Source: Lunatimonas salinarum
GTDB lineage: Bacteria; Bacteroidota; Bacteroidia; Cytophagales; Cyclobacteriaceae
NCBI RefSeq assembly: GCF_017811155.1
Contig: NZ_JACVCV010000005.1
Span: 1-64,000 of the forward strand
DNA: 64,000 bases
Direction: 5' to 3'
Both the position numbers and the translations under genes were made by a program. The notes below the pieces were generated by a model. It did no database searches, was not told where the DNA came from, and worked only from the letters and a program-made list of their open reading frames with translations. Shown here piece by piece: positions 1 through 64,000 of this stretch; the stretch's first letter is position 1; every line of letters starts with the position of its first letter.

Positions 1-57
1 AAGAAGAGGGTGGTCAAGATCACCGGATTGGTGGTCAAGATCACCGGAATTTACACA
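1..57. mobile_element. End of an IS21-like insertion element
   Basis: The left edge holds two direct copies of a GGTGGTCAAGATCACCGGA-type unit, 21 bp apart, followed by an A/T-rich step ending in TTTACACA. Repeated terminal units of this GTGGTCA...CCGGAAT form, with outer ends reading TG on the outgoing strand, are typical of IS21-family (IstA/IstB) elements in Bacteroidota. The outermost base is probably 55 or 57, because TGTAA and TGTGTAA both fit. The transposase genes would lie left of the window. The element breaks hsdS: the last codons and stop of the hsdS reading frame come from element sequence. The family assignment is inferred from terminal repeats only. Confidence 0.68.
9..50. repeat. 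Two 21-bp direct terminal repeats of the IS element
   Basis: The units at 9-29 and 30-50 are identical over their first 19 bases (GGTGGTCAAGATCACCGGA) and differ only in the trailing A/T bases. Such multiple terminal repeats are probably transposase binding sites in IS21-like elements. Confidence 0.75.
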
Positions 58-866
58 AGAGTAGAAATGGTTTTTTGAGTCGAAATGCTATAGTAATTAT
101 GCGTTAAATCACCTGGTGTATAAAATGGAACATCGCCATTCCAATATTCGTTTTTTTCAGTACTCGGTGTGCCACCTCCTCCAAATTTTACAACTTGTGT
201 AAAAGGTTTTACTTCCCACCCCTTCGGAATCTCTTTTCCCAATTCCTCATTCCAAACCATTTCCCCACCACTACTTTTATAAGGCTTTCCATTTTCATCA
301 GGAAATTCAAACTCCACAAACCACTCCCGATAAATCGCCTGTGCGGTTTCTTCCAATTTTTGGATGAGTTGTTGGTTTAGAGTGATACGGTCTTGGATGG
401 TGTTGTATTCTTTTACGATTTCTCGTTGTTTGTCTATGTGGGGGATAGGGAGTTTTAATTCCAAAAAATCTTCCCAAGGTAAATTACCTCTAACCCCTCC
501 TACAGCATAATAAGAAGCTTGCCTGTCAAACTCTGATCGCTCAAACCACATTTTCAAATATTCAGGAATCAGAACAGCTTCATCTTTTACTTCAAAAACT
601 GGATAGGCTGGGGACATAATAGCCTTGTCTTCTGAAAACATTCCAATTGGTATTTTTCCATCTCGGCTAACCTGCATCAAACTGCAAGCAAACTGATTCT
701 TTTTAATCAATTTATAGTTAGATAAGTCCGTTCCAATAATATTGGCTACTGATTTGATAAACTGTTTTGATATGCTTATACCAACTAATGGCAAATCCTC
801 TAATGCAGCATTACGCTCATCTGCAGGCTGTATGTATTTACCAAGTGGTTTATAATTCTTTTGCAT
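51..866 (-). CDS. hsdS: Truncated type I restriction specificity subunit HsdS
   Basis: HsdS chooses the DNA target of a type I restriction-modification complex through two target-recognition domains (TRDs) separated by conserved helices. This 271-residue frame has a complete TRD1 (about 1-150), the central helix region with the typical IYREWFVEFEFP stretch (about 178-190), and the first ~50 residues of TRD2, with the common KGWEV entry and GGTPS turn. Intact subunits are about 400 residues. Translation stops at 51-53, in a codon that belongs to the IS21-like end, so most of TRD2 and the distal conserved region are missing. The start at 866 overlaps the upstream AlbA_2 gene by 17 bp, indicating one operon. 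The product is probably inactive as a full specificity subunit; some half-size S proteins work as dimers, so residual activity cannot be excluded. Confidence 0.85.
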   Translation of the reverse strand: MQKNYKPLGKYIQPADERNAALEDLPLVGISISKQFIKSVANIIGTDLSNYKLIKKNQFACSLMQVSRDGKIPIGMFSEDKAIMSPAYPVFEVKDEAVLIPEYLKMWFERSEFDRQASYYAVGGVRGNLPWEDFLELKLPIPHIDKQREIVKEYNTIQDRITLNQQLIQKLEETAQAIYREWFVEFEFPDENGKPYKSSGGEMVWNEELGKEIPKGWEVKPFTQVVKFGGGGTPSTEKNEYWNGDVPFYTPGDLTHNYYSISTQKTISTLV

Positions 867-2823
867 ATTCCTCTGCTGTTTTATAGCCTTGTTCGGGGTG
901 ATTATGGGTATAAGGAAATCTTTTTTTGAGTTTACCCTCCTTTATCATAATGGGGAAAATCTTGTTTTTCAGGTAATCTACGGACTTTCCTAGAATGGTA
1001 GCGACCTCATCCATCTTAATATATTCATTTTGGCAAATCTTCATTACTTCATCTTCGAGTTGCGCTTTATTTAATTTTGTTCGGGTTGCAACCTTTTGTT
1101 TCGAGGTGTCAACCTTTGGTTTCGAGGTGTTAACCTTTGGTTTCGAGGTGTCAACCTTTGGTTTCGAGGTGTCAACCTTTTGGCTTGTTTCTGACTGATT
1201 ATCAGTGTTTTTAAAAGAGATTTCAACCCTTTTGGAGGTGTCAACCTTTTGGCTCGGACTTGCAACCTTTTTACTAGAGGTGTCAACCTTTTGCTTCAAC
1301 TTGTAAGTAGTCCACCTGCCATTTTTATCTGATTCCAGATAATGATTGGCACAAAGCCTTTGAAGTAGCGCAGTGATGTCAGCACTATGCATGTTCAACA
1401 CATACTGCAAGCGCTGATTAGAGATTGAACCTTCTATTTGGCAAAACGAAAGTGCAGTAAGTTCATCAGGAGTTAGGTTACTCACGTCATCATAAATAGC
1501 ATTTAACTCATCTAATACCACTTCAGGTATCACGCTAAACATGGGCAAGGTGAGTTTCACTCTGTCTGGCTGACTTTCAATTTCTAGAAAAGGCCTTCGC
1601 CAATGAGACTCTTGCCAGCCTGTCATGATTTTATCTACACCACTTCCTGCTTTTTCTGCACGTCCAATCAACATAAACATTTGTTGCAAAGAAGGATTGC
1701 GGCATTCACTAATACCTCCTGCATAATATTGATGAATGGAAAGAAGTAACGTTCCCGGATTTGAAAACACAAATTTTTCTGTATCCAACTCAATCACAAT
1801 ATTCCCGCTGAGAGAATAATCAGTATGTACCAAGGCATTTACAAATGCTTCACGCAAGGCAACATGTGTTGGTGTTTCATCTACCCGTTGATCATTTTCC
1901 AATAGGAAAGGTTTGGGTAATGTAGATGAAAGTTTTGGCCAGACTTTCAGGTAAAATTGAAGCAAATTATTTTCCCATGTGCCATCAGGACAAATTCTAT
2001 CTGTCCAACGGATTTTAGGATCAGTAGAAAGTCTTTCTCTAAAATCAGGGAAAAAGTCAGGTAATTGCTCTTGATCTTGGATACTTTCGGATCTTCCAAA
2101 CATGATCAACCCAGCAAGCGTAATCCCTTCTTGTTTTGATTTCCTATCTATACGATAAGCACCAATTTTTTTAAACAATTCCAAATCATCAAGTGCATGC
2201 CAAGGATGATCCGGTTTTGATGAAACAAACAATTGTCTGAATTGCCTTACTGTAGTTGGATCAAAATCTTTTACTGTGAAATTTTCAAGGATAACACTAT
2301 CTCTTTTCAATTCAGCGCTTGAATCCGCAAGCATGCGCTTAATTTCATCATCCGTACACCGATAATCACCTTCATGATTTCTTTTGTATGTATTACCAAA
2401 TGGATTTCTTGTAAGATAAACAGGCCTTTCTGTTCTCGATGCAAATGGTATTCTAAAAGTTAATAGCTTTTTATCCTTAACCTCGATTACTCTGATATCG
2501 GTATTGGATAATAAATTTCTATTTACAGTATTTGGATTATTGCACTCATCCCAAAACTGTTTTTGATAGGTAGAGATTTGATCATCTGATAAACCCTCAA
2601 TAACAAACTCATCTCTTTTTTCCTTTACTCCTAAAACAATAATTCCAGTTACTGTATTTGCAAAAGCAGAATAAGATTTCCAGAATTCCCTAGGAAATCC
2701 GTTTGAAGCCAATTTGTATTCTATTTCAAAATTTTCATTTGGCAACACATTGGTTGTCAATATTGAATAAATAGAAAATTCATCACCAAGGTCAAAAAGA
2801 TGTAGTTGTTTTTCTGACATCAT
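850..2823 (-). CDS. Schlafen/AlbA_2 ATP-binding protein inside a type I RM operon
   Basis: This 657-residue protein has an N-terminal AlbA_2 (Schlafen-type) nucleic-acid-binding domain (about 23-165; FEIEYK near 33, then a VTGIIVLGV strand). A RecG-like divergent HATPase_c_4 domain follows (about 320-430), with the N-box ALREAFVNALVHTDY at 322-336 and a G-box AEKAGSG near 389. Then come a winged-helix segment (about 450-507), a low-complexity linker of KVDTSKP repeats (510-582) and a C-terminal helical domain. AlbA_2/HATPase_c_4 proteins are often called RecG-like helicases or transcriptional regulators, but many sit in defence islands. Here the start overlaps the hsdM stop in an ATGA arrangement and the stop overlaps the hsdS start, so it is translationally coupled to both RM genes. 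It could be a regulator or an accessory effector; the sequence does not decide which. Confidence 0.85.
   Translation of the reverse strand: MMSEKQLHLFDLGDEFSIYSILTTNVLPNENFEIEYKLASNGFPREFWKSYSAFANTVTGIIVLGVKEKRDEFVIEGLSDDQISTYQKQFWDECNNPNTVNRNLLSNTDIRVIEVKDKKLLTFRIPFASRTERPVYLTRNPFGNTYKRNHEGDYRCTDDEIKRMLADSSAELKRDSVILENFTVKDFDPTTVRQFRQLFVSSKPDHPWHALDDLELFKKIGAYRIDRKSKQEGITLAGLIMFGRSESIQDQEQLPDFFPDFRERLSTDPKIRWTDRICPDGTWENNLLQFYLKVWPKLSSTLPKPFLLENDQRVDETPTHVALREAFVNALVHTDYSLSGNIVIELDTEKFVFSNPGTLLLSIHQYYAGGISECRNPSLQQMFMLIGRAEKAGSGVDKIMTGWQESHWRRPFLEIESQPDRVKLTLPMFSVIPEVVLDELNAIYDDVSNLTPDELTALSFCQIEGSISNQRLQYVLNMHSADITALLQRLCANHYLESDKNGRWTTYKLKQKVDTSSKKVASPSQKVDTSKRVEISFKNTDNQSETSQKVDTSKPKVDTSKPKVNTSKPKVDTSKQKVATRTKLNKAQLEDEVMKICQNEYIKMDEVATILGKSVDYLKNKIFPIMIKEGKLKKRFPYTHNHPEQGYKTAEEYAKEL
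1099..1182. repeat. Four tandem 21-bp in-frame repeats in the AlbA_2 gene
   Basis: Four consecutive units (1099-1119, 1120-1140, 1141-1161, 1162-1182) follow TTTCGAGGTGTCAACCTTTG with one or two changes. Degenerate related units continue to about 1290. On the coding strand each unit encodes seven residues of the KVDTSKP type. Because 21 is a multiple of three, gain or loss of a unit would change linker length without breaking the frame. Confidence 0.92.
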
Positions 2824-4454
2824 TGTTCAATTTTATAACCAAGATTTTTAAATACCTCTAACAGCTCTTGTCTACTTTGTTCTTCCGCTTTCAATAACTC
2901 AGCAAACTCACTTTTCAAGGCATTCATTTTCTCATCAAAGTCAATATTCTCGTCACGGTTTACAAATTCAATGTATTTGCTCGGCACCAAGGAGAAATCT
3001 TTTTTGGCTACTTCATCAAACGAAGCCGAGTAACAGAACTCAGGAATGTCTTTGTAATGGTTAATTGTTAATGATGAATGATTAATGTTTTCGCCTTCAT
3101 TAACCATTAACAATTTATCATTAACCATTGCACCCGTTTGCCAAGTGTGATACGTTTCAACTACTCGCTTAATATCTTCATCCGAAAACTGCGTGTATTT
3201 TTTTTCAAAGGGTTCTCCCATTTGTCGCAAGTCCATAAACAGAATTTCTCTTTCTCTGTCGCGATAATTGCGGATTTCTTCACCCACTTGTTTGCTCTGT
3301 GCTTTCTTATTTTTGTTAACAATCCAAAGCGTAACGCTGATGTCGGTGGTATAAAACAAGTTGCGTGGCAACACCAAAATGGCCTCTACCAAATGATTCT
3401 CAATCAGCTTTCTGCGTATTTTGTATTCTTCACCTCCGCCACTTAAGGCACCATTCGCCAAGATAAAACCAGCCACACCATTTTCAGAAAGTTTGCTCAC
3501 CATAGTCAAAATCCAACCATAGTTGGCGTTGCTTTTGGGTGGCACATCATAACCTCTCCAGCGTGGGTCGTCTGTCAATTCATTTTCAGCCCGCCAGTCC
3601 TTTTGGTTAAAAGGCGGGTTTGCCATAATAAAGTCGGCTTTCAGGTCTTTGTGTTGGTCGTCTAGAAAAGTGTCGGCTGCTTTTTCGCCTAAGTTTCCGC
3701 TAATGCCCCGTATGGCCAAGTTCATCTTTGCCAGTTTGTAGGTGGTGTTGGTGTATTCCTGTCCGTAGATGGAAATTTCCCTTTTGTTGCCGTAGTGTGC
3801 CTCGATAAACTTGATACTCTGCACAAACATACCCCCCGAACCACAGGCAGGGTCATAAATAATGCCCTTGTAGGGTTCAATCATTTCGGCAATCAGGTTG
3901 ACAATGCTTTTGGGCGTGAAAAATTCTCCTTTTCCTTTTCCTTCTGCCAATGCAAACTTGGAAAGGAAATATTCATAGACTTTACCCACCAGATCTTGTT
4001 TGGGGTCTTTGGTGGTGTCAATGTCGTTGATGGTATCTAGCAAAGAAGCCAGTTTGGTCACATCCAATCCTAAGCGTGAAAAGTAATTGTCTGGCAAAGC
4101 ACCTTTCAGTGCTTTATTATTTTTCTCAATGGTATGCAGGGCAGTGTCAATGAGCAAGGCAATGTCGTTCTGCTTGGCTCTTTTAATCAAAAAACTCCAA
4201 CGGCTGGTTTCTTCCAAAAAAAATACATTGTTCATGTTATAGAACTCAGGCATTTCAATATACTTTTCTTTGCCTTCAGAAATGAGTTTGGTTCTATGTT
4301 CTTCAAACTTGTCGCTGGCAAACTTTAAGAAAATCAGTCCTAATACAACGTGTTTGTATTCGGCTGGCTCAACGCTTCCTCTTAATTTATTGGCAGCATC
4401 CCAAAGGGTTACTTCTATAGGTTTTTCTTTTACTTCCTTCTTCTGTTTCGCCAT
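2820..4454 (-). CDS. hsdM: Type I restriction-modification DNA methyltransferase HsdM
   Basis: HsdM is the N6-adenine methyltransferase subunit of a type I RM complex, acting with HsdS. The 544-residue protein has the helical HsdM N-terminal domain (about 12-140), then the N6_Mtase core. AdoMet motif I is DPACGSGG at 201-208 and the catalytic NPPF is at 279-282. The length is normal for the family. Residues about 442-467 are an odd in-frame insert, MVNDKLLMVN followed by NINHSSLTINHY, encoded by a hairpin repeat. It is the first gene of the operon; the start at 4454 follows an AT-rich leader. No hsdR lies in the window, so the nuclease gene is either beyond the left edge or lost. The downstream gene starts within the hsdM stop codon. 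Confidence 0.95.
   Translation of the reverse strand: MAKQKKEVKEKPIEVTLWDAANKLRGSVEPAEYKHVVLGLIFLKFASDKFEEHRTKLISEGKEKYIEMPEFYNMNNVFFLEETSRWSFLIKRAKQNDIALLIDTALHTIEKNNKALKGALPDNYFSRLGLDVTKLASLLDTINDIDTTKDPKQDLVGKVYEYFLSKFALAEGKGKGEFFTPKSIVNLIAEMIEPYKGIIYDPACGSGGMFVQSIKFIEAHYGNKREISIYGQEYTNTTYKLAKMNLAIRGISGNLGEKAADTFLDDQHKDLKADFIMANPPFNQKDWRAENELTDDPRWRGYDVPPKSNANYGWILTMVSKLSENGVAGFILANGALSGGGEEYKIRRKLIENHLVEAILVLPRNLFYTTDISVTLWIVNKNKKAQSKQVGEEIRNYRDREREILFMDLRQMGEPFEKKYTQFSDEDIKRVVETYHTWQTGAMVNDKLLMVNEGENINHSSLTINHYKDIPEFCYSASFDEVAKKDFSLVPSKYIEFVNRDENIDFDEKMNALKSEFAELLKAEEQSRQELLEVFKNLGYKIEQ
3056..3129. repeat. Imperfect inverted repeat inside hsdM
   Basis: Two 32-base arms (3056-3087 and 3098-3129), built from TTAATGGTTAAT-like words, are near reverse complements separated by about 10 bases. 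They lie inside hsdM and are translated as an MVN.../INH... segment. Comparable translated hairpins, giving MVNGEW- and TIHHSPFT-like peptides, recur in Bacteroidota genomes (recalled, not searched). Confidence 0.8.
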
Positions 4455-5106
4455 TTTCAGGTGTCAATATTTAAAATTGTTAATGTCTGCTAATTTAAGA
4501 TTTATAGTTGTGGTGTCGTCATAAGTGCGTTGGCAAAAATGGCTCTTTTGGTTTTGCGAAGGCTCGGCTTGTGTGTCGGGAAAAACCAAATGTGCCGTTT
4601 GTGCGGCTGGCTAAAAGAAATTTTAAAAAATGCGAAGAGTGGGCTTTTTCATTTTCTATTGTCACCTGTCTTAATAGCAAAACACTGTCAGCTTGCTTGC
4701 CTGTCCCCTTTGTTGATATGGTCTGTATGTCGAGTTTATTTTTAGTCATCTTCTTGCTGTGTCGTCTTCTTTTTAGCATTGGTAGTAACGTATTTATTGG
4801 CGCTACTCGGTTGTGCCTAGCTCTTCGCCGCTTACCAGGTAAATGCTATCTCCTCCATGTACCTCGACAAAAGGCGAAGGATCTGCTGCAAACGACTACC
4901 GATAAAGATAGGGCATAATTCCCATGCAAAAAATACCCTGTTCGGGGTATTTTTTAGGACCGAAGGGGTATTTTGGGAAGGTTGGATACGCTTTTCGAGG
5001 GCGGAAAGGTATTTTTGAGATATATAACATAGGGGGACCAGCGAGTACATCCCTACGGGTGTGTCTACTACCGGCTAACAGCAAAACAAGTATTTGCCGT
5101 TACCAC
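4455..5106. other. Gene-poor intergenic region at the edge of the RM island
   Basis: No convincing gene is present. Open frames in both directions are short, overlap each other and have atypical composition. The first part is AT-rich like the RM genes and presumably carries the hsdM promoter. The second part contains a terminator-like hairpin. It probably marks the boundary between the acquired RM block and the more GC-rich chromosome. Confidence 0.6.
4928..4955. terminator. Bidirectional terminator-like hairpin
   Basis: AAAAAATACCC (4928-4938) and GGGTATTTTTT (4945-4955) are perfect reverse complements around a 6-base loop. A/T runs on both sides let it act as a Rho-independent terminator in either direction. 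It lies about 150 bp downstream of the minus-strand Tm-1-like gene. Confidence 0.7.
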
Positions 5107-6354
5107 CTAGCCTATAGACCGGTGCCGATTCAACAGCTCCATCAGCCGGTCTACCGCTACCTGGGCAAAAGCGGAATCGTTGATTGAAGCCGGTACTTGG
5201 GTAACAGAAATGCCGGGATCAAGTGCTGCCATCAGTCCCTCCAGGCAGGATTGGTCTGCCTCGCTATCAAAAAACAACCCGCCGGGGGATCCCACTTGGG
5301 AGAAGCCTCCCCGGGGCCACACAACCGCAACCTTCTCGGCTAACGGATTTATCGTTTCGGCGATATGCCTTCCCAATCGCTGATTTTCGGCCTTGTTAGT
5401 CCGCATGAGCGTCACATCCGGCGCCCAATGGTAAAAAAGACGCCCCTGAAACTGGGAGGGTACCGTTTCTGGCCTGCCAAAATTCACCATATCCAGACAG
5501 CCTGGCGCCACCACCATAGGGAGCCCCAGCTGTACGGCGGCTTTCATTCGGTCCGGACCGGCACTTAGGATGCCACCGCAAAACTCGTCGGCAAGTTCGG
5601 TGGTGGTCAGATCCATCACCGCATCAAATACCCCTTCCCGTATCAGCGCCTCCATGTTTCTTCCTCCCACCCCATTGGCGTGGAATGCCATCACCTCAAA
5701 GCCTCTCGCTTCCAACAGCCGCGTACAGGCATTTACACAGTCCGTGGTGTTTCCAAACATGCTGATCGCCACGAGGGGTTTGATGTAGGCGACCCGATCC
5801 CAAGCCACCTCCACCATCGCCAACAGTGCAGCCGCTGCTTGGTGGATGATGGGAAGGATGATCCGGTTGATGCCGGCCACATCCACTACCGATGGAATCA
5901 ACACCACATCTTTCACCCCCACCGAATGGGACACATCTTTGGTAGCCAGGGTAGATATACAGATTTTTGGTAGGCCCAGGGGCAATACCTGAATGGCTCT
6001 TAAAAACAAAAAGGTGCCTCCTCCCCCTCCCATGCCGATCACACCCCTAAGTAGGCCTCGATCCAATAACCCTTTTAGCCAGATTTGACACCCAGCAGCC
6101 AGCTGCTCCAGCGCAAAGCTGCGATCCTTTCGGGATTTCAGCGCTGACAGGGTATAGCCGGCGAGCCCGGCAATCTCCTCGGATTCCACATCCACGGGAA
6201 AGGTCCCCGTACTAGCGGAAATGCCCACATTGACCATTTGAATCGACGCACCACCGGCCTTTAAGGACCGGTACAGCTCTCCATAGATTTCTCCTTTGGT
6301 GTCAAAGCACCCAATGACCACCAAAAAACCTTTCTTGGCAAACGTTGCTTCCAT
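5107..6354 (-). CDS. Tm-1-like ATP-binding domain protein (UPF0261)
   Basis: The 415-residue protein belongs to the UPF0261/Tm-1 family. The N-terminal half opens with a Rossmann-like VVIGCFDTKGE (about 12-22), the family signature around an ATP-binding site. A glycine-rich GMGGGGGT follows at about 105-112. The C-terminal half carries a MAFHANGVGGR segment (about 222-232) and a conserved PGCLDMVNFG near 282-291. The plant homologue Tm-1 blocks a viral replicase, but the bacterial role is not established; bacterial members are often near sugar or aromatic catabolism genes. It stands alone here: an intergenic hairpin region lies downstream and the FAD-oxidase gene upstream is divergent. The length is full for the family, so it appears intact. 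Confidence 0.9.
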   Translation of the reverse strand: MEATFAKKGFLVVIGCFDTKGEIYGELYRSLKAGGASIQMVNVGISASTGTFPVDVESEEIAGLAGYTLSALKSRKDRSFALEQLAAGCQIWLKGLLDRGLLRGVIGMGGGGGTFLFLRAIQVLPLGLPKICISTLATKDVSHSVGVKDVVLIPSVVDVAGINRIILPIIHQAAAALLAMVEVAWDRVAYIKPLVAISMFGNTTDCVNACTRLLEARGFEVMAFHANGVGGRNMEALIREGVFDAVMDLTTTELADEFCGGILSAGPDRMKAAVQLGLPMVVAPGCLDMVNFGRPETVPSQFQGRLFYHWAPDVTLMRTNKAENQRLGRHIAETINPLAEKVAVVWPRGGFSQVGSPGGLFFDSEADQSCLEGLMAALDPGISVTQVPASINDSAFAQVAVDRLMELLNRHRSIG

Positions 6355-6599
6355 AATGGCTCCTTAAAACTATTCCCCTTTTACGAATTCAAATACGTAC
6401 AATTCTGCCAATATTCCAAAACCGAAAGGCTATCTGGCAAAAGGCAGGCTAGTAGCTACTACCTGCCCTGATTAGGATGGGAAGACGAAGTCAACCACAA
6501 CGTATCCAACCGGTAAAAAACAAGCACAATCATATGAACTAAAAATAAAAAACAGTATATTGATCGGTAAACAAACCTCAATAAAAACGAATATTTTAA

Positions 6600-8537
6600 A
6601 TGTCGGGATCTAGCACACGAGCCGAAAAAAAGAAAAAATCAGTTCATGTAGGATGGGAAGTAGCCAAGCTGCTTTTTACGCTGATTTTTAATAGCGAAAA
6701 AATCCCCGGTCAGGTGGACCGGCTGGACGACGCACTGACCAACCACTGTACCCGCAGCAATAGAACCTGGTGGATCAACCGGATCAACGCCCTAACCAGA
6801 CCACGTTTTGTCCGGCGCTTAATAGAAAAAAAACTCAACAAAAACACACCACTGCATGAATGTGTAAACCTGACCTTGGACGTGGAGCTTTCCCACGACA
6901 AAGTATTTTACAAAGAATCTACTTTTCGCCAAAAATGGGCCAATTGGTATGAAAACCATTGCTCCGAGCCATTGAAGTTTTTTATTCCTGGCAGTGGAAC
7001 CTTTCCGGAATTTGACCCCAAATGCGACAGCCACCTTGTATATGATTACGATGCGGTACTGGAGGTAATCGGAGAAGTGCTGCAGGCAGAGGAAAGCGGC
7101 CGCCAAATACGCGCATTGGGTTCGGGTCACGCCCTGACGCCTATTGCCCAGTCCGACGACTACTTAGTTTGTACCCAATACCTAAATGTGACCAACAGGC
7201 CTGCCAAGGAATTTATCAAAGCAGCCTATAGGGATGGTTTTGAAGTTGAGGTAAATTTTGGCAATCAGACGGCAAAAGAAACCCATTACCTGTTCGAAAC
7301 CAGTGGCGGAACAAAAATACGGCACTTGATCGAGGTACTGGAAAAATACGGCTGGTATCTGATGAATCAGGGAGGGTCCAGCATTCAGTCCATTACAGGA
7401 GCACTTTCTACTTCCACCCATGGTTCAGGAATAGGCTTGGGCCCGATTCCCTCTATGGTGCGATCCCTCACCTTGGTGGGAACTGGCGGAAAGGCGTACC
7501 GGGTAGAAGCATCCGAGGGAGTCACAGATCCAGTACTTTACGACGGGAAAATACCCGGATCAGACAGAACCATTGAGCTGATACAGGATGATGAGACCTT
7601 TCATGCAGTCTTGGTTGGTGTGGGTTGTATGGGCATCGTGGTTTCGATGATACTGGAAGTACAACCCATCTACGGGCTCTTTGAAGAGCGAAGGGTAAGA
7701 AACTGGGATGACGTGAAAGCAGAAATGACGACCTCGCCCGATCTCTACGCCTACCTGAATGCTCACCGCCACTTTGAGGTCTTGATCAACCCGTACATAG
7801 ATCGTAAAGCCACTACAGACACAACGAGAAAATGTTTAGTGACTACGCGGGACTATAGCCATAGCACAGACAAGCACCCCAATGCCCGAAAGGAACGAAA
7901 CTACCTATCCAGTTTTATCTCCGGCATCAATATTTCCGGCAAGCTCTCCCCTTGGGTATTTAACCGCAACCCAGACGCCATCCCGGGCATGATCAATAAT
8001 TCCCTGCATCGTATCGAAGACTATGCCGAACGGGGAAGTGGTTTTGAGGATACGGCCAGAAAAGTGCTGGATCAGGGGCTTGGAGAGCTGAAATTCTACG
8101 GATTTGCCACCGAATACGGCGTGCCATTGGACCGGGTAGTGGATGCGGTGGATCTCATTCTCCGCACCTGCGAAGAGGCTATCCCCTACCGGCATTACCT
8201 GGCCGCCCCTTTTTCCCTTCGCTATGTAAAGCATTGTCCCGCTCACCTATCCATGATGAATACGGGCGACATCTGCATGATCGAACTGGTCAGCGTACGT
8301 GGGGTGACGGGTAGTTACACGTTGCTACGAAAACTGGAAAGTGCCCTGATCGAATTTGGAGCCATTCCGCACTGGGGCCTTTCGGTATTACCCTGGACGC
8401 CGGAGATGGTGGAAAAAGCCTTTCCGAAATTCCACCTCTGGAAAAAATACCAGCAAAAATTTGGCGGGCGGACATTCCTAAACCCCTTTATGGAAGACAT
8501 CCTCGCGCCACGCACGGATGCTATACCTCCTTCCTAA
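6600..8537 (+). CDS. FAD-linked oxidase, D-arabinono-1,4-lactone oxidase-like
   Basis: This 645-residue protein has a VAO/PCMH-type FAD-binding domain. RALGSGHALTP (171-181) has the GxGH arrangement in which the His (about 177) is the usual covalent FAD attachment site in aldonolactone oxidases. GALSTSTHGSGIGLGP (267-282) is the second FAD-contact motif. The C-terminus, with NPFMEDILAP near 631-640, resembles the ALO domain. The ~130 residues before the FAD domain are basic, helical and unusual for the family. Substrate is unknown; sugar lactone or another secondary alcohol is plausible. The stop overlaps the convergent catalase-like gene by 17 bp. Those neighbours are heme peroxidases, and an oxidase of this class would supply hydrogen peroxide to them (inference). 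No Shine-Dalgarno precedes the start; the leader is A-rich. Confidence 0.88.
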   Translation: MSGSSTRAEKKKKSVHVGWEVAKLLFTLIFNSEKIPGQVDRLDDALTNHCTRSNRTWWINRINALTRPRFVRRLIEKKLNKNTPLHECVNLTLDVELSHDKVFYKESTFRQKWANWYENHCSEPLKFFIPGSGTFPEFDPKCDSHLVYDYDAVLEVIGEVLQAEESGRQIRALGSGHALTPIAQSDDYLVCTQYLNVTNRPAKEFIKAAYRDGFEVEVNFGNQTAKETHYLFETSGGTKIRHLIEVLEKYGWYLMNQGGSSIQSITGALSTSTHGSGIGLGPIPSMVRSLTLVGTGGKAYRVEASEGVTDPVLYDGKIPGSDRTIELIQDDETFHAVLVGVGCMGIVVSMILEVQPIYGLFEERRVRNWDDVKAEMTTSPDLYAYLNAHRHFEVLINPYIDRKATTDTTRKCLVTTRDYSHSTDKHPNARKERNYLSSFISGINISGKLSPWVFNRNPDAIPGMINNSLHRIEDYAERGSGFEDTARKVLDQGLGELKFYGFATEYGVPLDRVVDAVDLILRTCEEAIPYRHYLAAPFSLRYVKHCPAHLSMMNTGDICMIELVSVRGVTGSYTLLRKLESALIEFGAIPHWGLSVLPWTPEMVEKAFPKFHLWKKYQQKFGGRTFLNPFMEDILAPRTDAIPPS

Positions 8538-9480
8538 ACGCAGCCAATTCGCGGTACACGGCGCGTCGGGCCAGGTTTATCTCGCCCACCGGCTCGTGGT
8601 CTACCAATCCCATCCAGGGGGAAAACTCCAACGACTCACCAAAGGCCCGCCTTTCCGGTGTATCGAACACCTGTTTCGGCAGGGAGAGTTTCGCCACCGG
8701 TATCAACGGACCCTTCCAAACCCTTGAGGTATCGTTTAGAGGATGTTGGCGGTCGTTCTGATGCAGTTGCACATGCAGCGTAAACGTGTAATCTTTATCC
8801 TTCAGATCCATCTTTAATTGCTCCCGTAAAAAACCGGATGACCGGGTCTTGGTAAGTGAATAGGCCATTTCCGGCTGATCGGATTTGAGTACAAACTTGG
8901 CATAATGCTCAGGCCCCATGCGAAACGCCGCCCCTGAAAAATAATTCTCTGCCAAAAGGTTATCGTGCTTAGCGGAATATTTCAGCGTCAGAAACAAGCT
9001 GCGCCAATGCATTGGATTCAATGCGAACAAGATCCTGGGAAACACCCCTCCCAACACCGCTCCCATAGCCTTCCGGTATAAACGGATGGAGGAGGCCGAG
9101 AGGATAGGACTTGTAGTCAGCAGAAAATTCTGCGTTGGAATACCCAATGGATCTTGTTCTTCCAATAGTTCACCCGTAACATGAAGCACTTTGATCGCTA
9201 ATCCTCTACCCGAACGCCCCGTATCAGCACCGACCTTTGGCGGCGCATTGGACAAGCGCACCCACACATCGTAGGTAGCCGGCTGCTTAAAGAGTCCTAC
9301 CTTCAACGATTCGGGCAGATCTGAAAAAACGGAAAGCGTACCCCGGATACATCCGTGCATTTTGGGGTGAAAATTTCGCTTTCTGGGCACACCTGCGTAT
9401 TCCATTTTCAAAAAGGCCTTCATGGTCTTGATGATTGAAGTCAGGTCCTTTTGCTGTTGGGGGGTGAGTTCAGATTCCAT
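8521..9480 (-). CDS. Catalase-family heme protein (SrpA/allene-oxide-synthase-like)
   Basis: With the start at 9480 the protein has 319 residues. This start makes an 11-bp overlap with the upstream DyP gene; the longer frame to 9534 would add a non-conserved hydrophobic leader. It has the small catalase-fold pattern: FHPKMHGCIRGTL near 35-48 with the likely distal His, the conserved GLFKQPATYDVWVRLSNAPP stretch, RGLAIKV, and the C-terminal FSPWMGLVDHEPVGEINLAR segment. Proteins of this size lack the full catalase C-terminal parts and include peroxidases and fatty-acid-hydroperoxide enzymes rather than true catalases. It is last in a three-gene minus-strand operon and converges on the FAD oxidase. 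Substrate cannot be read from sequence. Confidence 0.87.
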   Translation of the reverse strand: MESELTPQQQKDLTSIIKTMKAFLKMEYAGVPRKRNFHPKMHGCIRGTLSVFSDLPESLKVGLFKQPATYDVWVRLSNAPPKVGADTGRSGRGLAIKVLHVTGELLEEQDPLGIPTQNFLLTTSPILSASSIRLYRKAMGAVLGGVFPRILFALNPMHWRSLFLTLKYSAKHDNLLAENYFSGAAFRMGPEHYAKFVLKSDQPEMAYSLTKTRSSGFLREQLKMDLKDKDYTFTLHVQLHQNDRQHPLNDTSRVWKGPLIPVAKLSLPKQVFDTPERRAFGESLEFSPWMGLVDHEPVGEINLARRAVYRELAAFRKEV

Positions 9481-10891
9481 CGAAATTCGAGATAAATTTA
9501 AGGGCTTTAAGTCCAGGAAAGAAAAAATAAGCACCGCCTCGTATTTTTACAAAGTTGGGTATATTTTCCAATCGCCTCCTTACCGGATAAGTAGGGATGC
9601 TAAACCGATCGGTAACGACCTGATCCTGATGATAATGGTTACCGATTATGGGATCCGCATCCTGTTCGGAACCACCGAACTTATGGAAATTCACCCAGTT
9701 GTTTTGTACAAATTCAAATTGCCTTCGGATATCTGTTACCATACAGATAAAATGAAGGCCTCGCTTCTTTCCATCATCGGTTGCCTTCATGAAGTCGGAC
9801 ACCTGCATGGTAGCTACCAGAGGATCCCCGTAGGGGCGTCCTTTTCGCAACATTAGGTGTTTGGCCACCATTTCTGTCGAATCCTTTTGGCTGGTTTCGG
9901 TAACTAGATGATCGCGTGGATTGGTGCGTCGGATGTGTGAACCTAATGGACATTTCAGCCCGGACCGATCTTCATCCCAATAGCCGAAGTCATTCTCATC
10001 AGACAAGGAAGGGTCAGGTGCCACGGGGCATCGCACCAAAGGGGAACCATCGGGCCACCGACCTACCATTTTAGCAGCCAAAGCGATGGCTTTGTCAGAA
10101 GATTCCGCCTGGGACTTGACGTAATCCCAAAACCTCACCACGTCCTGCTGCATTTGCCGGAAGACCAAATAGGTACCGTTCCGTCCCAAATCCATGAAGC
10201 CGGGATAATCGGGATGTGGTGAAAGCCCTTGAGATCCCGGTGTATGGCTAGGTACAACCGGAGAAGGGGCGTATTCGTCGTAAAGGTTCTTATACCCCAT
10301 GATAAATTCCCCAATAGGATACTTTGGGGCGTTTCCGAGGTCCTTATCTTTCACCAATTCCGCAATTATCGGTCTGGAGATATCGTCTCGAAAACCGAAA
10401 TGCTCCTTTTGATCGTGCAGCATCCCGGTAGGGAGTGAGGAATGCAACATCACCCTGAACAGCGAGGCCCTATTCAATTCGGACTCCACCAACTGATCCA
10501 GTGCCATTGCACTGGAAGCAAAGAGCATCACCAGCATGTGTACATCAGAAGAATCTCGGCCCCAGTCCCAGAAATCCGGCGCATGTTCCCCCGTATCTCC
10601 CAAGATAAACTGCCTATGCGGTTCGGTCATACCCTCCCGAAATTCCCTACTGAAGCTCGCTAATGTTTGATCAGGAACCCCCAAAAACGCCAGTCCGGAA
10701 TAGGTCAAGGCTACCTGACACGCAAACTCAGGCCGCTTATCTCCTGCGTGGGTCACCATTTTCACTAACTGCATAAAATAAGCCTTCGTCTCCTGAAGGG
10801 ATGAAAACCGCATTAGCAAATACTGCGCATGCGGCAGGTGCCCATGGCCCCGGATGGCGAGGCCTTGCATATCCGTTAGTTCGAGTTCCAT
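9470..10891 (-). CDS. DyP-type heme peroxidase family protein
   Basis: The 473-residue protein matches dye-decolorizing peroxidases. The distal motif is at 166-170 and reads GFRDD, where most DyPs have GxxDG; the catalytic Asp is kept but the final Gly is Asp. The proximal heme ligand region is GSHIRRTNPRD (about 317-327), with His 319 the probable axial ligand. The length matches the longer DyP classes. There is no Tat or Sec signal, so it is probably cytoplasmic. It starts 3 bp after the membrane-protein gene and overlaps the catalase-like gene by 11 bp, so the three are co-translated. DyPs use hydrogen peroxide to oxidise varied organic substrates; the local FAD oxidase could be the peroxide source. 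Confidence 0.9.
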   Translation of the reverse strand: MELELTDMQGLAIRGHGHLPHAQYLLMRFSSLQETKAYFMQLVKMVTHAGDKRPEFACQVALTYSGLAFLGVPDQTLASFSREFREGMTEPHRQFILGDTGEHAPDFWDWGRDSSDVHMLVMLFASSAMALDQLVESELNRASLFRVMLHSSLPTGMLHDQKEHFGFRDDISRPIIAELVKDKDLGNAPKYPIGEFIMGYKNLYDEYAPSPVVPSHTPGSQGLSPHPDYPGFMDLGRNGTYLVFRQMQQDVVRFWDYVKSQAESSDKAIALAAKMVGRWPDGSPLVRCPVAPDPSLSDENDFGYWDEDRSGLKCPLGSHIRRTNPRDHLVTETSQKDSTEMVAKHLMLRKGRPYGDPLVATMQVSDFMKATDDGKKRGLHFICMVTDIRRQFEFVQNNWVNFHKFGGSEQDADPIIGNHYHQDQVVTDRFSIPTYPVRRRLENIPNFVKIRGGAYFFFPGLKALKFISNFDGI

Positions 10892-10894
10892 CTG

Positions 10895-12214
10895 CTATAT
10901 CCTAAGTAACCACTCCCGTATTTCATCGTCTTTCATTTCCTTGAACAATCCCTCGCGAAATGCCCGGTTATTTTTTAGATTTTCTACGCTCAGCCCCTCA
11001 TTATAGGCATACCAACATTGAGTAATTTGCTGATGTGCCCTAACACCCTTCATGTATTCACTGCGATGGTTGTACTGCTTGTGTACCAGCCAACGAGTGG
11101 CAGGAAAACCAAATGCATGACTGAAAATAACCGCCATATTCATTGTCCTGCGTTCGCTGTCTACAAAATCATGGGCATAAGCCTCTGAAATATTGTCAAA
11201 AGTCGCAATGAAGACGAGACGCTTTCCATTGTCAGTCTGCAGCCACCTAGCTGTATGTACCGTGGGGATGTATGAAAAATAACGGATCAAGAATACAAGC
11301 CGTAATGAAACCGCTAAGAAAACCCGCCGAATCCATCCCTTTTTTAACGGAGCAATTACGGTCATTTCATTAATCACCGGATTGGTTTCTCGGGTCACGA
11401 TGTCCCGAACCCGCTCGTCTGATGCCGCCGTTCCGGGTATATGGGGGTTAAGTTCGTTAAGACGTAGCAAAAGGAACAAGATCAACATGGCTGCTACAAA
11501 TACCGGGAAGAACCAAACCAAAATATCCAAGACCATTCCATCCATGAAAAACCGAAGTATCAGAGAAATCAAGGATGATGACATCAGTAGGACAAACAAA
11601 CCCAAGGGAAATAACATACGGATCCTATCCCAGCGTACGCCTGGTATTCCTTGGCGGGCCCACTGAAGCTTTGGATGGTCCTTGACAAAATCTTCAATCA
11701 GCTGCTTCATCTCTGATGGGCTCCTTGAGGCCAAATCTACCGCTCTAGAACGATTAGTCAGGTGGTTAAACACCTCCTCCTTCAGTTGGGCTTCCTGATC
11801 TATATCCTGGGTCGCGACAAATTTAAATCCGGCATAGAAGGTATTGGGGATTGACTTTTTACGTAAAAAAGCCACCAAATCGACATTGGCATCGGCAGGG
11901 AATTCATCGCTCAATGAAAACACCTGCTGCATCTTCGTAGAAAAGCACCTAGCTAACTCCCGAAGATGGTTTTTGTGGTTTCCGACGTAACTAGTCATCA
12001 GTAGAATTCTTGCGGGTAGCCTTTCCTCACCAGCATAAACCTGGGTCGGCAGCACCAGCCAACTCAAAAACAAAACCGATGGAATTTCCTTTTGATAAAT
12101 TGACTTGCTTTCCCTCAGTTCACGGTTGAGTTGTTCGAGTAGCAGCGAAGCAGCGTCAATCTGTTCTTCCGCAATCTTAACTGTAACGGTGAGCCCTCTA
12201 TGAATCCTAGACAT
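10895..12214 (-). CDS. Membrane protein of unknown function linked to DyP and catalase-like genes
   Basis: I do not recognise a named family. With the start at 12214 the product has 439 residues. An in-frame ATG at 12301 would add 29 residues coded by very AT-rich, non-coding-looking sequence, so the shorter start is preferred. Residues about 70-150 form a soluble alpha/beta segment (ARILLMTSYVGNHKNHLREL...). Two strong membrane helices follow (about 220-240 and 250-275), with a weaker hydrophobic stretch near 325. The C-terminal ~110 residues are soluble and rich in conserved-looking His, Arg and Trp (IATFDNISEAYAHDFVD; VIFSHAFGFPATRW; CWYAYNEGLS). It is first in the operon with DyP and the catalase-like gene. 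A membrane anchor or lipid-facing partner for the peroxidases is possible; this is inference. Confidence 0.75.
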   Translation of the reverse strand: MSRIHRGLTVTVKIAEEQIDAASLLLEQLNRELRESKSIYQKEIPSVLFLSWLVLPTQVYAGEERLPARILLMTSYVGNHKNHLRELARCFSTKMQQVFSLSDEFPADANVDLVAFLRKKSIPNTFYAGFKFVATQDIDQEAQLKEEVFNHLTNRSRAVDLASRSPSEMKQLIEDFVKDHPKLQWARQGIPGVRWDRIRMLFPLGLFVLLMSSSLISLILRFFMDGMVLDILVWFFPVFVAAMLILFLLLRLNELNPHIPGTAASDERVRDIVTRETNPVINEMTVIAPLKKGWIRRVFLAVSLRLVFLIRYFSYIPTVHTARWLQTDNGKRLVFIATFDNISEAYAHDFVDSERRTMNMAVIFSHAFGFPATRWLVHKQYNHRSEYMKGVRAHQQITQCWYAYNEGLSVENLKNNRAFREGLFKEMKDDEIREWLLRI

Positions 12215-12435
12215 GAAAATGTTGGCGTGTTTGTCATAAATATAAAAAATAAAATAAAATATTTCAAAACCTTTTAATTTCAATCGTTCATTTTGACTCA
12301 ATGAAGCTATAAACTAGTTCCCTGTTTTGGCTCCGAGGTAAAAAAATACCTAATTAACCAAGCAATAGCCAAGAGGCCATCACATAGCGATCTAAAAAAA
12401 GGCTAGAAAAGATACGTACAACCCTGTTGCCCTAT

Positions 12436-12906
12436 CTATCTGACCTTCCCGGCCATGACACCGGTAATAGACAACAGATCGGCAACTTCCTTCTCTGTAA
12501 ACTCATAGGGCATCTTTTTGGCAATTCCCAATGTTCCATACAATTTACCTTCCAACAAAAGAGGAACGGTGATTGCTCCCTCCACCTTGGTATCCTTTGC
12601 ACCAGGCCTGACCACACCGGACTCATCCGTCTGTAAATTACATACTTGGACAGCTTGTTTTCTTTCGGCAGCGATGCCGGCCATTCCTTTTCCTACCGGT
12701 ACTACCGACATCTTAGGAAGTAAAAAATCGGGTACCCCAACCTGTGCCTCAAGCATTAATAAATCGGTACCGGATTCAAGGATATGAATGGTTCCCGTGG
12801 TGCAGTCAAAGCATGACAATGTCTCCTTCAACCAAGCTTCCCAGGAAAAATGGTCACTGCTCAAAATAGATTCTTTCAGGTGGGCAATCCGTGTCTGTGC
12901 ATTCAT
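12436..12906 (-). CDS. GAF domain-containing protein
   Basis: The 156-residue protein is essentially one GAF domain (about 20-156). Its core strands include TGTIHIL, the GKGMAGIAAERKQAVQVCNL segment and AITVPLLLEGKLYGTLGIAK, followed by the closing helix FTEKEVADLLSITG. Stand-alone GAF proteins bind small ligands or sense redox state; fRMsr-type methionine sulfoxide reductases are one known group, but the cysteine pattern here (positions near 33, 36 and 108) was not verified against that family. It is monocistronic and lies near the heme-peroxidase cassette, so a redox link is possible but unproven. Confidence 0.85.
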   Translation of the reverse strand: MNAQTRIAHLKESILSSDHFSWEAWLKETLSCFDCTTGTIHILESGTDLLMLEAQVGVPDFLLPKMSVVPVGKGMAGIAAERKQAVQVCNLQTDESGVVRPGAKDTKVEGAITVPLLLEGKLYGTLGIAKKMPYEFTEKEVADLLSITGVMAGKVR

Positions 12907-13292
12907 TTATTATCGTTCTAAAGGTTATTAAGAAGAACTCTTTATAGCGAATCCGCCCCCTTTCTTCCAAAACGCATACAAGCAAGAAGAAATAAAAGGA
13001 CAGACCCTTCCGGTTTAATACCCTAAAGATAGAAAAATCAATGCAGCAATTAAATTCAGACCTGGCATTATTAGCACTATGAAGTGCTTTATAAGAGAAT
13101 CTACTGGAATAACTCCGCAAATGGAACCATTTTTTCCATTCCCAAAACCACGTAAGTCAGTTGACAAAAAAAGCCATAACTACTACAAAGCGAGGTATTG
13201 TATTTTCATTATTCACTTCTGGCAAATTTCTTGCTATAAATTTTCTTTAATGTATTTAATTATTATATTTCAACCACAAGAACCCAATAACC
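12907..13292. other. Intergenic region between divergent GAF and META genes
   Basis: This holds the two divergent 5' regions. The last 100 bases before the META gene are strongly A/T-rich (TTAATTATTATATTTC) and likely contain its promoter, though no clean -33/-7 pair was found. No gene is supported here. Confidence 0.5.
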
Positions 13293-13838
13293 ATGAAAAA
13301 GCTCGTCATCATACTATCAGCTTTGCCTTGGCTGCTTGCTTCAATTGCCATTGCCCAATCCGAGCCTTATCCCTTGGATGAGGACGAGGCCCCTCTCCTC
13401 CCACATGTTACTACAGGTTCCGAACTCGAAGGATTATGGGAAGTACATTCCATCTACGATAAATTTCAGCCCTTCGAAGTACTTTTTCCCGGAAAGAAGC
13501 CCCGGCTGTATTTCGATATCATCAATGAACAAATCATCGGATTTACTGGCTGCAACAACTTCAGTATTTTCACTTCCCTACACGGTAACGTGATCGATAT
13601 CATGGGGTTTTTGGGAATGACCAAGGCTTGGTGCGATGGAGATGGTGAGGACATCTTTCTTACCTTGTTAAAATCCGCTCATACTTATGCCATAGACGAG
13701 GAGGGCCACTTGACATTTCTTTGCGGTAGCCTCGAGATCATGCGTTTAGAAAAGGTAAATGAATCGGACGATGATCACCCCTTTGGTCTGCCAACGATGC
13801 TCACATACAAAGAACCCACGTTTCTCTTAGCCGACTAA
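13293..13838 (+). CDS. Exported META-domain protein (HslJ-like)
   Basis: The 181-residue protein starts with a Sec signal peptide (MKKLVIILSALPWLLASIAIA, cleavage near AQS at about 21-23). A single META/HslJ-like domain follows, with the fold-defining GFTGCNNF at 83-90 and a late LTFLCGSLEIMRLEKV strand. META-domain proteins are small beta-rich envelope proteins with no enzymatic activity known; HslJ is tied to novobiocin tolerance. The C-terminal ~25 residues are acidic and extend past the domain. The end overlaps the convergent pncA gene by 12 bp. It is probably periplasmic. Confidence 0.8.
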   Translation: MKKLVIILSALPWLLASIAIAQSEPYPLDEDEAPLLPHVTTGSELEGLWEVHSIYDKFQPFEVLFPGKKPRLYFDIINEQIIGFTGCNNFSIFTSLHGNVIDIMGFLGMTKAWCDGDGEDIFLTLLKSAHTYAIDEEGHLTFLCGSLEIMRLEKVNESDDDHPFGLPTMLTYKEPTFLLAD

Positions 13839-14441
13839 CCGGGACTGGATTATTTTGGCGCCGGCCATCTTCATTTCGGTGATAGCATTATTGCTATCCT
13901 GCTCGGATAAGTTCACACCTTTGGTGGCGTCTTCGATCAGGAAAGTATCGAATCCTTCTGACAATGAATCGAGCACGGTAAACTTTACGCAGTAATCTGT
14001 AGCCAGCCCCGCTACAAACACTTGGGTCACCCGTTCCTTTTTCAAAAAATCTGACAGACCAGTATCCCCCATCCGATTGTTATCGTAAAACCCGCTGTAA
14101 GAGTCAACCAGCCTATTCGTTCCTTTTTGAAAAACACGTTTCCAGCGTGAACGATCCAAATCCTGATGAAAGTCAGCCCCCTCCGAACCTTGTACACAAT
14201 GTGCTGGCCATAGCACCTGATCCGCACCTGACAGTTTGATTATTTCCCCGGGCCGGGTGCCAGGGTGATTGACGGCAAAGCTGCCATGATCTGCCGGATG
14301 CCAGTCCTGAGTAGCCACGATTAAATCAAACTTGGGCTGTAGCGCATTGATTATAGGGATCACCTGATCTCCATCACGTACGGCTAATGCCCCTCCGGGG
14401 AGGAAGTCGTATTGAACGTCCACGATTAGTAAAGCCTTCAT
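13827..14441 (-). CDS. pncA: Nicotinamidase PncA
   Basis: PncA hydrolyses nicotinamide to nicotinate and ammonia for NAD salvage in the cytoplasm. The 204-residue protein has the expected isochorismatase-like fold with the triad Asp 8 (LIVDVQ), Lys 106 (FQKGTN) and Cys 151 (TDYCVKFT). Metal ligands are Asp 46 and His 48 in QDWHP, His 52, and His 81 in PAHC. The length is typical. It starts 2 bp after the stop of pncB, so the two consecutive steps of the pathway are encoded in one operon. The 3' end overlaps the convergent META-domain gene. Confidence 0.96.
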   Translation of the reverse strand: MKALLIVDVQYDFLPGGALAVRDGDQVIPIINALQPKFDLIVATQDWHPADHGSFAVNHPGTRPGEIIKLSGADQVLWPAHCVQGSEGADFHQDLDRSRWKRVFQKGTNRLVDSYSGFYDNNRMGDTGLSDFLKKERVTQVFVAGLATDYCVKFTVLDSLSEGFDTFLIEDATKGVNLSEQDSNNAITEMKMAGAKIIQSRLVG

Positions 14442-14443
14442 GC

Positions 14444-15925
14444 CTATTCTGTAATCTCTGATGGCTTGGTTTTGAGCACCAGATTGGTCCTTAGTTCGTA
14501 TAGCGACTCCTCCAACCCAACAGGGTAAATATGGGGATTGGTGAGTCGTTTGTGGGTTTTGTCAAATTGGGCCAGTCGATCGAGTGTACTTTGGCGGATC
14601 TGATGAATATCTGGTCGGTGATACACCTTCTCGCCCTGCCTGAATATCGGCACCAACAAGACTTTCTCCTCGGCTTGAGCGGGTTGGATTCGTTTGCGGC
14701 GAGTTGGATCGATCGGATCTATGATGGTTACTGTATCCTTTGGCCTCATTCCTTCCAAGTAAATCATATCCCCTATCGCCTTTCCCTTAACGAGGTATCG
14801 CTTTACATTGTGGAATCCAGGCACGTTGATCTTTATGGATTGTTGGGAAAGCTTAATCTTTGGTTGCCACTCACCGGAAGTATCCTTCATGGCAGACATT
14901 TTGTAAACAGCTCCCAATGCCGGCTGATCGTAGGCAGTTACCAGTTTGGTTCCTACTCCCCATACATCGATAGAAGCCTCTTGAAGCTTTAACGAGGTGA
15001 TGATATGTTCGTCCAAATCATTACTTGCAACGATCTTCACTTCCGGAAAACCCGCACGGTCCAAGATTTCCCTAGCCCGGTTACTAAAATACGCTAGATC
15101 TCCCGAATCTATGCGAATTCCTTTTAGCGACTTACCTTTGGCCTTCAATTGCTTGGCTATTTCAATGGCATTTTTTACGCCATTGAGCGTATCGTACGTA
15201 TCCACAAGCAGCACCGTATTATCAGGAAATGCTTCGGCATAGGCTTCAAATGCCGCCATTTCCGTGTCAAACGACATGATCCAACTGTGGGCGTGAGTTC
15301 CGGAAACGGGAATACCAAATAACTTTCCAGCCATCACATTGGAAGTGGACGAACAGCCGCCGATATAGGCTGCACGACTTGCAGCAAGTGCCCCGTCTAT
15401 CCCCTGTGCACGGCGCAGGCCAAATTCCAACACTGGATCTCCCTTAGCGGCCAATACAATCCTGGCCGCTTTGGTTGCGATCAGCGTTTGAAAATTTAGC
15501 ATGTTTAACACCGGAGTTTCCAAAAGTTGACATTGAATCAAAGATCCCTTTACTCTCAACAGCGGCATATTTGGAAATACCACCTCTCCTTCTTCTACGG
15601 CATCGATGTCACATGAGAATTTCATATCCCGCAGATAAGCTATAAATTCCGATTCAAAAGTCCGGGTGCCGTCGGAATTTTTAACCTCCTCCAAATAGCG
15701 GAGGTCGTTTTCTTGGAAGGAAAAATTACGACAATAGTCGATGACATAATCTAGCCCTGCGGCAACCGTAAATCCGCTTTGAAAGGGATTTCTTCGGAAA
15801 AAAAGTGAAAAAACCACCTCCTGCTCTGCCTTACCTGACTTCCAATAGGCATACGCCATGGTAAACTGATAAAAATCGGTAAGTAGGGTCAATGAGCCCT
15901 GATAAAGATCCCGGGTAATTTTCAT
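14444..15925 (-). CDS. pncB: Nicotinate phosphoribosyltransferase PncB
   Basis: PncB makes nicotinate mononucleotide from nicotinate and PRPP, the step after PncA. The 493-residue protein is full length for the long bacterial form. It opens with LLTDFYQFTMAYAYWKSGK (about 14-32), the conserved N-terminal signature, followed by NPFQSGFTVAAGLDYV (about 46-61). It carries the central GTHAHSW (about 208-214), with the His region used in ATP-coupled phosphorylation, and IRIDSGDLAYFS (about 275-286) for the phosphoribosyl site. It is first in the pncB-pncA operon. Confidence 0.96.
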   Translation of the reverse strand: MKITRDLYQGSLTLLTDFYQFTMAYAYWKSGKAEQEVVFSLFFRRNPFQSGFTVAAGLDYVIDYCRNFSFQENDLRYLEEVKNSDGTRTFESEFIAYLRDMKFSCDIDAVEEGEVVFPNMPLLRVKGSLIQCQLLETPVLNMLNFQTLIATKAARIVLAAKGDPVLEFGLRRAQGIDGALAASRAAYIGGCSSTSNVMAGKLFGIPVSGTHAHSWIMSFDTEMAAFEAYAEAFPDNTVLLVDTYDTLNGVKNAIEIAKQLKAKGKSLKGIRIDSGDLAYFSNRAREILDRAGFPEVKIVASNDLDEHIITSLKLQEASIDVWGVGTKLVTAYDQPALGAVYKMSAMKDTSGEWQPKIKLSQQSIKINVPGFHNVKRYLVKGKAIGDMIYLEGMRPKDTVTIIDPIDPTRRKRIQPAQAEEKVLLVPIFRQGEKVYHRPDIHQIRQSTLDRLAQFDKTHKRLTNPHIYPVGLEESLYELRTNLVLKTKPSEITE

Positions 15926-16231
15926 CTGTTTATAATTGATTCTTAATGGTCAAAACCTGTCCCTGTTTATCCGGCTACCTGTCCCGATCGGAATCAGGAG
16001 AATCGCTGCCTTACGGCAGGCAGGTCGGATGTTTAATAGTCGTTTTTTTAGTGGTCAGCCCAACTCCGTAGCGAAGGCAGGCATCGCTTTCCACATCACC
16101 CGTTTCGCTCCTTTGAATTGCGATTACGTTTTACGTATTTCAGTGCAAACAGAACATGAATATCAAACACACAGTCAAATTTAATTGATTTGTCCACAAA
16201 ACCCTTAATTAACGTCGCTAATTCCGATCCC
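15926..16231. other. Intergenic region between pncB and the EamA gene
   Basis: This holds the pncB promoter region and a palindromic repeat fragment (CTGCCTTACGGCAGGCAGG at 16006-16024) related to the dispersed repeat at 52.8 kb. No gene is supported. Confidence 0.5.
16006..16024. repeat. Partial copy of the dispersed palindromic repeat
   Basis: CTGCCTTACGGCAGGCAGG, followed by TCG, matches the CTGCCTGCGGCAGGCAGGTCG module of the longer copy at 52741-52866. A nearby CCCGATCGG resembles the second palindrome only loosely, so this is a partial or diverged copy. Confidence 0.55.
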
Positions 16232-17107
16232 CTATTTTCCGGAAAAACGAACATTAAGAATCACACCGCTCAATACCAGCAGCATACCGGTATAGGTGAT
16301 TAGATTGTATGTCTCGTCAAAAAACACAAATCCAAAAACCAAGGCGTAGACGATGCCTACATACGTGAGGCTGGCCACTTTAGATAGGTTGGCATTTTGG
16401 TAGGCCATGGTCATGAAGTACTGGGCAAACTGGGTAAAAACTCCAATGCCCAAAAGTAACCCCCAATCCCACCCCATAGGCTGCACCCATCCAAAATAAG
16501 ATATCAATGCGGCTACGGGAGTCGTTACCAAGGGAAAATAAAAAACGATCACCAATGGGTGTTCCGTATTCTTCAGCTTTCGGATTACATTATAGGCCAA
16601 CCCAGAAAATAAGGCTGAAGTAATCCCTATTACGAGAAAAATGGGATCGATACGAGGGTCAAAGCCTTCGATAACCAACACCCCGGCAAATGCTACGGCA
16701 AAGTATACAAACTGAATGGGCTTGACCCGCTCTTTAACAATAAAAATCCCTAATACCGAGGTGAATATCGGAGCCATATACTGAATGGTTACCGCACTTG
16801 CCAGGGGGATGTTCTGCAAGGTATAGAAAAAGGTGATTAACCCTACGGAACCTACCACACCGCGAATGATCAATAGTTTTCGGTTATTTCCGAAAAGTGG
16901 GATGCGCTTACTCTTTAGAACCAAGTAGGTAAATGCAAAGCTAAAAACCGATCTAAAAAGGATGATTTCTATGGCTGGTATGTGCGGAAGAAATTTTACC
17001 GTCACATTCATGAAAGCAAAAAACATACCCGCCAATAGCATGTGCTGAACGCTTTTTGAGCTCAATATCTCGGACGTTTTGGTGAAAATGAAGGGATCAT
17101 GATGCAC
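16232..17107 (-). CDS. DMT-superfamily EamA transporter
   Basis: The 291-residue protein is a ten-helix drug/metabolite transporter built from two EamA repeats (about 20-150 and 160-288). Each ends in a helix with the family pattern, such as ITFFYTLQNIPLASAVTIQYMAPIFTSVLGIFIVKERV and, in the second half, YVGIVYALVFGFVFFDET. Members export amino acids or other small metabolites across the inner membrane; the substrate cannot be assigned. It is monocistronic and divergent from the peroxiredoxin gene, with only about 60 bp between the two starts. Confidence 0.9.
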   Translation of the reverse strand: MHHDPFIFTKTSEILSSKSVQHMLLAGMFFAFMNVTVKFLPHIPAIEIILFRSVFSFAFTYLVLKSKRIPLFGNNRKLLIIRGVVGSVGLITFFYTLQNIPLASAVTIQYMAPIFTSVLGIFIVKERVKPIQFVYFAVAFAGVLVIEGFDPRIDPIFLVIGITSALFSGLAYNVIRKLKNTEHPLVIVFYFPLVTTPVAALISYFGWVQPMGWDWGLLLGIGVFTQFAQYFMTMAYQNANLSKVASLTYVGIVYALVFGFVFFDETYNLITYTGMLLVLSGVILNVRFSGK

Positions 17108-17170
17108 AATGGCTTTTTGGAGGCATTTTGTAAACCTTTGATTTGGAAGGTTGTTTACAAAAATAAAAAC

Positions 17171-17623
17171 ATGGCGCTAAAGATTGGAACCAAAGCACCG
17201 GATTTTGTATTACCGTCTACATCCGGAAAGCTTTTTAAATTGTCGGAAGATTGGAAAGGAAAGGGAGGAATCATCTATTTCTACCCCAAAGATTTCACCG
17301 GAGGTTGCACGACGCAGGCCTGTGAATTCCGTGACGAGTTTGAATCGTTTCGGGACTTGGACATCTCCATTGTGGGCATCAGCAAGGACAGTATAGCAAC
17401 CCATCACAAGTTTAAAAAAGAATATAATCTTCCTTTTGAACTGCTGGGTGATTCGAGGGGTAAAGTATGTAGGGACTACGACGCCTTGATCCCGTTGGTG
17501 CATGTACCCAAGCGCATTACTTACCTAATCGACGAAAAGCATGTGATTCGTGCCATCCATCAAGATATGTTCGATAGTAAATCCCACATTCGGGAAATGA
17601 TCGCGCAAGCTCAAAAAACCTAA
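17171..17623 (+). CDS. bcp: Thioredoxin-dependent peroxiredoxin (BCP/PrxQ-type)
   Basis: It reduces peroxides using thioredoxin. With the start at 17171 the 150-residue product begins MALKIGTKAPDF, as is normal; the longer frame from 17099 would overlap the divergent EamA gene and adds an unrelated leader. The peroxidatic Cys is Cys 46 in FTGGCTTQACEFRD, and Cys 51 is the PrxQ-type resolving Cys, five residues later. No signal peptide, so cytoplasmic. It is followed by a strong bidirectional terminator shared with gap. Confidence 0.94.
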   Translation: MALKIGTKAPDFVLPSTSGKLFKLSEDWKGKGGIIYFYPKDFTGGCTTQACEFRDEFESFRDLDISIVGISKDSIATHHKFKKEYNLPFELLGDSRGKVCRDYDALIPLVHVPKRITYLIDEKHVIRAIHQDMFDSKSHIREMIAQAQKT

Positions 17624-17625
17624 AA

Positions 17626-17658
17626 AAAGGAAACCGGGCGAATCGCCCGGTTTCCTTT
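17626..17658. terminator. Bidirectional terminator between peroxiredoxin and GAPDH genes
   Basis: A perfect 15-bp stem (AAAGGAAACCGGGCG at 17626-17640, its complement at 17644-17658) with a 3-base AAT loop lies between the two convergent genes. A-rich and T-rich flanks suit termination in both directions. Confidence 0.92.
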
Positions 17659-17676
17659 CGTATGCTAAGCCAGTTC

Positions 17677-18696
<1,020 letters not shown>

Positions 18697-18905
18697 TTAC
18701 TTTGATTTATACTTGATGCGTAAGGTGTTTAAAAGTAACTGGCTAATAAACAGCGTGACGTCAAAATTCCAACCATAATTATTAAAAACGAACTGAAATT
18801 TTGCCGTTTCGAAATTTTCAATGGCCAAATTTATCAATTTTAATAATAGTACGGAAATTTTACCGCATGCTTTTATTCCATATTTTTGGGACTAAATGAT
18901 GCCCT

Positions 18906-19820
18906 ATGCTGGAAGAACTGGATCAAAGTGTACTGAATTTTAGTGGAGACTCACTTTTTTTTATGAATGTCTCGCTTGCAATTATCATGTTTGGCGTAGC
19001 GCTAGACATTCGAAAAACCGACTTTCTATACCTCGCAAAAGCGCCTAAACCCTTTTTCTTAGGGATTTTGTCGCAATTTTTAATACTTCCCTTTCTCACC
19101 TTTCTACTCGTTTCGTGGATTAAGCCGATTCCCAGCGTGGCGTTGGGCATGTTTTTGGTAGCTGCCTGTCCGGGCGGCAACATTTCCAATTTTCTGACCA
19201 ACTACGCAAAAGGGAATACTGCTCTTTCTGTAAGTCTAACTGCATTCTCAACAGCCGTTTCTATTGTACTCACTCCCTTTAATTTTGCCCTTTGGGCAAG
19301 TCTATATGCCCCCGCGGCACCACTTTTAGCGGAAATCAGCTTGGATTACGGGGATGTATTTCAGACCGTTGCACTGATCTTGGGAGTACCACTAGCCATG
19401 GGCATGTATGTGAAACATCGTTTGCCGTTGTTTGCGCAAAAAACCAGCCAAGTTTTAAAACCACTTAGTATTGCCATATTTGGTGGGATTGTACTGATCG
19501 CCTTCTATAGCAACTACGATTTGTTTATCAAATTTATCTTCCTGATATTCAGCTGGGTCTTTGCCCATAATGCCGCAGCACTACTTACTGGGTTTTCACT
19601 GGGAAAGGCATTTGGCCTAAGCCTGGAAGATACCAAAACACTTACCATCGAAACCGGCATCCAAAACTCAGGGCTTGCGCTGGTATTGATATTTACTTAC
19701 TTTGACGGGCTAGGTGGAATGGCCATTATTGCCGGATGGTGGGGTATCTGGCATATTGTTTCCGGACTTTCGATAGCAACCTTGTGGAAATCCAAAATGA
19801 GTAGATTCAAACAGGCATAA
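18906..19820 (+). CDS. Bile acid:sodium symporter (BASS/SBF) family transporter
   Basis: The 304-residue inner-membrane protein has nine or ten hydrophobic helices and the two crossed-helix motifs of the family: CPGGNISN (about 89-96) and ETGIQNSGLAL (about 249-259), which bind sodium and substrate. Bacterial members carry bile acids, pantoate or other organic anions; the substrate is open. It starts a two-gene plus-strand run with the acyltransferase about 90 bp downstream. The gap between them shows no terminator. Confidence 0.92.
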   Translation: MLEELDQSVLNFSGDSLFFMNVSLAIIMFGVALDIRKTDFLYLAKAPKPFFLGILSQFLILPFLTFLLVSWIKPIPSVALGMFLVAACPGGNISNFLTNYAKGNTALSVSLTAFSTAVSIVLTPFNFALWASLYAPAAPLLAEISLDYGDVFQTVALILGVPLAMGMYVKHRLPLFAQKTSQVLKPLSIAIFGGIVLIAFYSNYDLFIKFIFLIFSWVFAHNAAALLTGFSLGKAFGLSLEDTKTLTIETGIQNSGLALVLIFTYFDGLGGMAIIAGWWGIWHIVSGLSIATLWKSKMSRFKQA

Positions 19821-19911
19821 AATCCCTTCCAACCCCTAGAGATGCCTGACTTGACTTCGTGAAAGATTCCATAAGCACCTATTCTGGCTTTAAAAAACAA
19901 AGAATTGTCAA

Positions 19912-20901
19912 ATGCAACACCTCCTTAATGAGCTTTTGAGGATTTGGGTAAGGGTGAGTCTACACTTTTATTTCGGACAAATACGGGTAAAAAACCGTTC
20001 GCTTATCCCTAACAATACACCTTTGATTGTTGTGGCCAACCACCAAAATGCGCTGTTGGATGCGTTGCTGATAGCAACCGAATTGGGCTTAAAACCCTTT
20101 TTTCTTGCGAGAGCTAGCGCCTTTAAAAAGCCTTGGATTGCCACTCTACTACAACAACTTCAGATAATGCCTGTTTTTCGAATGCGGGACGGAATCAGCA
20201 GTCTCTCCCGCAATGAAGAAATCTTTCAACAATGCCAAAATTTACTGGCCCGCAGAAAAACAATTGTTCTATTTCCAGAAGGAAACCACAGCTTAAAGCG
20301 ACACTTGAGACCACTAAGCAAAGGATTTACCCGAATCGCATTTAGTACACTCGATCGCTATCCCCAGCTTCCGCTCTATATATTGCCGATAGGCATCAAC
20401 TACGGGGCCCATCAATTACCGTGGTGCAAGGTAAATCTACTTATCGGCGAACCAATCGATGTATCGGAATCCAAGTTCGATCCCCATACATTAAAAGAAA
20501 TGGTCGCATCCTCATTGCGGGAGTTGACGATACAGCTCCCGACTAAGGCGTATGAAACCTCCCTTGAAAAGCACCTGAAAGCCCAGATGGACCTAAGTGA
20601 CCCGGAAGCCTTTCGGCAGCGAAAATCGCTCTCGGGCCAAATGCACAAGGACAGGCATCGGCTTATTCAGTTCCTTTATTTCCCGTTATTCTTTATCTGG
20701 AAATGGGTAAAACCCGGCATCCATGATCCGGTATTTTATGGAACAGTAAAATTCCTAATTGGTTTTTTAGGGGTACCCACTTATTTTTTCCTAATTTCAT
20801 TGATTTGCCGGATGGTAGGTTTTATTGTGCTAGGACCAATAATCGTCATTGGCTTGACTCTAGCCCTGTATTTCTTCCGCAATTCTGGAAGACAGGCATA
20901 A
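19912..20901 (+). CDS. PlsC-like 1-acylglycerol-3-phosphate acyltransferase family protein
   Basis: The 329-residue protein has the acyltransferase motif I NHQNALLD (43-50, HX4D), the phosphate-binding FPEGNHS (121-127) and a later IGINYG segment. Hydrophobic segments near 225-240 and at 265-325 suggest C-terminal membrane anchoring. Such enzymes transfer acyl chains to lysophosphatidate or other lipid acceptors at the inner membrane. It is longer than housekeeping PlsC (about 240) because of the C-terminal membrane part, so the acceptor may differ. Confidence 0.9.
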   Translation: MQHLLNELLRIWVRVSLHFYFGQIRVKNRSLIPNNTPLIVVANHQNALLDALLIATELGLKPFFLARASAFKKPWIATLLQQLQIMPVFRMRDGISSLSRNEEIFQQCQNLLARRKTIVLFPEGNHSLKRHLRPLSKGFTRIAFSTLDRYPQLPLYILPIGINYGAHQLPWCKVNLLIGEPIDVSESKFDPHTLKEMVASSLRELTIQLPTKAYETSLEKHLKAQMDLSDPEAFRQRKSLSGQMHKDRHRLIQFLYFPLFFIWKWVKPGIHDPVFYGTVKFLIGFLGVPTYFFLISLICRMVGFIVLGPIIVIGLTLALYFFRNSGRQA

Positions 20902-21053
20902 AAAAGGCATTGAATCCAGCTTTTCAACCAGGGATTACAACAAGGAATACTGCTGGAGATTAACCTTTCGTATTGCACTCAATTATAGCAGCCTTACCCC
21001 GGCAAATTTAGGAACCTAAAACACGCAACACAGGGACGAACCTGGCATGCCGC

Positions 21054-23243
21054 TCAATTGACGAACATTTCGTCTACCAACAAGAGCGCAGACCGTCCCT
21101 TTCGGGGACTCCATTCGGGTATCTTACCTACAGGTTTAGCGACTATTTTGAAATAACGACCAATAAAAGTTGGAACGGCGATGGAAACATCTTGTATGTA
21201 GGGCTTTCCGAGGGCAGAAGGCTGCTTTGGTTGTATCCTACCCAGCAACTGCAACCGATCGGGTTCATTTCCGGCCCAAACTTCCAAGGATGCCGGCGGA
21301 AAAATGACCGTTTCCGGTTCCACCAGAACGCGCATAGCAACCTGGCTCACAGGAACAGGTTTGCGGTATTCCAATAATAGCTCCATGTCATTGTTCAGGA
21401 ATCCAGCCCAATTATTTGCCCATGCGGGACTATTGGCATTAAATGTTCCCATTTCCCCGTCAAAAAAAGTCAAAGCCCCATTGGCTGGATGCACGCGGTT
21501 AAGACGTGACAAGAGGTACACGGTGTCTGGATTAAAGCGGTTTTGGTAGACCTGTATAGTTGCCAGTTCACTGCCAAACCACCCCTCCTTGTACGCTTTG
21601 GCTTTTACCACCTTGGCTTCAGTCAGTAGAATTTCCCCTTCTTTGTAGACAGGCGAGGAAACGCTATCCGGCTCAGACCCATCAAGGGTATACCGAATAG
21701 TTACATCCCGAATAGGATGGCCTAAATGCAAATACATCGAATCGGCAAAAATTGGCGAAGAGGCTAGACCGGGTAAGTTGAGCTGTAGAATATCCATCTC
21801 CTTTATTTCCTTGCCACTCAGCAGCCTTACATTCGGAAAATCCCGCTCCAACTGTTCCAGTTCGGTGTCCGTAAGACCGGTATCCCAGAGGTAAAGGGTC
21901 TTTAGACCCAGCTGTTTTTGCAGAAGCGTACGCACGCCGATTTCATCCACCCAAGTACCTGATACAGATAGGTGCTGAAGATGGGGCATTTCTGCCAGCC
22001 GATCCAATCCGGCACCGGTGATGTCGGTGAAATTCAGGTTTAGCCTGTTTAGGTTTTCAAATTGTGCAACGATGCCCAGATCCGCATCGCTAACGGGCAT
22101 TTCGCTTAGGTTTAGGGACACCAGTTGGGTCTTCACCTCCAAAAGTTCCCGCAGCACCTCACTTGAGTACTCCGCTCGCGAAAACACCCTGGCATCTAGC
22201 GCCGGTGAATCCCGTGCCAACTTCATCACCGATCGAAACGCGTGATTGAGCTTTTCAATGGTTGCATTGGACGCTGGAGAAAAATCATAGCTATCGGCAT
22301 CTGCACGCTCGGCAAATCGTAGACTCGCCAGCTGAAACAGCTCATTTTTTGGATCCAAAGCGGCCACCTGAGTGTCAAAAGCGGCATCCTGTTCGATCCA
22401 TAACTCCAATAGCCGGATTTCCTCTTCGGTTAGCTGGGTTTTGCCAGATGGCGGCATGTGTTCTTCATCGTCCAAGGGGAGGTGTATACGGTCTAAGAGC
22501 AAACTTCCCGCAGCACCTCCCGCAGTAAGCAGGGGCCCCGATTTTCCGCCTTTTAGAAGTCCCTCTCTGGTACTCATGACCAATTCTCCTTTGGACTTCC
22601 TGGCATTGTGGCAGGAGTTGCACTTTCTTTCCAATATCGGCATCACCATGTGGTCAAAAACCACCGCTTCTTCCAACGAAACCTTTTCTTGCTTTGCTTC
22701 GGCGATCGGAGCAAAAAGAAAATTTTCGCCATGAGTCAAAGTGGCACCCCAATGGGAGGCAAGAACCAACAAAACCACAGAAAACGATGCGGTGATTTTA
22801 GCAAACTTGGGACTAAACCAGGCCTGTCGTCGAACAACATACAAAACAGACAGCAGGATAGCCAAAAGGGATCCGCTCCACTTGTGCTGCACCACCAACT
22901 CGCCCTCATAACCCTCCTCCAACGATAAGAACAACCCCATTAATGCTGCAATAACTGCACTAAACGCCGTTACCAGAAGTAGCAGGTGAGAAACCTCAAC
23001 CAATCCCGGATTCCTAGAAAAAGCTTTCTTGGAAACAAGCAATTCCAAAACAAGCACTAAACATACTAACACAATTGGAAAATGAAGCAATAAGGGATGC
23101 ATCCTCCCTAAAGGACTCAACCAAAGAGGAACCTGCAGGTAGGATTCAAAAAACAAGAAGAAAATTAGCAGGACGTTTCCAGCCAGAAGGAGCCCCCCTG
23201 CTATGGATACGGTATGTTCGGAAAGAATTCGGTTCTGGGTCAC
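21054..23243 (-). CDS. Membrane-anchored planctomycete-type cytochrome with LRR and CHB_HEX-like domains
   Basis: The 729-residue protein has about five N-terminal helices (15-170) resembling DUF2231-type membrane domains. A PSCyt1 cytochrome domain follows, with the heme motif CNSCH (208-212) and MPP (about 263-265). Next are leucine-rich repeats (about 370-470), a chitobiase/hexosaminidase C-terminal-like domain (about 495-560, TLDGSEP) and a beta-rich discoidin-like end (about 610-729). The cytochrome and repeats are predicted periplasmic. It starts 16 bp after the DUF1501 gene and is last in the operon. Such modules occur beside DUF1501 and DUF1549/1553 partners in Planctomycetes and some Bacteroidota; the reaction is not established. 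Confidence 0.85.
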   Translation of the reverse strand: MTQNRILSEHTVSIAGGLLLAGNVLLIFFLFFESYLQVPLWLSPLGRMHPLLLHFPIVLVCLVLVLELLVSKKAFSRNPGLVEVSHLLLLVTAFSAVIAALMGLFLSLEEGYEGELVVQHKWSGSLLAILLSVLYVVRRQAWFSPKFAKITASFSVVLLVLASHWGATLTHGENFLFAPIAEAKQEKVSLEEAVVFDHMVMPILERKCNSCHNARKSKGELVMSTREGLLKGGKSGPLLTAGGAAGSLLLDRIHLPLDDEEHMPPSGKTQLTEEEIRLLELWIEQDAAFDTQVAALDPKNELFQLASLRFAERADADSYDFSPASNATIEKLNHAFRSVMKLARDSPALDARVFSRAEYSSEVLRELLEVKTQLVSLNLSEMPVSDADLGIVAQFENLNRLNLNFTDITGAGLDRLAEMPHLQHLSVSGTWVDEIGVRTLLQKQLGLKTLYLWDTGLTDTELEQLERDFPNVRLLSGKEIKEMDILQLNLPGLASSPIFADSMYLHLGHPIRDVTIRYTLDGSEPDSVSSPVYKEGEILLTEAKVVKAKAYKEGWFGSELATIQVYQNRFNPDTVYLLSRLNRVHPANGALTFFDGEMGTFNANSPAWANNWAGFLNNDMELLLEYRKPVPVSQVAMRVLVEPETVIFPPASLEVWAGNEPDRLQLLGRIQPKQPSALGKPYIQDVSIAVPTFIGRYFKIVAKPVGKIPEWSPRKGRSALLLVDEMFVN

Positions 23244-23259
23244 TGTATGCGCTTATTAT

Positions 23260-24714
23260 TTATGCAATCAAATCTTTAACGACGTGCCCATGCACGTCTG
23301 TCAGCCTGAACCTTCTGCCAAGATGTTTAAATATCAGCTTTTCGTGATCCAATCCCAAGAGGTGCAGCACCGTGGCCTGAAAATCGTGGATATGTACCGG
23401 ATCCTTTGCCACGTTGTAGCCAAGTTCGTCTGTCTCTCCATAAACCAAGCCTGGCTTCACACCACCTCCTGCCATCCAAATGGTAAAGCACCTGGGGTGA
23501 TGGTCTCTTCCATAGTTGTCCTTAGTCAACTTACCCTGACTGTAATTAGTCCTGCCAAACTCACCTCCCCAGATCACCAAGGTCTCATCCAACAATCCCC
23601 GCTGCTTCAGGTCAGTCACCAGCGCTGCGGATGCTTGATCCGTATCTTTGGCTTGATGGCGGATTTCATAGGGCAGATTGTCGTGCTGATCCCAGCCTTG
23701 GTGGTATAGCTGGACAAAACGCACTCCACTCTCAGAAAGCTTGCGGGCCATCAAACAATTCGCTGCATAGGTTCCCGGTACCAAACAATCCGGCCCGTAC
23801 AACTTTATGACGCTATCGGGCTCTTTGGAGAGATCCATGATCTCAGGAACAGCAGTCTGCATCCGATAGGCCATTTCATATTGCTTCACCTTTGCAGTAA
23901 TTTCGGGATCTCCAAATTTATCATAGGCCAAGTGATTCATTTCTGCCAAATTATCCAGCATGGCCCTGCGCTCCTCTCTACTCATGCCTTTGGGATCCTT
24001 CAAGTACAGCACGGGGTCTTCTCCACTGCTAAACTGTACCCCTTGGTGCACCGAATCGAGAAAACCGTTTGTCCAAAGTTTTGAATATACACCTTGACCG
24101 TTACCGATCCCCCTGGAAAGCAACACCGTAAATGCGGGTAGGTTTTTATTTTCACTGCCAAGGCCGTAGCTAAGCCAAGCCCCCATGCTTGGACGGTTTC
24201 CCTGTTGGGCTCCGGTCTGGAAAAACGTCAACGCCGGATCGTGGTTGATAGCCTCGGTATGCATGGAACGAACAAAACAAAGGTCATCCACAATCTTGGA
24301 AGTATAAGGAAAAAGGTCGCTCACCCAAGCGCCGGATTCTCCGTATTGCTTGAATTCAGCAAAAGATCCCACCAAAGGAAAAGAAGATTGATTGGCGGTC
24401 ATGCCTGTTAGACGTTGCCCGCCTCGCACCGAATCGGGCAGCTCTTGACCAAACCAATCGCTGAGTTTGGGTTTGTAGTCAAATGATTCTAACTGAGATG
24501 GGGCCCCATTTTGAAACAGGTAAATTACACGTTTTGCTTTAGGTGCAAAGTCGGGAATACCCGGTGCCAAACCAGTGGTATCGCCTCCTACCCCTTTAAA
24601 CAAGTCAGGCATCAAAAGAGACCCTAAAGCTACACTCCCTACGCCCATGCCTATTCGTGATAGAAACCTTCTGCGGTTTATATTTAGCCGGTGTTCCAAC
24701 AACGGATTTTCCAT
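23260..24714 (-). CDS. DUF1501 protein with Tat signal
   Basis: The 484-residue protein begins with a Tat signal (RRRFLSRIGMG, 14-24), then a DUF1501 domain of the alkaline-phosphatase/sulfatase-like superfamily. Recognisable points are FQNGAPSQLESFDYKP, the NHDPALTFFQTG metal-site region, WGGEFGRTNYSQG and GRDHHPRCFTIWMAGGG, and the typical ending with a conserved HIHDFQATVLHLLG. DUF1501 proteins are exported hydrolase-like proteins of unknown substrate and are almost always paired with DUF1549/DUF1553 cytochromes, as here: the upstream partner ends 2 bp away. Confidence 0.92.
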   Translation of the reverse strand: MENPLLEHRLNINRRRFLSRIGMGVGSVALGSLLMPDLFKGVGGDTTGLAPGIPDFAPKAKRVIYLFQNGAPSQLESFDYKPKLSDWFGQELPDSVRGGQRLTGMTANQSSFPLVGSFAEFKQYGESGAWVSDLFPYTSKIVDDLCFVRSMHTEAINHDPALTFFQTGAQQGNRPSMGAWLSYGLGSENKNLPAFTVLLSRGIGNGQGVYSKLWTNGFLDSVHQGVQFSSGEDPVLYLKDPKGMSREERRAMLDNLAEMNHLAYDKFGDPEITAKVKQYEMAYRMQTAVPEIMDLSKEPDSVIKLYGPDCLVPGTYAANCLMARKLSESGVRFVQLYHQGWDQHDNLPYEIRHQAKDTDQASAALVTDLKQRGLLDETLVIWGGEFGRTNYSQGKLTKDNYGRDHHPRCFTIWMAGGGVKPGLVYGETDELGYNVAKDPVHIHDFQATVLHLLGLDHEKLIFKHLGRRFRLTDVHGHVVKDLIA

Positions 24715-24716
24715 AT

Positions 24717-27047
24717 TTACGTTTTTGAAATCGTTTCTTCTAGGTTATAAATAGATACAATGACCTGCATAAGAGAGGCCCACTGTACCTCGTCTAAGCC
24801 CTCAGCCATGGGATACTCTCCAACCGACAACAGGTCTCTTGCCTCTTCTATACTGAGTGATTCCATCCTGCCTGCAAAATATCGCACGAGCAATTTGGTC
24901 TCCATTTCACTGGGCTTCCTGCAAACAATTTGGCGAAAAGCGTGCTGGAGGATAGCCTCCATATTATCTTTGTCCGAAGACATCAATAAACGGCCCGCCA
25001 ATACCCTAGACGCTTCCAATACCGTTGGGTCATTCAGCATTACGAGCGCTTGCAGGGGCGTATTGGTAGTGGTTCGCTCTACTTCGCACTGATCTCGGTT
25101 ACTCGCATCAAACATGGTCATAGCCGGTGGCGGCACAGTACGCTTGATGAAATTATACAGCCCTCTTCGGTAAAGCTGCGGCCCGTGGTCTTGCTTATAA
25201 ACTGACAGGATGCCCCTTCCGGAGGTGGCTCCTTCCCAAAGACCTGGCGGCTGATAAGGCTTGGCACTGGGTCCTCCTACTTCCTTGTTGATGAGTCCGG
25301 AACTTGCCAATACGATATCCCGCACAAACTCTGCCTTCACCCGAAAACGAGGAGCACGGGCGAGGTATATGTTTTCCGGATCCTGCTCCAGCTTCTCGGG
25401 AGAGATTACCGCTGACTGCCGGTAAGTTGCAGAGGTAACCAACTGCCTAACCAACCGTTTGACATCCCAACCGTGCTCCATAAAATCCACAGCGAGCCAA
25501 TCCAACAGCTCAGGGTGGCTTGGGAGTGCTCCCTGCATTCCAAAATCCCCCGGCGTGCTGACGATGCCCTTGCCAAAAAACTCCTGCCATATCTGATTTA
25601 CAAACACCCTGGATGTCAAGGGGTTTTTGGGATCAAACATCCATTTGGCCAACCCCAAGCGGTTTGGCTCAAAACCAGAATCGAAAGACAAAATCGACTC
25701 GGGTGTGTTGGGTTTTACTGGGACGGTAGGCTGATCGTATAGACCCCGATCCAGAATAAAGGACGGCCGAATGGAATCCAACTCACCCATAACAGAAACG
25801 ATCAATCCGAGTGTATCCTTTTTATTCACAAAGGTCAGTATGGACTCCACCTCCTCGTTGGTGATTTCCATAAACGGCACTTTCGCGTAGGTTTCGGGGC
25901 CACCGACCACAGATTCAATGCCTCGTTCTCGGATATTGTTAAAAAAAGCATAAAGCTGATAATACTCCTTTTGGGAAATGGGATCATATTTGTGGTCGTG
26001 ACACCCTGCACACTCCATGGTGATTCCCATCAGTGCTTTGCCAAAGGTATTGGTCCGATCGGTCACATACATCACACGGTATTCCTCATCCACTATCCCC
26101 CCTTCTTCGGTGATCTTATGGTTTCTATTAAATCCTGTAGCCAATAGTTGCTCCTTTGTCGGCTCAGGCAACAAGTCCCCGGCCAACTGCCAGGTGATGA
26201 ATTGGTCATAGGGCATATTGGTATTAAACGCATGAATAACCCAATCTCGCCAAGGCCACATACTTCGGTAGCTATCGTCTTGAAAACCATGGGAATCTGC
26301 AAATCGTGCGATATCCATCCAATATACCGCCATTTTCTCCCCATAGGCTGCGCTCTCCAACAGCCGATCTACCCACTGCTCGTAGGCATCGGGACGCCCA
26401 TCCTGAAGGAATTCATCCATCATCTCCAAGGTAGGCGGTAATCCCGTCAAGTCGAGGCTGAGACGCTTCAAGAGGCTTTCCTTATCAGCTACGGCGTTAG
26501 GCATAAGGCCCACTTCCTGCATTTTACTCCGAGTGAAACGGTCTATTTCATTCAGTACCCAGTCCCTGTCTGTTGGATTAGGTAATTCGGGCCTTTTGGG
26601 CGGCACGAATGCCCAATGAGGTTCGTATTTGGCCCCTTGCTGTATCCATTTTTCAATGATTTTGATTTCGGTATCGCTGAGCTTTAAGTTCGACTGGGGT
26701 GGAGGCATGCGCAGCTCGGGATCATCAGATATCATCCGGAGGTAGGCTTCTGACTGCATGGGAATTCCCGGAACTATTCCGTGTGCTCCAGAAGTCTCCT
26801 GTAGTGCCCTAAATGCCTCCTCGGCAATGTCTAGTCGAAGACCGGCCTCGCGCTTATTGGCATCGGGCCCATGGCATGCAAAACAGTTATCCGACAGAAT
26901 AGGTCGAACGTGAAAATTATAGCTTATCTGATCAGGAACGGATTCCAACGTTTGGCCATCTCCCTGACTATTTTGGCAACTTTGTATGATTGCAACCGAA
27001 AAGGCAAAGATTGCCCCGACATAAAGCCGGTTCCATAGGGTATTCAT
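24717..27047 (-). CDS. DUF1549/DUF1553 lipoprotein with planctomycete cytochrome C domain
   Basis: The 776-residue protein has a lipoprotein signal (lipobox IQSC near 24). A PSCyt1 cytochrome follows with CFACHGPDANKREAGLRLD (about 56-74) and the RMPPP segment. DUF1549 (about 165-370) contains a second heme-like CAGCHDHKYDPISQ motif, and DUF1553 (about 470-730) ends with NTPLQALVMLNDPTVLEASR. It acts in the periplasm or at the inner face of the outer membrane. It leads the trio with DUF1501 and the LRR cytochrome, and lies downstream of a sodium:solute symporter. The presumed role is oxidation or processing of a carbohydrate-derived compound; no member has a settled reaction that I know of. 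Confidence 0.93.
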   Translation of the reverse strand: MNTLWNRLYVGAIFAFSVAIIQSCQNSQGDGQTLESVPDQISYNFHVRPILSDNCFACHGPDANKREAGLRLDIAEEAFRALQETSGAHGIVPGIPMQSEAYLRMISDDPELRMPPPQSNLKLSDTEIKIIEKWIQQGAKYEPHWAFVPPKRPELPNPTDRDWVLNEIDRFTRSKMQEVGLMPNAVADKESLLKRLSLDLTGLPPTLEMMDEFLQDGRPDAYEQWVDRLLESAAYGEKMAVYWMDIARFADSHGFQDDSYRSMWPWRDWVIHAFNTNMPYDQFITWQLAGDLLPEPTKEQLLATGFNRNHKITEEGGIVDEEYRVMYVTDRTNTFGKALMGITMECAGCHDHKYDPISQKEYYQLYAFFNNIRERGIESVVGGPETYAKVPFMEITNEEVESILTFVNKKDTLGLIVSVMGELDSIRPSFILDRGLYDQPTVPVKPNTPESILSFDSGFEPNRLGLAKWMFDPKNPLTSRVFVNQIWQEFFGKGIVSTPGDFGMQGALPSHPELLDWLAVDFMEHGWDVKRLVRQLVTSATYRQSAVISPEKLEQDPENIYLARAPRFRVKAEFVRDIVLASSGLINKEVGGPSAKPYQPPGLWEGATSGRGILSVYKQDHGPQLYRRGLYNFIKRTVPPPAMTMFDASNRDQCEVERTTTNTPLQALVMLNDPTVLEASRVLAGRLLMSSDKDNMEAILQHAFRQIVCRKPSEMETKLLVRYFAGRMESLSIEEARDLLSVGEYPMAEGLDEVQWASLMQVIVSIYNLEETISKT

Positions 27048-27258
27048 AGATTTACGACTTATCTGTGCTGCGGCTATTACCTGGGATTTTCCGCAGAAAA
27101 CTTACTCTCTCGTTCGAAATTTAAGAAAATATCCGAACGATTACCATCCTCATCTGAATTTTGTGAACTTTGGCCCATGAAATTCTATAAACGGAGTTAA
27201 TCCCTGACAACTACGCTTATAGCTAGAAAAAATAAAAACATAATGGGAGATGGAAAAC

Positions 27259-29133
27259 TTAAGCTCTCTTTGCGTTCATTCTCTTCCAAATGATCACCAC
27301 CCACCAGGAAGATGCTAAAGCCAAGACGGTCAATAGCCAAGCGCTCGTGATATTTCCGTAAATCCAGCTCCCGGTGGCAAAAAGACAACTGTAAACGGCC
27401 ATACTACCAACCGCCATTCCCAAAATTCCGTTAGGGACATCCGTACGCAGGGCATCTTCCGGTATAGGCCTTCCTTGTGATGCAGCGTATAGAATGACCT
27501 TTTGCCAACCGATTCTACCGGGCTGGACTCTCCTGTAAAATCGCTCAAGGGTTTCCATCGGGGTAGGCCGAGTGAAAACCGTCACCAATACCCAGGTGAT
27601 CGTCGTTATCCCCACACCAAGTAGTAATTGAATATGGGTTTTAAGCGGTTGGATTTCAAAAATGGCTTCCTCCCGTCCCATTCCTGCGGCAATCAATGTC
27701 TCAATCTGCTTTGCCTGATGGTTTTCAAGCATCATGAATGCCAAAGCGACCAAAAACGAAATCACCATAGCGGTCAATTCGCTGTAAGGGTTAACCCTAT
27801 ACCAAAACCAACGAAGAATAAACAACAATCCAGTGCCCGCACCAATCTGCAGGAGTAGATTAAACGCGGAAAGTGCGTTTTGAAGAAAAAGAGCCAGTAC
27901 ACTCGCAATGACCATAATGATGACGGTAGAGATACGTCCTATCAACACCAGTTCCTTCTCGGAAGCCTGCGGTTTGATAAAACGCTGGTAGAAGTCATTG
28001 ACCAAATAGGATGAGCCGAGGTTCAGGCAGGAAGACATGGTAGACATGTAAGCAGACAACAGCGATGCAAATACCAACCCCAGCAAACCGGCGGGCAGCA
28101 AGGTAAGCATGGCCGGATAGGCGAGGTCATGGCCTATTATTCCAGGATCTAGATCGGGAAATGCCTTCTGTATAGACTCCAAGTCTGGAAATACCACCAA
28201 ACTACATAACGCAACGACAATCCAAGGCCATGGCCGAATGGCATAATGGGCTACATTGAACAGCAGGGTAGCACCCATGGCATGGTTTTCATTCCTGGCA
28301 GCCAGCATTCGCTGCACCACATACCCCCCTCCACCCGGTTCTGCACCTGAATACCAAACACTCCACCATTGTACCGTAATCGGGATGATAAAAACAATCG
28401 TAGCAACCTCCCATTGATTGAAATCTGGAAAAAAAGAGAGTTTATCAACCACATTTGGATGACTAAGTAAGTTGGTAAGACCATTCACCTCCGGATGTTG
28501 CACGGCATACACTGCCGCCAGAATAGACCCGGCCATGGCAGCCAAAAACAGAATAAAGTCGGTTACAATTACCCCCAAAAATCCGCCCATAGAACTAAAA
28601 ACCACCGTAACGCCGCCGGCTATCAGAATTACTTCTACTGGCGTAAGACCTAACATCACACCACCTACCTTGATCGCAGCCAAGGTTACAGCGGCCATAA
28701 TGGCTACATTGAAGACAATACCCAAATAAATAGCCCGAAAGCCCCTTAAAAACGAGGCCATGCGGCCACTATATCGGATTTCATAAAACTCTACATCGGT
28801 GACCACCTCCGACCTACGCCACAATTTGGCGTACACAAACACAGTAAGCATGCCCGTCAGTAGAAACGCCCACCAAACCCAGTTGCCAGATACCCCATTT
28901 TGCCGGACGATGTCCGACACCAATGTTGGTGTATCTACAGAAAAGGTAGTCGCCACCATTGAAACCCCCAGAAGGTACCAGGGCATGTTTCTTCCGGAAA
29001 GAAAAAACGAAAGGGAATCCTTACCTGCCTGCTTGGAAGCCCAAAACCCCACTCCGAGAGAGATGGCAAAAAACAGAAAGATGATTCCCCAATCCAAGTT
29101 GGTTAATTGCATAGGATCGGATATTAACGACAA
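27259..29133 (-). CDS. Sodium:solute symporter (SSS/SLC5 family)
   Basis: The 624-residue protein has about 14 membrane helices. It carries the SSS pattern WASKQAGKDSLSFFLSGRNMPWYLLGVSMVATTFS (about 28-62) and the sodium-site region SLLSAYMSTMSSCLNLGSSYLVNDFY (about 355-380). Length and order match sugar-type bacterial SSS carriers. Gene order suggests it imports the substrate of the downstream DUF1549/DUF1501 trio, although a 211-bp gap separates them. Confidence 0.93.
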   Translation of the reverse strand: MSLISDPMQLTNLDWGIIFLFFAISLGVGFWASKQAGKDSLSFFLSGRNMPWYLLGVSMVATTFSVDTPTLVSDIVRQNGVSGNWVWWAFLLTGMLTVFVYAKLWRRSEVVTDVEFYEIRYSGRMASFLRGFRAIYLGIVFNVAIMAAVTLAAIKVGGVMLGLTPVEVILIAGGVTVVFSSMGGFLGVIVTDFILFLAAMAGSILAAVYAVQHPEVNGLTNLLSHPNVVDKLSFFPDFNQWEVATIVFIIPITVQWWSVWYSGAEPGGGGYVVQRMLAARNENHAMGATLLFNVAHYAIRPWPWIVVALCSLVVFPDLESIQKAFPDLDPGIIGHDLAYPAMLTLLPAGLLGLVFASLLSAYMSTMSSCLNLGSSYLVNDFYQRFIKPQASEKELVLIGRISTVIIMVIASVLALFLQNALSAFNLLLQIGAGTGLLFILRWFWYRVNPYSELTAMVISFLVALAFMMLENHQAKQIETLIAAGMGREEAIFEIQPLKTHIQLLLGVGITTITWVLVTVFTRPTPMETLERFYRRVQPGRIGWQKVILYAASQGRPIPEDALRTDVPNGILGMAVGSMAVYSCLFATGSWIYGNITSAWLLTVLALASSWWVVIIWKRMNAKRA

Positions 29134-29498
29134 AATATACTACCCCGCTGCGCATTTACCAAATTCTAATCTATCAAAGGGGAATACCTGCCCAAAAATG
29201 CGATGAAATCGAGCACGACGTACCCGTCACACACGGGGATGCCCCGATAGCTATCGGAGAAACCATGCCTCCTCCCTATCGGTAGGCAGGGATTCCATCC
29301 CGATAAATTGGGACAAGTTGTGACCGCTTAAAAACTATTATAGACACATGAACTGGCCATGCTGCTTGGCCTAAACAGTGGGTCGCTTTAGGAAACCTAA
29401 ATCGATTACCCCCAACACGTTCAACAAATGCTAATGCCAAAAACCCCGAACTTGAATTCTTCGCAAAAAACCTGTACTTTACCTACTAGGTAAACGTC
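29134..29498. other. Intergenic region with dispersed palindromic repeat
   Basis: Apart from the repeat copy at 29205-29329, this holds the divergent leaders of the symporter and the membrane protein. No gene is supported. Confidence 0.55.
29205..29329. repeat. Dispersed palindromic repeat, copy 1
   Basis: This segment aligns, in opposite orientation, with 52741-52866. Shared blocks in order are AAATCGAGC, ACGTA, CCGTCACACAC, GGGATG, the perfect 14-bp palindrome CCGATAGCTATCGG (29244-29257), GGCAGGGATTCCAT and TGACCGCT. It lies between two divergent genes. It has no coding capacity and looks like a small non-autonomous repeat. Confidence 0.8.
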
Positions 29499-30113
29499 AT
29501 GCATATGTCCTTCTTTTCCCGAGTTTACGCCGAAGACCGTTTGAGTCAAGGGTACATGAGGTACCTTGCGATCTTTGCCATATTGGTCATCCCAACCTAT
29601 ACCTTCTTATTTGGTACGAAGGAGTCTCCATTTTATTTTACCCTGAGCATGATAGGAAACTTGGTAGAATATCGCACCGGCTTTATCATTTGGGGTGTAG
29701 TTACCGGCTTGTTATTGACTTTTTACATCTACAGACTGTATGTCCTGAAGGCATTTTTCCATCGAAAAGCCAAAAAACTGCTTATTGGATCACTGTTTTT
29801 TTTGGTGCTTACCGTGTTAATTCCGGCAGTGGAGGAACTTCCCTTTTGGAATAGCCTGCATGCAGTTGTTGCGGTGCTGTTCGCCTTTTCCCTCACGGCT
29901 TCATTGTATCTTTTTATCCGCTACTTGGCGGCGATTGATGAAAAAATTACCGTGCGGTCCACGTGGATGCTTTTTTCAATCATAGGGATATCGGTGGGCT
30001 TATTTTTTATCTTGGGCAACACGGGGATTTTCGAGCTATTTTTCTTCCTATCCATTTCTGCCTTTCTGGTGTTGCTGAAAGTGTGGCTCAAACCCTATCA
30101 GAATCAGCATTAA
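29499..30113 (+). CDS. DUF998-like integral membrane protein
   Basis: The 204-residue protein has six hydrophobic helices (about 20-37, 62-83, 96-112, 118-140, 150-170 and 173-194) with a Lys/Arg-rich loop near 85-95. The first loop, SPFYFTLSMIGN, and the LHAVVAVLFAF helix resemble DUF998/Frag1-like proteins, a group of unknown function. The match is by pattern only. It is monocistronic and converges on the isochorismatase-like gene, with 2 bp between stops. Confidence 0.65.
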   Translation: MHMSFFSRVYAEDRLSQGYMRYLAIFAILVIPTYTFLFGTKESPFYFTLSMIGNLVEYRTGFIIWGVVTGLLLTFYIYRLYVLKAFFHRKAKKLLIGSLFFLVLTVLIPAVEELPFWNSLHAVVAVLFAFSLTASLYLFIRYLAAIDEKITVRSTWMLFSIIGISVGLFFILGNTGIFELFFFLSISAFLVLLKVWLKPYQNQH

Positions 30114-30115
30114 AA

Positions 30116-31036
30116 TTAATTTCTAACATCCTCTGCAAATACAAATCGGGGCTTCCCGGTGATATCGCTGCTGACCATCGTTGGAGCCCAGAACTTCTCC
30201 ACGTGCTCTATCACCAGATCCGTACCCTCGAAGTGGCTGACCTGAGGATACTGAGAAGGATTGTACATAGAATCCGTCATATCCCGCATAAGAACCACAT
30301 TTTTACCCAATTTGGCCAATTGCCGAATTGCAAAAGGACGACCCAAAATGCACATATTGGTATGCACGCCCATAATAACGATGTTTTCGATATCATTTTC
30401 TGCTAACAGATTAAATACCTCCTGTCCCTGATCCGTTATGTAATCGGCAGGGTGAATCTCCAAAGCGTCGGTTTGCTTGGTCCAGGCGGTACGCTCCACA
30501 CAGGGGTTGCCGTCAGCACAGGGTTTATCGCACCCTCCATCGCTATCGTCTATCGGAAGGGGATTTTCCGCTTCAGGATCCAAATAGCACCATTCGTTGA
30601 TAGGAAAACCCTCCGGGGCCTGGTGATAGGGTAACTCCTTTGCCTTCCGACGTTGTGGATACGATTCGTAAAAAGTCATGGTTCCGCTGGGTGCATGAAC
30701 AATGGTGACACCCTGCATCCTCGCTTCATTCAGCACCTCGTTCATCCGAGGTGCCAACTCCCCTACCCGTTGCGTGGCACTTTCGCACCAGTGCTCATTC
30801 CACATATCAACCACAATGAAAGCTGTCTTTGCGGGATTCCAGCGCACTGTTTGGTTGATGAGCTGCCAGTTTCCGTCCGCGCCCTCATCCCTTGACCGTA
30901 GGTTCACCTCCATAACTTCCGGAGAAAATGTCTCTATAACCGTTTCCTCCTCCCAATCCACACCCACCAACCTGTAAATGACAAAACCCACAAATAGGAT
31001 AAGTAACAACCACAAAAATTTTGATATATGAAACAT
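30116..31036 (-). CDS. Membrane-anchored isochorismatase-family cysteine hydrolase
   Basis: With the start at 31036 the protein has 306 residues: one N-terminal helix (about 8-24) and then an isochorismatase fold in the periplasm. The nucleophile is Cys 229 (MGVHTNMCILGRPFAIRQL) and the catalytic Asp is Asp 77 (FIVVDMWNEHWC). Between them is an extra loop with three cysteines, CDKPCADGNPC (169-179), plus Cys 84 and Cys 150, suggesting disulfides or a metal site. Members of this superfamily cleave amides or esters; anchoring outside the cytoplasm is unusual. The longer frame to 31078 adds 14 residues before the helix and is less likely. Confidence 0.85.
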   Translation of the reverse strand: MFHISKFLWLLLILFVGFVIYRLVGVDWEEETVIETFSPEVMEVNLRSRDEGADGNWQLINQTVRWNPAKTAFIVVDMWNEHWCESATQRVGELAPRMNEVLNEARMQGVTIVHAPSGTMTFYESYPQRRKAKELPYHQAPEGFPINEWCYLDPEAENPLPIDDSDGGCDKPCADGNPCVERTAWTKQTDALEIHPADYITDQGQEVFNLLAENDIENIVIMGVHTNMCILGRPFAIRQLAKLGKNVVLMRDMTDSMYNPSQYPQVSHFEGTDLVIEHVEKFWAPTMVSSDITGKPRFVFAEDVRN

Positions 31037-31332
31037 AGCCAAGGACTTTTGGTTGAAATATAGGGAAATACCTACCAAAAAGCAAACGGAATGCCCGCCC
31101 TACCATCAACTATTTCGAAACTTGCCTTTATTTCTGGAATCATGGTTATTTCAATTTACAAACGGGGTACGGTAGGGAAATAATTAGAAAAAAGAGAAAA
31201 AACGTCAATTGAATCGCAAAACAGATTTTGATTTAACGCCTATTTTCTACGAAAGGAAGCTTGATTGTAGGATATACTTTCCATTCCCCGTAACTTGTTC
31301 TATATTTAACGTTAACTCATCCTACAGCAACC

Positions 31333-31515
31333 ATGAAAAAACTGAAAACTATCTTGATGATGCTTTCCCTGACGGGTTTTATCTTGGGAACAGGACTATC
31401 TGCTTGTGGCAACAAAAAGACGGATGAATCCGGTGAATCTACCGAATATCCTGCGGAAGAAAGTGAACATCCTTCCGAACATCCTACGGAAAACAAAGAA
31501 CATCCAAGCAATTAA
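31333..31515 (+). CDS. Small EHP-repeat lipoprotein
   Basis: This 60-residue product has a clear lipoprotein signal (MKKLKTILMMLSLTGFIL...) with lipobox LSAC, Cys 25. Its whole mature part is hydrophilic and acidic, ending in repeats of EHPSEHPTENKEHPSN type. It is followed at once by a good terminator. I recognise the EHP-type tail from small Bacteroidota hypothetical proteins but know of no function. It is monocistronic; the signal, lipobox and terminator together support a real gene. Confidence 0.75.
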   Translation: MKKLKTILMMLSLTGFILGTGLSACGNKKTDESGESTEYPAEESEHPSEHPTENKEHPSN

Positions 31516-31522
31516 ACAAAAT

Positions 31523-31551
31523 AGGCCGTGGTATCATTCAGCGGCCTTTTT
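31523..31551. terminator. Terminator between the EHP lipoprotein and the transglutaminase gene
   Basis: AGGCCG (31523-31528) pairs with CGGCCT (31542-31547) across a 13-base loop and is followed by a T-run. A-rich sequence on the left gives the mirror signal for the convergent gene. Confidence 0.75.
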
Positions 31552-31597
31552 CAAACTATACTCTTTTGATCCGGCATCAGAATGTTTTTTCTTTGGA

Positions 31598-32962
31598 TTA
31601 ACCATTGGATTTCCGCATAAACGAGAACGTCGAATTTATCCTCTCTTTTTGCCCGTTTAGTTCAAGGTAGGGGTAGGCGATAAAGTTGATCGGACCAGTC
31701 GCAGGCCCCGGACTAACCTGAAGGTCTCGACCACGGCTCAGTTCAATTCGGTTCGCTGGATGCCTGCCAAAATAATAGGTTGCCAATTCGGTATACTTAT
31801 TGGCTTCTGAAATATCTACCGGCCACCATCGTCCATCAGCATAAAACTCCGCCCAGCAATGGTACCCATCGATGCCGCCTTCATTCCGATCGGACGGAAT
31901 GGAAGCTCCGATAGAAAACTTGGCAGGAATTCCAACGGATCGGGCCAATGAGATGAAAAAGCTGTGGAATTCGGTACAATTGCCCGTTTTGGAGTCACAG
32001 GCGTAGTTGGAATCCCCATTGCCGAAATTGCCGAATTTCATATAACGCATGTTATCGATGATATAATCGTAGAGTGCTCTTGCCTGGACCAACTGGCTAT
32101 CTCGGAGTTTACTGCCTAGCGCTTCCTTAGCGATATCCTCAAAACGTCCTCCCTTGGGCATCAGCAAATTAGATGCTAGGTAAATCGAAGGATCTGGTTC
32201 TTCTGCTTCGTAGGGCCCCTTCTCCTTTCGCACAACCGAATAAACAATCTTCAATTCCTTACCGCTGTCCTCAGGCCCCAACTCCGTATAGAGCAGCGTA
32301 TTGTCGTAAACCGTCTCGTGTAGATTTTGTGGCTTTCCAGGCAGCTCAATCGATTCTATGACAACTTCCTGAAAATCATCTGTCTCTGCCAAGGGAACCC
32401 ACATCTTGGCCGGGCCATCCAACGTGGGTATTAACGCTGAATAAAAAAACTCAAACGCATCCTCCCCTTCTACCACCCCCAATAGGTTACTGCTGGATTC
32501 CTCCAAAGCCACACGGTACCAAGTCTTGTCCTCCTTGTTTTGCTTCCAGCTGTAAAACGGTTTTCCATTAAGTTTATGCACGGTTGTACTGGTGACAGTC
32601 ATTTCTCCTGGCTTTCCCTCCATAAAGAAATCTACATCATAAACATCTCCATGTTCATCTACCAAGTCCACACAGGCAAAATGGGAATCCGGCCCTAGGT
32701 TGGAAAGATACTCTGTATGCACCCGCACCAGCTTCATCCGAAGGTCATGGTTCTCATCCTTCACTGGAAACACCCCCTTATGCTCCTGGGTTTTAACGTC
32801 AATAAACTGCTTGATTCCCTCTTCGATTTCGGATATGGATACCTTCTCCAAAACGTGGTCGACCTCATTTGACGGGGTAACTTGCTGCTTTTCGCCCACG
32901 TTTTGGCAGGAATAACACCAGGTTAAAACTGTAGTAAAAAACAAGAAATTAACGTATTTCAT
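31598..32962 (-). CDS. Transglutaminase-like lipoprotein
   Basis: The 454-residue protein has a lipoprotein signal (lipobox WCYSC, Cys 19). A beta-rich N-terminal part (about 40-250) is followed by a transglutaminase-like domain whose triad is complete: Cys 329 (GNCTEFHS), His 368 (GYHCWAEF) and Asp 383 (WPVDISEA). Bacterial members are mostly cysteine proteases or amidases, not crosslinkers. Envelope location is predicted. It is separated by about 430 bp from the PhoD gene upstream, so it may have its own promoter. Confidence 0.9.
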   Translation of the reverse strand: MKYVNFLFFTTVLTWCYSCQNVGEKQQVTPSNEVDHVLEKVSISEIEEGIKQFIDVKTQEHKGVFPVKDENHDLRMKLVRVHTEYLSNLGPDSHFACVDLVDEHGDVYDVDFFMEGKPGEMTVTSTTVHKLNGKPFYSWKQNKEDKTWYRVALEESSSNLLGVVEGEDAFEFFYSALIPTLDGPAKMWVPLAETDDFQEVVIESIELPGKPQNLHETVYDNTLLYTELGPEDSGKELKIVYSVVRKEKGPYEAEEPDPSIYLASNLLMPKGGRFEDIAKEALGSKLRDSQLVQARALYDYIIDNMRYMKFGNFGNGDSNYACDSKTGNCTEFHSFFISLARSVGIPAKFSIGASIPSDRNEGGIDGYHCWAEFYADGRWWPVDISEANKYTELATYYFGRHPANRIELSRGRDLQVSPGPATGPINFIAYPYLELNGQKERINSTFSFMRKSNG

Positions 32963-33388
32963 ATCTCTCTAATGGATTATTTATGGTCGGACGCCGGCTA
33001 GTAGATAGAAACGCACGCAGGCTCTTTTGCGAAGTACCCGGTCTCATCCTTTTTTTGCTTTTCTTTCGCCAAAGGCACGAAGAGCCCTACCGCCCTGAAT
33101 TGGGAAGAACTGCCACAAAGCAAGGTGGATCGCTGTCCGAATCGCTGTCACCTGTACACTACCTATACTGGCCAGATTGACACCAATTACACAATGTATG
33201 TTTTCAGCGCGTTATTTTCAGAACGGGTAGAGGCGGTGGTAACAAGACACAGCTTACCTTACGAAAGGTAAATTTAGGGAAAATTAGCTCCAAATCAACA
33301 CAATATTACCGAGACTATCAGCCAAGCGCTTCGCAAAAACCGGTCTATAGCCTAGCCCTAGAGGTGTTAGCTGACCCTCAGTAGTCCA
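32963..33388. other. Intergenic region, no supported gene
   Basis: Composition is mixed. A stop-free frame of 88 codons on the plus strand (33005-33268) lacks an early start codon and shows no recognisable domain. The promoter of the transglutaminase gene probably lies at the left end. Confidence 0.45.
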
Positions 33389-34870
33389 TCATGGTGGGGT
33401 CAACTCAGTTCTTTTTAGTACCAAGGTGTACAGCGCAACCCCATCCTCTCTGATCAAGCGAAAAGTTACCTCGGGGTCTGCCAAATGGGTATCGAACGTA
33501 AATTCCCCAAACGCATAGGTATTGTCCACTCCCACCAATTGAGTCTGCCATGAGGGGTCCGTGGCAGGAGGGCCGTAACGCCCTCCTAAACTCGCCGGCT
33601 CGAATTCATAGAAATGGAATCCCGAATTACGAGGAATACGAAATACCCGAGCGCCGTGCCGGTCCCCCGAAATAAGCAATACTCCAGGAATACGGTGCTT
33701 TTCAATTAACCGAAAAATTCGCTCCCTATCCTCCGGATCCCAAACACCCCAAGAGTCTTTTCCGTTAGAGACATAGTCACTCCACATCGTTCCACAAGAG
33801 AGAATAATAAACTTCCCCTTCGCATTTACCAATTGATCTTCCAGCCAGTCCATTTGCTCATCTCCGAGAAACGCTCCGCTTTCCTTATCTCTGAAAAACC
33901 GATTGTCCAGCATGATTACATCCACCTCACCAATTGAAGTCTTAAAATACACCCCTTCCTCCTTTACTGGGTTACCATACCCGGGATTGGCCCAAGAATG
34001 GGTAAAGACTTGTCGAATAGCCGATCTATCGGCCGCTGTAAACCCCTCAGGAATCCCGGAAAGGTCGTCATCCATGTAATCATGATCATCCCAGGTAGCA
34101 TACACAGGAATCTGAGAAGTCAATTGCCTCCACGCAGGGAAAAGATCGCGCATCAGGTAATCAAATCGGTGCATACCGATCTGATCCCTTCGATCCTGCA
34201 CCGCAATATCTCCTCCAAATAGCATGGCATGTGGCTTCCTATCTAGAATTTGGTGCACTAGTTTTCTGTTTCCCAATCCCCAACGGTGAAAACAAGTACC
34301 GAAAGTAATGCGAAGTGCCTCGCCTTTTGGAAGTGTATTTAACGTCAAAGGGAATGCCCCGGACCAAGGTTGCCCGTCTACAGTTATACTGACCGGATAG
34401 GATTTCCCAGGCTTGAGTCCACGAATAGGAATGATGGTGCTTAAATCCGTATTGATATCTGTGGAGGATGCGGTGAAAACCCGAGAACTACCTTGGTCTA
34501 CCACTGTCGCTTCTACCTTAGCGGGCTTTGCCGTTCGTACCCACAAATCTGCCCCATCCTCGGACACGCTTCCCCAAACTGGCCCGCTTAGCAAAAGTAG
34601 CTTCTCCTCTACTAACCATGCCAAATAAGCAGAATCAGCCAATAAATCATGAAAGTCAGCCAACTTTTCGCTCGAAAAAACATCGTGATAAATTGCAGCG
34701 AGTGCATTCTCCTTATGCAGATCAAATTCCGGTGTCCAGTGATTTAGCATAAAAAGACTGGTTTCCAAGGAGCGGTTTTTGCTTAGTTGCTGATGGGTGC
34801 GGTTTCCAACCATTTGTGCCACGGAAGGTATGGAAACCAAAAACAGTACGATTGCAGTGATTCGTTGCAT
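33389..34870 (-). CDS. PhoD-like metallophosphatase
   Basis: The 493-residue protein carries a Sec signal (1-18, ending SVAQ), a PhoD-type fibronectin-like domain (about 95-185) and a metallophosphatase domain. Metal-site motifs include FGTCFHRW (190-197), FGGDIAVQD (218-226), WDDHDYMDD (260-268), a VIMLDNRFFRD stretch and SGDRHGARVFR near the end. PhoD enzymes hydrolyse phosphate monoesters or diesters in the periplasm. It starts 4 bp after the sulfatase stop, so the two are co-transcribed and may act on the same decorated substrate. Confidence 0.92.
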   Translation of the reverse strand: MQRITAIVLFLVSIPSVAQMVGNRTHQQLSKNRSLETSLFMLNHWTPEFDLHKENALAAIYHDVFSSEKLADFHDLLADSAYLAWLVEEKLLLLSGPVWGSVSEDGADLWVRTAKPAKVEATVVDQGSSRVFTASSTDINTDLSTIIPIRGLKPGKSYPVSITVDGQPWSGAFPLTLNTLPKGEALRITFGTCFHRWGLGNRKLVHQILDRKPHAMLFGGDIAVQDRRDQIGMHRFDYLMRDLFPAWRQLTSQIPVYATWDDHDYMDDDLSGIPEGFTAADRSAIRQVFTHSWANPGYGNPVKEEGVYFKTSIGEVDVIMLDNRFFRDKESGAFLGDEQMDWLEDQLVNAKGKFIILSCGTMWSDYVSNGKDSWGVWDPEDRERIFRLIEKHRIPGVLLISGDRHGARVFRIPRNSGFHFYEFEPASLGGRYGPPATDPSWQTQLVGVDNTYAFGEFTFDTHLADPEVTFRLIREDGVALYTLVLKRTELTPP

Positions 34871-34874
34871 TGAT

Positions 34875-36746
34875 TTACCAGTTCATATCGATCCCCAGGG
34901 ATTGAGGGTCAATTTGCCATTTTGAAAAAAGAAATTTCGCCATGCGAAGATCATAATTGTGGCGCTTAAACTCCCCTATGCGCTTGACCATGTCGGTCAC
35001 GGCCTGCCGCATTTCTGGACTGTTATCCTGTACATAGTCCACGACATTGAGCGCGTGGCCCCTGATAAATGGATTCGATGAGTTCAACGCACGAAGCAAG
35101 GCCTGTTGACCGATGGCTTCCTCACCCATTTGGTAAAGGCATTCCGCCGCTACAATGGCGCCATTGTGGGTAGCACTGTTGGCTACTTTCATCAAGCTTC
35201 CCTTAGCCGACAAACCCGCTTGTCCCAAAATCAGCAATCCTGTCGCACCCCAATAACAGAGCGCAGGATCTGGTGATTCCAGCATTTTTATAAGCTTTTG
35301 AAGATCCGGGGAGGGATTTGTGACGTATTCTGCTGCATCTACCAATTGGAGTAGGTCTACCTCACCCGAACGCATGTAGTCGTAAGGAGACAAACCCTCT
35401 GTCAGGTCTACCAAAGTACCCTCGGGTATAAAACCAGCATCATTTATTCCCAAAACCCAATCACGGTTTGCCGCCCGCATGCGATTCAGAACATCTTTGT
35501 AATCCGGGTCTAATGCTAGGTTTCTAACCTCCCAAGGGTCGTTTTCCGTGTCGTATAACTCCTCCACTGGCTTGGTATTCCAAAAAATAGACTGTACGCT
35601 ATCGCATTCGCCGGCCTGATATGCGGCCTCCCATGAACGGATGGAGGGTGCACGCCATAGGTAGTCGATATACTGCCCATATATACGATAGGGCATGTAA
35701 TTTTTGATATACCGGTATTTTTGGTCCCTGACAGCCCGACTCATATCATATCTTTCATCCATCCTTCCCCGAAACATATAGGCATATTCGGGATCTTCTG
35801 TCTTTTGCTGACCTAAAAAAGCATGACCCTGTAGGTATTCGGGGATATCTATTCCAATGATACTTAGCAACGTAGGAACCAAATCCACGAAACTGATCAG
35901 CCGATCCACCTTTGACCCGGGCACTTCGGCGGGGTAAAGGTGTTTGTATTTCTCAGGGATATAAACGATGAACGGTACCCTAGTACCGGACTCGTACACG
36001 AAGCGTTTGCTTCTTGCCAGTACTCCTCCGTGGTCTCCGTAGTAAAAAATAATGGTATTTTCCTTTTCACCACTTTCTTCCAACTCCCTCAGAACCCCAC
36101 CCATCCAAGTGTCCATATCTTCGATTTTATCGTAGTATTGAGCCCAATCGTGCCGCATATCCGGTGTATCCGGATGATATGGGGGAAGCGTCACATCTTC
36201 CGGCCTATGCCGCAGATCTTCTACCGGTGTGCGGTCATGGATAGAGCTTTCATGGGATATCGTAGCATTGAATATGGCAAAAAACGGCTTGCCTTCGGGC
36301 CGGTTTTTGTAGTGTGCTTCCTTTCCAAGCTCATCCCAAACGTTTTTTGTCATGTCGGGATTGATATTAAAGTCCTCCTTTTGATTATTGGTACAATAAT
36401 AGCCCGCCTCCCGTAAGTACTCCGGGTATAACTTCACGACAGATGACTTGTCGTAGTAGCTTCTCATGTGCTCATGGCCACCGGAATTGGCATAAACTCC
36501 GGTAATGATTGTGTTTCGAGTAGGAGCACACACCGGTGCATTGGCGTAGGCATGGGTATACAAGAACCCTTCCGCAGCCAGTTTGTCCATGTTGGGAGTG
36601 GTGGCAAAATCGTCGCCATAACAACCTGCAAATGGGCTGTTGTCCTCACTGGTAATCCAAAGAATGTTAGGAAGCGGCAACTCCTCTTCTGGCGGCGAAC
36701 AAAAAAGCAGGAAAAATGGCACGGCCAATAGACAAAGATTTCTCAT
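34875..36746 (-). CDS. Sulfatase lipoprotein with C-terminal HEAT repeats
   Basis: With the start at 36746 the 623-residue product has a lipobox signal (FLLFC, Cys 16). The sulfatase domain includes TSEDNSPFAGCYGDDFATTPNMDKLA (about 32-57) and the formylglycine motif CAPTR (73-77), whose Cys must be converted by a maturase or FGE not seen here. Later motifs are FYYGDHGG and YIKNYMPYR. It resembles heparan N-sulfatase/S1_8-type enzymes. The C-terminal ~130 residues are helical repeats (ATGLLILGQAGLSAKG; VAAECLYQMGEEA), unusual for sulfatases and probably HEAT-like. It heads a two-gene operon with PhoD. The precise substrate is unknown. Confidence 0.92.
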   Translation of the reverse strand: MRNLCLLAVPFFLLFCSPPEEELPLPNILWITSEDNSPFAGCYGDDFATTPNMDKLAAEGFLYTHAYANAPVCAPTRNTIITGVYANSGGHEHMRSYYDKSSVVKLYPEYLREAGYYCTNNQKEDFNINPDMTKNVWDELGKEAHYKNRPEGKPFFAIFNATISHESSIHDRTPVEDLRHRPEDVTLPPYHPDTPDMRHDWAQYYDKIEDMDTWMGGVLRELEESGEKENTIIFYYGDHGGVLARSKRFVYESGTRVPFIVYIPEKYKHLYPAEVPGSKVDRLISFVDLVPTLLSIIGIDIPEYLQGHAFLGQQKTEDPEYAYMFRGRMDERYDMSRAVRDQKYRYIKNYMPYRIYGQYIDYLWRAPSIRSWEAAYQAGECDSVQSIFWNTKPVEELYDTENDPWEVRNLALDPDYKDVLNRMRAANRDWVLGINDAGFIPEGTLVDLTEGLSPYDYMRSGEVDLLQLVDAAEYVTNPSPDLQKLIKMLESPDPALCYWGATGLLILGQAGLSAKGSLMKVANSATHNGAIVAAECLYQMGEEAIGQQALLRALNSSNPFIRGHALNVVDYVQDNSPEMRQAVTDMVKRIGEFKRHNYDLRMAKFLFSKWQIDPQSLGIDMNW

Positions 36747-36787
36747 ATCAGGATTAATTGGGTTAGAAAGAAACAAGTGGGAATATA

Positions 36788-36815
36788 CAAAAAAAGACCT
36801 TGTACCACCAAGGCC
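36788..36815 (-). terminator. Terminator downstream of the GH31 gene
   Basis: On the minus strand a 7-bp stem (GGCCTTG with CAAGGTC, positions 36815-36796) with a 6-base loop is followed by seven or eight Ts. It lies about 160 bp past the GH31 stop and just upstream of the sulfatase start, so it separates the two units. Confidence 0.75.
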
Positions 36816-36974
36816 CTGCTAGGAAAGACTATTCATCTGAAAAAATAGCTTCCATGCAGGTAAGTTATCGTACAAGACCGGAAGAAAATAAATCAAACCG
36901 AATCTATCTAACTCCGGAAGGAAAATAGAAGTAAGCTTGAACTACTCTTTCCAGGATATTTCCATGCCAACGAG

Positions 36975-39131
36975 CTATTTTGTCGTCATGAAACGCCAAC
37001 TCACCGTTCCGAGGTTATCGGGCTTGCCCTTTTCCGGCTTGGAAACTTCCCCCTTCCAGCTACCGTTTTTATCTCGGGTTACCGAAAGTCGCCTCCAGGC
37101 ATAGTCCCCTTTTTCGTAGTCAAAGGTCTCGCCATCGTCGTCATAGAGCAGGTATTCACCCGGGCTTTCGCCGTAATGCCTGATTTCCAAATTATATTTC
37201 TCTCCCCTAGCAGGAGTATGTAAATGGGCATCCGTGAAAGGAAGGATGGCACCGTCTTTGACGAACACCGGAATCTTATCCAAACCGGGCGTAACAGTGA
37301 TCAACTCTCCCCCTCCAACATATTCTCCCGTATAAAAATCAAACCACTTTCCCGCAGGCAACACCACCTGACGGGAGGCTTCCCCGGCAAACATGGGGGC
37401 AATGAGCAAGTTGGATCCAGCCATGTACTGATCCTTTATTTCCTTGCGAACAGCCTGAGCATAAGGGTTGGTCTCCAAATCTGCTTCACTATCGGATATG
37501 GTGAGTGGTCCGGTACTGACCGCAAATCCCTCCTCCAATCCCATTCCCCGAAAGGGTGGCGTTCCTTCGTAGTGATATTTAGCGAATTCCGAATACCAAT
37601 AAGGCATCATTCGCATTCTCAGCAGGGACATCTTTTTGACCTCTTCCGCCACTTCGGGAAAAGACCATGGCTTGGTACCGCTTGCCCACGCGTTGATCAT
37701 GGCCATGGGAGAAAAGACCACGGTCTGCATGCGGCGCAACCATTCCTCAGCAGACTTGGATGCCCTCGCCTCAGGTGTCCATAGCACCCCTGAAAAACCA
37801 CTGTTGATCAGTGCGGTAATGAAATCGCGATGGTCGTAATAATCGTTGTAAATCACATAGGGAAAAGAGGTTCCACCCCCATTAGAAGCCCTAACCAACC
37901 CAAAAGTACGTTCATTTTTCCTTCGATACAGTTCTGCGCTTTGCTTTTGAACCAACAGGCCATAAATCTGTCTGATTTGCTCTGCTGAGATTCCGGAGGG
38001 AAATTGGGCTACGTCTGGCCAAAGCCATTCGTCATAGCCGTCTACCTCGTCAATCTTATAGCCACTGACTCCCTTGGACAGATGCTCCCGATCGAATATT
38101 CCCCAAAAGATCTGTTGTGCAGCGGGAATGGTGAAGTCAGGCACCACACCTGCCCACACTGTATGAGAGCCTGTATAGGGTAAAATATCCGTATAAATCG
38201 GAGACTCTGGTGAAACAAAGGGATTAACCCAAAGATTAATCCGAATTCCCTTTTCCTTTAAGTCGGACATAAATCCAACCGGATCCGGAAACCTTCCGGG
38301 ATCCCAAACAAACGTGTTCGGATAGGATTTGCTCAGCCAACCCGGTTCCAAACCCACAAAGTCAAGGGGAAATCCGCGCTCTTCAAATTCCTCGACCTCC
38401 TGCCGAACTTGCTCGTCCGAAAATAAACGGTGTACCCGTTGCGTAAAACCAAGACCCCACCGCGGCGGCAAGGGGCCTCCACCGGTAAACAGGTTATACC
38501 GACGCACCGCGTCCATCGGCGTAGGACCCGCGAACACATATACTTCTACCCCTGCGGCGGGTATACGCATTTCTACTGCATCTGAGTAGGGCCTAGCCGT
38601 CCATGCGTTGTCGGTATTCCGGTCACGAGCCTCAGGAGGATCAGTACTGTCCCGGCGGGACCCGGTTCCCGCATATACATCAATGTACCTCGCAGCGTTG
38701 ACAAAGACACCATAACCCTCAGAAGAAACGTAAAAGGGAACTGGTGCATGGGTACGTCCATTATCGGTGCTTCCATAGTGGTCCACATGCAGTCGAAGGA
38801 TACGGCCCCGCTGATGTACCGTCTTGAAATTTAACCCAAACCCAAAGATCTGTTCCTTCCGCTGTAGTGGAAACCGTAACTGGGTTTGGTTTTCGGTAAT
38901 CTCCCCGACGATCAGGGCGGTATCCAACGGAAAACTGCCCATGGAAGGCAGCTTTTGCATGGCCTCTATCTTTGGTGGTACAGCCGCTGCAGATAGCAGG
39001 TTAATATCATCTGGCTTTCCAATGATTGCCTTCCAAACACCGGGAGCGACCTCCTCCCAAGATTGCTGGGCAAACGAGGCAAAAGAAACCATTCCGCAAA
39101 GAACAAGGACCAACAGGCATTTTCGGTTCAT
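36975..39131 (-). CDS. Glycoside hydrolase family 31 enzyme
   Basis: With the start at 39131 the product has 718 residues and a Sec signal (MNRKCLLVLVLCGMVSFASFAQ). The N-terminal beta-sandwich precedes a TIM barrel. WGLGFTQR marks the barrel start and GVSGYKIDEVDGYDEW (middle of the protein) carries the presumed nucleophile Asp. The later SGFSGVLWTPEARAS segment precedes the proximal C-terminal domain (ASRQVVLPAGKWFDFYTGE), and LLYDDDGETFDYEKG lies in the distal sheet. GH31 covers alpha-glucosidases, alpha-xylosidases and related enzymes; the specificity is not readable here. It follows the Gfo/Idh/MocA gene by 28 bp, so both are probably in one operon. Confidence 0.93.
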   Translation of the reverse strand: MNRKCLLVLVLCGMVSFASFAQQSWEEVAPGVWKAIIGKPDDINLLSAAAVPPKIEAMQKLPSMGSFPLDTALIVGEITENQTQLRFPLQRKEQIFGFGLNFKTVHQRGRILRLHVDHYGSTDNGRTHAPVPFYVSSEGYGVFVNAARYIDVYAGTGSRRDSTDPPEARDRNTDNAWTARPYSDAVEMRIPAAGVEVYVFAGPTPMDAVRRYNLFTGGGPLPPRWGLGFTQRVHRLFSDEQVRQEVEEFEERGFPLDFVGLEPGWLSKSYPNTFVWDPGRFPDPVGFMSDLKEKGIRINLWVNPFVSPESPIYTDILPYTGSHTVWAGVVPDFTIPAAQQIFWGIFDREHLSKGVSGYKIDEVDGYDEWLWPDVAQFPSGISAEQIRQIYGLLVQKQSAELYRRKNERTFGLVRASNGGGTSFPYVIYNDYYDHRDFITALINSGFSGVLWTPEARASKSAEEWLRRMQTVVFSPMAMINAWASGTKPWSFPEVAEEVKKMSLLRMRMMPYWYSEFAKYHYEGTPPFRGMGLEEGFAVSTGPLTISDSEADLETNPYAQAVRKEIKDQYMAGSNLLIAPMFAGEASRQVVLPAGKWFDFYTGEYVGGGELITVTPGLDKIPVFVKDGAILPFTDAHLHTPARGEKYNLEIRHYGESPGEYLLYDDDGETFDYEKGDYAWRRLSVTRDKNGSWKGEVSKPEKGKPDNLGTVSWRFMTTK

Positions 39132-39159
39132 GGTATTAATGTTGAGATATATCGGTTCA

Positions 39160-40443
39160 CTACAGTTTTGAGTCAAATTGAATCAGGTTCAATCTGGGAT
39201 CAATGCGTTCGTCGGAAAACAACATTTCATGCCAAGTGACCGGTCGCTCCATAGTGGCGGCCTGGCGTCCCAAAATGGCCGTCAAGGTAGAATCAACGGC
39301 TGCATCTGTCTCATTTAGAAGATTTCCGGTTTCTATGCTTCGCACAAATCCCGCAACTTTTTGCTGGTTGGAATCATGCAACGAAGAAGTAAACACACCC
39401 GCTGCCTGGGCCTCCCGACTGGCTTGACTGGTACTTTCCCGCAAAATCCCCGAATCCCATGTGTTTTCACCATTGATGTATACCCCTCCGCTGTAGGTGG
39501 CTACTGCAATACCCTTAGTACCTATAAATCGGGCACATACGTCACCAAAGGTATCTCCAAACTGGGTTGAATGAAAGCTTACGCTGATGTCTTTGGGATA
39601 TTTATAAATCACCTGATAGTTTTTAAATGCATCTCCAAACCCATTGCCTCCATTGTATCCCGCCATTCCAATCGCACTGATGGGGGTCATCCCCAACGCC
39701 CAATTGCAGACATCCAGCATGTGAACCCCTTGGTCAAGCAGGATACCTCCGGAGAGGTCACGAAAAAAAAATTGGTTACGGATGCGTACTTCGTCATAAG
39801 ACATTTCAGAACGCTGGATGACTGGTAGCCCGGAAGAGAAATAATACAGTTGCGCATTGATGATTTCACCAATGGCCCCCTGATGGATGCGCTTCATAAG
39901 CTCGACGTAAGGCGTAGCATAGCGGATCTGAAAGCCAAATACTGCGCTGAGGTCTTTCAGGTTCTTTCCAGCTGCGGCTACCCGCTTGCATCCCGCTACA
40001 TCCAAAGCTGCGGGCTTTTCACAGTAGAAATGTTTCTTTGCTGCCACCGCCGCCTCCACAAAATCGGGATGAGTGTAGGCAGGCGAAGAGATGATTACTG
40101 CATCTACATCCGACCGCTCCAGTAATCGAAGGTAAGCCTGAGATCCAAGAAAAACATGGGAGGCAGCCACAGCTGAGAGCCCCTTGGCGGCATTCAACGC
40201 ATCCATTTTAACCTTGGCCTGTTCCAGTTTATCCCGAAACAGATCTGCCATGGCTACAATGTGTATAGGCGTATGTTTGGACATTGAGGTGACCACCGAG
40301 GTACCCCGATTGCCACATCCGATGATACCGACACGTATGGCAGAGTTTGCTTGGGAACCAAAAACGGCCGTTGGACTTAGCACGGTAAAGGCTGAAAGTG
40401 CCGCAGCACCCTTTAAAAAGGATCTTCTGTCTGCTGTAATCAT
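39160..40443 (-). CDS. Tat-exported Gfo/Idh/MocA oxidoreductase
   Basis: The 427-residue protein starts with a Tat signal (DRRSFLKGAAALSAF, 5-19). A Rossmann domain follows (VGIIGCGNRG, about 38-47) with the typical EKPAALD (about 141-147). The C-terminal substrate domain contains GGILLDQGVHMLDVCNWALG (about 231-250), with the usual conserved DxGxH-like site. Exported members oxidise or otherwise act on sugars with tightly bound NAD in the periplasm of Bacteroidota and Planctomycetes; some act as glycosidases. It is first in an operon with GH31, consistent with processing of oligosaccharides outside the cytoplasm. Confidence 0.92.
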   Translation of the reverse strand: MITADRRSFLKGAAALSAFTVLSPTAVFGSQANSAIRVGIIGCGNRGTSVVTSMSKHTPIHIVAMADLFRDKLEQAKVKMDALNAAKGLSAVAASHVFLGSQAYLRLLERSDVDAVIISSPAYTHPDFVEAAVAAKKHFYCEKPAALDVAGCKRVAAAGKNLKDLSAVFGFQIRYATPYVELMKRIHQGAIGEIINAQLYYFSSGLPVIQRSEMSYDEVRIRNQFFFRDLSGGILLDQGVHMLDVCNWALGMTPISAIGMAGYNGGNGFGDAFKNYQVIYKYPKDISVSFHSTQFGDTFGDVCARFIGTKGIAVATYSGGVYINGENTWDSGILRESTSQASREAQAAGVFTSSLHDSNQQKVAGFVRSIETGNLLNETDAAVDSTLTAILGRQAATMERPVTWHEMLFSDERIDPRLNLIQFDSKL

Positions 40444-40855
40444 TGTTTTTTCTGGTAGGAAAAGGATATTGGTGACCCGGATTACCCAGCGTTTAGGCCG
40501 AATCAGACGGATCTGAACGAATAGCCCGGCTCTTATAGCCTAGGATATTAGCAGGATGCACCCTGCGATGTAATTTAGGCTTTTTTAATCATTTTTAAAG
40601 GCCTTTTAACTTCTTTAACGCACCTAGGGCAAACGATCGCGCTACTAGTCAGAAAAAACCCCAGCAATCTATCGATCCTATCCAAAAGGCTAATCACTTG
40701 TATGATAAGCAATTATAGTTATACTCTATCGAATTAACGAAAATGATTGATGTCCCATGAAGTACTGGAACCGATAGAAAATTTCAATTAATATTTATTT
40801 GGATTTAATCTAATTAACATGATATTTGAATGTTATTTAAATTTGATCTTAATAA
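40444..40855. promoter_or_regulatory. Divergent regulatory region upstream of the heme operon
   Basis: The right half becomes very AT-rich. TAAATTTG at 40838-40845 fits the Bacteroidota -7 consensus TAnnTTTG, but no -33 TTTG is at the normal distance, and the resulting leader would be very short. A small dyad AACAT...ATGTT (40816-40834) overlaps it and could be an iron- or heme-responsive operator; this is speculative. The left part serves the divergent Gfo/Idh/MocA gene. Confidence 0.35.
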
Positions 40856-41704
40856 ATGAAACCTGCCCAACTTATTTCTTTGGTTCTTTTGGCGATGGCA
40901 TGCACCTCTCCCAAAAATGAAACCTTTCAAGGTGAAAAAACGATGATCACTGCCGGAGGTACCATCACAGAAATTGTGTATGAACTTGGCTTTGGCTCCT
41001 CCATCATCGCCACAGACATCACCTCTACCTATCCGAGCCATATGCAGGAACTCCCCTCTATAGGTTACCGCAATCAGATTAAGGCAGAGGGAATACTTGC
41101 TCTCGGGGCTGATATTTTGCTGGTGGAAAAAGGCTACCTCACCGAGGAGGTGGTACAACAACTTCGGCAAGCAAGCGTCGAACTTCATGAATTTGAAAAA
41201 CCCATTGACCTGTCCGGCACCTACCGAATCATTTCTGAGTTGGCTGATTTCCTACAGGTCCCCGAAAAAGGAAAAGAAATAAGCGACCGACTGCGGGGAG
41301 ATATCGTCGCCCTGGAATCCTACCTCGCCACCGTGGATCGAAAACCTAGCGCAGCCTTTGTAATGGCTAGGGGTAGCGAAACGCTATTTGTAGCCGGTGA
41401 GGAAACCTTTGCTGAGTCTCTGTTTGAAATGGCTGGTTTTCGTTCTGTTGGCAAGGGATTCAAAGATTTCATTCCACTTACACCCGAGGCATTGATCACG
41501 ATGAACCCAGACTACCTCCTCTTTTTTGAATCCGGCCTACAGTCCCTTGGTGGGCATGAGGGGGTGAAGCAGATAAAAGGAATTGGAGAAACCAATGTGC
41601 TAAAAAACAATGGGATACTGGCCTTTGACGGCCTATATCTTTCAGGTTTTGGCCCCCGGGTTGGGCAGGCCGCACTGGATCTGGCAAAAAGCGCTACCAA
41701 TTAA
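40856..41704 (+). CDS. hmuT: Heme ABC transporter substrate-binding lipoprotein
   Basis: The 282-residue protein has a lipoprotein signal (lipobox LAMAC, Cys 16) and a periplasmic-binding fold of the BtuF/HmuT type. GGTITEIVYELGFGSSIIATD (about 32-52) is the classic opening, then SIGYRNQIKAEGILALGADILL, and a C-terminal lobe after the long linking helix. Position at the head of the heme operon with FecCD permease, ATPase, HmuS, TonB receptor and HmuY points to heme as ligand. The permease starts 4 bp downstream. Confidence 0.92.
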   Translation: MKPAQLISLVLLAMACTSPKNETFQGEKTMITAGGTITEIVYELGFGSSIIATDITSTYPSHMQELPSIGYRNQIKAEGILALGADILLVEKGYLTEEVVQQLRQASVELHEFEKPIDLSGTYRIISELADFLQVPEKGKEISDRLRGDIVALESYLATVDRKPSAAFVMARGSETLFVAGEETFAESLFEMAGFRSVGKGFKDFIPLTPEALITMNPDYLLFFESGLQSLGGHEGVKQIKGIGETNVLKNNGILAFDGLYLSGFGPRVGQAALDLAKSATN

Positions 41705-41708
41705 CACG

Positions 41709-42782
41709 ATGCATACCACCACGTCGCCTGTTAAACACTTAGAAAAGCACTACGTGCAAAACTGGATACTATCCCTAATGGGCGTTGGGCTGCTGCTCAT
41801 AGCCGTATTTTCAGTGACCGTAGGTGCATTTCCCGTATCGTTAAAGAGTACCCTTTCGGTCATACTTAGTCAGCTTGGATTACCGATAGAATGGCATTCC
41901 CTGCAGGAGGCCAACGTGCTATGGCATATTCGGATACCACGCATACTTTTGGCGCTTTTGGTTGGCGGAGGATTGGGCGTATCTGGTGCGGCGCTTCAGG
42001 GATTGTTTCGAAATCCCCTCGTAGAACCAGGCCTGATTGGGGTCAGCAGTGGTGGTGCCCTATTTGCCGTCTTATTTATCGTATTCGCCTCCTATTTCCC
42101 CTGGTCATTAGACCTATTCGGCAGTTGGGGACTTCCTCTTTTCGCCTTCGTGGGTGGCCTAGTGAACGTACTGATAGTCTACCACATGGCCAATCACAGT
42201 GGAAAGACCGATATTTCACTTCTCATATTGGCAGGGGTGGCTCTTACGGCACTTTCTGGAGCGCTCATAGGCCTCTCTCTTTTTTATGCAGACGAGGCTG
42301 CGCTTAGAAATTTCACCTTCTGGAGCCTTGGGGATGTTGGAGGAGCCGATTGGAACAAAGTAATGATAGGCTTCTTTCTGATCTTGATCCCAGCCGGGCT
42401 GATTGTCATGCAGCACCGTAACCTAAATGCACTAGCAATTGGAGAAAACGAGGCCTTTCACATGGGTGTAAATGTACAACGGGTCAAATACACCATCCTT
42501 TTTTTGAGCGCCCTCGTGGTGGGCGTAGGAGTATCGATGACGGGAACTATTGGATTTGTAGGATTGATTGTCCCTCACCTGATCCGACTGAAATTTGGAG
42601 CAGACCACCGGCTGGTGTTACCGGGTGCTTTCCTGCTGGGAGCCGGTCTGCTAACAGGGGCAGATCTTCTGGCCCGAACCTTGGTGATGCCCGCCGAACT
42701 CCCCATAGGCATTATCACTGCCATCTTAGGGTCTCCTTTCTTCATCTGGCTTATCATCAACGTAAAAAAAATCCGTAACTAA
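41709..42782 (+). CDS. hmuU: Heme ABC transporter permease (FecCD family)
   Basis: With the start at 41709 the product is 357 residues with about ten membrane helices, the family's usual size. Typical FecCD features are RIPRILLALLVGGGLGVSGAALQGLFRNPLVEPGLIGVSSGG (about 75-118) and TGTIGFVGLIVPHLIR (about 280-295), which contacts the ATPase. The frame extends upstream to 41610 within hmuT, but that part does not look like a FecCD N-terminus. It imports heme across the inner membrane with HmuT and HmuV. Confidence 0.94.
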   Translation: MHTTTSPVKHLEKHYVQNWILSLMGVGLLLIAVFSVTVGAFPVSLKSTLSVILSQLGLPIEWHSLQEANVLWHIRIPRILLALLVGGGLGVSGAALQGLFRNPLVEPGLIGVSSGGALFAVLFIVFASYFPWSLDLFGSWGLPLFAFVGGLVNVLIVYHMANHSGKTDISLLILAGVALTALSGALIGLSLFYADEAALRNFTFWSLGDVGGADWNKVMIGFFLILIPAGLIVMQHRNLNALAIGENEAFHMGVNVQRVKYTILFLSALVVGVGVSMTGTIGFVGLIVPHLIRLKFGADHRLVLPGAFLLGAGLLTGADLLARTLVMPAELPIGIITAILGSPFFIWLIINVKKIRN

Positions 42783-42783
42783 T

Positions 42784-43590
42784 ATGTTAGAAGCAAAAAA
42801 ACTTCATTTCTGTATAAAAAAGAAGCCCATTTTAGACCAAGCTTCTATTTGCATAAAATCCGGTGAATTGACCGCTTTGATAGGGCCCAATGGGGCGGGT
42901 AAATCTACCCTATTCAAATTGCTTTCCGGAGAAGCGCGGTGTCAGCTCGGTTCGATTAGTTACAACCGGCACCCCATAGAAACATTAAAATCCAATCAAT
43001 TGGCCACCCTAAGGGCCGTTATGCCCCAACATAGTTCGGTCACCTTTCCATTTCGTGCATTGGAAGTCGTAGAGTTGGGTTTAGTCCTTTCAAAACAGTC
43101 CTTTGCATCATCAACCATACAGAAAGTGATGAAGGCTACCTCCACTTGGCACCTTCGTGATCAACTGGTGGATAACCTATCGGGAGGAGAAAGGCAACGT
43201 GTGCAATTAGCCAGAGTACTGGCACAAATCTGGGAACCAAAACCTTTTCCTAGATACCTTCTGCTAGATGAACCTACTTCCAGCATGGACATTGCGCAGC
43301 AGCACCATGTGCTGCAAGTAGTATCGCAACTCAAACATAAGAACATCGGTATCCTTGCCATCCTCCATGACCTCAACTTAGCTGCAAATTATTCAGATGC
43401 CGTGGTTTTATTGAAAGAGGGGGTCGTGGTCAAGCAGGGACCAACCAGAAAAATCCTAACACCCGAAAACTTGGAACAAGTATTTGACTACCCCATTCAA
43501 GTAAGTGCCAAAGAACCCCATCAACCAATATTTATAAGCAGTCTGCCTACTAACAAAACTGCACCAATGTACAACTACAAACTAGCATAA
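42784..43590 (+). CDS. hmuV: Heme ABC transporter ATP-binding protein
   Basis: The 268-residue ATPase powers the permease encoded just before it (1 bp gap). Walker A is GPNGAGKST (34-42), the Q-loop is near MPQHS (80-84), the signature is LSGGERQ (132-138), Walker B is LLLDEPT (159-165), and the H-loop is ILHDLNLAANYSD. Length and motifs are typical of HmuV/FecE-type subunits. Confidence 0.95.
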   Translation: MLEAKKLHFCIKKKPILDQASICIKSGELTALIGPNGAGKSTLFKLLSGEARCQLGSISYNRHPIETLKSNQLATLRAVMPQHSSVTFPFRALEVVELGLVLSKQSFASSTIQKVMKATSTWHLRDQLVDNLSGGERQRVQLARVLAQIWEPKPFPRYLLLDEPTSSMDIAQQHHVLQVVSQLKHKNIGILAILHDLNLAANYSDAVVLLKEGVVVKQGPTRKILTPENLEQVFDYPIQVSAKEPHQPIFISSLPTNKTAPMYNYKLA

Positions 43591-43592
43591 AA

Positions 43593-44639
43593 ATGGAAAC
43601 GACACTGCATGAAACACCTACCAATGCGCTGAAAGATGCTTGGGCGTCGCTGAAAGCAACCCAGCCAAACCTTCGCATTCGCGATGCGGCCAACGCATTA
43701 AGCGTATCCGAACTAGAACTGCTTGCCACCACGGTCGGATCAAAAACAATTCGGCTCAAGGAAGAATGGCCAGCCATTTTACTCGGGTGCAAATCGCTCG
43801 GTAAAGTGATGGCACTTACCAGAAATGATGGTTGCGTATTGGAACACAAAGGTACTTTCCAAAAAATCGCAGTTCACGGTACCGCTCCTCATCAAATCGC
43901 CACAGTCATCGGACCTATAGAACAGCGGGTGTTCTTTGGCAAATGGAAATATGGGTTTGCCGTGGTAAATGAAACACCCAGAGGCGCTCTGAGGAGCCTT
44001 CAGTTCTTTGATCAAGCAGGTGATGCCATCCTCAAAATCTATCTTCAGGAAAAAAGCAATTTGGACGCTTATAACGAGTTGATCGATGCGTTCAGGATGG
44101 ACGACCAAACCCGACCGATTCAGGTAGTCCCATTTGAACCAGAAAAATATGCTAATTCCGTAGACCGGCATGCATTTACCGATGCATGGGAAAATATGAA
44201 AGACACCCACGATTTCTTTGGCATGCTAAAAAACTTCCAAATGCATCGGCTTGACGCCCTTAAGTGGATTGGAGAAAAATGGGCCTATCAAATCGACAAG
44301 TTGGCCGTCCGTACTATTTTGGAAACTGCCTCCATCGAAAAAATGCCCATTATGATCTTTGTAGGGAATAAAGGGAATATTCAAATTCATCAAGGGAAAG
44401 TACGTACGATCCGGCAGATGGGCACTTGGCTAAACGTCATGGATCCCGATTTTAATATGCACCTAGACGAATCCAAGATTGATTCTGCATGGGTGGTTCA
44501 CAAGAATACAACCGATGGGTTGGTATCATCCATCGAACTGTTTGACAATCAACGGGAACTCATTGCCCAATTTTTTGGGCTGAGAAAACCCGGATTGGCT
44601 CAAAGCCCACATTGGAAAAATTTGGTAGACAGTCTCTAA
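43593..44639 (+). CDS. hmuS: Hemin-degrading factor HmuS/ChuS-like
   Basis: The 348-residue cytoplasmic protein has the two-repeat HmuS/HemS/ChuS architecture. The N-terminal half includes VMALTRNDGCVLEHKG and FGKWKYGFAV, and the C-terminal half includes VGNKGNIQIHQGKV and WLNVMDPDFNMHLDE, with a candidate heme-ligand His in NMHL. These proteins store, traffic or degrade imported heme. It starts 2 bp after the ATPase gene. A hairpin follows immediately. Confidence 0.92.
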   Translation: METTLHETPTNALKDAWASLKATQPNLRIRDAANALSVSELELLATTVGSKTIRLKEEWPAILLGCKSLGKVMALTRNDGCVLEHKGTFQKIAVHGTAPHQIATVIGPIEQRVFFGKWKYGFAVVNETPRGALRSLQFFDQAGDAILKIYLQEKSNLDAYNELIDAFRMDDQTRPIQVVPFEPEKYANSVDRHAFTDAWENMKDTHDFFGMLKNFQMHRLDALKWIGEKWAYQIDKLAVRTILETASIEKMPIMIFVGNKGNIQIHQGKVRTIRQMGTWLNVMDPDFNMHLDESKIDSAWVVHKNTTDGLVSSIELFDNQRELIAQFFGLRKPGLAQSPHWKNLVDSL

Positions 44640-44642
44640 TAC

Positions 44643-44668
44643 TTCCCGGTGGAAGAATCCACCGGGAA
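44643..44668 (+). terminator. Intra-operon hairpin between hmuS and the TonB receptor gene
   Basis: A perfect 11-bp stem (TTCCCGGTGGA at 44643-44653, complement at 44658-44668) with an AGAA loop is followed by AAAAATTTT. The weak T-run suggests partial termination or an RNA processing/stability element rather than a full stop. It lies between the hmuS stop and the receptor start only 14 bp later. Confidence 0.65.
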
Positions 44669-44681
44669 AAAATTTTACCCC

Positions 44682-46997
44682 ATGTATAGAATTAATCTTA
44701 ATAAAATTAAGCATATTCTCTTGCTGTTTGCCCTGACCGTCGGTGAACTATGGGCAACAGCAGACCACCCCATATTACTTCGTGATCGGAGTGGAAATCC
44801 CATTCCACACGCGATCATTCGGATCCAAAACACGGATATCATTCCTATCACTCCCGACGGTAGATTTGAAGTCCCCGTGCAATCTGATCCAAAGGCTTGG
44901 ATTGAAATTACCGCCATTGGTTACGATCCTTTAAAAATACAGATCAAAGAGGCTTTGGCACTTTCTGTATTGCGAATGAAGGAGAAAATTGGCCAGTTAG
45001 AGGAGGTAGTAGTTTCCGCAACCCGCACAGACCGAAGTGTAGAGAGCCTACCCATGCCCGTAACCATCATTGGAAAAAGCCAAATCCAAGAAACAGGTGG
45101 TATGCGCCTTTCCGAGGTACTTAGAGAGCAAACAGGCCTTCAAGTGGTGCCTGATCACGGATCGGGGCTTCAAATGCAAGGATTGTCTTCGGACTATATC
45201 CTGATTTTGCTTGATGGAGAACCCCTCGTGGGGCGCACAGCAGGTACCTTTGACTTGGACCGTATTGCCGTTTCCAATATTGAACGTATAGAAGTGCTAC
45301 GCGGCCCCTCCAGTGCCATCTACGGAAGCGAAGCCATGGCCGGCGTGATCAACATCATCACCAAAAGCAGTCAAATCCCTGTTTCTGCGAGCCTGGATGC
45401 TCGATACCGATCCTTCAATACCAGCGATATCAGCGCGGAAGTCGGAATCAACAAAAATGAGTGGAGCGTCTACGCCTATGTCAATCGGTTTTCAACTGAA
45501 GGGTTTGACCTAACGCCTGATGTAATAGGAATGACGCAAAGCCCGTTTCAGGCCCATACGGCTCAGTTTAAACTGGGCAAAAAATTTGATAAATGGGACC
45601 TAAAGGTCAATTCCAGGTTCTACACCGAAAATTCGACCAACACCATGGAAGTGAGGGACGGCAATTCGCCACGCTTGGTGGACATGCAGGGGCAGCGAAA
45701 AGACATAAACCTCAACCCAACGTTGAGTTTCCGGCCCAATGAGCATTGGCTATTCACCCTTAGAACGATGACTTCCGCATTTGAAACCAAGATGCTTACT
45801 CAATTTCGTGAAGACGAGACATTGTTGGACAACCAAGATTTTAGACAAAACTATCACCGAACCGAACTACAGATAGATCATCAACTAAATCAAAAGCACC
45901 TACTGACGCTAGGGCTGGGACACCTGCTAGAATCCGTAGACGCTACACGATACGAAGATAACAACCGCTTCGACGCTGGCTATTTATTTCTCCAGCATCA
46001 GTGGGATCCAACTAAAAAATGGAACATCGTTTCCGGACTTCGAGCAGACGTGCACAGCCAATACGGGGAGCAGCTAAGCCCGAAGGTGTCTGCGATGTAT
46101 GCGTTCAGCGAACGATTCAGATGGCAAGCTTCGGTCGGAGCGGGATTCAAAGCCCCTGATTTCCGTCAACTACTACTCAACTTTAACAACGCATCCTCCG
46201 GATATTACGTTTTCGGTGCCAATTTGGTCCAAGAGGGTATCCAACGGCTGCAATCACAGGGACTGGTACAACAAATTTTGATTGATCCTGCGCAGTTTGG
46301 CGCACTAGCGGCCGAAACTTCGCGTGCGGTGAATACCGGCTTTCGTTGGAACATCCACGATGACTTGCTCCTTACCGGAAACTTCTTCCTAAACCACATA
46401 ACCAACCTGATCGAAACCGCTCCGGTAGCTAGGCTCAATACCGGGCAGAATGCCTTTTCTTATTTCAACGTCGCAAGTGTAGTGACTCGTGGGCTTGAGG
46501 TGGATTGGACGTACCGATTGTCCGACAACCTGCAAGTATCCATGGGCTACATGTATCTGGATGCCCAAGACAGGGACATAGTGACGCAAATTTCGAACGG
46601 CGAACTATTTACCCGAGATGCCCAAAACCGGACCCGCCGCGTGACACTCGCTGACTACGGAGGACTGTTTAATAGAAGTAGGCACAGTGGCAACGTAAAA
46701 ATCAGCTATCGGGAACCCTTTACCGACATCCGATTAGCGCTGAGGGGTATTTACCGTGGTCGGTTTGGGTTTGGCGACCTTAATGGCAACCTGATTTTGG
46801 ACGATCCTACTGAATATGCAAGAGGGCTAACTGCATGGAACCTAACCTTGCATAAAACCCTTTCAAACGGCCTCACCATAGAGGCGGGTGGGTTTAACCT
46901 TTTGAATCAATTGAATCTGTACGATCCTTCAAATCCGGGACGAACCCTATTTATGGGAGCTCGCCTTCCCTTGCACCAATTAATCAAAACCAACTAA
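44682..46997 (+). CDS. hmuR: TonB-dependent heme receptor
   Basis: With the start at 44682 the 771-residue product has a signal peptide, a short carboxypeptidase-regulatory-like domain (about 30-105), a TonB box/plug (LEEVVVSATRTDRSVESLPMPVTII, about 107-131; IERIEVLRGPSSAIYGSEAMAGVINIIT, about 205-232) and a 22-strand-type barrel to the C-terminus. It imports a ligand through the outer membrane; operon context makes heme most likely. The longer frame from 44649 runs through the hairpin, so the later Met is preferred. HmuY follows 20 bp downstream. Confidence 0.92.
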   Translation: MYRINLNKIKHILLLFALTVGELWATADHPILLRDRSGNPIPHAIIRIQNTDIIPITPDGRFEVPVQSDPKAWIEITAIGYDPLKIQIKEALALSVLRMKEKIGQLEEVVVSATRTDRSVESLPMPVTIIGKSQIQETGGMRLSEVLREQTGLQVVPDHGSGLQMQGLSSDYILILLDGEPLVGRTAGTFDLDRIAVSNIERIEVLRGPSSAIYGSEAMAGVINIITKSSQIPVSASLDARYRSFNTSDISAEVGINKNEWSVYAYVNRFSTEGFDLTPDVIGMTQSPFQAHTAQFKLGKKFDKWDLKVNSRFYTENSTNTMEVRDGNSPRLVDMQGQRKDINLNPTLSFRPNEHWLFTLRTMTSAFETKMLTQFREDETLLDNQDFRQNYHRTELQIDHQLNQKHLLTLGLGHLLESVDATRYEDNNRFDAGYLFLQHQWDPTKKWNIVSGLRADVHSQYGEQLSPKVSAMYAFSERFRWQASVGAGFKAPDFRQLLLNFNNASSGYYVFGANLVQEGIQRLQSQGLVQQILIDPAQFGALAAETSRAVNTGFRWNIHDDLLLTGNFFLNHITNLIETAPVARLNTGQNAFSYFNVASVVTRGLEVDWTYRLSDNLQVSMGYMYLDAQDRDIVTQISNGELFTRDAQNRTRRVTLADYGGLFNRSRHSGNVKISYREPFTDIRLALRGIYRGRFGFGDLNGNLILDDPTEYARGLTAWNLTLHKTLSNGLTIEAGGFNLLNQLNLYDPSNPGRTLFMGARLPLHQLIKTN

Positions 46998-47017
46998 GAA
47001 AACTAATCCGCATACCA

Positions 47018-47641
47018 ATGAAAAAAATGATTGCCTCTCTTTCCAGTTTATGGTTCCTTGCCACGTTAATAGGCTGCGACACCAACGAAGAAAACCAACC
47101 TGAAATTCCACTTGAAGCCATCTTGGTAGAAAATATCCATGCCCCCAACGACGTGATAGACCGGAGCACCGGCGATATCACAGAAAGTAGGCCGTTTCGT
47201 TACTTTAGCTTGGAAGATAACCAGTTGGTAGAAAGTGAAAGCGGCAATTGGGATATTGGGTTCAAAGGAACCACTATAATAGTCAACGGCGGCATCAGTG
47301 GCTCCGGAAATGCACAAGGAACCGTAGTCACAGGGGTATTTGATGAGATCGATGTCGTTCCCGCATCAGCAACCTTTATTAGTGACGGAACGGAAGGACT
47401 GGCGATACCTACCGGATCAGGCAATGGATGGTACAATTATAATTTCCAAACTCATATCGTGAGTCCGATTCCAGGAAGGGTGTTGCTATTTAAGACCAAT
47501 GCCGGAAACTATGCGAAAGTTGAGATCCTTTCGTATTACGAAAATAATCCACCACTTGCCGAAGTCATCGGATTGAGTACGCCAAGCCCCTATTACACCT
47601 TCCGATACATCCTTCAGCCAAATGGTTCCAAAAACTTTTAA
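47018..47641 (+). CDS. hmuY: HmuY-family heme-binding lipoprotein
   Basis: The 207-residue protein has a lipobox signal (LIGC, Cys 20) and a HmuY-type all-beta fold. Recognisable pieces are RPFRYFSLEDNQLVE, WDIGFKGTTIIVNGG (about 76-90), and the ending SPYYTFRYILQPNGSKNF. HmuY takes heme from host or environmental hemoproteins and passes it to the TonB receptor. It is last in the operon and is followed by a strong terminator. Heme-ligand residues vary across the family and were not assigned. Confidence 0.9.
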   Translation: MKKMIASLSSLWFLATLIGCDTNEENQPEIPLEAILVENIHAPNDVIDRSTGDITESRPFRYFSLEDNQLVESESGNWDIGFKGTTIIVNGGISGSGNAQGTVVTGVFDEIDVVPASATFISDGTEGLAIPTGSGNGWYNYNFQTHIVSPIPGRVLLFKTNAGNYAKVEILSYYENNPPLAEVIGLSTPSPYYTFRYILQPNGSKNF

Positions 47642-47790
47642 TCAATAAATGCGGTCGAATGCCACGCAAACACTAATCGCAGATAACCCAACTATGGGCT
47701 TGAAAAACAACGGGACGGACCTTCTGTAGGCTACATGATGAATGCTATAATTTGATACCGTTACATAACCATCACAGCTACCTGAATAAA

Positions 47791-47836
47791 GACCTCCAGG
47801 CTAAAAGTGAACTCAGCTTGGAGGTCCTTTTCATTT
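47791..47836. terminator. Bidirectional terminator after hmuY
   Basis: GACCTCCAGGCT (47791-47802) pairs with AGCTTGGAGGTC (47815-47826) with one mismatch across a 12-base loop, followed by a T-rich CTTTTCATTTT. The AATAAA upstream gives a weaker signal for the convergent SMP-30 gene. Confidence 0.88.
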
Positions 47837-47918
47837 TGGTTTTAGGTTTTCTTAGCTTACGCTTGCTCGGTTTTTGCGCTGGAAGCAATTCACAATAAGC
47901 AATCCAATGAAGAATACC

Positions 47919-48785
47919 TTAAATTAACACTTGAAATACCGGTGCACCTTTTACCGGGAGTTCAATTATGAAAACACCACCACTCTGCGGAAAATTGGCC
48001 AACTGTTCGGCGTTCATGTTCTCCCTCGCAGTGGTAATCAACAGGTGCTTACCCTCCGGCCCGCCAAAAGCACAGGAAGTCACGTGAGGAGCAGGTACTT
48101 CAATCCTGTCCATTAACGTGCCATCCTCGGGATTCCATCTGTACACGCCCGAACCACCGTAATGGCCTACCCATAACATTCCTTCCTCGTCCAAACACAT
48201 CCCATCCGGTGTGCCGAGCTCTTCCGGTACAACCACGGCATCTTTTCTATAAACAATGTCACCGGTGGAAACGTCAAAGTCAAAAGCCTTGATTTTTCTG
48301 GTAGGACTGTCAATATAATACAACGTCTTGGTATCGAGTGACCAGGCCAATCCATTGGAGATGGTCACCCCATCCAGTTTTTTGGTCATCTGCCAACCCT
48401 TATCGACACAAAACAGCGACCCCGCTCCCTCCCGGAAATCCAACCCCATAGTTCCCACCCAAATACGACCTGCCGGATCACAGGCTCCGTCGTTGCAGCG
48501 GATCGAAGGGTCAGACTCCAACTCCAACAGCCATTCTAACTGCGCAGTTTTCGGATCAAAACGAGCCAATTTACCATCCAATGCCAAAATGAAAACCTCC
48601 CCCTGTTCCAGCACCAAGGTTAAACGATGGGGAAATTGCCATGTTTTTAATTGCCCACTTTCCAACTCGTAGGAATACAAGGTACCGTGTTCGATATCCA
48701 CCCAGAGAAAAGCCCCCCAGTCGGACTTCCAGTAGGGTCCTTCGGCCAACATGCATTGAGAATCGTATAGCAAAGAAGCTTTCAT
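47919..48785 (-). CDS. SMP-30/gluconolactonase family lactonase
   Basis: The 288-residue protein is a six-bladed propeller of the SMP-30/LRE family that hydrolyses sugar lactones with a divalent metal. Metal ligands fit Glu 15 (LAEGPYW), the Asn in ISNGLAW (about 142-148) and the Asp in GTPDGMCLDEEG (about 190-201). RCNDGACDPAGRIWVGTM carries the second signature. There is no signal peptide, so cytoplasmic. As last gene of the five-gene operon it would open a lactone made by one of the dehydrogenases. Confidence 0.93.
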   Translation of the reverse strand: MKASLLYDSQCMLAEGPYWKSDWGAFLWVDIEHGTLYSYELESGQLKTWQFPHRLTLVLEQGEVFILALDGKLARFDPKTAQLEWLLELESDPSIRCNDGACDPAGRIWVGTMGLDFREGAGSLFCVDKGWQMTKKLDGVTISNGLAWSLDTKTLYYIDSPTRKIKAFDFDVSTGDIVYRKDAVVVPEELGTPDGMCLDEEGMLWVGHYGGSGVYRWNPEDGTLMDRIEVPAPHVTSCAFGGPEGKHLLITTARENMNAEQLANFPQSGGVFIIELPVKGAPVFQVLI

Positions 48786-48851
48786 AGCAAAACAAAATTT
48801 AGCCTGAACGAACCTTAAAAAAGGGTCGGCCCGGAGATTAAACTACGTTGA

Positions 48852-49736
48852 TTAGGGCCAATAGATGGCGATTTTCTTTTGCAGAAAGGCAACGCTGCGT
48901 TCCAGCTGATCCATGCCATCCACACCATCTTCAATACTGATCCAAGAATCAAAGCCTACCCGCTTCAGCTCGGTAAAGATGGCATCGTAATCATTCAGTC
49001 CCTTTCCTATCTCTCCATGGCTAAGTCTTTTGGCGTAGCCCACAGCACCGCCCTCCTCTTTGCGGAGATCCTCGATAGTTCCCGACTTCAAATACCTGTC
49101 ACTGGCATGCATGGTTACTACCCGATGGGATACCTTTCTTAGGAGCTCCAACGGATCCTCACCCGCCAAAAATGTATTGCTGGGATCGTAATTCACGCCA
49201 AAATTCGGATGATCGATCTGATCAACCAGCTTGGTAAACACATCCATTTGCTGTGCAAATTCGGGGTATTCCCAAAAATCATCCTTGTAGTGGTTTTCGA
49301 GAATAAGTGTGATGCCACGCTCTGCTGCAAAAGGAATACAGGCCATAATGGAATCTGCTGCCAGCTTTACGCCCTCGTCTATGCTCAACTCGGGTCGCTT
49401 TTGCCCAGAAAGCACCCGGCAATAGCTACCGCCAAGTACATGTGTCATGTCTATCCAGTTTTTCTGCTTGGCAATCTCCTTCTCTCGAAACGCCTTGTCT
49501 GGATGGGTAAAATCAGGAGAACAACACATCATGGGGATGGTTTTGCCCGTATCCTCTACCATTGTTCGAAACCCCTGCCATTTGGATCTATCTTCCATTT
49601 CCAAAAAACCGGCATACCATTCCAGCCCTTCTATATCCAACTTGCTGGCCAATGCTATCCATTCGGCTATTTTCATGCTTCCGTCCTTGCATAAGGCCTG
49701 CATAAAGGCCTTGGGGAAAGCGGCTAATTTTGGCAT
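48852..49736 (-). CDS. TIM-barrel sugar phosphate isomerase/epimerase
   Basis: The 294-residue protein belongs to the xylose-isomerase-like/AP-endonuclease-2 superfamily. Metal-site residues appear in ITLILENHY (about 140-148), NFGVNYDPSNTFLAG (about 178-192), VVTMHASDRY (about 206-215) and SWISIEDGVDG (about 268-278). Members isomerise or epimerise keto sugars in the cytoplasm; some are dehydratases. The substrate is not evident. It lies 37 bp after the SDR gene. Confidence 0.9.
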   Translation of the reverse strand: MPKLAAFPKAFMQALCKDGSMKIAEWIALASKLDIEGLEWYAGFLEMEDRSKWQGFRTMVEDTGKTIPMMCCSPDFTHPDKAFREKEIAKQKNWIDMTHVLGGSYCRVLSGQKRPELSIDEGVKLAADSIMACIPFAAERGITLILENHYKDDFWEYPEFAQQMDVFTKLVDQIDHPNFGVNYDPSNTFLAGEDPLELLRKVSHRVVTMHASDRYLKSGTIEDLRKEEGGAVGYAKRLSHGEIGKGLNDYDAIFTELKRVGFDSWISIEDGVDGMDQLERSVAFLQKKIAIYWP

Positions 49737-49773
49737 ATCACTTAGTTGTTTAAAACGTATTAGATGTTTTTCT

Positions 49774-50565
49774 CTATTGAATGGTGCTGGTATCCTTGGG
49801 AGCGTTTCGTCCGATCATGGGATACTGCTCCAACTCCATTACTTGACCACTTACCGGACCGGATTCATCAGAAAGCCAAAATACAGCCGCGGCGGCAATT
49901 TCTCTTGGTAAAATAATCCGACGCGCTGGGGCATACATGGCAGGCAGGTTTTCGTACCAAGTATTGGAGAGTCCGTGCTCCTTTTTTCGTTCGATTTCCG
50001 TTTCGGTGAGCACCCATCCCGGATTAATCTGATTGATCTTAACCCCATGATCCCTAAAGAGGACATCGCCTAGGTTGCGGGTCATGGTCATCAGTCCTCC
50101 CTTGGAAATACTGTAGGCCAGTAAATTGGGTTCACCGCTCCAAGCATTCACAGAACCAATATTTAACACACACCCGGATGAGTTCTCCAAATACGGGAGC
50201 GCCGCTTTGATCAGTAAAAAAGGGGCGATGGTATTGACTCTCAGAATTTTTTCCATAAAAGCGATATCGGTGCTTTCCAAATTAGAAGCAGCGACGATTG
50301 CCGCATTGTTTACTACTGCATCCAACCTTCCGAACCGCTCTATCGCCAAGTCCACCAGTCGCTTGGCGGTGGACTCCTCGGCCAAATCGCCCACGAGACT
50401 CACCGAGCTGTCTTTGCCAAGTTCCTCCACCACTTGTTTTGCCCAGTCGGCTTCCAAGCCATGTACCACCACCTTGGCCCCTTCCGCCACGGATCGGAGC
50501 GCTATGGCCTTGCCAATACCCGTCGTACTCCCCGTGATTATGATTACTTTATCCTTTAGTCGCAT
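49774..50565 (-). CDS. SDR-family NAD(P)-dependent oxidoreductase
   Basis: The 263-residue protein has the classical short-chain dehydrogenase motifs: TGSTTGIGKA (11-20) for cofactor, NNAA (about 86-89), Ser in GSVNAWSG, and catalytic YSISK (about 151-155). NPGWVLTE follows. It would oxidise a secondary alcohol or sugar acid in the cytoplasm. It starts 2 bp after the medium-chain dehydrogenase gene, so the two dehydrogenases are probably consecutive enzymes. Confidence 0.92.
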   Translation of the reverse strand: MRLKDKVIIITGSTTGIGKAIALRSVAEGAKVVVHGLEADWAKQVVEELGKDSSVSLVGDLAEESTAKRLVDLAIERFGRLDAVVNNAAIVAASNLESTDIAFMEKILRVNTIAPFLLIKAALPYLENSSGCVLNIGSVNAWSGEPNLLAYSISKGGLMTMTRNLGDVLFRDHGVKINQINPGWVLTETEIERKKEHGLSNTWYENLPAMYAPARRIILPREIAAAAVFWLSDESGPVSGQVMELEQYPMIGRNAPKDTSTIQ

Positions 50566-50567
50566 AC

Positions 50568-51605
50568 TTAAGCGGGCTTTAACACACTCTTGACAACTTC
50601 GCCGTGGTGCATTTTTTCAAAGGCTTCCCTCCAGGATTCGATCTCCCAAACACCGCCAATAATGGGCTTAACATCCAGCGTACCGGATGCCATAAGTGCA
50701 ATCACCTTTTCCCAGATAGGCCAATTGTGGCTAAAGCTGCCCTGAAGTCGCACGTTTTTCTGGACGATGGGATCCAACGAGAAATTGCAGGGTTGTTTGC
50801 CCCACCCTACTTTGGTTATTTGCCCATTGGGTCGTACCAAGTTCATCGCTATTTGCAGCGTGCTACTGTGTCCTGCTGCATCTACAATCAGGTCTGCACC
50901 GAGGCCGTCTCCCGCTTTTGCCCATTCAGTGGCATCCCCCACCAGACCGGTGACACCATACTGCTCCGCAATTTTCAGACGTCCACGGTCTGCCTCGAGT
51001 CCTACAATGGCCACCTCGGCACCGTTGATTTTTGCCATAGCAGCACATAGAATACCAATAGTCCCCGGCCCAATCACCAACACCCTATCGCCTGGTCTTA
51101 CATTGGAATTGGACACCACCGCACTGTAGGCCACGCAACTCGGCTCGGTCAAGCAGGCTTGCTCAAATGGCACATGCTCCGGAACATGGTGTAAACAACG
51201 TGCCGGCACTCGCACATATTTGGTCATGGCACCGTTTACGCCATATCCGAATCCTTTGCGCGTAGGATCCAAGTTGTAAAGGCCTATCTTGCTCATGGGA
51301 TTATTGGGGTCTATCACCGCTGCCGTTTCACTGACCACACGGTCACCCACTTTCCACCCGCTTACCTGAGAGCCCAATTCCGCGATGCGGCCGCCAAACT
51401 CGTGGCCCAGCACCACCGGGTAGTTCACCGGCCAACTGTGGTCGGAAGTCCACTGATGCAGGTCACTTCCGCAAACACCCACATTGGCCACTTCCAGTAA
51501 CACATCTGTGTCCCCAATTTGAGGTAAATCTATTTCTCTGATTTCTACAGAGCCTTTTTCCTCCGCATAATTGACGACAGCCTTGGATTTCATTGCGATT
51601 GACAT
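50568..51605 (-). CDS. Medium-chain zinc-type alcohol/polyol dehydrogenase lacking structural zinc cysteines
   Basis: The 345-residue protein is of the sorbitol/threonine dehydrogenase type. Catalytic zinc ligands are present: Cys 45 (GVCGSD), His 68 and Glu 69 (LGHEFGG), and Glu 154 in LTEPSC. The cofactor fold has VIGPGTIG (about 175-182). The lobe that normally carries four zinc-binding cysteines (about 92-125) has none, so it lacks the structural zinc, as in some polyol dehydrogenases. It follows the HUMPS gene by 27 bp and would oxidise a sugar alcohol or aldose. Confidence 0.9.
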   Translation of the reverse strand: MSIAMKSKAVVNYAEEKGSVEIREIDLPQIGDTDVLLEVANVGVCGSDLHQWTSDHSWPVNYPVVLGHEFGGRIAELGSQVSGWKVGDRVVSETAAVIDPNNPMSKIGLYNLDPTRKGFGYGVNGAMTKYVRVPARCLHHVPEHVPFEQACLTEPSCVAYSAVVSNSNVRPGDRVLVIGPGTIGILCAAMAKINGAEVAIVGLEADRGRLKIAEQYGVTGLVGDATEWAKAGDGLGADLIVDAAGHSSTLQIAMNLVRPNGQITKVGWGKQPCNFSLDPIVQKNVRLQGSFSHNWPIWEKVIALMASGTLDVKPIIGGVWEIESWREAFEKMHHGEVVKSVLKPA

Positions 51606-51632
51606 AAAATTGATTGATTAGTTTGGTTACGG

Positions 51633-52337
51633 TTATTTTTTCAAAGGCACATCGCCGTAGGCATGCACTGCCTGACAGATTAACCGTAGCGATTCCTCCA
51701 GGTTACCGTCAGCGGTTTTAAATGCATCGGCATCGATCGTAAGGGGAGCCCCTAGCACTACCAGCGGAGCTCCGTATTTGGGACAGGCGATCGCCTGCTC
51801 CAAGGAAAGGCCGCCGACTGCCTGTACAGGTACACTTACGGCATCAACCACTTCCTTGAGTTGATCCATGGGACTGGGCATACGCCTGCCTTGGGCAGCT
51901 ATTCCCCGCCGCTCATCGTATCCGATGTGGTGTATCACGATGTCACAGCCCAGGTCCTCCAACATCTTTGCTCCAGCTACCATGTCGGGACAACCCAAGT
52001 TATCACCCATTACTTTGGCTCCAAAGTCTCTGCCAGCTTGAACAACACATTCGATGGTTTCTTCGTGGGCACGTGCCATCACGACCACATAATCAGCACC
52101 GGCCTTTGCCATCATCTCTGCCTCCAAGTAGCCACCGTCCATGGTTTTTAAATCTGCCACAATGGGGACATTTGGAAATGCCTCCCGCAGCTTACGGACT
52201 CCGTGCAGGCCTTCGGCCAAAATAAGCGGGGTACCTGCCTCCAGCCAATCCACTCCCGCCCTTAAGGCCATGGCGGCAGTCTCCAGGGCTTCGTCAATAT
52301 TGGTTAGATCCAGTGAAATCTGTACGATAGGTTTCAT
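51633..52337 (-). CDS. HUMPS-family decarboxylase/aldolase (hexulose-6-phosphate synthase-like)
   Basis: The 234-residue TIM barrel belongs to the OMP-decarboxylase suprafamily. The active-site strand reads ADLKTMDGG (61-69), the DxKxxD form with a KTMD order typical of 3-hexulose-6-phosphate synthase rather than the KIAD of 3-keto-L-gulonate-6-phosphate decarboxylase. A GAPL phosphate-site segment is near the end. No hexuloisomerase partner or formaldehyde pathway lies nearby, so a retro-aldol or decarboxylation step in sugar breakdown is more likely. It is first in the five-gene operon. Confidence 0.88.
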   Translation of the reverse strand: MKPIVQISLDLTNIDEALETAAMALRAGVDWLEAGTPLILAEGLHGVRKLREAFPNVPIVADLKTMDGGYLEAEMMAKAGADYVVVMARAHEETIECVVQAGRDFGAKVMGDNLGCPDMVAGAKMLEDLGCDIVIHHIGYDERRGIAAQGRRMPSPMDQLKEVVDAVSVPVQAVGGLSLEQAIACPKYGAPLVVLGAPLTIDADAFKTADGNLEESLRLICQAVHAYGDVPLKK

Positions 52338-52882
52338 AATATGATGTGGGATTTAAATAGAAAAGATTTTTACCAGTCTTCGTTTAGTTAATCGACTAAA
52401 ACACGCTTATAAGTACCTTAAATTGTAGGGATGGACTACCCGTTTTTCGAAAATCATTCTTTTAATAGAGCACATACCAATATTCTAGCCCTAATGACAT
52501 TTGCTAAGTTCAAAATTATTTCCTCGGGAAGCAACTAGCTGTCTGGTTGGCTTGCGGAACACCGATAAAAAATATCGCTCTGAAAAATAACCAAAAAGAT
52601 AACCAAGCTTATCGGTTTATCACCCTAGCCATACCCATACATAACCAAAGGGATCATATTGCTGTATTAGTCAACTATTGAGTTAACCGGTAAACCAAAC
52701 TTTCTATTTACCTTTTCACGTGTTTATAATTTGTGCTTTAGCGGTCAGATGGAATCCCTGCCTGCGGCAGGCAGGTCGCACGAATTCCCCGATAGCTATC
52801 GGCGCATCCCGGTGTGTGACGGCTACGTCATGCCTGCCTGTCCGCTAGACAGGCTCGATTTCGTATGATGACCACTCGGAAT
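52338..52882. other. Intergenic region with repeat copy
   Basis: This AT-rich stretch separates the sugar-oxidation operon from the large cytochrome genes. It holds the operon promoter on the left and the palindromic repeat at 52741-52866 on the right. No gene is supported. Confidence 0.55.
52741..52866. repeat. Dispersed palindromic repeat, copy 2
   Basis: This copy holds the near-palindrome CCTGCCTGCGGCAGGCAGG (52757-52775), the perfect palindrome CCGATAGCTATCGG (52789-52802), a GTGTGTGACGG segment and a further inverted CCTGTCCGCTAGACAGG. In opposite orientation it matches 29205-29329 over most of its length. It lies directly downstream of a minus-strand gene and could double as a terminator or RNA-stabilising fold. 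Confidence 0.82.
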
Positions 52883-55800
52883 TTATTCCTTGATCGTAGC
52901 CAAAAAACTCACCAAGTCCCTAATCTCCCTGCGGCTTAGGTATTGTTTCATGTCGGGCATACTGGAGGGCGCATCCCGCCGGGCCACCACATGTTCTTTC
53001 AATACCACCGTATCTGGCTTATTTCCCATCTGAACCGTGATACTCAACTCATTCTCAGCCGCCTTGATTCCCGCCAACTTTTGGTCATCCTTCAGATCCA
53101 GCATGACCACACCAAACCCCGGTGCCAAGCGTTTACTGGGGGTTATCAGTGCCTCAAGCAACTCCCTTCTATCCAACAGCTTGCCTATGCCATTTAATCT
53201 GGGACCTGCATTGCCTCCGAAATCGTCGTAAGCATGACATTTGATACATTGTCCTGTAGGGTGTTGGAAGAAAATTCGCCTGCCTTTCGATACATCACCT
53301 CCGTACATACTACCATAATAAGACGCCAAAACTTGATCTTCCGAGTAATTTCCGACAATCTTCTCATAGTTGGTATTAAGTGCTTCATCATCCAACGCTT
53401 CAAGCGTCTCGTATAACTCCAGCTCAATTTCAGGCATTAACGTCCCTTTTTCCAGCTTATCCAATAATCCATTCAATACAGGTCGTACCGCATCTACCTG
53501 AACTTTTGCTAGTGACAGCAACGCCGCTTGACGCTCCTCGACAGTCTGCTTCTCCACCACGTCCGCCAACAGACTGGCTTTGAGTTGCTCTGAAATCTCG
53601 AGTTTCTCTATCAACCGTAACCCTGCAACCCGAACATTCTTTTCCTTATCAGAAAGTGCTATCTCAATTGCTTCCACAACCGATGCAGCGTTCATAGATG
53701 CCAATGCGGAAAGACTTGCCTCACGGACTTGGGGAGAGGTGTCTGAACGGAGTAACGCCAGCATACGCTCCTCTGACGCTTGTATATTCAACTTGGCCGC
53801 CGCCCGAATCGCACCAATTTTTATAGCCTCTTTTGATCCAGCCATCCATTCTAAAAGCATAGGCTCTGCGGCTAACCTGAGTTCGGATGGGTCACGCTGT
53901 ACTTCGCCCCTATACCTACCATCTACCCGATCAAGCACTGAGGGTTTAGCCCAAGTGCCTAACGCCTCAATCGCTTCTACTCTCATGGCTTCCGGTGCAT
54001 CGGGGTTGGCAACATATGCAAGTAAATTGTGCATATTTTGCGTGGTTCCCAATCGCAGATTTGCTCCTATGGCCCGGCGAATAATAGGCTCATTAGTAGA
54101 GGTGGAATTCACCAATAGGGCTGCAAGTGCTGGCATCGCATCGGGAATGGAAAAATCGTCATTGATGGCCCTGGCAGCTTCCGCCACCACGTACTCATCC
54201 GCATCCGCAAGGAAATCCGCTACTGCCGGATCCTCCATGCGCCTTAAAGCCACCACCGCAGCGGTACGTACTGCACGGGAGGGATGATCCTTTAGTGCTG
54301 CCACGGGGCTAGGATCCCCTATTCGGGCCAACGCCAAGCTGCCTGCATGCCGCAAGTAGACATCTTCGTCGTTGTTGTGGGCTAACATATCAATAATCGG
54401 GGCTACCGCATCCCGATATCCGATCCTTCCCAACGCCTCAGCCGCAAAAAAACGTACCCGTGCGTGGGCATCATTTAGCAATGGAATAAGATCTTGTCCG
54501 GCTTCTTTAAACCGTATATCGCCTAACCAGCGGGCTGCCTGTGCACGAATCTCGGGATCCTGGTCACGCAAATACGGGACGAGCAATGCCGCCGATTCGG
54601 AATCTTTGGATGCGAGCTGACGTATGCCCCATATCGCATGAACACGGGCGTGTAGATTGGCCGTCTGTGCCAACTGCCTACTAAATACTTCCTGAGCCTT
54701 GCTACCTTTATTCACCAAGGCAAACTGGGCCTTGCGTCGAATCCGCTGATCGCTATGGGCAAGTAATCTCTCCAGCTCATCCAAGTCTTTTTTACTAAAA
54801 TCTGCAAGCATCAACTCCTTCGTCTCTACGCGAGGGGCCCAATCAGCCGCACTCGCATCTTCCATCTTCCAGATACGTCCGTATCCCTTGTTTACCCATC
54901 CATCTATCCAGTCAGAAAAATACAGAGCCCCATCCGGGCCAAAATCCATCCCTGTAGCAAGGATTCCTCCCATCACCTGTTCGGTTTCCTGAAGCTCAAA
55001 TCCTGCCCCTTTGGGCGTCAACTTAAATGCATGAATACCAGATCTGGCCGGATTACCTGCAAACTCTGCAACAAAAAAGGTGTTATTCCATTTTGGACCC
55101 AGCGCGGTACCGGGGTTGTAAAGCATCCCAGTAGGGCCGTTCACGTAGTTGGCGATGGTGGGTATAAAGTAAGCCGCTTGATCGTCAGCACGAGGGGTGT
55201 GCATATTTTCGTCCATCCAAACCTTATATCCATTATTGTCTGGATCACGGTATTTACCGAATTGCCAATTGATACGCCATCCGGTGTCGGAACCATCCAC
55301 CAAATATACTAAGCGCTCCCGCTCCCCCCGATGATCACCGTCGTTATCCACGCTGATCAGGTTTCCAAAATCGTCAAAAACGAACTCATGGGTATTTCGC
55401 ACTCCCATGGCAAATACCTCAAATTCTGTCCCGTCGGTATTACAGCGCACCACAACCCCTCTATTTGGGAAATGCCATTTTTTACCGGCCGCATCCACAC
55501 CGCTAAAACCAATGTCTCCAATTCCCCAATAGAGCTTGCCCTCTGGGCCGATCGCCAAACCTGACATATTATGCCCTCCAAAACCGACATGCACCCCAAA
55601 ACCGTGCATCAAAGAAACCTTGGTATCCATCAGCCCATCGCCGTTGGTATCTGTGAGTTTCCAAAGATCCGGCGCCACTCCAACAAACAACTCTCCACCG
55701 TGATACAGCACAGCCCCTGCCACGTCCGTAACTTCTTCATGAAAATCCTCTACGACCAACTGCGCCAAGTCTGCCAAGCCGGAGCCATCTGTATCTTCCA

Positions 55801-56305
55801 GCCGGTAGACATTCTCCTTCTCAACCGTCAAATCGCGCCAATCGTGTGACCCGTCCTGATTGATATCCGGCAGCCATTGGTTTTTGTCCGAATTTTCAGG
55901 GCGCAATTCTTCCCTGATAAAGGATCGCCTATCCTCTACAGATTGCATCTTAATGGAAGCTATCTCCCAGTCCTGGTGACTTCGGATATCAAACTCTGAT
56001 ATCTTTCGTCGGTTGGTTCTGGAATAGAAAAGCCGCCCATCGTCGTCAAATCGAATCGATATGGGATCTGCTACGAGGGAATCAACGGCCCACACACTAA
56101 GGCGTAAATCCTCGTGCAATGAAGGTTTAACGATTTCCTCCACCGTGGAAGCCATGCTACGAGCGGTGGATTCATCTAGGGTTTTTATACGAAGATCTAT
56201 GGGATCACTCTCCTTACACGCTGACAAACTAAGCCCCAGAAGCGCAAAAACGGCTGTATAGGAGTGAATTCTCTGAATGACGGTTAATCTATTTAGATGT
56301 ATCAT
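52883..56305 (-). CDS. PVC-type heme-binding dehydrogenase lipoprotein with HEAT repeats (paralog A)
   Basis: The 1,140-residue protein has a lipobox (LSAC, Cys 30) and an N-terminal beta-propeller of the glucose/sorbosone dehydrogenase-like type (about 60-480; EPGENSDKNQW-like start, MGVRNTHEFVFDDFGN, GDHRGERERLVYLVDGSDTGWR). A long block of HEAT repeats follows (about 490-960), then a C-terminal cytochrome with CIKCH at 1020-1024 and a possible axial Met in SSMPDM. It is probably a periplasmic oxidoreductase passing electrons from a sugar or lactone to its own heme. It lies 55 bp after its paralog and upstream of the sugar operon. Confidence 0.9.
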   Translation of the reverse strand: MIHLNRLTVIQRIHSYTAVFALLGLSLSACKESDPIDLRIKTLDESTARSMASTVEEIVKPSLHEDLRLSVWAVDSLVADPISIRFDDDGRLFYSRTNRRKISEFDIRSHQDWEIASIKMQSVEDRRSFIREELRPENSDKNQWLPDINQDGSHDWRDLTVEKENVYRLEDTDGSGLADLAQLVVEDFHEEVTDVAGAVLYHGGELFVGVAPDLWKLTDTNGDGLMDTKVSLMHGFGVHVGFGGHNMSGLAIGPEGKLYWGIGDIGFSGVDAAGKKWHFPNRGVVVRCNTDGTEFEVFAMGVRNTHEFVFDDFGNLISVDNDGDHRGERERLVYLVDGSDTGWRINWQFGKYRDPDNNGYKVWMDENMHTPRADDQAAYFIPTIANYVNGPTGMLYNPGTALGPKWNNTFFVAEFAGNPARSGIHAFKLTPKGAGFELQETEQVMGGILATGMDFGPDGALYFSDWIDGWVNKGYGRIWKMEDASAADWAPRVETKELMLADFSKKDLDELERLLAHSDQRIRRKAQFALVNKGSKAQEVFSRQLAQTANLHARVHAIWGIRQLASKDSESAALLVPYLRDQDPEIRAQAARWLGDIRFKEAGQDLIPLLNDAHARVRFFAAEALGRIGYRDAVAPIIDMLAHNNDEDVYLRHAGSLALARIGDPSPVAALKDHPSRAVRTAAVVALRRMEDPAVADFLADADEYVVAEAARAINDDFSIPDAMPALAALLVNSTSTNEPIIRRAIGANLRLGTTQNMHNLLAYVANPDAPEAMRVEAIEALGTWAKPSVLDRVDGRYRGEVQRDPSELRLAAEPMLLEWMAGSKEAIKIGAIRAAAKLNIQASEERMLALLRSDTSPQVREASLSALASMNAASVVEAIEIALSDKEKNVRVAGLRLIEKLEISEQLKASLLADVVEKQTVEERQAALLSLAKVQVDAVRPVLNGLLDKLEKGTLMPEIELELYETLEALDDEALNTNYEKIVGNYSEDQVLASYYGSMYGGDVSKGRRIFFQHPTGQCIKCHAYDDFGGNAGPRLNGIGKLLDRRELLEALITPSKRLAPGFGVVMLDLKDDQKLAGIKAAENELSITVQMGNKPDTVVLKEHVVARRDAPSSMPDMKQYLSRREIRDLVSFLATIKE

Positions 56306-56360
56306 AAGGTTTGGACAGCCTTCTAGGCTATGTGGCTTATGGTTTGGTTATTTGGTCGAA

Positions 56361-59300
56361 TTAATGGTCGTCCTCGGTCAGGGTAGCCAAAAAACTAACC
56401 ACATCCCGAATTTCCCTTCTGGTAAGCAAGCCCTTCATATCCGGCATACTTGAAGGGGCATCCTTGCGCTCTTTAATCTGATCTTTGCGGATCTCTTTAT
56501 CTGGGTTGTTTCCCATTTTTATAAAGAGACTGCTATTGGTCTCCTTTTCGAGTACGCCGGAAATGGTTTCGCCATCATTAAGCGTTAGGGTTACGACACC
56601 AAAGCCGGGAGCCAAACGCTTGCTAGGTTCAACAAGTGCTTCCAGTAATTGATCCCTAGAAAGTAGCTTGCCCACCCCGTTCATGCGGGGGCCCGCATTT
56701 CCTCCGAAATCATTGTATGCATGGCAGCGAATACACTGGGCAGTTTGGTGCTGAAAGAAAATACTTCGCCCCCTACGTTCATCACCCCCATACATGCTCC
56801 CACGGTAAGAGGTCAATAACTGATCTGGCGTCAGCTTTTCCTGAATCGCTGCATAGCGGCTCTGAAGTTCCTGCGATCCGCTGGATTGAAGGGCTTCGCC
56901 AAGTTCCAATTCAATTTCGGGAGAAAGGTCATTCCCCGCTAACTTATCTAGGAGCTTATGAAATACAGGCCCTGAATAATCCACCGGAACTTTACCGAGC
57001 GTTATCAACGCAGCCTGGCGCTCCTCCAGCGTTTGTTTTTCAATGACATCCGCCAATAGATCTGCCATTAAATCTGCACTCACATTCAAATTTTCAAGGA
57101 GAGCCAATCCAGCAACGCGGACGTTCTTGTCTTTATCGGTCAGTGCACGCTGAATCGCCCGATCATTTCCTTCCCAGTTGATAGCGGCTAGAGAACGTAA
57201 CGATGCCTCCCTTACATTTGGCTGCGGATCCTTTTCCAGCAGCGCATAGAGCCTTTCAGCTGCTTCAACGATTTGCAACTTACCGATAGCTTGCGCAGCA
57301 GAGATACGAATCGCCTCTTCTCCTGTCTCCAGCAGGTTCATCAATACCGCCGACGAGGCCATTCGTACTTCTTTGGGATTTCTTTCTACCGTTCCTCGAT
57401 TTCTACCATCCACCCGATCCAATACGGAAGGCTTGGCCCAGGTGCTCAACGCATTCAGCGCTTCCACTCTCATGGCCGTAGGAGCAGCTACACTGTTGGC
57501 ATAGTCGATCAGGTTTTTCATCGCCTCCGTCGTGCCTACCCGAAGGTTGGCATTGATGGCCCTGCGGATCAACGGTTCCGAAGTAAAGCTAGTCTCCCTG
57601 AGTACATTTCCCAAGTCTGGCAAAGCCTCCGGAATGGAAAAATCATCGTTTATCGCTCTGGCAGCTTCCGCCACCACGTACTCGTCTGTATCCTTCAAGA
57701 AAACGCTCACACCGGGATGCTCCATTCTACGCAGAGCAACTACAGCTGCGGTTCTTACCGCTTTGGAATCGTGAGTAGATAGCGCAATGATGGGTTCAGC
57801 TTTTCCAATCCTGGCCAATGCAAGACTCCCTGCATGCCTAAGGTACACATCTTGGCCATCGTTTTCTTCTAACAGGGTTACCAATGACTGGATCGCAGGC
57901 TCATAAGCGATTCTGCCCAAAGCTTCCGCAGCAAAAAAACGGGCTCGGGCAAAGGAATCTGTCAACAAAGGCATGATTGCCTCACCGGCAGGCTGAAAAC
58001 GCAAATCCCCCAACCAACGTGCGGCCTGAGCCCTTATTTCATCATCAGAATCTTTTAATATCGGAATCAAAACGGATGCATCAGCCTTCCCCGACCGGGC
58101 CATTTGGGCGATTCCCCAAATGGCATGCACCCGGGCCATGCGGTTTTCTCTCTGTGCCAATTGTTGTTCCAAAATCTTCAATCCAGCAGCTCCCTTATCG
58201 ACTAACGCAAATTGCGCCTTTTGACGAATACGCTGGTCTTCGTGCCCAAGCAATTCAGAAAGTCTATCCAATTGAAATTCAGTAAAGTCCTGACCGATCA
58301 ACTCAGCTGTCTCCTTTTTGGCTACCCAACGATCTCCCGCTTTATCATCCACCTTCCAAATGCGCCCGGCGTCTTTGGTACCCCACCCGTCAATCCAATC
58401 GGAAAAATACAAGGATCCGTCCGGGCCAAAGTCCATGCCCGTCGCTAGGATCCCGCCCATAATTTTTTTCGTCTCTGCCAATTCAAACCCCGCCCCCTTG
58501 GGCGCCAACTTGAAGGCATGAATACCCGACCTCGCGGGATTACCCACAAATTCCGCCACAAAAAAGGTGTTTTTCCAAGCCGGGCTCAGTGCAGTACCAG
58601 GATTGTAAAGCATCCCAGTGGGGCCATTGACATAATTAATAATTGGAGGAATGAAGTAGGCGGCCTTGTCGTCAGACTGAGGTGTATGCATGTTTTCATC
58701 CATCCAAATTTTGTATGTATTGTTATCTGGATCCCGGTATTTTCCAAACTGCCAATTAGTCCTCCATCCGGTATCCGACCCATCTACCAAGTACACCAAC
58801 CGCTCCCGCTCGCCACGGTGGTCTCCATCATTGTCTACGCTGATCAGATTGCCGAATTCATCAAAGACAAACTCGTGGGTGTTTCTGACTCCCATAGCAA
58901 ATATCTCAAAATCACTTCCATCGGGATTAGAACGGGCAATCACTCCTCTATTGGGATATTTCCATTCTTTGCCGTCAGGCCCCTTTCCATTAAAACCAAT
59001 ATCCCCTATGCCCCAATACACGCGACCATCGGGTCCCATCTCCAAGCCCGACATGCCGTGCCCACTGAACCCTACGTGGATACCATAGCCATGGGATATG
59101 GATTCCTTTTGCTGCGCCAAGCCATATTTGGGGTGCTCCTTGATGCGCCACATGTCGGGACCTACACCGAGAAAAAGATCATCGCCATGCTTCATCACTG
59201 CGCCTGCAACGTCGGTTACCTCATCGTTGAAGTCCTCTACCACCAATTGGTATTTATCGGCCAAGCCGTCCCGATTTGTATCCTCCAACCGGTAGATCCG

Positions 59301-59786
59301 CTCCTTTTCCACGGTCATGTCCCTCCAATCATGCGAACCGTCACCGTTGACATCCTTGAGCCATTGGTTTTTGTCACTATGCTCCGGAGCAAGCACTTTA
59401 CGAAGAAACGCCCGCTTTTCTTCAATTGACTGAAGGCTGATGGATTCAATTTCCCAATCCTGGTGCCTGCGAATGTCGAATTCTGAATTCTTCTGCCGAA
59501 TCGTACGACTGTAATACAATCTCCCCTGTTCATCAAAATCAATGGATATCGGATCGTATACCAGCGAATCAGAAGCCCAAAGCTGTAAGGTGAGACTTTC
59601 GTCCAATTCAGGATTTACCAACGACTCTACCTCGGCCGCCACTCTTTTGGCCTGTTCCGGATCCAATTGCCTGATACGAAGGTCATCTGGCGGGGATTCG
59701 CAGGAAAAAAAAGTAGTCGCGAAAAAAACACATACCAGAGACCCCTTGTTCAGGAAATAGGTTGATACGTTTGAGTTCAATTTCAT
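56361..59786 (-). CDS. PVC-type heme-binding dehydrogenase lipoprotein with HEAT repeats (paralog B)
   Basis: With the start at 59786 this product has 1,141 residues and a lipoprotein-type signal (FFSC). The frame extends upstream to 59909, but that part looks non-coding. Domain order equals that of paralog A: propeller (MGVRNTHEFVFDEFGN; GDHRGERERLVYLVDGSDTGWR), HEAT block, and cytochrome with CIRCH at 1018-1022, followed by GGNAGPRMNGVGKLL and SSMPDM. The strong similarity along the full length shows tandem duplication. It is second after the AGE epimerase gene (162-bp gap). Confidence 0.9.
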   Translation of the reverse strand: MKLNSNVSTYFLNKGSLVCVFFATTFFSCESPPDDLRIRQLDPEQAKRVAAEVESLVNPELDESLTLQLWASDSLVYDPISIDFDEQGRLYYSRTIRQKNSEFDIRRHQDWEIESISLQSIEEKRAFLRKVLAPEHSDKNQWLKDVNGDGSHDWRDMTVEKERIYRLEDTNRDGLADKYQLVVEDFNDEVTDVAGAVMKHGDDLFLGVGPDMWRIKEHPKYGLAQQKESISHGYGIHVGFSGHGMSGLEMGPDGRVYWGIGDIGFNGKGPDGKEWKYPNRGVIARSNPDGSDFEIFAMGVRNTHEFVFDEFGNLISVDNDGDHRGERERLVYLVDGSDTGWRTNWQFGKYRDPDNNTYKIWMDENMHTPQSDDKAAYFIPPIINYVNGPTGMLYNPGTALSPAWKNTFFVAEFVGNPARSGIHAFKLAPKGAGFELAETKKIMGGILATGMDFGPDGSLYFSDWIDGWGTKDAGRIWKVDDKAGDRWVAKKETAELIGQDFTEFQLDRLSELLGHEDQRIRQKAQFALVDKGAAGLKILEQQLAQRENRMARVHAIWGIAQMARSGKADASVLIPILKDSDDEIRAQAARWLGDLRFQPAGEAIMPLLTDSFARARFFAAEALGRIAYEPAIQSLVTLLEENDGQDVYLRHAGSLALARIGKAEPIIALSTHDSKAVRTAAVVALRRMEHPGVSVFLKDTDEYVVAEAARAINDDFSIPEALPDLGNVLRETSFTSEPLIRRAINANLRVGTTEAMKNLIDYANSVAAPTAMRVEALNALSTWAKPSVLDRVDGRNRGTVERNPKEVRMASSAVLMNLLETGEEAIRISAAQAIGKLQIVEAAERLYALLEKDPQPNVREASLRSLAAINWEGNDRAIQRALTDKDKNVRVAGLALLENLNVSADLMADLLADVIEKQTLEERQAALITLGKVPVDYSGPVFHKLLDKLAGNDLSPEIELELGEALQSSGSQELQSRYAAIQEKLTPDQLLTSYRGSMYGGDERRGRSIFFQHQTAQCIRCHAYNDFGGNAGPRMNGVGKLLSRDQLLEALVEPSKRLAPGFGVVTLTLNDGETISGVLEKETNSSLFIKMGNNPDKEIRKDQIKERKDAPSSMPDMKGLLTRREIRDVVSFLATLTEDDH

Positions 59787-59948
59787 ATAAACACGATCGA
59801 GTAAAGGCATGCAGCGTATAATTGCTACAGTCAATAATTTAACGCGGTAATATAAGTAAAAGAAGATGGGTTGAAAATTGTTTTTTGACAAACCCCCTGA
59901 ATTTGCCATAAGACCACCACTTTGTAGATCAATGGAAAATCCTTGTCA

Positions 59949-61307
59949 TCAATTGGTTTGCAATCGCTTTTTGCAATTTGCCATAGATCGGTAATTGTGA
60001 TAGGCTGTTTTCCAGATATGCCCCTTTTGGGATGACTTGTATTGTGGCTGCTTATCGATCCCTCCTGCAAACCACTCCCCGTATTCGTGGTCTATGAGGT
60101 AATTATCAATATACTCCCACTGAAGCGAAAACTTAGAGAAGTAATCCCAAGGATCCTCGGGGTAAATGTCTGCCATGATCAAAAGTGTATTTAGCCCCTC
60201 TGCTTGGGCCCACCAGTTTTTGGTGTCTTTCACTACCCTGGGCTCGGATTCTCCCTTAAAATAATAGCCCCCATCGTAAAATCCGCCCTTCTCGTCATCC
60301 CAGCCGTACTTGAGCGCATGATCGACCATTTTCTTACCTACCGACCAAGTCTTCTCATCGTGCGTTCGCCCCAATACCTCCGAAGCCTCCATCATGAGGT
60401 AGGCCGTCTCCACATCGTGGCCGTAGGAAACATGATCGAGGGCATGGTGTTGTTCTATTACCGCTTCGCTGGAATCCCGAAAGCTGACAGGCGAAAAATC
60501 CGGGTACAAAAATAATTGCAGGTAACCCTCCGGCTGCACGATCTTGTCCCGGATAATTTCCAGCAAGTACTCCAATCTACGCTTGAGCAGTGGATCTTTC
60601 CATACATGATATAGTTCGGTAAAAGCTTCCAACAAATGTATAGAGCTATTTTGATCTTTGTAGCCAATCGTAGAAGTAGAGGGCGTACCGCTAGTGCGCT
60701 GCAAGGGGGTGCCGTCCACAGCCAAATGCTGAAAATACCCGCCGTATTCGGGGTCGTAGCTGTGGTCCTCTAGCCACAGAAATGCCTTTTTGGCAAGCTC
60801 CAATGCTTCTTCGTTTTTGCTCATTGCATAATAGGCGGCTAGCCCATAAATACCAAAGGCATTCCCATAGGCAGTTTTGGAATCGGGTCCAGGGGCTATC
60901 ACCTCTCCCTGCTTGGTCAACAGGGTGTGAAATCCTCCAAACTCAGCGTCCCAAAATTTGTCCCTGATGAACGCAAATCCCAGATCTGCACCTTCCCTGA
61001 AATGGGAAACAGAAGGGTAGTCCTGGGCCGCCTTTGAGGTGGTCCACAAATGTCGGGCTTGGGATACGATCATCTTATTTTGGCGCTCAGACGGAGTAAA
61101 ATCGAATTCAAAGGCACTGATATACCCGCCGTCTTCCAAATCATAGGCAGCAGGATACCATTTCCCTAATATGATTGACTGAATGGATCTTTCAAACTCC
61201 TCTGCATATTCTTGGCGAATGGAGGTAGATTCGGATCGTTGGCAGGAAGTTATTGAAAGCGATGCTGACAATATGGAAATGGTTATGAAAATCAGATTTC
61301 TTGGCAT
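59949..61307 (-). CDS. AGE-family epimerase/isomerase lipoprotein
   Basis: The 452-residue protein has a lipobox signal (ITSC, Cys 22) and an alpha6/alpha6 barrel of the N-acylglucosamine 2-epimerase family. Typical features are QARHLWTTSKAAQ (about 83-95), GNAFGIYGLAAYY, the GHDVETAYLMMEA segment (about 291-303) and the closing HIWKTAYHNYRS near 430. Known relatives epimerise mannose/glucose or cellobiose-type sugars, usually in the cytoplasm. Export as a lipoprotein is notable and fits a periplasmic sugar pathway with the neighbouring cytochrome proteins. Confidence 0.9.
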   Translation of the reverse strand: MPRNLIFITISILSASLSITSCQRSESTSIRQEYAEEFERSIQSIILGKWYPAAYDLEDGGYISAFEFDFTPSERQNKMIVSQARHLWTTSKAAQDYPSVSHFREGADLGFAFIRDKFWDAEFGGFHTLLTKQGEVIAPGPDSKTAYGNAFGIYGLAAYYAMSKNEEALELAKKAFLWLEDHSYDPEYGGYFQHLAVDGTPLQRTSGTPSTSTIGYKDQNSSIHLLEAFTELYHVWKDPLLKRRLEYLLEIIRDKIVQPEGYLQLFLYPDFSPVSFRDSSEAVIEQHHALDHVSYGHDVETAYLMMEASEVLGRTHDEKTWSVGKKMVDHALKYGWDDEKGGFYDGGYYFKGESEPRVVKDTKNWWAQAEGLNTLLIMADIYPEDPWDYFSKFSLQWEYIDNYLIDHEYGEWFAGGIDKQPQYKSSQKGHIWKTAYHNYRSMANCKKRLQTN

Positions 61308-61341
61308 GGAAAGGCGGATTTACAATATGCGGTGATCGATG

Positions 61342-61527
61342 TCAGGGATTTTGACGTTTTTTCGAACGCTTCCAAAAGCCATAAACCAAAAAACCAAAAA
61401 TGGGGAGCAAAAGTACCGGCCAATAGTCCAAAAATGGGTATTCCTCGGTATTTGATAGCGCTTGTTGGGCAAAAAGTGAATTGCCAACTAAAAGCAGAAA
61501 AAGCAACAACATCGGAATGGGCTTCAT
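61342..61527 (-). CDS. Small single-pass membrane protein
   Basis: The 61-residue product starts with a cleavable-looking signal (MKPIPMLLLFLLLVGNSLFAQ). A short luminal part, one helix (WPVLLLPIFGFLVYGFW) and a basic tail (KRSKKR) follow. It ends 34 bp before the AGE gene in the same direction, so it probably leads that operon. Function is unknown; the topology makes it credible as a gene. Confidence 0.6.
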   Translation of the reverse strand: MKPIPMLLLFLLLVGNSLFAQQALSNTEEYPFLDYWPVLLLPIFGFLVYGFWKRSKKRQNP

Positions 61528-61884
61528 GTTACGTTTGGGTTTACATTAAGCAATAAATATACTCTTTTTTTTTCGTCCCGCTGTGCTTCAGACAAAAATC
61601 AATCGGAACAAATCTTCCTTTACATTCCCATAACTTATACCGAAATTGACTCATGCCCTGTACGTTGGGAAGAAGCCAAACCAGAGCGATAATTTGGGAT
61701 CGCCTACAAAAACAGAAACTTTTAAAAGAGATGACTGATAAATCGGTAAAAAAGTGTTTTTTTTGCACTGTTAAAAAAGACAAGAATATCTGAATAATTT
61801 GACAACTCAAAGGACTTACTAAAAAAATTTACAAAGTCACAAACAAGCCTATAAAATTTTAATTTTCTTCAACTCACATCCAAT
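61528..61884. other. AT-rich divergent region upstream of pntAA
   Basis: No gene is supported. A minus-strand frame at 61541-61810 has no signal or domain and unusual composition. The right half is rich in A/T runs and likely contains the pnt promoter. Confidence 0.5.
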
Positions 61885-62997
61885 ATGATTTTAGGAGTAT
61901 TAAAAGAACCCGGTAAGGAAACGAGGGTTTCCCTCCATCCAGAGGCTGTCAAGCAACTGGTAGGATCGGGTAATCAGGTTCTCGTGGAAAAAAGTGCAGG
62001 GATGCAGGCTTTTTTAGCCGATCAGCTGTACGAAGATGCGGGAGCCAAAATCGTCGAACGAGATACCTTACTGGCTTCGGCTGAAATGGTCTTCCAAATA
62101 CAGCCACTAGAGGGTTCTGAACGGTCTAAACTTGGAAAGGGCAAAATCCTTATCGGTGTTTACCAGCCTTTGGTGGCAAGAGAACTGATGGGCGAAATTG
62201 CTACACAGGGCATCACGCTATTGAGTATGGACGCTATTCCGCGAATTACACGTGCCCAAAGTATGGACGTACTCTCCAGTATGAGTACCGTTTCGGGGTA
62301 CAAGGCGGTATTATTGGCCGCTAGCCATCTTCCTCGGTTTTTCCCTATGTTAATGACTGCCGCTGGTACTGTAGCACCCGCTAAAGTATTGGTGATTGGA
62401 GCCGGAGTTGCAGGCCTACAGGCGATTGCGACTGCCAAGCGTCTTGGAGCCGTGGTAGAGGCATTCGACACCAGACCCTCTGTAAAAGAACAAGTGGAAA
62501 GTCTCGGTGGCAAATTTGTGGAAGTTCCCGGTGCGGTAGAGGATAAAGCAGCAGGTGGGTATGCCGTCGAGCAGTCCGAAGAATACAAACAACGGCAAAG
62601 TGAGATGTTGGAAAAATCCATCGTAAAATCGGATGTCATCATTACCACCGCGCTTATCCCTGGCAGAAGGGCTCCAATTCTGGTAACCCGAGACATGCTT
62701 GTCAAAATGAAGCCCGGTGCAGTCATCGTGGATTTGGCGTCTATAAACGGCGGCAACTGTGAGGGAACCGTAGACAATGAAACCGTGCAGGTGGAGGGAG
62801 TCACCATCATAGGAAATTCCGCTTTGCCCGCAACAATGCCGGAGGACGCCACCAAAATGTACAGCAAAAACGTCCATAACCTGCTGAAGCTTCTTCTAAA
62901 AGAAGATCAACTGAACCTGAATTTTGAGGACGAAATCATCAAAGGAACTTGTATCACGCACGATGGAGCCATCGTGTATGGTCCCTTAATCAACTAA
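61885..62997 (+). CDS. pntAA: NAD(P) transhydrogenase subunit alpha part 1
   Basis: PntAA is the NAD(H)-binding part of the proton-translocating transhydrogenase, which makes NADPH from NADH using the proton gradient. The 370-residue protein has the AlaDH/PNT N-terminal domain starting LGVLKEPGKETRVSLHPEAV, and the nucleotide fold with GAGVAGLQAIATAKRLGA (about 172-189). The split into two alpha genes is the common form outside enterobacteria. It is followed 4 bp later by pntAB. Confidence 0.95.
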   Translation: MILGVLKEPGKETRVSLHPEAVKQLVGSGNQVLVEKSAGMQAFLADQLYEDAGAKIVERDTLLASAEMVFQIQPLEGSERSKLGKGKILIGVYQPLVARELMGEIATQGITLLSMDAIPRITRAQSMDVLSSMSTVSGYKAVLLAASHLPRFFPMLMTAAGTVAPAKVLVIGAGVAGLQAIATAKRLGAVVEAFDTRPSVKEQVESLGGKFVEVPGAVEDKAAGGYAVEQSEEYKQRQSEMLEKSIVKSDVIITTALIPGRRAPILVTRDMLVKMKPGAVIVDLASINGGNCEGTVDNETVQVEGVTIIGNSALPATMPEDATKMYSKNVHNLLKLLLKEDQLNLNFEDEIIKGTCITHDGAIVYGPLIN

Positions 62998-63001
62998 ACC
63001 T

Positions 63002-63319
63002 ATGGAACAAATCATCCAATACCTTTCAGATAACCAACAACAATTTTATGTGTTCATCTTGGCGGTGTTTGTCGGCATAGAAGTCATATCCAAAGTGCCC
63101 ACTGTATTACACACCCCACTTATGTCCGGATCCAACGCACTTTCCGGAGTAGTGATTGTAGGTTCCATCTTGGTGCTCGGAAAAACGGATCCAGGCAATT
63201 ACCTGGCTCTTTCTTTGGGCTTCGTGGCCGTATTATTGGCCACCTTGAATGTAGTAGGAGGATTTGCGGTTACTGGCCGTATGTTGGAAATGTTTAAGAA
63301 AAAACCTGCCAAAAAATAA
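63002..63319 (+). CDS. pntAB: NAD(P) transhydrogenase subunit alpha part 2
   Basis: The 105-residue membrane subunit has three hydrophobic helices (about 15-30, 45-60, 68-90), with the typical VPTVLHTPLMSGSNALSG segment (about 31-48). It forms part of the proton channel with PntB. pntB starts 5 bp downstream, so all three genes are co-transcribed. Confidence 0.94.
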   Translation: MEQIIQYLSDNQQQFYVFILAVFVGIEVISKVPTVLHTPLMSGSNALSGVVIVGSILVLGKTDPGNYLALSLGFVAVLLATLNVVGGFAVTGRMLEMFKKKPAKK

Positions 63320-63324
63320 GCGAA

Positions 63325-64000
63325 ATGATAGCACAAATTATAGACATCTGCTACCTCGTAGCAGTGGTCCTTTTTATCTTGGGAATAAAGCTGATGAGTC
63401 ATCCCGATTCGGCCCGAAAGGGAAATGCCTTGGCGCTATCGGGTATGGTATTGGCCATTGTCGCTTCTTTCCTCACTCCCGGACTCAATAATATTGTATT
63501 GATTTTGGTGGCCATGGCTTTGGGAACCGGGGGCGGCCTCTACTTCGCCAAATCGGTTCAAATGACCGCCATGCCACAACTGGTTTCGTTCTTTAACGGT
63601 ATGGGAGGCGCAGCTGCTGCGCTTATCGGCTTGGTTGAATATGGTGATCTGCCGGTAAATGAAATTGGTAACGGAGCTGTGTTAATGGCATCCTTGGTGA
63701 TCGGTTCCATTTCATTTTCGGGCTCTTTAGTAGCCATGGGAAAACTTCAGGGAGTGATCAAAGACATCAATATCAACAAAATCCTAGCATTTCTGATTCT
63801 CGCCGTCGCTGTGGCATTGTCCATTTACGTCATCGCTTCCGGTGAGTCCCAGCCCGCATTGGTTTATGCCATAGTACTGATATCCCTTGTATATGGATTG
63901 GCATTCGTCTACCCTATTGGAGGAGCCGACATGCCGGTGGTTATCTCCCTGCTAAACTCCCTAACCGGCGTGACGGCAGCTACCACCGGCTTGCTTTACA
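63325..64000 (+). CDS. pntB: NAD(P) transhydrogenase subunit beta (partial, right edge)
   Basis: The frame opens at ATG 63325 (MIAQIIDICYLVAVVLFILG) and stays open to the window end, giving about 225 of the expected 460 residues. It shows the membrane domain with several helices, a MPQLVSFFNGMGGAAAALIG segment and the late MPVVISLLNSLTGVTAATTG segment, both typical of PntB. The NADP-binding C-terminal domain lies beyond the window. Confidence 0.94.
   Translation, partial: MIAQIIDICYLVAVVLFILGIKLMSHPDSARKGNALALSGMVLAIVASFLTPGLNNIVLILVAMALGTGGGLYFAKSVQMTAMPQLVSFFNGMGGAAAALIGLVEYGDLPVNEIGNGAVLMASLVIGSISFSGSLVAMGKLQGVIKDININKILAFLILAVAVALSIYVIASGESQPALVYAIVLISLVYGLAFVYPIGGADMPVVISLLNSLTGVTAATTGLLY

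Follow-up and report, generated by a model that had tools for sequence, protein, structure and literature searches.

The question raised by this locus is whether four compactly arranged genes, for an FAD-dependent oxidase, two putative heme enzymes and a membrane protein, form a functional unit and, if so, of what kind. They occupy positions 6600-12214 of the window, the whole stretch of 64,000 nt that was analysed (Lunatimonas salinarum, Cyclobacteriaceae; assembly GCF_017811155.1, contig NZ_JACVCV010000005.1, positions 1-64,000), and are listed in Table 1 with the names used here. The four open reading frames of the initial annotation were recovered together with their junctions: OX and CAT are convergent and share 17 bp (8521-8537), the overlap of CAT with DyP is 11 bp long (9470-9480) given a CAT start at ATG 9480, with which the start of the CAT orthologue in the related locus L195 aligns, and DyP is separated from MEM by a 3-bp gap (10892-10894).

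Table 1. Genes of the cassette and the adjoining upstream gene (positions in the window).
Feature	Position	Strand	Length	Basis or remark
OX, FAD-dependent oxidase, ALO / alditol-oxidase branch of the VAO superfamily	6600..8537	+	645 aa	PF04030 match
CAT, catalase-like heme protein related to PDB 3e4w	8521..9480	-	319 aa	profile match
DyP-type peroxidase	9470..10891	-	473 aa	PF20628 match; nearest structures 8re3, 8re2
MEM, integral-membrane protein	10895..12214	-	439 aa	predicted transmembrane hairpin with an ABM-like alpha+beta domain on either side
GAF protein just upstream of MEM	12436-12906

The FAD-oxidase and DyP assignments were confirmed by domain matches above cut-off. OX scored 46.1 bits against PF04030 (ALO; cut-off 23.1) and 31.1 bits against PF01565 (FAD_binding_4; cut-off 26.4), bears an N-terminal extension of about 150 aa, and counts both oxidases and dehydrogenases among its PDB relatives (xylitol oxidase and galactonolactone dehydrogenase). 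DyP scored 22.4 bits against PF20628 (cut-off 20), with DyP_N (PF21105, 18.5 of 27.5) and NCBIfam TIGR01413 (84 of 100.5) remaining below their cut-offs, and its nearest solved structures match at E 2.2e-53 (8re3) and 4.6e-53 (8re2). Residues D169, H319, R349 and R352 are invariant in 37/37 aligned MEM-linked DyPs, D169 being the catalytic Asp of the GXXDG motif and H319 and R349 the putative proximal His and distal Arg of the family; the GXXDG motif reads GFRDD in the window, its last Gly replaced by Asp. CAT scored below the cut-off of PF00199 (E 0.0028, 17.2 bits; cut-off 25) and is therefore filed as catalase-like rather than as a catalase, a call also made in the initial annotation and borne out by a profile of nine relatives, which gave E 6.9e-16 for 3e4w and no better than 8e-8 for true catalases. 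The 3e4w protein is a peroxidase related to catalases, with organic hydroperoxides as substrates. A putative distal His38 and proximal Arg305 and Tyr309 (RxxxY), roles that we assume from catalases, are present in 27/27 aligned CATs adjoining MEM or its soluble relative X; outside those 27, the CAT of L012 has the His missing in the alignment.

The membrane protein had been left unassigned, and searches of Pfam and NCBIfam gave no match up to E 0.1. An AlphaFold2 model (pLDDT 87.2, pTM 0.85) has two helices of transmembrane hydropathy at about residues 194-255, and its best fold match by VIA-align is WhiE-ORFI (9lmn_B; Z 14.5, rmsd 4.1 over 223 residues), followed by 9ltx (Z 10.4) and 3f44 (Z 9.4). 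The prediction for MEM is accordingly an ABM-type barrel (a dimeric ferredoxin-like alpha+beta barrel) in duplicate, with a transmembrane hairpin; it lacks a curated ABM or SchA sequence match and is hence termed ABM-like only. The two-domain barrel is shared, by structure comparison, with WhiE-ORFI and the ABM/SchA-like barrels (9lmn, 9ltx, 3f44), from which MEM differs in the predicted hairpin between its domains and in being tied to DyP. The window MEM deviates from its family at near-invariant positions, e.g. H48->L, D77->V, C102->S, N338->T and W343->S. A match of the MEM profile to the CSC1-like ERD4 in the PDB (E 0.004) covered a helical stretch with scattered gaps and was judged to be due to chance.

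The linkage of MEM to DyP is the most general feature of these loci. A wide scan based on two motifs from the C-terminal domain of MEM gave 282 loci, the best 80 of which were analysed; since MEM motifs were used to pick them, the motifs are conserved by design and loci of the P450 type described below are over-represented. MEM adjoins or is fused to DyP in 77 of these best 80 of 282, with 56 pairs adjacent on the same strand, 15 called as fused and 6 more having a MEM match inside the DyP reading frame; at the MEM locus L050 no DyP was called. The pair was found together in 20/20 regions of the order, a 126-aa reading frame lying between the two in one of them; these regions were taken for 26 MEM genomes, and some repeat wide-scan loci (L198/L030, L199/L033, L214/L028). 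Among 295 genomes of the class, those with DyP matches at E < 1e-100 were the same five as those with MEM matches at E < 1e-19, for which the chance is 1/C(295,5) = 5.6e-11 when kinship is ignored; in one of the five, G144, MEM is split across two reading frames. The linkage is beyond chance. Fusions join MEM to DyP (L009 and seven more), P450 to MEM and DyP (8 of the best 80 of 282 wide-scan loci and three plasmid proteins) and CAT to MEM (L043, 821 aa), and the earlier suggestion that the membrane protein acts as a holder fits all three kinds. For the natural MEM-DyP fusion of L072, the AlphaFold2 model reached pLDDT 86.7 with a pTM of 0.62, so that no confident MEM-DyP interface is claimed.

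The initial annotation needs correcting in that MEM-DyP is the core, to which either CAT or a cytochrome P450 can be added as the third part. Neither was present in the covered stretch for 42/91 MEM rows of the tree, and the third part is thus optional, encoded elsewhere or cut off. CAT was found in 16/395 genomes of a phylum sample, with DyP in 1/18 CAT stretches (about 1.5 kb beyond each match), namely the window only, and CAT alone is therefore no predictor of the module. In the P450 set of 41 rows, one of which (L011P) repeats L031, the Cys motif is kept in 41/41, and the I-helix acid-threonine pair is kept in 25/41 and altered in 16/41, the altered rows including the fused alphaproteobacterial ones and Skermanella. 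No match named CYP74 or CYP152 occurred among the best 60 of 143 PDB matches of the P450, and one P450 locus encodes its own ferredoxin and reductase. The kept pair and this ferredoxin and reductase are more in keeping with the usual O2-dependent chemistry than with the use of hydroperoxides.

The position of OX is different. The MEMs of the window and of three more genomes of the order (L195, L196, L197) form one group with SH-aLRT 100 in a quick tree search, and in these three genomes OX relatives adjoin MEM, DyP and CAT, in three arrangements. The initial annotation had named neighbours not conserved together as the outcome contrary to its proposal; since they proved to be conserved together, the four genes are regarded as a conserved set. 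OX was found near the core at 4/20 regions of the order (L195-L197 and L199, the last on the same contig as L033) and at one of the best 80 of 282 wide-scan loci (L033, a shorter FAD oxidase). An OX profile (E <= 1e-20) matched 14/23 MEM genomes (23 of the 26 being compared) and 1/26 hand-chosen genomes of the order with no MEM match, 20/26 of them in the window's family, giving a Fisher value of 1.9e-5 that is uncorrected for kinship or genome size. OX does not lie beside MEM in 10/14 of the OX-positive MEM genomes, and the OX relatives in G075 and G012 have MEM, DyP and CAT all absent nearby. An early reading of OX as a chance neighbour, based on G075 and G012 and on the single locus among the best 80 of 282, was withdrawn for the window's clade because the full set was found in the three further genomes. 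The linkage of OX to the core is confined to the window's clade, and OX is no part of the general module. The self-contained four-gene system first proposed is supported in part: the set is conserved in L195-L197, but OX is clade-specific, and CAT and OX are each found in other settings as well.

A second form of the core is found on plasmids, where a soluble one-domain relative of MEM, here called X, gave matches of 1e-10 to 1e-20 to the MEM profile in 15/15 tested cases. The distance between X and DyP is no more than 1.6 kb in 35/36 plasmid records with X; for 15/60 listed DyP plasmid records, X and MEM were absent by tblastn, two of these (L218, L220) having X by profile. Twelve annotated CAT-X-DyP regions were picked by hand, six of which (L224-L229) were chosen without a prior CAT match in the record; a catalase or catalase family protein is annotated in 6/6 of the latter, that of L227 being outside the CAT profile matches. 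Fatty-acid genes lie near CAT-X-DyP in 7/12 regions, three of the seven being near copies, and genes near the relatives include those for oleate hydratase, 3-hydroxyacyl-CoA dehydrogenase, thioesterase and patatin. Together with the CAT of L209, which carries a Polyketide_cyc2 domain (polyketide cyclase / lipid transport), this context supports the lipid link that had been raised as a possibility.

In a Deinococcus radiodurans (D. radiodurans) plasmid record, the order is 3-hydroxyacyl-CoA dehydrogenase, X, DyP and catalase family protein, where the DyP is DrDyP itself (DR_A0145; 8RE2, 8RE3), the nearest solved relative of the window DyP. This locus resembles the window in the catalase family gene nearby and is unlike it in having the soluble X in place of MEM and no OX beside it. 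DrDyP was studied alone, the words "catalase" and "operon" being absent from the text of the paper; at pH 7.5 it was low-spin and inactive, and without a partner it was active at low pH (PMC10820274). It carries a Met at the last Gly of GXXDG, the exchange of which for Gly gave no activity at pH 7.5, and its authors ask what triggers activity and speculate on control by other proteins, e.g. encapsulin (PMC10820274). That purified DrDyP is inactive by itself at physiological pH may be explained by the missing ABM partner.

The sequences of these loci show that linkage is conserved, that fusions occur, that the heme-ligand and catalytic residues are retained, that partners are exchanged and that fatty-acid genes lie nearby. 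We consider the window to carry one version of a widespread oxidative module with a core of DyP and an ABM-barrel partner, a reading for and against which we place equal weight. The ABM partner would come as the membrane-anchored, duplicated MEM or the soluble one-domain X, and a second heme enzyme, CAT or P450, would often join the core. In the likeliest mechanism, MEM would tether the enzymes at the membrane, its barrel binding or presenting a hydrophobic substrate, and OX would oxidise an alcohol or lactone-type substrate with release of H2O2. DyP, its activity dependent on the ABM partner, would use peroxide on an unsaturated fatty-acyl or other lipid substrate, and CAT (or P450) would rearrange or reduce the resulting organic hydroperoxide. 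We infer here that the proteins form a complex, that the partner activates DyP, that the substrate is a lipid, undergoing lipid (hydro)peroxide chemistry, and that the reactions run in the direction given. A bolder generalisation, held tentatively and at somewhat less than even confidence, is that members of a large DyP branch, rather than standing alone, could each be the catalytic half of a two-protein unit in which X or MEM activates it and delivers hydrophobic substrates, the exchangeable CAT or P450 completing an oxylipin-type synthase that would be membrane-sited with MEM and, in the window, would have its own peroxide-generating oxidase.

If true, this would be an undescribed general rule for this DyP branch and a bacterial counterpart of two kinds of eukaryotic fusion, the fungal dioxygenase-P450 and the coral LOX-cAOS proteins. 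In the search for what DyP peroxidases act on and with in nature, the unannotated ABM-like protein, also encoded next to DrDyP itself, is a concrete candidate partner; a catalase-like protein and a P450 can occupy the same place beside the core. No DyP-ABM, DyP-P450 or DyP-CAT gene unit is described among the open-access literature matches listed. Coral fusions of a catalase-related allene oxide synthase (cAOS) / hydroperoxide lyase to lipoxygenase (LOX) likewise join a catalase-like heme protein genetically to an oxidative enzyme and act on fatty-acid hydroperoxides (PMC5617202); unlike these, the putative CAT is partnered here by DyP and an ABM-like barrel. Neither a lipoxygenase nor a haem dioxygenase was found among the window's four proteins or among 25 of the 60 Pfam families of 77 operon mates (77 of 112 genes, the tally covering those up to three places away that encode at most 1100 aa, P450 and CAT apart). 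Fungal oxylipin dioxygenase-P450 fusions likewise join a heme peroxidase-type enzyme to a P450, and such a fusion can be self-sufficient on hydroperoxides (PMC13049297); the bacterial P450-MEM-DyP proteins differ in the membrane ABM-like protein between and in a peroxidase of another family.

The strongest alternative is detoxification, in which DyP and CAT would be scavengers held at the membrane by MEM, protecting against peroxide or oxidised lipids and forming no product. The closeness of CAT to 3e4w, presumably an organic-hydroperoxide peroxidase, is consistent with this, as is the presence of the CAT family beside other peroxidases, namely a haem peroxidase (L121) and a RoxA-like di-heme cytochrome with a patatin-like protein (L123). 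A Sinorhizobium fredii NGR234 plasmid catalase of the same family (29.5% identity), which we take to be y4iL, has a RoxA-like di-heme cytochrome gene and one for a patatin-like protein as neighbours, with MEM and DyP not found in the 13 kb covered. It would be odd, however, for a scavenging system to include an oxidase that presumably forms H2O2 and to have P450 in place of CAT at many loci, and divergent TetR genes accompany fatty-acid enzymes at some loci; detoxification is possible but, on this evidence, unlikely.

A signalling role is less probable still. An oxidised-lipid signal would be sensed by neighbouring class III adenylate/guanylate cyclases and by GAF or 7TMR receptors; cyclase genes occur at 14/100 loci (three of the 100 being repeats), in three lineages and always within two genes of the core, 7TMR-DISM and kinase-AAA-GAF-cyclase architectures are present, and the window itself has the GAF protein just upstream of MEM. 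Against this, 86/100 loci were without a cyclase in a three-seed search, the window genome has none over threshold, each cyclase lineage may represent a single event, and chance may account for the case of G816, a genome in which cyclase matches number 26. Comparably improbable is the tailoring of a natural product or aromatic compound, in which MEM would be an ABM/SchA-like monooxygenase and the heme enzymes would modify a polyketide or aromatic. The best fold match of MEM, the polyketide ABM/SchA-like WhiE-ORFI, and the Polyketide_cyc2 domain on the L209 CAT point this way, but fold likeness indicates no function either way and no polyketide-synthase family was present among those 25 of 60 operon-mate families. 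That the four genes are mere neighbours with no joint function is highly improbable, for although OX relatives occur without the others (G075, G012) and CAT in many other contexts, co-conservation in three arrangements, fusions and co-occurrence argue against it, and for MEM-DyP-CAT the fusions and linkage largely refute it.

The four-gene cassette proposed in the initial annotation has been confirmed at positions 6600-12214 with the same coordinates, and its genes are listed in the table below: an FAD-dependent oxidase (OX), a catalase-like heme protein (CAT), a DyP-type peroxidase (DyP) and a membrane protein (MEM). MEM, DyP and CAT are read as an operon, with MEM first, then a 3-bp gap and an 11-bp overlap, and OX is convergent to CAT with a 17-bp overlap. 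Among solved structures, the DyP is closest to 8re3 and 8re2, deposited as the M190G mutant of the Deinococcus radiodurans enzyme and as this enzyme itself (DrDyP), respectively.

Genes of the cassette and their domain assignments
Gene	Positions	Strand	Pfam/NCBIfam evidence
OX	6600-8537	+	FAD_binding_4 and ALO domains, both above cut-off
CAT	8521-9480	-	below catalase Pfam cut-off
DyP	9470-10891	-	above Dyp_perox_C cut-off
MEM	10895-12214	-	zero families matched in Pfam and NCBIfam scan up to E 0.1

Within the window's order, Cytophagales (Bacteroidota), MEM has been found in 26 of 390 genomes. Twenty regions from these genomes were fetched and inspected, and MEM and DyP occur together in all of them, separated by a 126-aa ORF in region L196; the third part of the module, a second heme enzyme beside this pair, is CAT in 11/20 and a P450 in 1/20. 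The expectation that the four genes are conserved together has held, with the full set present in three further genomes: L195, from the window's family, has the identical arrangement with OX convergent (OX E 1e-251), L196, from a different family, has OX divergent ahead of MEM (2e-136), and L197, from a third family, has OX, MEM, DyP and CAT all on one strand (1.6e-12). In a quick tree, these three MEMs and that of the window form a single group (SH-aLRT 100). Linkage that survives rearrangement argues for function. A P450 version of the core with a shorter FAD oxidase close by has also been detected (L199). OX profile matches occur in 14/23 MEM genomes versus 1/26 MEM-less genomes of the order (Fisher p 1.9e-5, uncorrected for kinship and genome size, with 20 of the 26 controls from the window's family). 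OX does not adjoin MEM in 10 of the 14 positive genomes, and relatives of OX in two genomes from the class lack a nearby MEM, DyP or CAT, which weighs against OX linkage.

Among 295 genomes of the class, five carry MEM at E < 1e-19 and the same five carry DyP at E < 1e-100; a sixth has a partial MEM match (6e-4) and one other a weak DyP match (2.4e-16). A MEM C-terminal profile scan of genome_contigs yielded 282 relatives, of which the best 80 were analysed. By record titles, these 80 loci belong to Bacteroidota, Pseudomonadota, Myxococcota, Armatimonadota, Planctomycetota (a sole locus, which stops short of where DyP would be visible), Gemmatimonadota, Nitrospirota, Actinomycetota and Chloroflexota. 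In 56 of the best 80, DyP comes after MEM on the same strand; the two were called fused in 15, and the matched MEM stretch lies inside the DyP ORF in 6 more. Of the loci lacking DyP among these 80, L038 and L040 are cut by the contig edge and L050 had none called. MEM-DyP is thus the core of the module.

Modelled by AlphaFold2 from a 44-row alignment (mean pLDDT 87.2, pTM 0.85), the window MEM is predicted to comprise two beta-alpha-beta-beta-alpha-beta units separated by a helical hairpin (194-255). In structure comparison, this model matched WhiE-ORFI, an ABM/SchA-like polyketide protein, at Z 14.5 (223 residues, rmsd 4.1), followed by Abx(+)O (Z 10.4) and 3f44 (Z 9.4), and a stretch of transmembrane hydropathy is present in 42/44 MEMs. 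On this model, MEM is best called a predicted membrane-anchored, duplicated ABM-like barrel; the fold shared with ABM proteins says nothing on its function. Ten residues are invariant in 44/44 MEMs (G293, R296, H320, W324, F335, Y346, F350, D352, P371 and R392), and the window MEM deviates from the other rows at several further nearly invariant positions. In locus L012 (6398-7578; genome G144), MEM occurs as two consecutive ORFs split about at the domain boundary, either a frameshift or a genuine two-gene form; the CAT of this locus has no distal His in the alignment.

MEM has a soluble, one-domain relative (X), annotated as a hypothetical protein of 170-248 aa, whose gene lies close to that of DyP in alphaproteobacteria, Acinetobacter, Rhodococcus, Streptomyces, Nostoc and Deinococcus. 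The MEM profile matches X at 1e-10 to 1e-20 in 15/15 tested, with a MEM-like H-x-x-R motif kept in 13/15. Among 36 X-matched plasmid records, which include the Pararhizobium P450-MEM-DyP protein itself (CP119567), 35 have a same-strand DyP within 1.6 kb and 24 within 150 bp; conversely, an X or MEM-type gene occurs in 45 of the best 60 of 64 DyP plasmid records. In a hand-picked set of 12 annotated regions, CAT, X and DyP are found together, in 12/12 by annotation and in 11/12 by profile. In D. radiodurans the gene order is 3-hydroxyacyl-CoA dehydrogenase, X, DyP, CAT, and the DyP of this locus matches the full 445-residue length of 8re3, with two visible differences, one of them at the mutated motif residue; judged by this alignment, it is DrDyP. 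A 12.4-kb Acinetobacter lwoffii permafrost plasmid (L228) carries X, DyP, CAT and 3-hydroxyacyl-CoA dehydrogenase, and the module can therefore reside on small plasmids.

The third part varies. Among the best 80 of 282 MEM loci, a P450 is present in 36, eight of them P450-MEM-DyP fusions, and CAT in three (L043, L048 and L087), with L043 encoding an 821-aa CAT-MEM fusion followed by DyP. Plasmid P450-MEM-DyP proteins occur in Novosphingobium (1443 aa), Pararhizobium (1423 aa) and Sulfitobacter (1620 aa), and in Skermanella the three parts are separate adjacent genes. On the same quick MEM tree, which has 91 rows (CAT 14, P450 35, neither 42), the third-part labels require 16 changes, and CAT alone three, which implies repeated gain, loss or exchange of the third part. 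The P450 Cys motif is kept in 41/41 rows. Both third parts occur at one locus in a Methylorubrum populi plasmid (L223:1374-7347), where ferredoxin, FAD-dependent oxidoreductase, P450, CAT, X and DyP form a single gene run. Two Nostoc loci and one Streptomyces locus with X-DyP carry an unassigned ~340-aa protein (L218:7350-8390, L220:7362-8390, L219:4950-5963) in the place that CAT or P450 takes in other lineages, and it may be a third kind of partner; that of L218 gave no match in a Pfam scan. At L014:12156-14273, the N-terminal half of the P450 beside MEM-DyP resembles glutathione S-transferase (weak Pfam match), a feature that P450 ORFs of comparable length (677-703 aa) from the methanotroph-type loci L054, L056, L057, L060, L064 and L073 may share.

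Linkage, fusions, residue retention and partner exchange are all observed, with D169, H319, R349 and R352 of DyP kept in 37/37 aligned sequences and the His, Arg and Tyr of CAT in 27/27. In the mechanism we propose, MEM would tether DyP together with the other heme enzyme to the membrane and present a hydrophobic substrate, OX would make peroxide, DyP would carry out the oxidation, and CAT or P450 would convert an organic hydroperoxide. The closest solved structure to CAT is 3e4w, which we take to be the catalase-related peroxidase from mycobacteria that acts on organic hydroperoxides. Gene context suggests a link to lipids, with fatty-acid metabolism genes within ~6 kb in 7/12 CAT-X-DyP regions. 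L215, L217 and L222, near copies of one another, carry oleate hydratase, 3-hydroxyacyl-CoA dehydrogenase, thioesterase and a TetR regulator; D. radiodurans (L221) and A. lwoffii (L228) carry 3-hydroxyacyl-CoA dehydrogenase, L225 carries thioesterase and patatin, and L224 carries acyl-CoA dehydrogenase and ETF genes. In Bacteroidota, a Polyketide_cyc2 domain is found on the CAT of L209, and a patatin gene lies close to the core in L014. DrDyP alone is reported to be inactive and low-spin at pH 7.5 but to have activity at low pH (PMC10820274); together with the pairing, this suggests that DyP requires an ABM-like partner. An AlphaFold2 model of a natural MEM-DyP fusion (L072) gave no confident interface.

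All parts of the module except MEM/X are known families, and MEM/X is filed as a new protein family within a multi-heme oxidative module. No description of a MEM/X-DyP unit with a second heme enzyme was found among the open-access papers listed by literature searches, and the words catalase and operon are absent from the text of the DrDyP paper (PMC10820274). By analogy, the module resembles coral cAOS-LOX (PMC5617202) and fungal dioxygenase-P450 fusions (PMC13049297), and heme-binding alpha+beta barrels are described as including both IsdG-like and DyP-like forms (PMC4835899).

Other neighbours and fusions have been recorded. In 14/100 loci, from three separate lineages (L206, L209-L213, L075, L080, L086, L090, L095, L096, L098, L100), class III adenylate/guanylate cyclase genes are at most two genes away from the core; the cyclases scanned, from L206 and L209, carry attached 7TMR or kinase-AAA-GAF modules. 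Seven Bacteroidota open frames of 1055-1086 aa (L104-L107, L109, L110 and L118; shortened to 820-842 aa in the loci) combine a catalase-like domain with a LodA-type quinoprotein oxidase. The LodA_N and LodA_C families of Pfam were found in L104, and the remaining frames were assigned by like sequence; all seven appear to be fusions of a peroxide-forming oxidase type with a catalase-like domain. In the window, a small GAF-domain protein directly upstream of MEM on the same strand (12436-12906) could be a sensor of the module's product or have nothing to do with it, and a UPF0261 protein (5107-6354) is divergent from OX. The ORF at 2820-4454 presumably encodes a type I restriction-modification methyltransferase subunit, and positions 1-4454 may be foreign, given the low G+C of the first 4 kb (0.384 versus 0.436-0.502 in the remaining 4-kb blocks).
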